A stretch of 26,763 nucleotides of DNA from a virus. Positions 1 to 26,763 of the stretch are shown piece by piece (positions within the stretch are counted from its first letter, which is position 1; every line of letters begins with the position of its first letter). The position numbers were made by a program, and so were the translations under genes. The notes beneath the pieces are model-generated. The model saw only the letters and a program-made list of their open reading frames with translations, did no database searches and was not told the DNA's origin. The DNA lies in the IMG/VR virus record IMGVR_UViG_3300037296_000293, positions 1-26,763 of that record; one strand, 5' to 3'.

Positions 1-117
1 CTTCTTTCCTGCATCTTTCCACTCCTGAATTTGAGATTTACTCATTTTCGATACTCTAACTTTAACTACTTTTTTATCTGTAGTTTTTTCTTTCACTTCT
101 TTTTTTGCGTCGCTCAT
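1..117 (-). CDS. Partial tail-region protein, N-terminal 39 residues only
   Basis: An ATG at 115-117 opens a leftward reading frame that runs off the window. The visible N-terminus is very rich in lysine and acidic residues (MSDAKKEVKEKTTDKKVVKV and onward) and probably disordered at first. It follows the tube gene by 26 bp in the same direction and so belongs to the tail operon. In Mu-like phages the genes after the tube encode tape-measure chaperones and the tape measure, so a tail-assembly chaperone is a positional guess only. I recognise no motif in the visible part. Confidence 0.6.
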   Translation of the reverse strand, partial: MSDAKKEVKEKTTDKKVVKVRVSKMSKSQIQEWKDAGKK

Positions 118-143
118 TGCAATAAAGTATTTGAGATTAATAA

Positions 144-578
144 TTATCTTTTGTTCCAGGTAATGTGACTACAGATCATTTCAAACTTCTTAGTCGATTT
201 ACCTTCATTTTGTTTCCAATCCCGACCATTATTCTTGAATTTACAATTGTGAATAATGTCATTTCTAATAGCCCCATTCAAATCATAGATTGACGGAAAA
301 TCAAAGGCTGCGATATCTTGTAATCGTTGTCCAGGTTGTAAGCTATTTTCTAAAGCCATTACCTCTTCCACATAAAGTACTAGAGAAACAGTAGCTGTAT
401 AATTCTTTTCCTCATATCCTACGGGCATATTACCAGCACCGTGTGCATATTCCATATCCACATTATCATCGTAACTAACTTCTACGACTCCGTACAATAA
501 TTTCCCAAGTGGAGCGAATTTCATGTCGTTCCAACCGGTTAGCTTTCCAAATTTGTTAATAATTACTGGCTCAGTCAT
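144..578 (-). CDS. Probable tail tube protein
   Basis: This 144-residue protein lies directly downstream of the sheath gene and in the same direction, the standard sheath-tube order of contractile-tailed Mu-like phages. It is mostly beta-rich with a conserved-looking core (about residues 25-130) and a basic C-terminus, and it has no signal peptide or membrane segment, as expected of a tube protein that stacks as hexamers inside the sheath. The assignment depends on size and position more than on a motif. The start codon follows an unusual leader with three 11-bp-phased TTTAAA-like repeats, annotated separately. The alternative is another small tail completion protein. Confidence 0.6.
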   Translation of the reverse strand: MTEPVIINKFGKLTGWNDMKFAPLGKLLYGVVEVSYDDNVDMEYAHGAGNMPVGYEEKNYTATVSLVLYVEEVMALENSLQPGQRLQDIAAFDFPSIYDLNGAIRNDIIHNCKFKNNGRDWKQNEGKSTKKFEMICSHITWNKR

Positions 579-594
579 GACTTTTTATGTGTTG

Positions 595-622
595 TTTAAA
601 CAGTGTTTAAATAGTTCTTAAA
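595..622 (-). repeat. 11-bp-phased TTTAAA repeats in the tail tube leader
   Basis: Between the sheath stop and the tube start, hexamers TTTAAA, TTTAAA and CTTAAA begin at 595, 606 and 617, exactly 11 bp apart. Read in the sense (minus) direction the units are ATTTAAGAACT, ATTTAAACACT and GTTTAAACAAC. They resemble the leader repeats of the portal gene and of two early genes. Confidence 0.7.
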
Positions 623-628
623 TAATGA

Positions 629-1912
629 TTACAATGAGCTCACTAATGTGATTTCACTGTCAATTGATTTTGCATGACCAACAGGCTGAATTCTTAGCTT
701 AGTGGTCACTTTCTCGTTTGGTAAGAAAACTTTATTGATGATTTTAAAGTCAGGCTCGTTGCTAATCTCACCATCCTTATACATTTGGTTCACTCTCTCA
801 AAACCTCTAGCTTCCCAGATAGCAACGGTGCTAGGAGCAACAAAGCCATTCACAGCCAATCCAACCACCGATCTAATCTTAGTTACCAGGGCACGATTCA
901 AAATGCGCTTTGCTTTATTCCAAACCCTATTCCTTGAGATAGAATTGTAATCTGAAGCAATCGATACACACGTATGATCACCTGAGAAAAACACTCCTCC
1001 AATTGGAGAATTGATATTCGGATCTACAGGAAATCTACCTGCGTAGATGTATCCTTTATCATCCAATGCCTTTTGATCGGCAACCGACAATGCAGATACT
1101 TTTGTACCTGAACTCAAAGCTGCGCTCAACCATCTACCGGTAGCAGGATCAGTCAAAGGATAAGCCTCACGACCAGTTTTAGCAGCCACCGGCTTTAATA
1201 ATTCTAAGGATCCTAAATTTTCATGAACGCCTCGCATACACAAACTTCCAAGAGCAGTTCCAACAGCTGCATAAGGCTCAAAGGCTGCATTAGCAGTACT
1301 TACCCTTGGATCAGCAGCAATTACTACCGACACATTAGGTGCTGCCAACTCTCTCAAATCTTGAGCAGCGGCAATTGTACCGTTAAACTCTCTACCTTCA
1401 AGCAAAATAGCATCAAGGTCTAAACCTTCAATCCGCATGGCATCTACCAAGGCTTGAGCTTTAGGAATAGCAGCTATTACTTGAGAATCTAAGCCGTCTT
1501 CAAGAACAGAAGTATACTCTTCAGCAGGATTCAAAACCACCGCCAAAGCTTTGATTTCTCTTTTTGTGGATTCGTCTAACAACAATGCCGGAGCATTGGT
1601 AGCAGTTTCCAACATCGCACTCATGGTGGTACCTTGAGATACTAACATCACGTAAAGTGTGCCTTCAGGATTATCTACAAAAAACTCGTTGATGTGCTCA
1701 AAAACGAGTAAATCGTTATTGGCATCATAAGCCGCATTGATCCCTACAGCTTCAGCATCGCTAACCTGTATACATTTCAATATGGTGTTCAATGCAATTT
1801 TATCAACAACAGCAATACCACCCATTACGATGGCCATTACTTTATCTGTAGATTTCTCAACGCCGCCTGTGCCGCCTTGACCTTGTGTACTGTTTGGTCC
1901 TGTGAATCCCAT
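629..1912 (-). CDS. Contractile tail sheath protein, DUF2586-like
   Basis: This 427-residue protein resembles sheath proteins of Mu-like phages of Bacteroidota. It has a glycine-rich N-terminus (residues 1-18), an alpha/beta middle with VSVVIAADPRVS near residue 200, and a conserved sheath-like C-terminal part: the YAGRFPVDPN segment near residue 290, then the SRNRVWNKAKRILNRALVTK region near 325-345 and a C-terminal beta segment. The arginine-rich helix RNRVWNKAKR is typical of sheath proteins, which contract on infection. It is followed by the tube gene and preceded by an 11-bp perfect hairpin in the gap to the upstream gene. The ATG at 1910-1912 has an AT-rich leader without Shine-Dalgarno, as usual in this phylum. 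Confidence 0.75.
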   Translation of the reverse strand: MGFTGPNSTQGQGGTGGVEKSTDKVMAIVMGGIAVVDKIALNTILKCIQVSDAEAVGINAAYDANNDLLVFEHINEFFVDNPEGTLYVMLVSQGTTMSAMLETATNAPALLLDESTKREIKALAVVLNPAEEYTSVLEDGLDSQVIAAIPKAQALVDAMRIEGLDLDAILLEGREFNGTIAAAQDLRELAAPNVSVVIAADPRVSTANAAFEPYAAVGTALGSLCMRGVHENLGSLELLKPVAAKTGREAYPLTDPATGRWLSAALSSGTKVSALSVADQKALDDKGYIYAGRFPVDPNINSPIGGVFFSGDHTCVSIASDYNSISRNRVWNKAKRILNRALVTKIRSVVGLAVNGFVAPSTVAIWEARGFERVNQMYKDGEISNEPDFKIINKVFLPNEKVTTKLRIQPVGHAKSIDSEITLVSSL

Positions 1913-1934
1913 TGTTCAATTTTTGTATTTAGAT

Positions 1935-1962
1935 GATTAGCCAAGCCTTCACTTGGCTAATC
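1935..1962 (-). promoter_or_regulatory. Perfect 11-bp hairpin in the leader of the sheath gene
   Basis: GATTAGCCAAG (1935-1945) and CTTGGCTAATC (1952-1962) form a perfect 11-bp stem with a 6-base loop, 23 bp upstream of the sheath start. In the direction of transcription it is not followed by a T run, so an ordinary intrinsic terminator is unlikely. A role in mRNA 5'-end stability or processing fits better. Confidence 0.6.
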
Positions 1963-2001
1963 ACATTGTTTCACTTTATTTTTTATCTGTATTCGAGTAG
2001 A

Positions 2002-2499
2002 TTACTCAGCAGGAGTTTCTTCCTTTGGTGCTTTAGAATCTTCTTTGTCAGATTCCTCAGAACCTTCAGTACCTTCTATTTTATCAGAATTTACTTTTTC
2101 AGATTCAGCTTTCAAGGCTTCAATTCTATCATCGATAGCAGCTTTTCCACCCTTAGTATCTACCCATCCTTTGATCTTAATCAGGTCATCCTGATCATTT
2201 ATGATCTCAATCAATTCTTTCACTTCAGCAACTGTTTTCTCAGCCCATTGCTCTTGAATTGTTTTCTCAACTACCTTTTCAGGTGCAGCACCTACATTTT
2301 CTTTCTCAATAATGAATGAATGCTTTTTCAATTCAGCATCACCTCCGTGCACACTCCTAACATGGTTCTGTGCAGCATTCTCTTTTCCTTCTAGGAAAAT
2401 ATTACCATCAGTAATTGCAATTACACTTTTCACATCAGGATACTGTTCAAATACTTCAGCTGCCTGTTTGGTCATTTCTTCTTTGGAAAATGTTTTCAT
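2002..2499 (-). CDS. Unrecognised phage structural-region protein with acidic tail
   Basis: I place the start at the ATG at 2497-2499, which overlaps the upstream stop as ATGA; the open frame extends further but would overlap the upstream gene by about 80 bp. The 165-residue product has a compact N-terminal part (about residues 1-60, including QYPDVKSVIAITDGNIFLEG) and then a charged helical region. The last ~45 residues are dominated by E, D, K and S and are probably disordered. It lies between the lysis genes and the sheath gene. I do not recognise the family; a neck or assembly accessory protein is possible from position alone. Confidence 0.65.
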   Translation of the reverse strand: MKTFSKEEMTKQAAEVFEQYPDVKSVIAITDGNIFLEGKENAAQNHVRSVHGGDAELKKHSFIIEKENVGAAPEKVVEKTIQEQWAEKTVAEVKELIEIINDQDDLIKIKGWVDTKGGKAAIDDRIEALKAESEKVNSDKIEGTEGSEESDKEDSKAPKEETPAE

Positions 2500-3017
2500 T
2501 TTATAAATTTTATGATCGTGATTATTACTATCAAGGCTAATGCAAAACCGCCAATCCAAGCCAATGCTTGTTTCCACGGTGGAGTATATTCTTGTAGCTT
2601 TATTTGGGTCTTCTCAAGAGTTTCTATTCTTGATTTAAGTTTCGATATTAGAGTAACAGATAGTTGTAAATCTTTACTAATGGAGTCGCATTCCGCTATT
2701 CCTTTTAGATAGCCATTGGCTAGATCTATACTGATAGATGCATTCCGTTTGCCGGTGCTATTTACAGATGTAACCCGTTTTCCGTTTTGTTCCAGGTAGG
2801 GCACTAAATTGCTATCACAAATAACCTTTACCACAGTAATGGCAGTATCAGCAGCAATGTAAATGGTCGTATCCTTCCATTTAGTTTCAATAGTTACCTC
2901 AGTGCTATCTTGGATAGTTCGAGTATTCGTTTCCGTAATCACTCGATTACAAGAAGTCAAAGCAGCGATCACCAAAACGGCTAAAACAACGGCTATATAT
3001 TTTGTAGTTAGTTCCAT
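2496..3017 (-). CDS. Probable unimolecular spanin (u-spanin)
   Basis: This 173-residue protein has a lipoprotein signal (hydrophobic stretch at residues 8-20 ending LTSC, with C23 the likely lipidated residue). It has a middle of predicted beta and helical segments (residues 24-145) and one C-terminal membrane segment (about 152-170, ALALIVIITII) ending in basic residues. An outer-membrane lipid anchor plus a C-terminal inner-membrane segment in one chain is the layout of u-spanins such as T1 gp11, which fuse inner and outer membranes in the last lysis step. It overlaps the end of the endolysin gene by 10 bp and the next start by 4 bp, so it belongs to the lysis cassette. The topology is clear; the function is inferred from family and position. 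Confidence 0.72.
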   Translation of the reverse strand: MELTTKYIAVVLAVLVIAALTSCNRVITETNTRTIQDSTEVTIETKWKDTTIYIAADTAITVVKVICDSNLVPYLEQNGKRVTSVNSTGKRNASISIDLANGYLKGIAECDSISKDLQLSVTLISKLKSRIETLEKTQIKLQEYTPPWKQALAWIGGFALALIVIITIIKFIK

Positions 3018-3562
3018 CTGCTTGTTTGATAAATCTGCTTTGATAACCTTCTTTTTCTATAAACACCATCACCTTCACGGCTTCCGGCTTCGTTTGTATT
3101 TCCTTCTATGGTAATTGTAGTTGCACCTGGCACTTCAATTATTCCTACGTGAGCAATGCGGTTTTTACTTCTAAAGTAAATCCCAAATACATCACCTGGC
3201 TTTGCATTCTTGACCAACCGATCTCTGGGCAACCAACTAGGACTCCATGCCGATTTAGCACCGGTAACTCCAGCCTGATCATGCACCCATGATACAAATG
3301 CAGCACACCATGCATATCCTTTGTCTAGTCCTACAGAATTGAGGTATTTCGTTACTTCAACACCGTCATTCTTTCCAGTCAATTCTCTAACTCCGATCTG
3401 CGAAGCTGCAATAGTGATTATTGCATCAGCATGCTCTAAGTTTGAATGACTATCAGTAGTCTCAATTACATTACAACCGCTATCTATATCGATAGTAAAG
3501 CCACTAGATACGCTGCTACAAAAAAGCAGTATAAGCATAGCGACAATCGTATTTTTTGCCAT
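3008..3562 (-). CDS. Secreted endolysin, CHAP/NlpC-P60-type cysteine peptidase or amidase
   Basis: The 184-residue protein carries an N-terminal signal (residues 1-21, a hydrophobic run after MAKN). The peptidoglycan hydrolase domain starts near residue 45. Key features are the AWCAAFVSW motif with nucleophile C86, RIAHVGIIE with H138, and a polar IEGNTN segment at 152-157 that would complete the active site, the pattern of CHAP domains of the TIGR02594 type. It lies after the holin gene and before the likely u-spanin gene. Its first 79 bp overlap the end of the holin gene in another frame, so its export signal is encoded inside the holin gene. Export by Sec would make lysis timing depend on release or activation, as with signal-arrest endolysins. 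Confidence 0.85.
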   Translation of the reverse strand: MAKNTIVAMLILLFCSSVSSGFTIDIDSGCNVIETTDSHSNLEHADAIITIAASQIGVRELTGKNDGVEVTKYLNSVGLDKGYAWCAAFVSWVHDQAGVTGAKSAWSPSWLPRDRLVKNAKPGDVFGIYFRSKNRIAHVGIIEVPGATTITIEGNTNEAGSREGDGVYRKRRLSKQIYQTSRWN

Positions 3563-3822
3563 TCGTCCAAAGCTTTGTAGTCGAGATTAAATCCCAACGG
3601 GTTATTAAAATAGTTGAATACAAAAGGGAATACTACTCGAACTCCCAACCATGCAGCCGTATTGATGCACAATACATAAATAGCAGCCACACTCAACGAT
3701 TGAAGTACACCGGCATCATAAATACCGGCTGTTGGATCCAACCATCTTAATGCAACCGGTGAGAACCAGAAGATCAAGATTGCCAAAGGAATTCCAATTA
3801 TTTCGTTGATGTACTTTTTCAT
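3484..3822 (-). CDS. Holin-like membrane protein
   Basis: The 112-residue protein has three hydrophobic segments (about residues 8-25, 42-70 and 92-111) with a short charged loop KALDEWQKIR before the last one. Small size, multiple membrane spans and position immediately before the endolysin gene support a holin that permeabilises the inner membrane. The start overlaps the preceding stop as ATGA, which suggests translational coupling. The last 79 bp also encode the signal peptide of the endolysin. No specific holin family is recognised. Confidence 0.68.
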   Translation of the reverse strand: MKKYINEIIGIPLAILIFWFSPVALRWLDPTAGIYDAGVLQSLSVAAIYVLCINTAAWLGVRVVFPFVFNYFNNPLGFNLDYKALDEWQKIRLSLCLYCFFVAAYLVALLSI

Positions 3823-4127
3823 TTCTCTTTTAGTTTTGAAGCGTTTTCCTTCCAGAAATCACCAATCTTTTTTTCACGGTCTAACTGACCATCCTGAAGA
3901 ACTTTAATAGCCTTGGTATTGCTATCCACATCTCCTCTTAAGTTTTCAAACTCAGTACGAGTTCGAACATCCATCACCTTTACATCCGTTCTAATGTCTT
4001 GAATCACATCAAGAGCCTCGTTAAACTTGGTATTGATCTGAATCAAAAAGAAGCTTACTATGGTTAGTAGAATGGTTATAAACGAACCAATCACACCTCT
4101 AATCGTATCATTCATTTGAAAACTCAT
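3819..4127 (-). CDS. Small membrane protein with coiled coil, haemolysin XhlA/holin-accessory type
   Basis: I choose the ATG at 4125-4127 (protein begins MSFQMNDTIRGV); the longer GTG-initiated frame would start inside a REP-like palindrome. The 102-residue product has one N-terminal membrane segment (about residues 12-32) and then a heptad-rich coiled coil with DVIQDIRTDVKVMDVRTRTE and NTKAIKVLQD, ending in lysines. This layout is that of XhlA-type lysis accessory proteins encoded beside holins. It is the first gene of the lysis cassette and follows a tRNA and a REP-like palindrome. It could instead be an antiholin or a small structural protein. Confidence 0.65.
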   Translation of the reverse strand: MSFQMNDTIRGVIGSFITILLTIVSFFLIQINTKFNEALDVIQDIRTDVKVMDVRTRTEFENLRGDVDSNTKAIKVLQDGQLDREKKIGDFWKENASKLKEK

Positions 4128-4145
4128 TGTTATATTAATTTTCTC

Positions 4146-4175
4146 GTTTGTCACATTGAGCGACAGCCGAAATGT
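4146..4175 (-). repeat. REP-like palindrome, copy 1
   Basis: The element has arms ACATT (4153-4157) and AATGT (4171-4175) around the conserved-looking core GAGCGACAGCCGA. It is closely related to the element at 23413-23441 and resembles the GTCACA-TGAGCG-CCGAA-TGT palindromes scattered through Bacteroidetes chromosomes. It lies between the tRNA and the lysis genes, 2 bases past the tRNA 3' end. Confidence 0.72.
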
Positions 4176-4177
4176 AG

Positions 4178-4250
4178 TAGCGAGAGGGGGACTCGAACCC
4201 CCGACCTCTAGGGTATGAACCTAGCGAGCTACCAACTGCTCTACCTCGCA
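4178..4250 (-). tRNA. tRNA with CAU anticodon, initiator (fMet)-like
   Basis: The 73 bases fold as a canonical cloverleaf on the minus strand. D-stem is GAGC/GCTC, anticodon stem CTAGG/CCTAG with loop TTCATAC (anticodon CAT), variable loop AGGTC, and T-arm GGGGG-TTCGAGT-CCCCC. CCA is not encoded. Initiator-type features are the unpaired T1-T72 end, purine-pyrimidine A11-T24 in the D-stem (elongators normally have pyrimidine-purine) and a D-arm and variable loop like those of bacterial tRNA-fMet. It departs from classical initiators in the anticodon stem, where positions 29-31/39-41 are AGG/CCT instead of GGG/CCC. It lies between coat and lysis genes and would be cut from the late mRNA. Confidence 0.93.
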
Positions 4251-4259
4251 AGACCTTTA

Positions 4260-5300
4260 TTAAGAGTTTAGCTTATTTAAGATTGCACCAATTCCTGCTT
4301 GCTTCACAGGAAGAACTACATTCCATAATCTAGCGCCAAACAATGATTGTCTGTTTTGTGGATCCGCTTTCGCTTCCGCTAAGAAAGCTTCGATATCTCC
4401 ATTGGCTCTAACCGTTCTTGGAGCGTAGTAAAATACCGATGCATTAACATCTGTAGTTAAAGCTGTAGCTCCAAAAGCTTTCTTGGTTTTTGCAACTGCA
4501 TAAGTTACATTATAGACATCTTCGTAAATCTTGAAACCTGCATATTTCTCTACAATAGCACCTTCTTTGTGATTATTGTAACGATCCATCAACGAACCAT
4601 CATTGATCAACAAGTCTCCGATGTGATCTCCACATAACACAAGAACTCTACCTTCCAAAGGATAACCTGCATTGGTTAATCGAGTCTTAGCCTTAACCAA
4701 GTCATCATAACACAATGTAAATCTTCCATCTCTAGCAGTTCCTGAACATTCAATTACTGGAGTAGCTGATGTATCAGATGCTGGTGCCAAAGAGTGAAGT
4801 CCTAAGATTGCAGCCTTTTCTTCAAGCGCCATTCTGTGCTTATCTCTATAGATAGATACTTTATCGTAAGACAATGCATACAACTCATCACGAGTAACCT
4901 TGGTATTGACTGTATCGAATTTCTTTAAACTGATCGGTAAATTATCATCCGATCCGGCAACTACACTAATCGGATAAGAAGTGTTATTTACCAACACATC
5001 AGGATCAACACCTATTTCTGTCAGGTTGATAATATTGTTATTCACATAGTCATTCTTGCTAGGTATAGTTTCCAAGAACTTATGCTCAAACCTGAGTTCT
5101 CGAACTAACTCCGTTTCAATCATAGACTGAAGAACTACTGCTGAAGCCACTGATACTTGAGGCACAAAACTCAAAGCGTACGATACGCCAATACATGCTC
5201 CTACGGTTGCTACAGGATCAGTTCCCATACCTTGAGCTACTGCCGTTCCGAATATTACGCTTAACAATAAGCTAAAAATGATTTTGATTGCTATTTTCAC
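4260..5300 (-). CDS. Major capsid (coat) protein, Mu gpT-like role
   Basis: The 346-residue protein lies after the protease/scaffold gene. Its C-terminal half resembles HK97-fold coat proteins of Mu-like phages: a GRVLVLCGDHIGDLL segment near residue 220, a KYAGFKIYEDVY segment near 255, and a closing FYYAPRTVRANGDIEAFLAEA...SLFGARLWNVVLPVKQAGIGAI region that looks like the A-domain end. The frame starts with GTG at 5298-5300. The first 24 residues (MKIAIKIIFSLLLSVIFGTA then VAQG) look exactly like a Sec signal peptide, which is odd for a cytoplasmic coat protein. A start at M25 (MGTDPVATVG) or removal of the leader by the phage protease are alternatives. A perfect hairpin lies upstream and a tRNA 10 bp downstream. 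Confidence 0.8.
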   Translation of the reverse strand: MKIAIKIIFSLLLSVIFGTAVAQGMGTDPVATVGACIGVSYALSFVPQVSVASAVVLQSMIETELVRELRFEHKFLETIPSKNDYVNNNIINLTEIGVDPDVLVNNTSYPISVVAGSDDNLPISLKKFDTVNTKVTRDELYALSYDKVSIYRDKHRMALEEKAAILGLHSLAPASDTSATPVIECSGTARDGRFTLCYDDLVKAKTRLTNAGYPLEGRVLVLCGDHIGDLLINDGSLMDRYNNHKEGAIVEKYAGFKIYEDVYNVTYAVAKTKKAFGATALTTDVNASVFYYAPRTVRANGDIEAFLAEAKADPQNRQSLFGARLWNVVLPVKQAGIGAILNKLNS

Positions 5301-5367
5301 GATTTCTGTTTTTAAGTTTTTTTACTAATTATAAATTGGTCGTTGCTCCGATTTGTAATGAGTTATA

Positions 5368-5393
5368 ATTGGGCTTGCCGAAACAAGCCCAAT
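5368..5393 (-). promoter_or_regulatory. Perfect 10-bp hairpin between protease/scaffold and coat genes
   Basis: ATTGGGCTTG (5368-5377) and CAAGCCCAAT (5384-5393) form a perfect 10-bp stem with a 6-base loop, just past the protease stop and about 68 bp before the coat start. The sequence after the stem in the transcribed direction is not T-rich, so strong termination is not expected. mRNA processing or stabilisation of the coat message is a plausible role. Confidence 0.6.
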
Positions 5394-5396
5394 CAA

Positions 5397-5882
5397 TTAT
5401 TTTATTGACTTCTTGTAAGCCGCATGCAGTTTCAGAAACTTTGCTTCATCCGACTTTGCCATTGCCTTCAAACCTTCAGGATCTTTATCCCTGTAGTCAT
5501 CATAAGTCCAGTTAGCACGATCAGGATCTTCATCCGAATGATTCTCCTGACTTCCGGCAGGAATACTAGCCGTTGGCTTTTTTGGAGCTGGCATACCGGC
5601 AAAGATGTTTTCCAATGCCTCAGCACCAGAAGTCTCACCTACAGATGCGTAAAGCTTTCTGTTATCAGGCGTATCCTTCAACTTTTTAGCAGTTACAGCA
5701 GCATCAATTGCAGCATTAGTTCTAGTCGTATTCGACACTTTCTTTTCTTCAGCTTGAGATTTCGTCAGCTGCTCGTATAAAGCCGCATTCGTTTTCAACT
5801 GGTTAATTTTGGCGTTCACCTCAGATTCAGTGGCCGTGTTTGGATCAAGGCCAACTGTAGCGGCCAAAATTTTTAATTCCAT
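5397..5882 (-). CDS. Possible nested scaffold protein (internal start in the protease gene)
   Basis: An in-frame ATG at 5880-5882 (residue 247 of the protease, MELKILAATVGLDPN) lies exactly at the linker between peptidase and scaffold domains. It is preceded by AT-rich sequence resembling other leaders of this phage. Mu and lambda make free scaffold from an internal start of the protease gene, and the 161-residue product here would match that arrangement. Its C-terminus contains DEDPDRANWTYDDYRDKDPE. No separate initiation signal can be proven from sequence. Confidence 0.35.
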   Translation of the reverse strand: MELKILAATVGLDPNTATESEVNAKINQLKTNAALYEQLTKSQAEEKKVSNTTRTNAAIDAAVTAKKLKDTPDNRKLYASVGETSGAEALENIFAGMPAPKKPTASIPAGSQENHSDEDPDRANWTYDDYRDKDPEGLKAMAKSDEAKFLKLHAAYKKSIK

Positions 5883-6620
5883 GTCTGTATTATTATTCGG
5901 GTTAAAATTTTTCGGGTTGGGGTTTTCAAATGCGGCAGCTATACTTGGAGGAATATCCTTGTAGCATGCTTTAATGTTCATTATATCGCTCGCATCGATA
6001 ATAACTGCCTCACCAATCTCATCTACAAAACCGTGAGATTTGGCAACTTCAGGAGTCATCCAATTATCATTCTTGATAACATCTTTGATATATTGCTCAG
6101 ATTTGCCAGTCTTTTTTACATAAAGAGCAATCATGGCATTTTGCACATTTCTCAATAATGCAAGTCCACTTTCCACTTCATCCTCATTACCATCTATTGA
6201 AAGCAATGGTCTGTGAAACATCCATTGCGTATTCGATGCTGAGATAACTTTGTTAAATCTTGAAGTAAGAATTGTTCCTGCGCTTGCGCAAACAGCTCCA
6301 GTTCTGCATACTTCTGAAGTACCTGGAAAGCGATCTAAAATATTGTTGATCTCAAAAGCATCGAATGTTGAACCACCGAAAGTGTTCACGTATCCTTCAA
6401 TACTCGTAACACCTTTACTGATCAATGAATCTATAGTTTCCTTAAATCTTTCAGCATTCGCTTGCCAGCTTCCGATATCACCTATAATCGATACTAAAGC
6501 AGAATCACCAGTTACTTCAGCTGTAATATTAAACAGCCTTTGTCCGGTGACTGCTTTTACAGCCGATGCCAATATTTGTATAGGGATTTCTCGTTTCATT
6601 GGGACAAAGGTTGTACTCAT
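5397..6620 (-). CDS. Head maturation protease (ClpP/S49-like) with C-terminal scaffold
   Basis: The 407-residue protein has an N-terminal serine peptidase domain (about residues 30-215) of the ClpP class: VNTFGGSTFDAFEINN at 78-93, nucleophile S113 in CASAG (111-115), H136 in MFHRPL and D200 in GFVDEIGEA as likely triad. After an asparagine/proline linker (232-246) the C-terminal 160 residues are helical and charged, as in capsid scaffolds. This is the protease-scaffold layout of Mu gpI/gpZ. It would cleave scaffold and coat during prohead maturation. It is the first gene of the leftward late operon, reading from the divergent control region at 6.62-6.74 kb, and precedes the coat gene. Confidence 0.88.
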   Translation of the reverse strand: MSTTFVPMKREIPIQILASAVKAVTGQRLFNITAEVTGDSALVSIIGDIGSWQANAERFKETIDSLISKGVTSIEGYVNTFGGSTFDAFEINNILDRFPGTSEVCRTGAVCASAGTILTSRFNKVISASNTQWMFHRPLLSIDGNEDEVESGLALLRNVQNAMIALYVKKTGKSEQYIKDVIKNDNWMTPEVAKSHGFVDEIGEAVIIDASDIMNIKACYKDIPPSIAAAFENPNPKNFNPNNNTDMELKILAATVGLDPNTATESEVNAKINQLKTNAALYEQLTKSQAEEKKVSNTTRTNAAIDAAVTAKKLKDTPDNRKLYASVGETSGAEALENIFAGMPAPKKPTASIPAGSQENHSDEDPDRANWTYDDYRDKDPEGLKAMAKSDEAKFLKLHAAYKKSIK

Positions 6621-6650
6621 CTGAACCCTATGCCAAACCGACTACAGCCG

Positions 6651-6691
6651 TTCTGTGATTTCACCCCTTAATTCTGTGAATATTCACAGAA
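6651..6691. promoter_or_regulatory. Operator-like palindrome and half-site at the divergent late control region
   Basis: A perfect 20-bp palindrome TTCTGTGAATATTCACAGAA occupies 6672-6691. A related site, TTCTGTGATTTCAC, occupies 6651-6664, its TTCTGTGA starting exactly 21 bp (two helical turns) upstream of the first. Both lie in the 121-bp gap between the leftward protease gene and the rightward terminase gene, so one dimeric regulator could control both late operons. The regulator is unknown. Confidence 0.7.
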
Positions 6692-6741
6692 CTACTGGAG
6701 TCAATTTCACTAAAAACCCTAACTAGATAGACCTTTGATCT

Positions 6742-7185
6742 ATGAAAACTCGCAAAAAAACGGAATGGAGATTAGCCCATGATTATGTGGTTGACAAGGG
6801 CTACACCTTTGATATGGCTGCAAAAGCTGTTGGGGTTGATCCGAAAACCATCTCCAAGTGGGCAAACGATGACAACTGGGAAGATCAAGCCGCAGCAAAG
6901 GAAACTGAAGACAGAGAACTACTAAAAGACCTAAAGGCTGAGCTTCGTGAAATCCTAGACAAAAAGAAGTCTGGAGAATTGAAAGCTTCAGTGGCCTATG
7001 ATGGAATTTCCAAAATTCAAAAGTCAATCGATGCGTTGCAAAAGCAGCGAGTAACACTAGGACAATACCTCTTTGTAATGGAAGATGTGTTTTTAAACAT
7101 TCGTAAAGACATGCCTGAGCTCTTTGTTCAGCTGATTGATTTCCAAGTAATGCATGCCGGTAAAGTTTCGCAACAATATAAGTAG
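6742..7185 (+). CDS. Terminase small subunit-like DNA-binding protein
   Basis: The 147-residue protein has an N-terminal helix-turn-helix (about residues 18-45, YTFDMAAKAVGVDPKTISKWANDDNW) of the kind that starts many terminase small subunits. A long charged helical region (50-105) follows, then a C-terminal segment for oligomerisation or large-subunit contact. It is the first gene of the rightward head operon and is directly followed, with no spacing, by the large terminase gene, so the two are probably translationally coupled. It would recognise phage DNA and recruit the packaging motor. Similar proteins of Mu-like phages are called DUF1804. Confidence 0.8.
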   Translation: MKTRKKTEWRLAHDYVVDKGYTFDMAAKAVGVDPKTISKWANDDNWEDQAAAKETEDRELLKDLKAELREILDKKKSGELKASVAYDGISKIQKSIDALQKQRVTLGQYLFVMEDVFLNIRKDMPELFVQLIDFQVMHAGKVSQQYK

Positions 7186-8724
7186 ATGAAGGCAGACGAT
7201 AAAAGAGCATATCAAGAGTATATGGCCAAACTCGAACATCTGAGGTCTGGCAATAATATTAATCCATTTGAGAAAAAGGAAGAACAGACTGAGCGTATTG
7301 AGAGAGCTAAAAAGGATTATAAATACTTCGTAGAAACTTATTTAAGTTCTGATATCGCTACAGCTGAAACACCATATTTTCACGTTCGTGCTGCTAAGAG
7401 AGTTTTGAAAGATCAAAACCTAAGAGGTCTTATCCGTTGGGGACGTTCATTAGCTAAATCAGTTGTATTCAATATCAATGCTAGGTTATGGCTCTACATT
7501 AATGGCATACCTGTTTACTTTGTATTGGTAGGCCAATCAGAAGATAAAGCCAAACAATTATTACACGATATCCAAGTTCAGTTTGAAGGAAATCAATTAT
7601 TAATACATGATTTTGGTGAACAAAAGGTAGTTGGAAATTGGGAAAAGGGATTCTTTCAAACAAAGTCTGGATTCATAGGTCAGGCATTAGGTGCAGGTCA
7701 ATCTGTAAGAGGTCTAAGAGTTGGAGGGAGAAGACCAACGGATATTAATGTTGATGATTTAGATGATCGATTTACAATCAAAAACCCAAAGCGTCAAATA
7801 GAATTAGCTACTTGGATAGAAAGCGCATTAATCCCTACTATGGATATTGGTAGAAGATCATTTTCTATGACAAACAACTATTTTGCACCATTAACAGTTC
7901 AAGAAATATTACGACAAAGGCATCCCAACTGGTGGTTAGATCAAGTCAACGCTTACGATCCTGTAACATTTGAACCAGCTTGGAAAGAAAAGTACAATAA
8001 AAAGTACTATCGTGATATCCATAATGACGGTTCCCTTTCTGCAATGGCTGAGTATAATAACGATCCTCACATCGAAGGAACCATCTTTACAGATGATCAA
8101 ATTCAGTTTGCTGATATACCTCGATTAGATTCTTTTGAAGTGATTACAGGTGTATGGGATGTTGCTTATTCAGGATCCACAACTTCAGATTACAATGCTG
8201 TGCGATTAATGGGGTTGAGAAAAGGCCACTATTGGCACATCAAGACTTTTTGCCGACAAACAAAAATGGCCAATCCAATCAAATGGATGTATGAAATGGA
8301 GGATTTGTTGAATAAAACCAACACATCTAAAGAGCTAAAGAAAAAGATTGTGATCCATTGGCGGTTCGAGTCTCAATTTTGGAATGAGGCACTTAAACAA
8401 GTCATAGAGCAAGTGGCCAAAGAAAAAGGCAGACGATTGAATCTAGTTAGATCTGAACGCCCAACCACCAAAAAGTACGATCGCATCATTTGCCTCCAGC
8501 CGTATTATCAAAATGGATTGATCTATTATTCAGCTGAAGAAAAAGGAAGCAATGACATGCAAGTGGCCATCGCGCAATTGAAAGGAATAGAACCTGGTTA
8601 CAAATCTCATGATGATGGTCCAGATTCTGAAGCTATGGGAATAGAATACCTGAGCCGATTCCGACAAAAAGAAAGAAGTAAGCCTGTAGTTGGCAAACCA
8701 CCACGCCCAAAATCATTGTACTAA
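7186..8724 (+). CDS. Terminase large subunit (packaging ATPase and nuclease)
   Basis: The 512-residue protein fits the two-domain large terminase. The ATPase has a deviant Walker A RWGRSLAKS at 84-92, Walker B with acidic DINVDDLDD at 186-194 and a coupling motif SMTNN at 227-231. The nuclease domain (from about 318) has acidic D325 in GVWDVAYSG, D335 in TSDYNAV, and a C-terminal HDDGPDSEA at 475-483 with conserved aspartates. It would pump DNA into proheads and cut it, in Mu-like phages by headful with host flanking DNA. It ends with TAATG, its stop overlapping the start of the next gene by one base. Confidence 0.95.
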   Translation: MKADDKRAYQEYMAKLEHLRSGNNINPFEKKEEQTERIERAKKDYKYFVETYLSSDIATAETPYFHVRAAKRVLKDQNLRGLIRWGRSLAKSVVFNINARLWLYINGIPVYFVLVGQSEDKAKQLLHDIQVQFEGNQLLIHDFGEQKVVGNWEKGFFQTKSGFIGQALGAGQSVRGLRVGGRRPTDINVDDLDDRFTIKNPKRQIELATWIESALIPTMDIGRRSFSMTNNYFAPLTVQEILRQRHPNWWLDQVNAYDPVTFEPAWKEKYNKKYYRDIHNDGSLSAMAEYNNDPHIEGTIFTDDQIQFADIPRLDSFEVITGVWDVAYSGSTTSDYNAVRLMGLRKGHYWHIKTFCRQTKMANPIKWMYEMEDLLNKTNTSKELKKKIVIHWRFESQFWNEALKQVIEQVAKEKGRRLNLVRSERPTTKKYDRIICLQPYYQNGLIYYSAEEKGSNDMQVAIAQLKGIEPGYKSHDDGPDSEAMGIEYLSRFRQKERSKPVVGKPPRPKSLY

Positions 8725-9293
8725 TGCAATATGTATTTATAAATAATTACGATCTGCAAACACAGCTGCGCAGAAATCACATGAACGATCTGATTGATGG
8801 TAATGAATTATACATTCGCAAATCAGAGCGTTTTGCATTGTCTAAAATTAGAACCAATCTTAGCCAACGCTACGAAATGGATGCCCATTTAGTTGCACCT
8901 GGCAAACCTTGGAAAGTTGATCAAGCTTATTCAGAAGGCGATACTGTGTACTTCGAATACATTGAAAAGCAGATCAAAAAAGGAGAGCATTTTATCGCAA
9001 TAAATGCAAACACCGGAAAGGATCCTTTTGCCAATCCCAACGATTGGGAATTGGACGATATCCGAAATGAGGAGATTGTAAAATATGCAGTTGATATCAC
9101 CCTACATCGATTATTCGATCGATTCACGGCTATGGCAATTCCTGAAGACATTACTACGGCTTATGAAGAGGCTATAGAATGGCTCACCGATGTTAAGCTT
9201 GGAAACTTGCACCCTGCGCTTACATTAAGAGAAAAAGGGAGCTCATCCCTAAAACATGGCGGCAAGTCGCCAAATACAAACTGGTTTATTTAA
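8724..9293 (+). CDS. Head-tail joining protein, Mu gp36/DUF1320-like
   Basis: The 189-residue protein resembles the gp36-like DUF1320 family, predicted head-completion or adaptor proteins encoded near the portal in Mu-like phages. Helix-rich segments flank a central insertion (about residues 55-110, with WKVDQAYSEGDTVYF and NPNDWELDD), which looks like a small carbohydrate- or SH3-like beta module. The family core is the VKYAVDITLHRLFDRF and EDITTAYEEAIEWLTDVKLGNLHP region at 120-165. The start overlaps the large-terminase stop by one base. Confidence 0.75.
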   Translation: MQYVFINNYDLQTQLRRNHMNDLIDGNELYIRKSERFALSKIRTNLSQRYEMDAHLVAPGKPWKVDQAYSEGDTVYFEYIEKQIKKGEHFIAINANTGKDPFANPNDWELDDIRNEEIVKYAVDITLHRLFDRFTAMAIPEDITTAYEEAIEWLTDVKLGNLHPALTLREKGSSSLKHGGKSPNTNWFI

Positions 9294-9315
9294 AAACTAG
9301 CAGTCAAACACAACA

Positions 9316-9354
9316 CCTAAACCCTGTTTAAAACCCGTTTAAAATCAATTTTAA
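9316..9354 (+). repeat. 11-bp-phased TTTAAA repeats in the portal leader
   Basis: Hexamers CCTAAA, TTTAAA, TTTAAA and TTTTAA begin at 9316, 9327, 9338 and 9349, exactly 11 bp apart, in the 71-bp gap before the portal gene. In sense direction two units are GTTTAAAACCC and GTTTAAAATCA. It is the only non-coding gap of that size in the proximal part of the rightward operon. Confidence 0.72.
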
Positions 9355-9364
9355 GCCCTCCACA

Positions 9365-10606
9365 ATGAAAAAAGGTAACATTATACAAAAAGTACTTTCT
9401 TACGTCCCTGACCAATTTATTAGAATAGAAGCATTCAATAGGAATAAAAAGGGAAATAGAGCCACTACAGGGATAATTCCGGAAGCCAATAAAATCCGTG
9501 ACATTGAATTGGAACAATGGAAGAGAGCCATTACAGCTGCTACCAATCCAGAGAATCCAAACAGAGCGCCTTACTATGATGTTTGTGATAAAATCAAGAT
9601 TGATTCACACTTGAATTCTATTTGTGAAACTAGAATACAAAGAGGAGTTAGATCTAAGTTTAGAGTGGTGGACGAAAAAGGCGATACCAATGAGGAGTTG
9701 ACTGCATTATTAACACGGGTTTGGTTTGAAGACTGGATCAAGTACTGCATTCAATCTGTTTTTGATGGCGATACCTTAATCGAATTGTGGGACTTGGAAG
9801 AAGACACAGGTGAATTGGAACGCATTCACAAAGTGCCAGAGCGTCATGTGCTCTGGCACAAACAGCAAATTGCCAAAAAGGTGGGCGATGAAAAAGGCGA
9901 GTCTTATGTGGAGAATGGAATGGATACCTATTACATTCAGATCGGTAACGGAAGGGATTTAGGATTAAACAAAATCCTTGCTCCTCCAGCTATTGAAGTG
10001 CTGTTTATCAAAGGCGCTGCTATGCTCTTTATTGATAAATACGGAGTGCCTTATCGATGGGCAAAAACCGACTCTACAGACGAGGAAAGAATCTCAGAAC
10101 TAGGAGAAGCCCTTCAATTAATGGGACCAGCAGGATGGGCGATTCTCCGTGATGATGAAACGATTGAACACTTAGAAATAGAATCAGGATCCTACGAGGT
10201 TTTTGAATTAGCCATCAAACGTAAGTACTCAGACATGAGTAAGGTAGTACTTGGTCAAGACTCTACTTCATCTTCATCTGATTCACAAGGCAATTATGGA
10301 TCATTGAAAGTGTTGCAGGAAATTGCTGAAGACAGGCATCTTTCTGACAAAGCTCGAGTACTGCATTTAACGAATAAGCAATTGTTGCCAAGATTGGTAT
10401 TGTTAAGTCCGGTGTACGCTCAATTTGCCAACCACAAAGTGGAATGGGATGAAACGGAGGAGCTCAGCATCATGCAATACATTGAAGCAGCATCTAAATT
10501 AGGAGTAGATTGGGAATTAGATCCGGTTGAGATTACACAAAAAACTGGATTTACAATTCTAGGCCGTAGACAATCATCTAATGAAGATGAATATCTGGGA
10601 AAGTAA
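9365..10606 (+). CDS. Portal protein, DUF935 (Mu gp29-like)
   Basis: The 413-residue protein matches the Mu-type portal family in order and length. It has an N-terminal clip and wing region, YYDVCDKIKIDSHLNSICETRIQRGVRSK-like helix at about 75-105, the FDGDTLIELWDL segment near 140 and the LFIKGAAMLFIDKYGVPYRWAK region near 220, a family hallmark. A C-terminal helical part includes AEDRHLSDKARVLHLTNKQLLPRL. It would form the dodecameric DNA gate of the prohead. It follows the gp36-like gene after a 71-bp leader with phased repeats, and precedes the F-like gene. Confidence 0.92.
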   Translation: MKKGNIIQKVLSYVPDQFIRIEAFNRNKKGNRATTGIIPEANKIRDIELEQWKRAITAATNPENPNRAPYYDVCDKIKIDSHLNSICETRIQRGVRSKFRVVDEKGDTNEELTALLTRVWFEDWIKYCIQSVFDGDTLIELWDLEEDTGELERIHKVPERHVLWHKQQIAKKVGDEKGESYVENGMDTYYIQIGNGRDLGLNKILAPPAIEVLFIKGAAMLFIDKYGVPYRWAKTDSTDEERISELGEALQLMGPAGWAILRDDETIEHLEIESGSYEVFELAIKRKYSDMSKVVLGQDSTSSSSDSQGNYGSLKVLQEIAEDRHLSDKARVLHLTNKQLLPRLVLLSPVYAQFANHKVEWDETEELSIMQYIEAASKLGVDWELDPVEITQKTGFTILGRRQSSNEDEYLGK

Positions 10607-10662
10607 AAGCCGGAGTTTTTAAAACGTCCGTAAAGATTTCGGCAAAATACAGGGCTAACGTA

Positions 10663-11838
10663 ATGGCAGAGCTTCCTGATGAAGCAAATAAGCTTACCCA
10701 ATTGGTATTAAATATTATTGATCGAATCAATGCCAATCCTCAATCTGCTCAATTGATGGATGCAGATCTAACGATTGCTTATCAACAGATATTTCAAAAG
10801 GGAGTACTGAAGGAATCCACTTGGGATACTTCTTATTTAAAAGACATCAATTACGAATCAAAGGACAATGAGCTTAGACACTTATTAACCAATAACGTTG
10901 CTGAGTTTTCAGCAGCAAAAGGCAACGCTGTAATCAGTGAGTTTGTAGCATTATACAAGGAGAGTGGCGCAAACATAAAGTTTTCAGACTTCAAAAGGCA
11001 AGCATTAGAAATAAACGAAGTGGCCAATGTGGTGCATTTGCGTACTGAATTTAACGATGCAGTTGGTTCAGGACAAATGGCAGCACAGTACGCTAGATAC
11101 GATCGTGAGAAGGACGTAATGCCTTATTTAACATATAATACGGTAGGCGATGACAGAGTGCGAGATCGGCATGCTGATCTGAATGGAATCACTTTGCCAA
11201 TTGATCATCCATTTTGGGATCAGAACATGCCAATAAATGGCCACAACTGTAGATGTGATGTATCACAATCGAATGATCCAAATAAAGTAACGCCTGACTC
11301 AGCTGCTGAAGCTGCAACCAATAGAGCAAAGATTCCAATGAAGTTCCAAAACAACAGCGGAAAAACTGGAGTAGCATTTACCAAAGAATACAGCCATTTG
11401 AAGGATGTTGATGTAGACACTTTAAAGCGTGAAGACTATGCCGGATTAAAATCGATTGATGAAATTTACAAAAAGAGTAATCAAACGAAATTAGGAAAGT
11501 CAGTGGCTTTTAATACATCTTGGAACGCCCTGAAGAAAACGAGAGGCCACAAAACACTAGATGCATTAGTGCTGAAGGATAGAAATGCCAACCTGATGTT
11601 GGTACCGAAAAAAGCAACCGGCAATTCTCAATTTGTGCACCAATTAGAAAGTACGCTATCCAAGCCCAACGAGATTTGGGTAAAGGGTAATAAAGTGAGT
11701 CACATCAAGTATTTTGATAAAGGGATCCTGATCATTCAGAGTGATCGAAAAGCCAAGGCGAGCAAGTTTATCCGACTAGATGCTGGCGATACTTCAGCTG
11801 ACGCTTACAGAGCTGGAGCAATTTTGTATAAGCGATGA
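10663..11838 (+). CDS. Mu F-like head morphogenesis protein fused to a putative nuclease domain
   Basis: Residues 1-210 are a minor head protein of the SPP1 gp7/Mu F family, with the signature RVRDRHADLNGITLPIDHPFW and PINGHNCRCDVSQ near 165-205. Beyond about residue 260 is a separate domain (KSVAFNTSWNALKKTRGHKTLDALVLKDRNANLMLVPKK and the closing IIQSDRKAKASKFIRLD region). It has the alternating beta pattern of the phage PBECR toxin/nuclease domains known to be appended to Mu F-like proteins. Such proteins may be injected with phage DNA. The N-terminal call is firm; the nuclease reading is moderate. The last 4 bp overlap the next start as ATGA. Confidence 0.85.
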   Translation: MAELPDEANKLTQLVLNIIDRINANPQSAQLMDADLTIAYQQIFQKGVLKESTWDTSYLKDINYESKDNELRHLLTNNVAEFSAAKGNAVISEFVALYKESGANIKFSDFKRQALEINEVANVVHLRTEFNDAVGSGQMAAQYARYDREKDVMPYLTYNTVGDDRVRDRHADLNGITLPIDHPFWDQNMPINGHNCRCDVSQSNDPNKVTPDSAAEAATNRAKIPMKFQNNSGKTGVAFTKEYSHLKDVDVDTLKREDYAGLKSIDEIYKKSNQTKLGKSVAFNTSWNALKKTRGHKTLDALVLKDRNANLMLVPKKATGNSQFVHQLESTLSKPNEIWVKGNKVSHIKYFDKGILIIQSDRKAKASKFIRLDAGDTSADAYRAGAILYKR

Positions 11839-12407
11839 GCAGGGATATAGAATACATACCATTCAACAGGCTTTTTGAAGGCTTCAGGAAGTATCACCGT
11901 GATATGCCCCGATTGGTTGCAGCTTCAGGTGTGAAGTTCTTTAAAAAGAGTTTCCAACACCAAGGATGGGTGTATGATGGAAACATACACCGATGGAAAA
12001 AGCGAAACAGCAACGCCAAGCGAAACAAAGGCCGTTCATTATTGATCGACACCGGAAGATTGAGAAGATCTATCAGAACCATTCAAATAACAGATCAGTT
12101 GATTGAAGTAGGTACCGAGTTGGATTACGCTCAAATCCATAACGAGGGTGGGAGTATTAACAAAACAGTGAAGGTGCCAGGCTTCACACGAAAAGGACAT
12201 AAAGTAAAGGCGCACAAGCGAAAGCAAAACGGCAAAACGATTAAGGTACCAAGTCAGCAGCGTGCAGCTAGTAAAGTAAAGTCGCACTCAAGAAAACTGA
12301 ATATAGATATAGACAAAAGGCAATTCATTGGAGAATCACCGGACGTGATAAAATCAGCAGAAAGAGATCTATTTAGACACATCGATAAAATATTGAATTC
12401 ATTATGA
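11835..12407 (+). CDS. Virion morphogenesis/tail completion protein, Mu gpG-like
   Basis: The 190-residue protein resembles the phage virion morphogenesis (gpG) family: an early segment with PRLVAASGVKFFKKSFQHQGW, then RSLLIDTGRLRRSIRTI (about residues 66-83) and VGTELDYAQIHNEGG (about 92-106), the family's most recognisable stretch. The middle (108-150) is unusually rich in K, R and H (TRKGHKVKAHKRKQNGKTIK), a basic insertion. Start and stop overlap neighbours by 4 bp each, indicating tight coupling in the head operon. Confidence 0.85.
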   Translation: MSRDIEYIPFNRLFEGFRKYHRDMPRLVAASGVKFFKKSFQHQGWVYDGNIHRWKKRNSNAKRNKGRSLLIDTGRLRRSIRTIQITDQLIEVGTELDYAQIHNEGGSINKTVKVPGFTRKGHKVKAHKRKQNGKTIKVPSQQRAASKVKSHSRKLNIDIDKRQFIGESPDVIKSAERDLFRHIDKILNSL

Positions 12408-12976
12408 TACCACAGCAAGAAGAATTAGACATCATTACCAAGTGCTATTTAGAACTTTCTAAGAAATTAATGAAAGATGTAAAGGGCTTAAAATGGGCAG
12501 ACATTTGGGCGGATCAGCTTTTCGGAACCGAGGGTAAATTCCCTTTTTCTTTTCCTGCAGTATTTTTTGAGTTCCAAATTACCAGCATAGAAACCAAAGC
12601 TGGAGGGTTTCAAGAGATAGAAATGAATATAATGGTAAGGCTCTGTTTAGATAGCTATGGAGAAAGCCATGCCGGTAGTTACAATCAAACATCAGCTTTG
12701 GCGTACGGAAGGTATTTAAACGCCATTTACATGGCACTTCAAGGGTATTCAAGCAGTTTGTTTATTTCCAAACTAGATCGTAAAACCCACGGGCGGCAAA
12801 CCTCAGTACCGTATGTGTATCACTACGCTCAAGGTTTCGAAACAAGGGTAATAGATGCAGCTGCTGTAACGGATACTTTGTTAGAGGTAGAAAATGGTAT
12901 AGACTTCTCAGTAGAGCATGATCCGACTTTAAACCAAGAAGCGCTGCTCAATGAGCAACGCTTCGATGTGGATTAG
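12404..12976 (+). CDS. Probable tail-terminator/neck protein, Mu gp37-like position
   Basis: The last gene of the rightward head operon encodes 190 residues. The fold-defining stretch FPFSFPAVFFEFQITSIETK (about residues 45-64) followed by a beta-rich IEMNIMVRLCLD and an amphipathic helical segment is typical of tail terminator or neck proteins that follow gpG in such phages. I base the call on position and this pattern, not on a firm family match. The start overlaps the upstream stop by 4 bp. A palindromic element and convergent genes follow directly. Confidence 0.55.
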   Translation: MIPQQEELDIITKCYLELSKKLMKDVKGLKWADIWADQLFGTEGKFPFSFPAVFFEFQITSIETKAGGFQEIEMNIMVRLCLDSYGESHAGSYNQTSALAYGRYLNAIYMALQGYSSSLFISKLDRKTHGRQTSVPYVYHYAQGFETRVIDAAAVTDTLLEVENGIDFSVEHDPTLNQEALLNEQRFDVD

Positions 12977-13020
12977 TAAGTCATTGCGAGGTACGACGCA
13001 ATCTGTTAGTTATTGACTTA
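12977..13020. repeat. REP-like palindrome at the convergent operon junction
   Basis: Inner arms ATTGCG (12983-12988) and CGCAAT (12997-13002) enclose AGGTACGA, and outer TAAGTC (12977-12982) and GACTTA (13015-13020) can also pair. The core resembles the CATTGCGAGG-CACGA-GCAATC repeats common in Bacteroidetes genomes. It lies between the last head gene and the oppositely transcribed accessory genes, where it may act as a bidirectional transcription barrier. Confidence 0.62.
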
Positions 13021-13327
13021 TCATTGATTTAATAGATTTATCAGGGATTATTAATTCTCTTAAATTAGTAGGAACAAATCCCTCTAGATTCATATTAATA
13101 ACTATTTCATGCACTCCATGATTTTGTCTAAAAACATAACCATCGGTTTGTTTCCTAACACAATACCAATTGGTATCTAATTCGTTTCTATATTCATATG
13201 GCTTAACAACAATCTCTTTACTACCAATTGAAAAAAATCGATCTTTTAAATTGATTGCTGAATCTATTTCTTCTCTAGAAGTCGCCTTCATATCAGACTT
13301 ATAATCACTATGCTTAATTTCTTTCAT
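13010..13327 (-). CDS. Unrecognised accessory (moron) protein
   Basis: The 105-residue product overlaps the upstream lipoprotein gene by 14 bp, so the two are co-expressed. It is a mixed alpha/beta protein with no signal peptide or membrane segment: a lysine/acidic N-terminus, then FSIGSKEIVVKPYEY and RKQTDGYVFRQNHGVHEIVINMNLEG. It lies outside both the early and the head operons, between a terminator and the convergent head operon, a typical moron place. I do not recognise the family. Confidence 0.6.
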   Translation of the reverse strand: MKEIKHSDYKSDMKATSREEIDSAINLKDRFFSIGSKEIVVKPYEYRNELDTNWYCVRKQTDGYVFRQNHGVHEIVINMNLEGFVPTNLRELIIPDKSIKSMISQ

Positions 13328-13958
13328 CTCTCTTTACAATTTTAACAACAGGAACATCACTAGATCTATCGAATACCCAATCTTCAATATTAATTGGCGT
13401 TACATCGATAGGATCTAACATTACATCCATTTCAAAATTAGAGTTTCCTTTAAAAAAGGTTCTTGCATAACTATTTAATGGATACCATATTCCATTGTAA
13501 TATCCAATCGCTAAAGGCATATCGTAATCAGGCGCATGCGGATTAGGGACTTTTATCTTACAGATCAATAATCGTTTACTAGAGGTATCGCTGAAAGTTT
13601 GGATATTGCTTTCAGGAAACTTCTTAATCTCTAATTCATAGGGAACTATTTTGTAATTATTCCAAAGCATTTCCTTGAGCTTTGTTTCGCCTTCAGAATA
13701 AGTACGACCGCATCCGGTTATCATTATTAACAATAGAAATACCCCCAAAAGCTTCATTAATTTACTCCTCCAGCTCGTTCCGGTTTCATTTTTTATGAAG
13801 CATCCAAAACGCTCCATTTGCTCATCAGTGAATAGATCACCTTTCTCATGATCGTTGGTAACGTCCTTGAAATCGTTAGGGTAGTTAGTCATAATAGAAT
13901 TAATTTCTAATGGGTGAACGCCCCATCTGGCGGCAACTTGTTTTTTGGTGTTCTGCAT
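13314..13958 (-). CDS. HTH-like module fused in frame to a lipoprotein (accessory gene)
   Basis: The 214-residue frame has two unlike parts. Residues 1-60 look like a small DNA-binding or phage-control module (KKQVAARWGVHPLEINSIM and a YPNDFKDVTND loop). Residues 68-83 are a lipoprotein signal (MKLLGVFLLLIMITGC with lipobox ITGC) leading into a periplasmic-type domain of about 130 residues. The lipoprotein could start separately at the ATG encoding M68 (13757). If the whole frame is made, it is a membrane protein with a cytoplasmic HTH. The gene start codon lies in a structured leader. Lipoproteins encoded by prophages commonly act in superinfection exclusion or host-surface change; that role is inference. 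Confidence 0.6.
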   Translation of the reverse strand: MQNTKKQVAARWGVHPLEINSIMTNYPNDFKDVTNDHEKGDLFTDEQMERFGCFIKNETGTSWRSKLMKLLGVFLLLIMITGCGRTYSEGETKLKEMLWNNYKIVPYELEIKKFPESNIQTFSDTSSKRLLICKIKVPNPHAPDYDMPLAIGYYNGIWYPLNSYARTFFKGNSNFEMDVMLDPIDVTPINIEDWVFDRSSDVPVVKIVKRDERN

Positions 13959-14068
13959 TTTATAAAGTTTAAATAGACCTAGCCCCTAGTGCAGAACACC
14001 TCAGTGTAATGCCGCTCCAAACGGCAAGGCTAGGCTATGTTAATACTTTTGTTCGAGATGTTCTGCAC
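13947..14068 (-). promoter_or_regulatory. Structured leader with mutually exclusive pairings over a start codon
   Basis: In the minus-strand transcript the order is: GTGCAGAACATC (14068-14057), TAGCCTAGCC (14037-14028), a small hairpin with arms TGCCG/CGGCA, GGTGTTCTGCAC (14000-13989), GGCTAGG (13984-13978), and GCAGAACACC (13956-13947), which begins inside the ATG codon. The fourth element can pair with the first (10 bp) or with the last (10 bp, covering the start codon) but not both. The second and fifth can also pair. The layout suggests a riboregulator or nested operators. Confidence 0.55.
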
Positions 14069-14092
14069 AGTAAAAGTAGCAAAAAAAGAGAT

Positions 14093-14302
14093 TCAACCCC
14101 ATCCATTGATTATATTCTCAACCGATCGGGCTGTAAAGCCGTATTTAAATCCGGCCATCGCTAGGCAATAACTATAGTCGTGAATTCTGTAGGGTTTCCC
14201 AAATACTACCCTGCGCTTAGAATGCAGCTTTTCAAACTCAGCTTTCACCAATTCATGCCGAATTAAAGTAGTATCTCGTATGGCTTCTCGCTGATTGCTC
14301 AT
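14093..14302 (-). CDS. Small basic protein, possible regulator, unrecognised
   Basis: I start at the ATG at 14300-14302 because the longer frame would begin upstream of a TATATTTG promoter-like octamer that the leader contains. The 69-residue product is basic with RRVVFGKPYRIHDYSYC and a C-terminal helix-turn-helix-like stretch (AMAGFKYGFTARSVENIING). It sits alone between the early-operon terminator and the accessory lipoprotein gene. That position matches where Mu-like phages keep middle or late transcription activators (Mor/C), but it is shorter than those proteins and I see no specific match. Confidence 0.5.
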   Translation of the reverse strand: MSNQREAIRDTTLIRHELVKAEFEKLHSKRRVVFGKPYRIHDYSYCLAMAGFKYGFTARSVENIINGWG

Positions 14303-14320
14303 GTAGGTAGTTGGATTCAA

Positions 14321-14328
14321 CAAATATA
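14321..14328 (-). promoter_or_regulatory. Promoter -7 element TATATTTG (Bacteroidetes type)
   Basis: The octamer TATATTTG fits the Bacteroidetes consensus TAnnTTTG and is identical to the one before the early operon at 25666-25673. It lies 18 bp before the chosen start of the 69-residue protein and downstream of the early terminator, so it would start a separate transcript through the accessory block. No clear -33 element is visible. Confidence 0.5.
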
Positions 14329-14376
14329 ACAACTTCAAAAATTTGTTTTTGGGGAGTTTAGAAAAAAATTACGCAT

Positions 14377-14405
14377 AAAAAAAGGCCGCAATTTGCGGCC
14401 TTTTT
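14377..14405. terminator. Bidirectional intrinsic terminator ending the early/middle operon
   Basis: GGCCGC (14384-14389) and GCGGCC (14395-14400) form a GC-rich stem, extendable to 8 bp, flanked by seven A on the left and five T on the right. It therefore works in both directions. It closes the leftward early/middle operon. Confidence 0.9.
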
Positions 14406-14422
14406 CATTGGTTAAAACTCTG

Positions 14423-14530
14423 TTATTTGGGTTTCTTATATATCTTAGATCTAGCCCATAGATACAGCAGTAAACAAACTATTACTATTGCTGCGCTTCC
14501 TATTTTTTCAAGTATTTCTATGGTTGTCAT
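14423..14530 (-). CDS. 35-residue single-span membrane protein
   Basis: A short gene (ATG at 14528-14530, TAA at 14423-14425) encodes MTTIEILEKIGSAAIVIVCL followed by LLYLWARSKIYKKPK. It has one membrane segment (about residues 12-26) with a basic C-terminus, so N-out/C-in by the positive-inside rule. It is the last gene before the terminator. Its leader is a 24-bp exact copy of the sequence preceding the 61-residue gene upstream, which supports it being a real cassette. Function unknown. Confidence 0.55.
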   Translation of the reverse strand: MTTIEILEKIGSAAIVIVCLLLYLWARSKIYKKPK

Positions 14531-14550
14531 ATTGCTAATTTAATGATTTT
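14527..14550 (-). repeat. 24-bp direct repeat, copy 1 (pair with 14805-14828)
   Basis: The 24 bases starting TCATATTGCTAATTTAATGA are identical at 14527-14550 and 14805-14828. Each copy spans a start codon and the leader before it; the second also contains the C-terminal codons of the 51-residue gene. The pair flanks the 14623-14808 gene. Confidence 0.85.
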
Positions 14551-14559
14551 GTAAAAATT

Positions 14560-14617
14560 CACAACAGCCGCTAAATAACATGGCCTAAAGGCACACGTTC
14601 CTTAGCTTAGTGTTGTG
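14560..14617. repeat. Nested imperfect palindrome in an intergenic gap
   Basis: CACAACA (14560-14566) pairs with TGTTGTG (14611-14617), GCTAA (14570-14574) with TTAGC (14602-14606), and GCC-TAAA-GGC (14583-14592) forms an inner hairpin. The three nested stems fill the gap between two small genes. It looks like a dispersed intergenic palindrome of Bacteroidetes but I cannot assign a family. Confidence 0.5.
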
Positions 14618-14622
14618 GGGAA

Positions 14623-14808
14623 TTAATCAAACTCATATCCACATTTTATAGAAATCCATTTTGCTGTCTTTTTACTACAATTGTGATAACTTTTTTGAAT
14701 TGCCTTTATGTAATCAGAATCTAATGTTGGTTTATTCCGATCGACGGAAAAGGACCATTTCATTTCTCCAGTTTCTAACCTAACTTTAGTTAATTGATAG
14801 CTTTTCAT
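14623..14808 (-). CDS. Unrecognised 61-residue protein
   Basis: The product begins MKSYQLTKVRLETGEMKWSF and has two cysteines near the C-terminus (HNCSKKTAKW and IKCGYEFD). It is basic with no membrane segment. The start lies 4 bp after the stop of the 51-residue gene. The gene is bracketed by 24-bp direct repeats and followed by a palindrome, so it looks like a mobile or recently inserted cassette. Function unknown. Confidence 0.5.
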   Translation of the reverse strand: MKSYQLTKVRLETGEMKWSFSVDRNKPTLDSDYIKAIQKSYHNCSKKTAKWISIKCGYEFD

Positions 14809-14828
14809 ATTGCTAATTTAATGATTTT
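14805..14828 (-). repeat. 24-bp direct repeat, copy 2 (pair with 14527-14550)
   Basis: This copy contains the start codon of the 61-residue gene and the last codons and stop of the 51-residue gene. Because this copy is part of a coding sequence, it is probably the parent and 14527-14550 the duplicate. Confidence 0.85.
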
Positions 14829-14968
14829 TCTACCTCGTTTTGCAGATGTACCAAAAGCCTTTCTCCATCTTCAATATTTTCATCCCATCCCTCTTGGTAT
14901 TCTCCATTAAGCTCTTTTGTTGCTTCAAGTAGTGTGATTAGTATTTCAATTTGTTCTTGTAATTCCAT
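14813..14968 (-). CDS. 51-residue acidic coiled-coil protein
   Basis: A short frame (ATG at 14966-14968, TAG at 14813-14815) encodes MELQEQIEILITLLEATKEL and a further acidic helix with NGEYQEGWDENIEDGERLL. The heptad-like spacing of I and L suggests a coiled coil. It lies between two accessory genes in the same direction with a leader that is one copy of a 43-bp repeat. Function unknown. Confidence 0.5.
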   Translation of the reverse strand: MELQEQIEILITLLEATKELNGEYQEGWDENIEDGERLLVHLQNEVEKSLN

Positions 14969-15007
14969 TTTATTTATGATTTTAGTTAGTTAATCCTTCC
15001 AAGGTTT
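14965..15007 (-). repeat. 43-bp direct repeat, copy 1 (pair with 15428-15470)
   Basis: The two 43-base copies differ at 2 positions. This copy is entirely non-coding apart from its ATG: it carries what is, in the other copy, the C-terminal coding end and stop of the upstream gene followed by the leader. The pair flanks the 15012-15431 gene. Confidence 0.88.
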
Positions 15008-15011
15008 ATTA

Positions 15012-15431
15012 TTAAAAAATTTTAACCGGCAATGCTCTGTATCCTTCAAACGCTTCAACTAGATAATCTAAGTGAATAAATAACATAACACCATGTTTTA
15101 TTGGTATTACCATTATATCAATTCCACTCTGATCAACAGCATACTGCAATATTGAATTAGGGTTATAATCACAGTCTATATTGATTATTGAATGTGTTGG
15201 ATGTAATTCATTAAATCTAATAATCGATTCAATTAAAGCTTCATGGAACTTATCTATTGTTTCAGAAGTTAATACTTCTTTTGCCTTCTCTGAAGCTTTA
15301 CACATTAAAGCATTAAAGGCAGTGCTAGTTCTATCTGAAGCTCCATTATCTTGATTCAACGACTTTCGTATCACTTTAACCCACCAGTCAGCAATAGCTT
15401 TAGCGGCGTTATTTATATTCTTATTATCCAT
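15012..15431 (-). CDS. Unrecognised 139-residue protein in a repeat-flanked cassette
   Basis: The product is alpha/beta without a signal peptide or membrane span: a helical first half (NNAAKAIADWWVKVIRKSLN and KASEKAKEVLTSETIDKFHE), then a beta-rich second half (SIINIDCDYNP, IDIMVIPIKHGVMLFIHLDY). The gene lies exactly between two 43-bp direct repeats, so recombination could remove it and leave one intact junction. This argues for a recently acquired cassette rather than a core gene. Function unknown; defence or anti-defence genes are often carried this way, but nothing in the sequence shows that. Confidence 0.6.
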   Translation of the reverse strand: MDNKNINNAAKAIADWWVKVIRKSLNQDNGASDRTSTAFNALMCKASEKAKEVLTSETIDKFHEALIESIIRFNELHPTHSIINIDCDYNPNSILQYAVDQSGIDIMVIPIKHGVMLFIHLDYLVEAFEGYRALPVKIF

Positions 15432-15470
15432 TTTGTTTATGATTTTAGTTAGTTAATCCATCCAAGGTTT
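15428..15470 (-). repeat. 43-bp direct repeat, copy 2 (pair with 14965-15007)
   Basis: This copy encodes the last residues KPWMD and stop of the 141-residue gene and then the leader and start codon of the 139-residue gene. Being coding, it is probably the parent copy. It is 41 of 43 identical to the downstream copy. Confidence 0.88.
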
Positions 15471-15878
15471 CTTTCTCAAATAAGTATCCGGATACTTTAC
15501 ACCAACACCACTAGGTATAGATGCAAAGTAATTATGAATGTAATAGTGAGCTGTATTACGCTCCTTTTGAGTCATTTTATTCCACAGTTTCTCAGCAGGT
15601 ATTTTGTTCTTTTTCGGGCCACCCAAAGAGGCGTATTTTTGGTAGAATCGTTCAAAATCTACATCATCCCTAACTTTAATTAAGCTGCCATCTTTACGAG
15701 TTCCCCAATAAGATTGTATGTATGATTCCTGCAGCGGAATATTCTCAATAAACCGCTGCGTAAACATGTGATCTAACTCTGTGTTGATATCAAACCCGAT
15801 CAACAAGCCCCTATGATTGAACCGAAACTCTACATTGCCGCCATTGAGCTTTTTGTGTGTGTAAACGTATTTTTTCAT
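15453..15878 (-). CDS. Unrecognised 141-residue early/middle protein
   Basis: A basic, aromatic-rich protein. It has an N-terminal beta hairpin-like part (KKYVYTHKKLNGGNVEFRFN), a middle with SYWGTRKDGSLIKVRDDVDF, and a helix ending in MTQKERNTAHYYIHNYFASI before a conserved-looking YPDTYLRKKPWMD tail. It resembles proteins often seen in the replication or early regions of Bacteroidota phages, without an assigned role. It starts 4 bp from its upstream neighbour's stop. Confidence 0.55.
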   Translation of the reverse strand: MKKYVYTHKKLNGGNVEFRFNHRGLLIGFDINTELDHMFTQRFIENIPLQESYIQSYWGTRKDGSLIKVRDDVDFERFYQKYASLGGPKKNKIPAEKLWNKMTQKERNTAHYYIHNYFASIPSGVGVKYPDTYLRKKPWMD

Positions 15879-15882
15879 AGAT

Positions 15883-16080
15883 CTATCTTTTTCGATTAAG
15901 CTTTCTGCGTTGTTTCCTAGTTAAAATACTCAGGGTTTTAGAGTTATTTTTATTAGGATTGGTAATAGTTATTCCAGGTTCTTCGAATTGGTTTTCTTGA
16001 ATAAAATCAGCCATACTATACTCTATTTTATCTAAATCATATTGGGCTAATTGCGCTCTTAAATCGTTACTTGATTGCAT
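15883..16080 (-). CDS. Unrecognised 65-residue protein
   Basis: I take the ATG at 16078-16080 (MQSSNDLRAQLAQYDLDKIE) as start, giving a 14-bp overlap with the upstream gene; a longer reading to 16266 would overlap that gene by 200 bp and looks like noise. The product has an amphipathic N-terminal helix and a strongly basic C-terminus (TRKQRRKLNRKR), suggesting nucleic-acid contact. Function unknown. Confidence 0.5.
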   Translation of the reverse strand: MQSSNDLRAQLAQYDLDKIEYSMADFIQENQFEEPGITITNPNKNNSKTLSILTRKQRRKLNRKR

Positions 16081-16393
16081 TATTGTTTCTATTTTTAAGT
16101 GTTTCAAAATCCTTTGTAGACATGTACATCTTATTATTATACATAAATATTCTAGTAACTTTTTCAAATCTGAAATACTTACTATTGCTTCTCCATTTTT
16201 TTCGTATTCTAACCTTTTTGCTCTTTGGAAATTTATATTGTCGAAGCTCTGTATAGACACAAGCATTATCGTTTACAAACACTTCAATGTCTCGAAATCT
16301 TGGTAATGGAGCTGCTTTTAGCTTATCTCTAATTGCAATCAAATCCGCTACAGTTAATTGCTTTCTTATTGATGTATTTGGCTCTGTATTCAT
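16067..16393 (-). CDS. Unrecognised 108-residue basic protein
   Basis: The N-terminus has a helical stretch (VADLIAIRDKLKAAPLPRFRDIEVFVNDNACVYTELRQ, residues 15-52), then basic beta-like segments (SKKVRIRKKWRSNSKYFRFEK, FMYNNKMYMS). Net charge is strongly positive. It follows the 68-residue gene by 4 bp in the operon. I do not recognise it; a nucleic-acid-binding role is only a guess from charge. Confidence 0.52.
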   Translation of the reverse strand: MNTEPNTSIRKQLTVADLIAIRDKLKAAPLPRFRDIEVFVNDNACVYTELRQYKFPKSKKVRIRKKWRSNSKYFRFEKVTRIFMYNNKMYMSTKDFETLKNRNNNAIK

Positions 16394-16397
16394 ATCT

Positions 16398-16604
16398 TCA
16401 ATTATTAATAATAGCAGCAGCTTCCTTCACACCGGCTTTAAATTCTTCAAGTGTGGTAGCATTCTCATAAGGTTGTACCACTCGCTCCAATTTCATGGAG
16501 CACATTCTATTTACTTTTTCACGGGCATAGCGTGCGCATTTTGCCTTTACAGTGGTTTTTATAATGTGCCCAAAAACGGTTAATTCTACGTTGTAGTCGT
16601 TCAT
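16398..16604 (-). CDS. Unrecognised 68-residue small protein
   Basis: The product starts MNDYNVELTVFGHIIKTTVK, then ARYAREKVNRMCSMKLERVV and an acidic helix TLEEFKAGVKEAAAIINN. This gives a beta-alpha-alpha pattern that could be a small dsRBD- or ferredoxin-like fold. It sits in the tight leftward operon of small genes with short gaps on both sides. Function unknown. Confidence 0.5.
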   Translation of the reverse strand: MNDYNVELTVFGHIIKTTVKAKCARYAREKVNRMCSMKLERVVQPYENATTLEEFKAGVKEAAAIINN

Positions 16605-16619
16605 ACTAAGTATCTGTTT

Positions 16620-16910
16620 TTATTTAAAATATGCTTTTACAATCAATAGGGTTTTATCAATTTTTTGATGCTTAATTTTCAAAAGTTCTTGATCACCTTT
16701 TTCGACGTATACATCAAGATATTTACCATTAATAAAATAAGCTCCAAGCTTAACATTGCCAATAATAATTTCGTTAACGCCTTGTTTTGCTTTCAGTTTT
16801 CTTGTTTTTAAAGCAAATAACCATAACGCATCTAATAATTTTGCCCACTCATTCAATAAGCCTAATTCAATATCCATTTCCTTAGCCTCTTTTGCTGTAA
16901 ATTCTCCCAT
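16620..16910 (-). CDS. Unrecognised 96-residue protein
   Basis: A helical N-terminal half (TAKEAKEMDIELGLLNEWAK LLDALWLFALKTRKLKAK) is followed by a beta-rich half with FINGKYLDVYVEKGDQELL. No membrane segment or signal peptide is apparent. It is part of the leftward run of small genes between the GemA-like gene and the terminator. Function unknown. Confidence 0.52.
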   Translation of the reverse strand: MGEFTAKEAKEMDIELGLLNEWAKLLDALWLFALKTRKLKAKQGVNEIIIGNVKLGAYFINGKYLDVYVEKGDQELLKIKHQKIDKTLLIVKAYFK

Positions 16911-16915
16911 ATCTC

Positions 16916-17245
16916 TTATATTTTACTACCCAATTCACCACCCAATTGCTCCAGGAGCAATTGATAAAAATGATCAACCTCAAAAGTGCGCTGTTGGCAC
17001 AATCTATTCAGCGCAGCTGCTTGGTGGTGAAAAAGGTTTAATTTAATTGTTTTAGCTCTGTTATTCACTCTGTCTGCAAGTATGTTGTACAACTCAGCTT
17101 CTATACTTAGTTGTATCCTTTCTTCAGGTACATTTTTAAGCTCATCTAATCGCTGAGCAATTAGCATCACCAATACATCAGCAGTAGCACCTTTAAGCAC
17201 CACTTCATACTTTTGCTGGCGGTATTTCTGTATCAAAAAACTCAT
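16916..17245 (-). CDS. Unrecognised 109-residue helical protein
   Basis: The product is predominantly helical (DVLVMLIAQRLDELKNVPEE, QLSIEAELYNILADRVNNRA, FHHQAAALNRLCQQRTFEVD). In phage Mu the gene after gemA is the middle-operon activator mor, and this gene lies two places after the GemA-like gene here; however, I see no Mor-type C-terminal HTH, so I do not name it. The start overlaps the upstream stop as ATGA. Confidence 0.52.
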   Translation of the reverse strand: MSFLIQKYRQQKYEVVLKGATADVLVMLIAQRLDELKNVPEERIQLSIEAELYNILADRVNNRAKTIKLNLFHHQAAALNRLCQQRTFEVDHFYQLLLEQLGGELGSKI

Positions 17246-17538
17246 CTTAATGCTATTTTTACGTGATCTTTCAATTCATTAGGCACTCCGTACACAGTCA
17301 CCAGTTTATGGTCGTCAAATAGGTACATGAACTCACCGTAGACAATAAAGTCCTTCACCACATCCATCATCGATTGTTTTTCGATCACATAATTGGCTAA
17401 TGCACCCTTCATATTATTGATGCAAACACCCTTTTCACGGGCTATTTCAACCGTTCTTTTAAATGGTTTGGCAGTTAGCCCCATGCGCTCTTTGCCTCTA
17501 GACTTAGCGTGCCTAGTTATAAATACTGGAGTTATCAT
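17242..17538 (-). CDS. Small conserved-looking phage protein with HAKSRGKER motif
   Basis: The 98-residue product begins FITRHAKSRGKERMGL and ends in a beta-rich stretch FMYLFDDHKLVTVYGVP. This spacing (histidine and KER near the N-terminus, a LVTVYGVP-like strand near the end) recurs in small phage proteins of unassigned role; some RelE/BrnT-like or DUF4258-like nucleases share that outline. I regard this as weak similarity. Start and stop overlap neighbours by 4 bp each, showing operon coupling. Confidence 0.58.
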   Translation of the reverse strand: MITPVFITRHAKSRGKERMGLTAKPFKRTVEIAREKGVCINNMKGALANYVIEKQSMMDVVKDFIVYGEFMYLFDDHKLVTVYGVPNELKDHVKIALR

Positions 17539-17924
17539 AAGCTCTTTCTATACATTATTTTTACTTGAGTCACTGTTTTTTGCAGCTCATCCTTGGTCAA
17601 CTTGTTCAGCTTTTTGCCAAACTTGCCGTACTTCACCATCCATTTGTCTATTCGTTCATAGTCCAACTGATCAGGAGCTGCATACCATTGTAAATTGTGG
17701 AAATAGTGCAGTATAGTTCTCCGCATATCATTCCTTCCATCATTTACATCTTTGCTCAGTTTATTGATCAAATTAAAGGCTTCCTTAAATGTCAAATCCT
17801 TGCTACTAGAGCCTTTTCCATTACTAGCTACGTATAGCATTTCGTCCTTGGTATCGCCTTCTATATTCAGCTCCTTATAAAGCATGTGGAGCGTTCCCAA
17901 TTGGGAGTTTAGTACTGGTTTCAT
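17535..17924 (-). CDS. GemA/Gp16-like regulatory protein (DUF1018 type)
   Basis: The 129-residue product matches the outline of the Mu GemA family. It has an opening segment with QLGTLHMLYKELNI, an LTFKEAFNLINKLSK helix, a middle RRTILHYFHNLQWYA segment and a C-terminus RIDKWMVKYGKFGKKLNKLTKDELQKTVTQVKIMYRK that resembles the GemA C-terminal part (LNKLT-x-EL). In Mu, GemA influences host gene expression and DNA supercoiling-dependent functions, and its gene precedes mor. Here it is in the same relative place, in the middle of the early/middle operon. Confidence 0.65.
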   Translation of the reverse strand: MKPVLNSQLGTLHMLYKELNIEGDTKDEMLYVASNGKGSSSKDLTFKEAFNLINKLSKDVNDGRNDMRRTILHYFHNLQWYAAPDQLDYERIDKWMVKYGKFGKKLNKLTKDELQKTVTQVKIMYRKSL

Positions 17925-17927
17925 AGG

Positions 17928-18332
17928 CTAATTTTTAATTACGTTACGTGGCATATACATTTTCATCATTCTACTTTGAAAAGAAAGAGCCTTTTCATTG
18001 GAATCGAATACATAAGGAATTAGATCTCCATTACAATATTCTACAACTACTTTAGCTTTTAAATACACTTTACGACCTTTTAAAAAAGACTCATGTTTGT
18101 ATAAGTATATGTAGTCTAATTCAGTTCCTAAGTGCATATCATCAGCAAATGAGATGTAGTATCGAAAATAAAAACCTTCCTCTTTTATCACTTTTTTAAA
18201 GAACAAATAGTCCCTTTCTACTTTATTAGACCACATAATTCTACGGTTCAATTTCTCAGGAAAGAAGCTAATTCTTACAATCAAATCATTGTTGTAATAA
18301 TGATTTTCAATTCTCTTAATAATAGTTTCCAT
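17928..18332 (-). CDS. Unrecognised 134-residue protein, basic and aromatic-rich
   Basis: An alpha/beta protein with segments ISFFPEKLNRRIMWSNKVER, FKKVIKEEGFYFRYYISFAD and a C-terminal MMKMYMPRNVIK. Tyrosine, phenylalanine and lysine content is high. It lies between the HD phosphohydrolase gene (gap of one base) and the GemA-like gene, so it is co-translated with them. Function unknown. Confidence 0.55.
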   Translation of the reverse strand: METIIKRIENHYYNNDLIVRISFFPEKLNRRIMWSNKVERDYLFFKKVIKEEGFYFRYYISFADDMHLGTELDYIYLYKHESFLKGRKVYLKAKVVVEYCNGDLIPYVFDSNEKALSFQSRMMKMYMPRNVIKN

Positions 18333-18333
18333 A

Positions 18334-18855
18334 CTAGTTATATAAAAAGATGAAACGCTTAATAAACTGAGTGTAAAGAGCCCCTTCAGATTCTTCCTTA
18401 AAGTGATTATTATTGATGATGGTTTCGTATTCTATGCACATCACTAGCTTATCTGTTGGCTTAATTCCTGCCATCAGCGTGTAGTCTAAATTGTACTTCT
18501 TAAAAATCACTCGCATCAATTTTTCTTCAAGTAATTTATAGCCAGTTAGCACATGTTTTATAGTACCTGGCATATCGCCCAAAAATGCTTCAGACGCATC
18601 GTGCAAAAGCCCCATTAATGCCATTCCTTTATCTTGAGTAATCTCCCAAATCCGATCAGATACCATTATGCTGTGGCTGGCTACTGAATAGAAGTTTTTG
18701 CTCTGTCCGGCAAATCGTGCAGTACGTGCCAATCCTATGGCAATGGCCTCAATAGTTATTTGTTCCGGTTGTGGATCCAAAAAGTTTAAATATTGCCCTG
18801 TGTAGGTACGGATCAGTCCTTCTTGATCCAATTCTTCTAGTGTCGATTTTTTCAT
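18334..18855 (-). CDS. HD-domain phosphohydrolase (YfbR-like nucleotidase type)
   Basis: The 173-residue protein has the HD superfamily metal pattern: H61 in YSVASHSIMVSD, the H85-D86 pair in LLHDASEAFLGDMPG and D94. The spacing between the first histidine and the HD pair is that of YfbR/5'-deoxynucleotidase-like proteins carried by many phages. Those remove phosphate from deoxynucleoside monophosphates and shape the dNTP pool. The N-terminal segment TGQYLNFLDPQPEQITIEAI with GLARTARFAGQSKNFYSVAS is characteristic of phage-encoded members. The exact substrate cannot be read from sequence. Confidence 0.85.
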   Translation of the reverse strand: MKKSTLEELDQEGLIRTYTGQYLNFLDPQPEQITIEAIAIGLARTARFAGQSKNFYSVASHSIMVSDRIWEITQDKGMALMGLLHDASEAFLGDMPGTIKHVLTGYKLLEEKLMRVIFKKYNLDYTLMAGIKPTDKLVMCIEYETIINNNHFKEESEGALYTQFIKRFIFLYN

Positions 18856-18859
18856 GTTA

Positions 18860-19075
18860 TTATTTTTGTTTAAATAGTTCTAATTGTTGGCTTTCTATGG
18901 CTTTTAATCGCTCTAGGCTGCGTTTTACAGCTTTCAGCTTCGAATACCTATCGTTTGCCTGAAGGGTCGTTAGCTTGCCTATTTTTATTTGCGTTGGATA
19001 AAAGAATTTCCGTTGTCTCAATTCCCGATCAACCTCCCTTAACTGTGCATCTAAATCATGCTCTATTTTTGCCAT
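18860..19075 (-). CDS. Small coiled-coil protein, unrecognised
   Basis: The 71-residue product is a long charged helix (HDLDAQLREVDRELRQRKFF YPTQIKIGKLTTLQANDRYS then KLKAVKRSLERLKAIESQQ). Proteins of the type DRELRMRRxxYPxxVxxGKL are frequent in the early regions of tailed-phage genomes, with no settled role, and this one fits the type. It starts about 20 bp after the terminator hairpin at 19097-19126 in the direction of transcription. Confidence 0.6.
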   Translation of the reverse strand: MAKIEHDLDAQLREVDRELRQRKFFYPTQIKIGKLTTLQANDRYSKLKAVKRSLERLKAIESQQLELFKQK

Positions 19076-19096
19076 AGCTCATTCCATTTGTTACCT

Positions 19097-19126
19097 AAAA
19101 AGCCCCACAGCGGAAGGCTGTGAGGC
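19097..19126 (-). terminator. Intrinsic terminator after the broken membrane protein gene
   Basis: In the minus direction the arms GCCTCACAG (19126-19118) and CTGTGGGGC (19110-19102) form a 9-bp stem with one G-T pair, followed by five T. A second, closely similar hairpin lies at 19693-19717. The element may attenuate rather than stop the operon, because genes continue downstream. Confidence 0.72.
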
Positions 19127-19133
19127 GGTTGGT

Positions 19134-19346
19134 TTATTTTTGTCGTTTAGATAGCTCAACGAGGATCCAGCCAATTAAATAAATTATCAAAGCCAATATC
19201 GCTACGGCAAATCCTCCCCAAAATGGAAGTGTTACCCACCACCAACTCCAGTCGATGTATCCGGTTAATTTTAAGATGACAAACGCAACTCATAATAAGC
19301 CAACTACGCCAATCCCTGTACTACTATTTGAACTACTGTTACTCAT
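19134..19346 (-). pseudogene. Small membrane protein interrupted by an in-frame TGA (Fragile-X-F-like)
   Basis: The frame starts at ATG 19344-19346, MSNSSSNSSTGIGVVGLL, meets TGA at 19290-19292, and continues in the same frame for 51 more residues (VAFVILKLTGYIDWSWWWVT followed by LPFWGGFAVAILALIIYLIG) to TAA at 19134-19136. Small phage membrane proteins usually annotated Fragile-X-F share the outline IGVxGLLGVxFxxLKLxGxIDWSWWWVxxPxW, in which the interrupted position is a glycine. GGA to TGA is one change. Either the gene is broken by a nonsense mutation, or the TGA is read through, or the base is a sequencing error. The terminator and repeat hairpin follow. Confidence 0.72.
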
Positions 19347-19364
19347 AATTTCTATTTATTAATG
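19344..19364 (-). repeat. Leader repeat shared with 19657-19677
   Basis: The start codon and leader (CATAATTTCTATTT then one variable base and TTAATG) recur before the 96-residue gene. The two copies bracket that gene in the same orientation. Confidence 0.65.
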
Positions 19365-19368
19365 GTTT

Positions 19369-19659
19369 TTATTTACTTACATTTTCGTTGTAGATAGAGA
19401 AGTGTAGAATGCCAAAGCAGCCATAACACTCACTTTTTTCATCTGATAACATCTTATGAAAATCCAAAGGCTTACATCTTGAAAACTCTTTGTTTAATTC
19501 AGATACCTTAATCTCTATTTCCTTTATAAACCAAGCTTTAGAGATTGAATTATCGAATATCACTTGATTCTTACTCCACATAAACTTTTGAAAAGCCTCC
19601 TGAAGCTTATTTTTTGCCGTCCATTGATTGCCGGTGATTACTAAAAATGATCTTGCCAT
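19369..19659 (-). CDS. Unrecognised 96-residue protein
   Basis: The product is MARSFLVITGNQWTAKNKLQ then a helical EAFQKFMWSKNQVIFDN and a cysteine-bearing C-terminal stretch (SECYGCFGILHFSIYN) with a CxxC-like pair YGCFG. It has no signal peptide or membrane span. It lies between two copies of a leader repeat and two copies of a hairpin repeat. Function unknown. Confidence 0.5.
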   Translation of the reverse strand: MARSFLVITGNQWTAKNKLQEAFQKFMWSKNQVIFDNSISKAWFIKEIEIKVSELNKEFSRCKPLDFHKMLSDEKSECYGCFGILHFSIYNENVSK

Positions 19660-19692
19660 AATTTCTATTTGTTAATGATTACTACCACCAAA

Positions 19693-19717
19693 GCCCCACA
19701 GCGTAGTTCTGTGAGGC
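19693..19717 (-). promoter_or_regulatory. Hairpin repeat related to the terminator at 19097-19126
   Basis: GCCCCACAG (19693-19701) and CTGTGAGGC (19709-19717) repeat the arms of the 19102-19126 hairpin with a different 7-base loop, and the flanking AAAG and GGTTGG are also shared. The T run after it in the minus direction is only three bases, so termination should be weak. It follows the DUF3164-like gene. Confidence 0.65.
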
Positions 19718-19736
19718 GGTTGGGGTTTGGGTTGTT

Positions 19737-20390
19737 TTACATATTCGAAAACTGGAGGCTGATGTTCTCCCATTTGTTATCTGATTCTTTTTGATACATT
19801 CTTACATAGGTGCCAGTGCCGCCTATTCTCCATGCATCTGATATAATTTTCAATCCTTTATCAAATCGCTCGTCTTTGATATCATCACTCATGGCTTTCA
19901 GCTTAATCACCATCTTTGGATCATAATCTCCTTTTCCATTTCTACTCAAAAGAATCTGCATAGCTCTATACATCGCCTTATTCCTGTTGGCGTACTTTTC
20001 TTCCATCACCTCATGGATCATGTCTATACCGACCAATGCAGAATCATCAAGTACAATTTTGTCCTGATAAGCCACTTCTAGTTTTTTCTGACCATCTTCA
20101 CTGATCAAACTGATGTTCTTTTGCTCTTTAGGCTCACGATCATAAACTCTATACATCCGCTCATTCAAGCTTAGTCCTTCCTTAAGACAGATTTCTTTTA
20201 AGGCTACCAACGCTTTAGCTGATTCCAAGAATGTATTAAGTGTGCTTCTTAGAAAAGCATCCTTATCATCCTCATAGGCTTTTACTTTGGCCTCTTGTTC
20301 AACTTTTTCTAATGTTTCTAATTCTTGAAGGTGTTGCTTCAATTCTGCTTTAGTGTATTCACTAATCGGTTTCTTTTCTGTCGTTTCCAT
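19737..20390 (-). CDS. DUF3164-like Mu-type early protein
   Basis: The 217-residue protein matches DUF3164, a family found in Mu-like phage early regions. A helical, highly charged N-terminal half (residues 1-90) is followed by the ISEDGQKKLEVAYQDKIVLDDSAL and EEKYANRNKAMYRAMQILLSRNGKGDY regions, a basic core VIKLKAMSDDIKDERFDKGL, and a typical ending with WRIGGTGTYVRMYQKESDNKW. The function of DUF3164 is not established. The start follows a leader of phased TTTAAA-like repeats. Confidence 0.85.
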   Translation of the reverse strand: METTEKKPISEYTKAELKQHLQELETLEKVEQEAKVKAYEDDKDAFLRSTLNTFLESAKALVALKEICLKEGLSLNERMYRVYDREPKEQKNISLISEDGQKKLEVAYQDKIVLDDSALVGIDMIHEVMEEKYANRNKAMYRAMQILLSRNGKGDYDPKMVIKLKAMSDDIKDERFDKGLKIISDAWRIGGTGTYVRMYQKESDNKWENISLQFSNM

Positions 20391-20392
20391 AA

Positions 20393-20420
20393 TTTAATTG
20401 GTATTTAAATGGTTATTAAT
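20393..20420 (-). repeat. 11-bp-phased repeats in the DUF3164-like gene leader
   Basis: TTTAAT, TTTAAA and ATTAAT begin at 20393, 20404 and 20415, 11 bp apart. In sense direction the leader reads ATTAATAACC, ATTTAAATACC, AATTAAATT before ATG. The whole leader is almost identical to the one at 20695-20730. Confidence 0.75.
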
Positions 20421-20421
20421 C

Positions 20422-20697
20422 TTAATTTTTGATCATAAATTGAAAGCAAAGCTGATTTGCTAAATGGTTAAATTCAAGTAGATTCAATTTATTGCCAGTA
20501 ATCTCATTATAGAATGAAGAGGGTACATAATTAGCCAGTGCATGCATAAAGAGTGTTAGATTATTATCTTGCCGAATCTCTAATAAAAATTCTGCATCAT
20601 CTTCTTCCAGTACTCCCTGTATTGCTCCCAATATTCTCATTTGGTACTGCAATACTTTTTGATCTTTTTTGCTTAGGTCTTTTTGTGACTTTGCCAT
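20422..20697 (-). CDS. Unrecognised 91-residue protein
   Basis: The product is acidic and helical: MAKSQKDLSKKDQKVLQYQM, then RILGAIQGVLEEDDAEFLLE and ALANYVPSSFYNEITGNKLNLLEFNHLANQ. No membrane span. It lies between the RecA-fold ATPase gene and the DUF3164-like gene, and near-identical leader repeats flank it on both sides. A role with the neighbouring ATPase is possible but not supported by a motif. Confidence 0.55.
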   Translation of the reverse strand: MAKSQKDLSKKDQKVLQYQMRILGAIQGVLEEDDAEFLLEIRQDNNLTLFMHALANYVPSSFYNEITGNKLNLLEFNHLANQLCFQFMIKN

Positions 20698-20699
20698 AA

Positions 20700-20738
20700 T
20701 TTAAATGGTGTTTAAATGGTTATTAATTGCTATTTAAT
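20700..20738 (-). repeat. 11-bp-phased repeats in the leader of the 91-residue gene
   Basis: TTTAAA, TTTAAA, ATTAAT and TTTAAT begin at 20700, 20711, 20722 and 20733, all 11 bp apart; the last two lie in the C-terminal codons of the upstream ATPase gene. In sense direction the leader is ATTAATAACC, ATTTAAACACC, ATTTAAATT before ATG. Confidence 0.78.
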
Positions 20739-21391
20739 AGGCTCAATTGTTCGCCTGTCTTTACTTTTTTTGGTATCACTCTATAAGGTTCAGTTGCACC
20801 AAAACGGCTTTCGCATTCTGCCAGTCCTTTGTCTACAGTACACTTAATGTCTACCATGTATCGGATGCTTTTAGCGTATTCTCCTTTCGGTTCTCCCGAT
20901 TTTTCCCAGCTAATAATGATGAATGCTCTAGTTGGGAATAGTTTGATCAATAACTTGTATTGAGCTTCGGTTAAGTTGAAATACTGAAGGCTATCGATGA
21001 ATATGAATCGAGGGTGTGTACGCTTTATTTTCTCAACAAAATCATCGAAGGTGTCACGGTTTCCGATCATCATTTTACCAGCAGGAATTTCATTTAATCC
21101 CAACCTGATAGCCGCTTTCTTTAATGCGCTAGATTTTCCTTGCTCGCTGCTGTTGTAATACACCTTGCCAAAATTGCAAGCCAAGTATTTTGCTAAGATT
21201 AATCCAAGCGTGGTTTTGCCCGATCCGCTCGGTCCCCAAATTAGCATCCTGAAGTTCTGCTCAGGTATGCCAATAATCCGCTCCCACTTTTCATTTACTG
21301 CGTATTCTTTAAATTCAGTATCAATCAACTGATGAATACTAATGGAAGGCTTTAATGATCGCTTTTTGGGCGATTCTGAAGATGCTGTCAT
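20723..21391 (-). CDS. RecA-fold ATPase
   Basis: The 222-residue protein has a canonical Walker A GPSGSGKT at residues 53-60, the SSEQGKS segment at 81-87 with E83 in the place of the RecA/RadA catalytic glutamate, and Walker B RFIFIDS at 128-134. The ISWEKSGEPKGEYAKS region near 160-175 is like the L1/L2 zone of RadA/DnaB-type ATPases. Its C-terminus lacks a nuclease or lectin domain. Phage RecA-like ATPases of this size act in recombination or as accessory helicase loaders. It is encoded downstream of the MuB-like gene, so the phage has two unrelated ATPases. Confidence 0.8.
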   Translation of the reverse strand: MTASSESPKKRSLKPSISIHQLIDTEFKEYAVNEKWERIIGIPEQNFRMLIWGPSGSGKTTLGLILAKYLACNFGKVYYNSSEQGKSSALKKAAIRLGLNEIPAGKMMIGNRDTFDDFVEKIKRTHPRFIFIDSLQYFNLTEAQYKLLIKLFPTRAFIIISWEKSGEPKGEYAKSIRYMVDIKCTVDKGLAECESRFGATEPYRVIPKKVKTGEQLSLLNSN

Positions 21392-21401
21392 ACTATTAGT
21401 T

Positions 21402-21614
21402 TTACTTGTTTTTATGTGCGTCTATAAATGTTTGTAATGCCTTTAGCTCAGTAATTACCGATTCGAATGGAGCCATCATTCGGGTTATGTCATCATAATT
21501 AGAGGTATTAGTCACCTCAATTAATCCGCTGCCAGTTTCCTTTACACCGGAGATGATCAATCGCACATTTTTGCGCAATTGCTCCAGTTTATCGGTAGTG
21601 GTTATAAGATTCAT
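21402..21614 (-). CDS. Unrecognised 70-residue helical protein
   Basis: The product is a helical protein: TDKLEQLRKNVRLIISGVKE, then a linker with TGSGLIEVTNTSNYDD, then MMAPFESVITELKALQTF. Its stop is 10 bp before the ATPase start. The start overlaps the stop of the upstream gene by 4 bp (ATGA). A small accessory to the ATPase is possible. Function unknown. Confidence 0.55.
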   Translation of the reverse strand: MNLITTTDKLEQLRKNVRLIISGVKETGSGLIEVTNTSNYDDITRMMAPFESVITELKALQTFIDAHKNK

Positions 21615-22075
21615 GATAAAGCTATTTTTTGCCCTTCCTGAATCCCTTCAGCTGAGCCGTTAATTGGCTTTCCGGAGTCTAAGTTTTTAAGCTTGTATTC
21701 AAACAACTCAAGTTGTCCTCTATAATGATTCAAATCCCGTCTAAGGATTTCAAATTCATCACTACTGAAGCTCTTATAAAAGAGTGGCTCTATCTGACTT
21801 ACTTTAGATCGGTAGTAGATCAGTTTCAGTGTGCATTTGTCGTGCAATTCATTCACTAAAAAGGCACTTACAGGGTAATTCTGTAAGTCGTTTATTTTGG
21901 ATTCGGTATAACCCAATCGAAGGCATACCTGAATGAGATCACACTTACCATGATCAAATAACAGCTTCAACAATTCTCGCTTATGTGCAGCAGCTTTAAT
22001 GCCTCTGGCACGCTTAAAATCTTTCAAGTCGGTGTTATAATGACTTAGATAATTGGTTACTAATAAATCAAGCAT
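21611..22075 (-). CDS. Unrecognised 154-residue helical protein
   Basis: I choose the ATG at 22073-22075 (MLDLLVTNYLSHYNTDLKDF), which overlaps the upstream stop by 8 bp and is preceded by GGGAGG, a rare Shine-Dalgarno-like sequence here; the upstream ATG would give 6 more residues. The product is mostly helical, with KRARGIKAAAHKRELLKLLF, RLGYTESKINDLQNYPVSAF and SSDEFEILRRDLNHYRGQLE. It sits between the MuB-like cluster and the RecA-fold ATPase. Function unknown. Confidence 0.55.
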   Translation of the reverse strand: MLDLLVTNYLSHYNTDLKDFKRARGIKAAAHKRELLKLLFDHGKCDLIQVCLRLGYTESKINDLQNYPVSAFLVNELHDKCTLKLIYYRSKVSQIEPLFYKSFSSDEFEILRRDLNHYRGQLELFEYKLKNLDSGKPINGSAEGIQEGQKIALS

Positions 22076-22460
22076 TTGTACCTCCCATTTCACTTTTAGC
22101 CATTTTCAATACTTCAGTAGTTGGATAAAGCCTATCCGGATTAATGCGGTGCATGGCTCTAAAGTGCTGTTGTAGCTCCTCCAGAGTTTGTCTAGGCTTC
22201 ATTTTCTTAATAACTCTACGTCGGTAGGTTCTAAGGCAGTACTTATGAATAAATAACCAGTTTCGGGTTTGAAACCCCTTCATGTACCATCCCTGAAATG
22301 CATCAGAACATAGTAACATGGTCATAAATCTCACATCGTCCATACAAAAGGCAGCCACATAGTTCTGTAGGCTTTCCATCTGGAAAGAGATGTATTCAGC
22401 AGGACTCATTCCGAATAATTCGCAAATGGTCTCATCGTTGGCTTTAGCGTCTATATACAT
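22068..22460 (-). CDS. Unrecognised 130-residue protein beside the MuB-like gene
   Basis: The product has an N-terminal acidic helix-turn-helix-like stretch (NDETICELFGMSPAEYISFQ) and then aromatic-rich helices with SDAFQGWYMKGFQTRNWLFI and basic RTYRRRVIKKMKPRQTLEEL. It begins one base inside the stop of the MuB-like gene (shared base at 22460), indicating coupling. A role in transposition or replication is inferred only from position. Function unknown. Confidence 0.58.
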   Translation of the reverse strand: MYIDAKANDETICELFGMSPAEYISFQMESLQNYVAAFCMDDVRFMTMLLCSDAFQGWYMKGFQTRNWLFIHKYCLRTYRRRVIKKMKPRQTLEELQQHFRAMHRINPDRLYPTTEVLKMAKSEMGGTNA

Positions 22461-23320
22461 TAGGCTGCGTTTTTTTGGTTCTTTTCGTGGATTGCTTCTA
22501 TCTTTCTTTTTACTCTTCTGAAATCGTTGTTACAGTCGTTATAAATCTCATGGATGGTTTCAGTTTCTTCTATTCCATTGGCTCTAGCTACACTATTCAC
22601 ATCCGATTTGCTGATTGCCTTAAGCGTAATCCATCGCTGACCTATTCGACTCCATATTTCTTGATAGCCTCTTTTGTCCTTTTCTACACCTACACGCATG
22701 TTCTTTATGATGTAAGGAGATCCGCTCAGAATGAAGCCGCATTTGCCGTCTAATTCGTTGTATAAGTCAATGAAGTACAGAAATGCTCCTTCTTTTAATT
22801 TATCGATCTCATCAAGGATAAATAAGGCGTTATCTCTGCGCTTTATTTCGCTGATCACTATCTCAGCAAGCTCATGAACTTTAAATCCTGAAAATTCAAG
22901 GCCAAGGCATTGTGCCATTTTCTGTAAAAACACTTTGTGTGTCCACTGAAAACTACATCTCAAGTAATAAGTGTTTTTGTTATTTGCAGCGTAGTATTCC
23001 AAGCCTTCTGTTTTCCCAAGTCCGGCACGATCTGCCATTCCAAAACTGATCTTTCTGTTTTGAGCAATTTTGCAAAGCTCTATCACATCAGACAGATTAC
23101 TTGTTAGTGCAGTATTCCATTTGTTGAATAAAAAACCAACCCCGTAAGCAATTTTGCGAAACATTTCATCGCTAATGCTCTCATATTGTCTGCTGAATAC
23201 CTTACTAATGGTAGCAGCGTTAATTCCTAGCTTCTTTGCTAGTTTGTTCATAGACAAACCAGTTTTCTCCTGATAGTTCTCAGCAGCATCTTTGATTTCG
23301 TCCTTTAAATAAGTCTCCAT
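22460..23320 (-). CDS. MuB-like AAA ATPase, transposition target-DNA activator
   Basis: The 286-residue protein has the MuB plan: N-terminal helix-turn-helix (residues 22-46, GLSMNKLAKKLGINAATISK), AAA domain with Walker A GMADRAGLGKT at 94-104, Walker B LFILDEIDK at 167-174 (D170, E171), sensor-like SGS at 199-201 and an arginine-bearing segment SRIGQRW. MuB binds target DNA, forms ATP-dependent filaments and recruits the transposase. The protein is slightly shorter than MuB (312 residues). It lies next to the transposase gene, separated by about 120 bp that contain a hairpin and a REP-like palindrome, a gap longer than between most early genes. Confidence 0.9.
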   Translation of the reverse strand: METYLKDEIKDAAENYQEKTGLSMNKLAKKLGINAATISKVFSRQYESISDEMFRKIAYGVGFLFNKWNTALTSNLSDVIELCKIAQNRKISFGMADRAGLGKTEGLEYYAANNKNTYYLRCSFQWTHKVFLQKMAQCLGLEFSGFKVHELAEIVISEIKRRDNALFILDEIDKLKEGAFLYFIDLYNELDGKCGFILSGSPYIIKNMRVGVEKDKRGYQEIWSRIGQRWITLKAISKSDVNSVARANGIEETETIHEIYNDCNNDFRRVKRKIEAIHEKNQKNAA

Positions 23321-23329
23321 AAATTTGTG

Positions 23330-23346
23330 TTTAAGTGGTTATTAAT
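23330..23346 (-). repeat. Two 11-bp-phased TTTAAG/ATTAAT units in the MuB-like gene leader
   Basis: TTTAAG begins at 23330 and ATTAAT at 23341, 11 bp apart. In sense direction the leader contains ATTAATAACC then ACTTAAACACA before the start, close to the leaders of the two early genes at 20.4 and 20.7 kb, but with one unit fewer. Confidence 0.5.
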
Positions 23347-23364
23347 AATTTATTATTAGTAGCA

Positions 23365-23388
23365 GGTCGGTTGTTGTAGCAACCGGCC
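23365..23388 (-). promoter_or_regulatory. Hairpin between transposase and MuB-like genes
   Basis: GGTCGGTTG (23365-23373) and CAACCGGCC (23380-23388) form a 9-bp stem with a T-G pair and a 6-base loop. On the plus strand it is followed by ATTTTTATTT, the form of an intrinsic terminator pointing right, against the operon. For the leftward early transcript it may adjust the transposase-to-MuB ratio. Confidence 0.55.
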
Positions 23389-23412
23389 ATTTTTATTTAC
23401 TTTTTTAGTCCA

Positions 23413-23441
23413 GTTTGTCACACTGAGCGAAGCCGAAGTGT
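23413..23441 (-). repeat. REP-like palindrome, copy 2, overlapping the transposase stop
   Basis: Arms ACACT (23420-23424) and AGTGT (23437-23441) enclose GAGCGAAGCCGA. Relative to the copy at 4146-4175, one arm changes T to C and the other A to G, so pairing is kept. It overlaps the last base of the transposase stop codon (TGA at 23443-23441). Confidence 0.75.
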
Positions 23442-25360
23442 CACATTCTATCAGTTATATCAGCATCTTCAGGCACTGCCTTTGTTATTCTATTTCTCCA
23501 GTTATTCCACTTCTCATCCTCATCATATCCTACTGAAGCAGCCTTTTCTTTTAATTTCTCAATCAATTCATCCTCACCAGCCATTTGTCCGTTAATCCAT
23601 TGCTTTTCGCCTTCCTTCAACCATCTCGCTGATCGGTTTACTTTGCGTTTTGGTTCAGCTGTAGCTACTAATCGCATATCGCCATCTGGTAGCGGCTCGT
23701 ATAGCTCCACATCAGGATACTCTCTATCCGGATCATACTTCACATAGAATTTTTTCTTCAGGTTTTTCATTCTAAAATCGTAGTCCACATCACCTTCAGG
23801 TGTGTACACTTCAAACCACTGATCATGGCCGTTGAATGTCATTTCAATACCTTCTTTTTGGTATTTTTTCGGACCAGCTATATCCCAGAATAACTCGGAG
23901 TATTCTTCAAGTCCTAATGATGAGGCTTCAGGATCTTTACACTCGTTATAAACCGATGCATGAGATTTTCCTTTATATTCAGGATGATTCATGTTGTTCC
24001 ATTCATTGATTAATACCTCAATCAATTGGATCAATTCATCATAAGTTGGCAATTCTTCAAAATGTCTATCTACTTCATCCTTATTAGGTGCATTTTGCTC
24101 ATTGCTGTGAGTATGCCTTCCGAATCCAGTCCAAAAAGGTAGATCAGCTAATACCATCCGTTGAAACCTTCCAAATGCAGATTCAATTGGCTTCGAAGCC
24201 GATCTATAAGCACGAGTAGGAAAGTGAACATGAGTTAGTTTCTCGTAAAAATTCTTTGATTCTGTCTTTTTGTGACCACCTTGATTATCATATAAAGATT
24301 GGTAAGGGGCAAACCATCCATTTTCTCTTAAAGCCATTCTATTGGCCTCTAGTTGCATTTCGTAGTTCTCTTTGTTGAGACCGTTTTTCATTGAGTAGCC
24401 AATCATTTTGTAACTCAATGCATCCATCACTACATATACAGTAGCAATACCTTTTTTACTCGCTAGTTTCTTGCCTTTAGCATCCACTCGGTTGTAATCT
24501 TGAAAGTATAAGTCAACCTTGGTACCATCACCAACCCAAAGATCATCAGCGTAAATGGCTCTCGTAATATTGAACTGCTGTCCGTATCGATTCAGGTAAG
24601 CTTTCTTACCTAATCTAGCAAAGTCAATTGTTTGCTTCACTTCGGGCTTTGTCATTCTATGAATGAAGGCTTCAGCTGTTATGTCAGTCGGCCATCCCAT
24701 CTTTTCAGCATAACTCAAGTATTTGCGTTCAAATACCTGATCCGCACTTATACGAGTACTGCACATTTCTTTGATAAACCAGTTCTCCACTTCCGGAGCA
24801 ATCTTCTCACTATTATTATTGTTGTAACGGCCTAATGGAATCACAGCCTTAAAGCCTTCCTTCTTAAATTCCTTCTCCTTTGCCTTCAATTTCGCATAGG
24901 TGCCAGGAAGGGCTATATTTTTATTCTTTATATGATCAATGATGACATCATAAAAGTCTGCTGTAGTTGCAAAGCCTAGATCCTTAATTTTTCGAGGTGA
25001 TTGATCAGTTAGAAATCGAAGTACATTACAAGCTTTACTATATCTCGTTTTTTGAGCATTATCAAGCCCTTTTCCGTTCGGAGTTTTAAAGATGATCAGC
25101 TGAGCAAATGATCCGGTATCCGTACTAATCAAGCTCGTAATCCGTGAGCTCCAGTAATACTTATACACATCACCAAATCGCTCAATTATCTGCTCTTTGT
25201 ATTTCTCCTGTAGTAATTCGAAGTTGAAAAGCTTAATTCTCCTATCCAATGGATCAGATACCTTTATTGGATCATTCCAACTAAGTATAGTTCTCCTAGA
25301 AAGATTCGAATCCAAGCAATCTTGAAATTCCATATACAATATGTTTTCAAGTAACTTCAT
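23441..25360 (-). CDS. MuA-type DDE transposase
   Basis: The 639-residue protein has an integrase-core catalytic domain with D278 in WVGDGTK, D358 in LYDNQGG and E393 in ASKPIESAFGRF, the last two separated by 34 residues. The flanking NKENYEMQLEANRMALRENG and HFPTRAYRSASKPIES stretches are typical of MuA-like transposases. The N-terminal 250 residues should hold end- and enhancer-binding helices; the C-terminal part (from about 560) is highly charged and probably contacts the MuB-like ATPase. It directs integration and replicative transposition. It starts one base inside the stop of the Ner-like gene. Its stop codon overlaps a REP-like palindrome. Confidence 0.96.
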   Translation of the reverse strand: MKLLENILYMEFQDCLDSNLSRRTILSWNDPIKVSDPLDRRIKLFNFELLQEKYKEQIIERFGDVYKYYWSSRITSLISTDTGSFAQLIIFKTPNGKGLDNAQKTRYSKACNVLRFLTDQSPRKIKDLGFATTADFYDVIIDHIKNKNIALPGTYAKLKAKEKEFKKEGFKAVIPLGRYNNNNSEKIAPEVENWFIKEMCSTRISADQVFERKYLSYAEKMGWPTDITAEAFIHRMTKPEVKQTIDFARLGKKAYLNRYGQQFNITRAIYADDLWVGDGTKVDLYFQDYNRVDAKGKKLASKKGIATVYVVMDALSYKMIGYSMKNGLNKENYEMQLEANRMALRENGWFAPYQSLYDNQGGHKKTESKNFYEKLTHVHFPTRAYRSASKPIESAFGRFQRMVLADLPFWTGFGRHTHSNEQNAPNKDEVDRHFEELPTYDELIQLIEVLINEWNNMNHPEYKGKSHASVYNECKDPEASSLGLEEYSELFWDIAGPKKYQKEGIEMTFNGHDQWFEVYTPEGDVDYDFRMKNLKKKFYVKYDPDREYPDVELYEPLPDGDMRLVATAEPKRKVNRSARWLKEGEKQWINGQMAGEDELIEKLKEKAASVGYDEDEKWNNWRNRITKAVPEDADITDRM

Positions 25361-25644
25361 TAAGCTTGCTTCAATGGTTTTGTAACTGGTATCATGTAAT
25401 TCTTTTCAATTGAAAAGTCCTCACCATTACATTCTGCTAGATCAACTAAGTTTTGTTTTACTTGAACAAGTATCCTAGCACAGTTAATGATCTTTTTGCC
25501 TGTTTTACTTTGATGGTTGCGCTTTCCAGTAAAAATTTCACTCACATATAATGAGGTAGTACCTGCCATTTTAGCAATGGTTTTATTATCACCATGCTCA
25601 ACACCTTTTATGGTAATATTTTGCACTTCAATTTTATTTCTCAT
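25360..25644 (-). CDS. Small HTH protein, Ner/Cro-like early regulator
   Basis: The 94-residue product is the first early gene, divergent from the repressor, with an HTH-like centre (about residues 20-60: NKTIAKMAGTTSLYVSEIFT GKRNHQSKTGKKI). Position and size match Ner of Mu or Cro, which switch transcription off or toward lytic growth by binding operators in the same intergenic region. It is coupled to the transposase gene by a one-base overlap (TAATG). The promoter octamer TATATTTG lies 22-29 bp before its start. Confidence 0.72.
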   Translation of the reverse strand: MRNKIEVQNITIKGVEHGDNKTIAKMAGTTSLYVSEIFTGKRNHQSKTGKKIINCARILVQVKQNLVDLAECNGEDFSIEKNYMIPVTKPLKQA

Positions 25645-25731
25645 ATTTGCACAGTATTATTAAGGCAAATATAGCAATATATTGCAACTATTTAAAAATA
25701 CTGTGCAAGATATTACAACAATTAAATTAAG
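25645..25731. promoter_or_regulatory. Divergent early/repressor control region with operators
   Basis: Between the two divergent genes are a 12-bp inverted repeat (TTGCACAGTATT at 25647-25658 and AATACTGTGCAA at 25697-25708), and a perfect palindrome GCAATATATTGC at 25674-25685 near its centre. A minus-strand -7 element TATATTTG lies at 25673-25666. The arrangement is that of a phage switch bound by the repressor and the Ner-like protein. Confidence 0.8.
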
Positions 25732-26505
25732 TTGCTAAGAATTAAACAAATAAGAAACAAAAAAGGCTTAACCCTTGATGAATTAGCATCAAGGAGTGGC
25801 ATTTCTAAGCGAATGATTTCGGGTTATGAAGCCGGAACAAGTGACATTACACTTAAAAAATTGCAAGATATTGCCACAGCTTTAGAGGTAGATTTAGACG
25901 AATTAGTTGATGGATTCAAAAGCGAAAAAACTGCACCTAATATTGCACCTAATGTTGCACCTAATCCAGTTTTAGTACATGAACCGGAAGTAAATTACCA
26001 CACCAAGGTTCTACCTATCCAAGTAGATCAAGATAACAATGAGAGAATAGTATATGTACCAATATCAGCAAGGGCAGGTTATAAGGTAGGCTTCGCAGAT
26101 CCTATTTACATAGAGAAGCTTCCAAGCTTCAATCTGCCTGGTCACACAAATGGCACATTCAGAGCCTTCCAAGTATCCGGCTTTTCAATGTATCCCACTT
26201 TCAATGATAATGATATAGCAATCGGTCAATACGTTGAGAGAGTAGAGCAAGTCTATAATAATAGGGTGTACTTAATAGTAAGTAAAGAAGAAGTGCTTCT
26301 GAAAAGAGTGCGGCTCTCCATATCTACAAAAGAGCTCATTTTACTATCAGATTCAGAAGAATTTGAGCCAATAACAGTGCCTTTTAAGGAAATAAAGGAG
26401 CTTTGGTGTGTCACTGACAAAATCACCAAGAACATGGCACCACCAAGCGAACTAGAGGCACGTGTCGCCAAATTAGAGCAGAAACTATCAAAGATTAAGA
26501 GGTAA
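25732..26505 (+). CDS. LexA/S24-type phage repressor
   Basis: The 257-residue protein starts at TTG (25732-25734); the HTH begins at residue 5 so no later start is plausible. An XRE-type HTH (residues 5-58, LDELASRSGISKRMISGYEA) binds operators. A proline-rich linker (66-80) has three APN units. The C-terminal S24 peptidase domain has the cleavage-type ARAG site at 113-116, catalytic S152 in GFSMYPT and lysine K191 in LLKRV. A coiled-coil tail (235-257) closes it. This is a cleavable repressor induced by RecA on DNA damage. It is divergent from the Ner-like gene. Confidence 0.92.
   Translation: MLRIKQIRNKKGLTLDELASRSGISKRMISGYEAGTSDITLKKLQDIATALEVDLDELVDGFKSEKTAPNIAPNVAPNPVLVHEPEVNYHTKVLPIQVDQDNNERIVYVPISARAGYKVGFADPIYIEKLPSFNLPGHTNGTFRAFQVSGFSMYPTFNDNDIAIGQYVERVEQVYNNRVYLIVSKEEVLLKRVRLSISTKELILLSDSEEFEPITVPFKEIKELWCVTDKITKNMAPPSELEARVAKLEQKLSKIKR
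25933..25965 (+). repeat. 12-bp tandem repeat in the repressor linker
   Basis: GCACCTAAT recurs at 25933, 25945 and 25957, a 12-bp period encoding APNI-, APNV- and APNP-type units between the HTH and peptidase domains. Unit number could vary by slippage and change the linker length. Confidence 0.8.
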
Positions 26506-26543
26506 TTAAAAAGTAATTAAACACCAGTTAAATGCCATTTAAA
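26505..26543 (+). repeat. 11-bp-phased TTAAA repeats downstream of the repressor
   Basis: ATTAAA, ATTAAA, GTTAAA and TTTAAA begin at 26505, 26516, 26527 and 26538, all exactly 11 bp apart. In + sense the second unit reads AATTAAACACC and the third AGTTAAATGCC, matching the leader-repeat family elsewhere, but no start codon follows. The array begins at the repressor stop and lies where the phage regulatory end should be. Confidence 0.78.
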
Positions 26544-26763
26544 TTACTTTTGGTTTTTTGTAACTCTCATTGTCAAAAAGGTATCAATCTCAATGTTTAC
26601 GCAACTCTTACGCAATTTTTGCGCATTTTTATATTTATCCTTTTGGTTTAATCCCCCTTAAAATGGACAAAATCTGACTAATTAAATTATTGTCAAATTC
26701 TTTTAAGTTGTATAGGTTTAAGATTGGCACTTTAAAATAAAGTTAAGAGTAATATTTTAATAA
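26506..26763. other. AT-rich terminal region without a gene; probable phage end zone
   Basis: This 258-bp stretch holds no frame I can support. It contains the phased TTAAA array, a phased ACGCAA array at 26599-26626, ATTGTCAAA at 26569-26577 and again at 26689-26697, and long AT-rich tracts. In Mu-like phages transposase-binding sites at the regulatory end occupy this position. I could not identify the terminal boundary. Confidence 0.45.
26599..26626 (+). repeat. 11-bp-phased ACGCAA repeats
   Basis: ACGCAA begins at 26599 and 26610, and the related GCGCAT at 26621, so three units are spaced 11 bp with T-rich spacers (CTCTT, TTTTT). The units lie on one face of the helix. They are candidates for transposase or integration-host-factor type binding at the phage end. 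Confidence 0.5.

What the first reader, a model, noticed from the sequence alone, without database searches (positions are those of the whole stretch)
4178..4250. Phage-encoded initiator-like tRNA (CAU) inside the late operon
Seen: a complete 73-base cloverleaf with CAT anticodon, unpaired T1-T72, A11-T24 in the D-stem, D-arm GAGC/GCTC and variable loop AGGTC. Known: lack of a 1-72 pair and R11-Y24 are hallmarks of bacterial initiator tRNAs; elongator tRNA-Met and tRNA-Ile2 have pyrimidine 11. The classical GGG/CCC anticodon-stem pairs are changed to AGG/CCT. Inference: a diverged tRNA-fMet captured from a host and expressed with coat and lysis genes. tRNAs are unusual in Mu-like phages, and a late-expressed initiator variant could favour phage start codons (the adjacent coat frame begins with GTG).
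Basis: partly seen in the sequence, partly recalled or inferred. Interest (0 to 1): 0.85.

Follow-up and report, generated by a model that had tools for sequence, protein, structure and literature searches.

The report
Phage's own altered initiator tRNA
A transposable (Mu-like) phage, evidently of Bacteroidota, carries one spare copy of the start-of-translation tRNA whose anticodon loop is altered where known bacterial toxins cut it, and related phages do the same again and again, so it is probably a cut-resistant replacement that keeps phage protein synthesis going.

Summary
In detail: an intact tRNA-CAU lies at 4250..4178 on the MINUS strand, 9 nt after the capsid gene and 23 nt before the next ORF. 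It is an initiator-type tRNA: A11-U24, unpaired U1/U72, A73. Identity is 74-78% to Bacteroidota host tRNA-fMet and 57-63% to host elongator CAU tRNAs.

The unexpected part is the anticodon loop. Here it is TTCATAC; all 350 cellular initiator genes matched in about 500 genomes of three phyla have CTCATAA. The TTCATAC version occurs in 67 viral contigs but in only 17 of 84,980 genomes, beside phage genes where neighbours were informative; 12 of those genomes also hold an ordinary copy.

In 80 related phage loci chosen without regard to tRNAs, 10 carry a tRNA-Met. All are lone and initiator-type, and none has the host loop or keeps A38-C39, the bond that VapC toxins cut in tRNA-fMet. The initiator hallmarks are preserved, with strong covariation in the stems. 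Presence is patchy (at least 7-9 gains or losses).

Best explanation: a late-expressed replacement initiator tRNA resistant to anticodon-loop nucleases. Class is shown; nuclease evasion is inferred. It extends van den Berg et al. 2023 to initiator tRNA. The start-codon idea is unsupported.

The parts
4178..4250 (-). Initiator-type tRNA (CAU) gene, 73 nt, no encoded CCA
   Evidence: ARAGORN; Rfam RF00005 62.8 bits, E 1.3e-11; identity to host fMet vs elongators
4213..4219 (-). Anticodon loop TTCATAC (positions 32-38); cellular initiators have CTCATAA
   Evidence: Sequence; 350 of 350 non-seed cellular matches are CTCATAA; 10 of 10 tRNAs of related phages are not CTCATAA
4215..4217 (-). Anticodon CAU (positions 34-36)
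   Evidence: ARAGORN, sequence
4212..4213 (-). Positions 38-39 (C-C here, A-C in hosts): the bond cut by enteric VapC in tRNA-fMet
   Evidence: Sequence; cleavage site A38/C39 as reported in PMC4105405
4208..4224 (-). Anticodon arm CTAGG/CCTAG; pair 29-41 is A-U where Bacteroidota hosts have G-C
   Evidence: Sequence; 10 of 11 phage rows changed at 29 and 41
4260..5300 (-). Major capsid protein, directly upstream (9 nt gap) in the same operon
   Evidence: phrog_267 major head protein, E 3e-12
3819..4154 (-). Small membrane-protein-like ORF directly downstream (23 nt gap to the mechanical ORF start)
   Evidence: the ORF listing; gaps; no family match
3008..3562 (-). CHAP endolysin of the same operon
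   Evidence: Pfam PF05257, E 3.6e-8; phrog_9589 endolysin
23441..25360 (-). Transposase of the Mu-like phage
   Evidence: phrog_310 transposase, E 1.2e-45
9365..10606 (+). Mu-type portal protein
   Evidence: Pfam PF06074 Portal_Mu, E 2.9e-47

Best explanation
The gene makes a functional initiator tRNA that is co-transcribed with the late capsid/lysis operon and cut out of the message by the host's tRNA-processing enzymes. It keeps the features that let host methionyl-tRNA synthetase charge it, formyltransferase formylate it and the ribosome use it for starts. Its anticodon loop and the adjoining stem have been changed at positions (29-41, 32, 37, 38, sometimes 39) that are fixed or nearly fixed in Bacteroidota host initiators. 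The most likely reason is that host anticodon-loop nucleases, such as VapC-type PIN toxins that cut tRNA-fMet between A38 and C39, do not recognise the phage copy, so late phage proteins can still be started. Shown: class, structural constraint, operon position, recurrence, and phage-specific loop change. Inferred: expression, charging, and nuclease resistance.
For: Initiator class: A11-U24 in 18 of 18 phage rows and A73 invariant; identity 74-78% to Bacteroidota fMet vs 57-63% to elongators. Constraint: 99.2% of stem cells paired, 61 double-sided changes against 15.6 in shuffles. Loop change is phage-specific: 350 of 350 non-seed cellular matches CTCATAA; TTCATAC in 67 viral contigs but 17 of 84,980 genomes, 12 of those 17 with a further, CTCATAA copy, and in phage context for loci where neighbours were informative. 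Unbiased set: 10 of 80 TerL-related loci have a tRNA-Met, all lone, all with altered loop (TTCATAC, TTCATTC, TTCATGA, CTCATTA, CTCATAT), none keeping A38-C39. The change is targeted: 32, 37 and 38 deviate in 9, 7 and 9 of 11 rows, while U33, CAU, A14, G15, G26, A44-G46, U54, C56, A58, A73 do not. VapC cuts tRNA-fMet between A38 and C39 (PMC4105405); PIN-domain genes in 46 of 61 Bacteroidota genomes. One locus has the variant tRNA between two PIN genes.
Against: No expression, charging or cleavage data. No nuclease that cuts tRNA-fMet is known in the actual (unidentified) host, and PIN genes are too common for their presence to be informative. Many phage initiator-like tRNAs in other phage groups keep the CTCATAA loop (87 of 95, a sample whose pattern required A37 and G31 and that includes host att fragments). 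Late expression would help only if the nuclease acts before or during late infection. That the 32/37/38 changes block VapC was not tested, and its sequence requirements were not available in the library.
Confidence: 0.52

Rival explanations
1. Supply: the tRNA simply adds initiator tRNA to a limited pool during the burst of capsid synthesis; the loop differences are incidental or follow from an unusual donor.
For: Placed in the late capsid operon; initiator supply limits starts in principle (general knowledge). Many phages keep the ordinary loop.
Against: A pure supply role gives no reason why all 10 unbiased copies in related phages changed 32, 37 or 38 while the other functional positions stayed; no cellular donor with such a loop in an initiator was found.
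Confidence: 0.2
2. Altered initiation: the changed loop (37, 38) and weakened 3GC stem (29-41) relax start-codon or ribosome selection, favouring weak phage start sites such as GTG.
For: The adjacent capsid frame begins with GTG; position 37 and the anticodon-stem GC pairs are known to matter for initiator selection (general knowledge).
Against: Most window ORFs have ATG at their start. AGG/CCT is the normal cellular stem in many genomes of another phylum. The replacements at 37/38 are diverse (AC, TC, GA, TA, AT), which looks like escape from one motif rather than convergence on a new property. Start-codon use was not compared statistically.
Confidence: 0.12
3. RNA punctuation: the tRNA is used mainly as a processing site that separates capsid mRNA from lysis mRNA.
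For: It sits exactly between the capsid gene and the lysis genes, with 9 and 23 nt gaps; it also follows the capsid gene in L388, L255 and L298.
Against: In other relatives it sits at the head of the operon (L299, L300, L311, L313, L318) or elsewhere (L309). Any tRNA would serve, yet every tRNA-Met found is initiator type and only one other tRNA appears in 80 loci.
Confidence: 0.06
4. A recently captured, decaying passenger without function.
For: Patchy presence on the TerL tree: 9 changes, at least 7 forced by supported branches.
Against: Intact cloverleaf, strong covariation and invariant determinants across phages; kept after the capsid gene in a prophage whose capsid protein is 39% identical.
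Confidence: 0.03

Closest known systems
Phage tRNAs with anticodon-loop mutations (van den Berg et al. 2023, eLife, PMC10264068; mycobacteriophage cluster C1)
   Same: Phage-encoded tRNAs whose anticodon loops differ from the host's at positions relevant to VapC and other anticodon nucleases; proposed replacement of cut host tRNAs.
   Different: The main data set there is tRNA-rich mycobacteriophages (33 tRNAs per phage). That paper states that phages generally avoid encoding the VapC-LT2 target tRNA-fMet in Shigella. Here a lone initiator tRNA with an altered loop recurs in small transposable phages.
Phage tRNAs that defeat tRNA-cleaving defences: T5 tRNA-Lys variant versus PARIS and tRNA-Tyr versus retron-Eco7 (as reported in PMC11555353)
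   Same: A phage tRNA restores a tRNA that a defence nuclease destroys.
   Different: Different tRNA and nuclease; experimental proof exists there, not here; the retron-Eco7 case is thought to work by abundance.
Initiator-like tRNA-Met genes in other phages (annotated in Cellulophaga phi4:1 and Stenotrophomonas QDWS359; unannotated in PaMx74 and Streptococcus Javan59)
   Same: Same D-arm and initiator body, 85-88% identity; PaMx74 has the same TTCATAC loop.
   Different: Cellulophaga phi4:1 carries a cluster of about 23 tRNAs and has the host loop CTCATAA; Stenotrophomonas QDWS359 and Javan59 have TTCATAA.
Cellular tRNA-fMet of Bacteroidota
   Same: 74-78% identity, same determinants, same CTA after the discriminator in the genes inspected.
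   Different: Loop CTCATAA and stem GGG/CCC in the host; TTCATAC and AGG/CCT here.
Winoviridae / Winogradskyella phage Peternella_1
   Same: Similar head/tail gene order and 34% identical capsid protein.
   Different: No tRNA; by eye the gap after its capsid gene holds a terminator-like hairpin instead.

Membership tests
Bacterial initiator tRNA (tRNA-fMet) | CAU anticodon and A73 (methionyl-tRNA synthetase) | tested here: met
   Sequence; invariant in 18 phage rows
Bacterial initiator tRNA (tRNA-fMet) | No Watson-Crick pair 1-72, with G2-C71 and C3-G70 | tested here: met
   U1xU72, G2-C71, C3-G70 in the window; G2-C71 in 18/18 and C3-G70 in 17/18 related phage rows
Bacterial initiator tRNA (tRNA-fMet) | Purine 11 - pyrimidine 24 | tested here: met
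   A11-U24 in 18/18; host elongators have C11-G24 (L374, L375)
Bacterial initiator tRNA (tRNA-fMet) | Three G-C pairs 29-41, 30-40, 31-39 | tested here: not met
   AGG/CCU here. Cellular initiators with AGG/CCU exist, so the feature is not strictly defining
Bacterial initiator tRNA (tRNA-fMet) | Anticodon loop C32...A37 A38 (typical, not known to be required) | tested here: not met
   U32, A37, C38; 350/350 cellular non-seed matches have CTCATAA
Bacterial initiator tRNA (tRNA-fMet) | Formylated and used for initiation | not testable with these tools
   Needs biochemistry; I therefore call it initiator-type, not a proven tRNA-fMet
Elongator tRNA-Met or tRNA-Ile2 | Pyrimidine 11 - purine 24, paired 1-72, closer sequence | tested here: not met
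   A11-U24, 1-72 unpaired, 57-63% identity to Bacteroidota elongator CAU tRNAs vs 74-78% to fMet
Nuclease-evading phage tRNA | Anticodon loop differs from host at nuclease-relevant positions | tested here: met
   A38-C39 lost in all 10 unbiased relatives and in the window
Nuclease-evading phage tRNA | Resistant to a host anticodon nuclease and restores phage growth | not testable with these tools
   Needs cleavage assay and infection assay
Mu-like (transposable) Bacteroidota phage | Transposase, Mu-type portal, Winoviridae-like head/tail order | tested here: met

The most novel reading that the evidence does not exclude
Phages of several bacterial phyla have repeatedly built 'immune' initiator tRNAs, whose anticodon loop has lost the A38-C39 cleavage site. 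This implies that destroying tRNA-fMet is a widespread anti-phage response, including in Bacteroidota where I know of no such nuclease, and that these tRNAs are a distinct counter-defence class.
Probability: 0.4. Interest if true: 0.85.

Novelty: new variant of a known kind. Interest (0 to 1): 0.68.

Why it matters
Why phages carry tRNAs is a long-standing question. A lone initiator tRNA cannot be explained by ordinary codon compensation, so it isolates the nuclease-evasion idea in a clean form: one tRNA, one known toxin cleavage site, and a parallel loss of that site in related phages. It also predicts that tRNA-fMet-cutting toxins act against phages, which can be tested with laboratory strains, and gives a sequence signature (initiator D-arm plus a non-CTCATAA loop) for finding such phages.

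Tried and rejected
Exact-sequence search of the anticodon arm in viral contigs: none. Capsid-protein searches gave few relatives; the terminase alignment worked. A strict elongator pattern found nothing in Bacteroidota; a BLAST query was used instead. Considered and rejected: elongator Met or Ile2; att-site remnant (the gene is internal to the late operon of a transposable phage, although some other viral contigs do carry host-type fMet genes at their ends); decayed passenger. AGG/CCT as the key oddity was dropped because it is normal in other cellular initiators. The broad viral sample cannot be used for position 37 because its pattern required A37. PIN-domain presence was not informative, as 46 of 61 Bacteroidota have it. 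The two PIN proteins next to the variant tRNA in L198 have no sequence match in the PDB, so their target is unknown. The Winther and Gerdes 2011 paper was not held; its cleavage site is cited through PMC4105405.

Full report
WHAT IS THERE. The window is a virus record with no host genome attached. ARAGORN finds one tRNA, tRNA-Met with anticodon CAU, on the complement of 4177-4250. Rfam's tRNA model scores it at 62.8 bits, E 1.3e-11. The gene begins 9 nt after the stop of the major capsid gene and ends 23 nt before the next (mechanically called) reading frame; the lysis genes follow with overlaps. There is no room for a separate promoter, so it must be transcribed with the late operon (inference from the spacing). 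The phage has a transposase (phrog_310), a Mu-type portal and a DUF2586 sheath. Its nearest named relative by capsid protein is Winogradskyella phage Peternella_1 of the Winoviridae, in which no tRNA was found.

WHICH tRNA. Against Bacteroidota chromosomal genes the window tRNA is 74-78% identical to tRNA-fMet and 57-63% identical to elongator CAU tRNAs. Its closest match among those compared is 86.5%, a tRNA of a Bacteroidales prophage. A11-U24, the missing 1-72 pair, G2-C71, C3-G70 and A73 are all initiator features, and they are kept across related phages.

THE ODD PART IS THE LOOP. Cellular initiators matched by a pattern that leaves positions 37-38 free and allows C or U at 32 were listed in 296 Bacteroidota genomes, 100 genomes of the phylum of G017 and 101 of the phylum of G012. 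I counted 353 rows by hand. 350 read CTCATAA; the only three with TTCATAC are the phage-type copies of the seed genomes. The window has TTCATAC. A pattern joining the initiator D-arm to TTCATAC hits 67 viral contigs and only 17 of 84,980 genomes. In 12 of those 17 the same genome also has an ordinary CTCATAA copy that the pattern could see. Neighbours of the 17 include terminase, portal, minor capsid, integrase, repressor and endolysin genes. Next to the viral copies, terminase and portal genes are the commonest recognisable neighbours. Of 84 parsed copies, 58 are the only tRNA in the stretch held.

UNBIASED TEST IN RELATED PHAGES. A terminase alignment found 80 related loci without regard to tRNA. 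Ten carry a tRNA-Met; apart from one tRNA-Tyr call, no other tRNA was found in the set. All ten are initiator type and lone. Their loops are TTCATAC (2), TTCATTC (5), TTCATGA, CTCATTA and CTCATAT; none has CTCATAA. In the two that keep A38 the next base is U39 instead of C39. So the dinucleotide A38-C39 is lost in all ten and in the window. This is the bond that enteric VapC toxins cut in tRNA-fMet (PMC4105405). Among 11 rows (window plus ten), positions 32, 37 and 38 differ from the Bacteroidota host base in 9, 7 and 9 rows, and pair 29-41 in 10. U8, A14, G15, G26, U33, the anticodon, A44-G46, U54, C56, A58 and A73 differ in none. Other changed columns (1, 9, 59, D-loop) lie outside the anticodon arm and vary in ordinary tRNAs too. 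These rows are related, so they are not ten independent events. The terminase tree needs 9 changes of tRNA presence, at least 7 forced by supported branches.

IT IS KEPT AND FOLDED. On 18 phage tRNAs the cloverleaf pairs in 99.2% of cells, with 61 double-sided changes against a shuffled mean of 15.6, and the slid controls pair in about half. In the Bacteroidales prophage (L388; L208 is part of it) the order protease, capsid, one small ORF, tRNA, small ORF, endolysin, sheath repeats the order of the window, although the capsid proteins are only 39% identical. Another slot, at the head of the same operon, is used by L299, L300, L311, L313 and L318. L309 has it elsewhere.

MECHANISM. The features needed for charging, formylation and P-site use are kept, while the part that a tRNA-fMet-specific anticodon nuclease would read is rewritten in several different ways. 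This fits escape from a nuclease better than supply alone, start-codon tuning or RNA punctuation. Nuclease escape by phage tRNAs through loop mutations was proposed for mycobacteriophages, whose authors noted that phages generally avoid tRNA-fMet in Shigella (PMC10264068). Experimental cases exist for PARIS/tRNA-Lys and retron-Eco7/tRNA-Tyr (PMC11555353), and a mycobacterial VapC has been reported to protect against a phage (PMC13273310). PIN-domain genes occur in 46 of 61 Bacteroidota genomes, so suitable nucleases are plausible, but I know of none shown to cut tRNA-fMet there. In one Ruminococcus flavefaciens genome the variant tRNA lies between two PIN genes about 0.5 and 1 kb away, each preceded by a small adjoining ORF as in vapBC. 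This is a single locus and only suggestive.

WHAT IS NOT SHOWN. Expression, maturation, charging, formylation, use in initiation and resistance to any nuclease are all untested. Other phages carry initiator-like tRNAs with the ordinary loop, so loop change is not universal among phages. Start-codon preference was not compared statistically.

VERDICT. Observation confirmed; interpretation partly supported and redirected. It is a new variant of a known kind: a lone, late-operon, loop-altered initiator-type tRNA that recurs in transposable Bacteroidota phages and, with the same loop, in phages of several other groups.

Noticed in passing
L198:530-3119 (L389; Ruminococcus flavefaciens MAG): A TTCATAC initiator-type tRNA sits between two PIN-domain toxin genes, each preceded by a small adjoining ORF (vapBC-like). 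If these toxins cut tRNA-fMet, the tRNA could be an immunity element.
   Followed up: partly
window 4260-5300 (-): The major capsid protein begins with a hydrophobic, signal-peptide-like stretch (MKIAIKIIFSLLLSVIFGTAVAQG). A Porphyromonas phage paper (PMC10367356) mentions capsid proteins with likely cleaved signal peptides in another phage family of Bacteroidota.
   Followed up: no
L006:3920-4337 and L214:1438-1888: ARAGORN reports permuted tmRNA-like genes near the initiator-type tRNA in a Stenotrophomonas phage and a Comamonas (pro)phage.
   Followed up: no
L036, L051, L076, L133 (near the ends of the held stretches): Several viral contigs carry an ordinary host-type tRNA-fMet within about 100 bases of the end of the held stretch, suggesting prophages that integrate at tRNA-fMet.
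   Followed up: no
L204:4875-7081 and L212:560-2764: Bacteroides stercorirosoris and B. oleiciplenus carry Mu-like transposase A/B genes with the variant initiator tRNA near a repressor gene, that is, not beside the capsid gene.
   Followed up: partly
L216:1571-1645: An elongator-type tRNA-Met of a Clostridiales genome has the same TTCATAC loop that phage initiators have, so this loop is compatible with a CAU tRNA in a cell.
   Followed up: no
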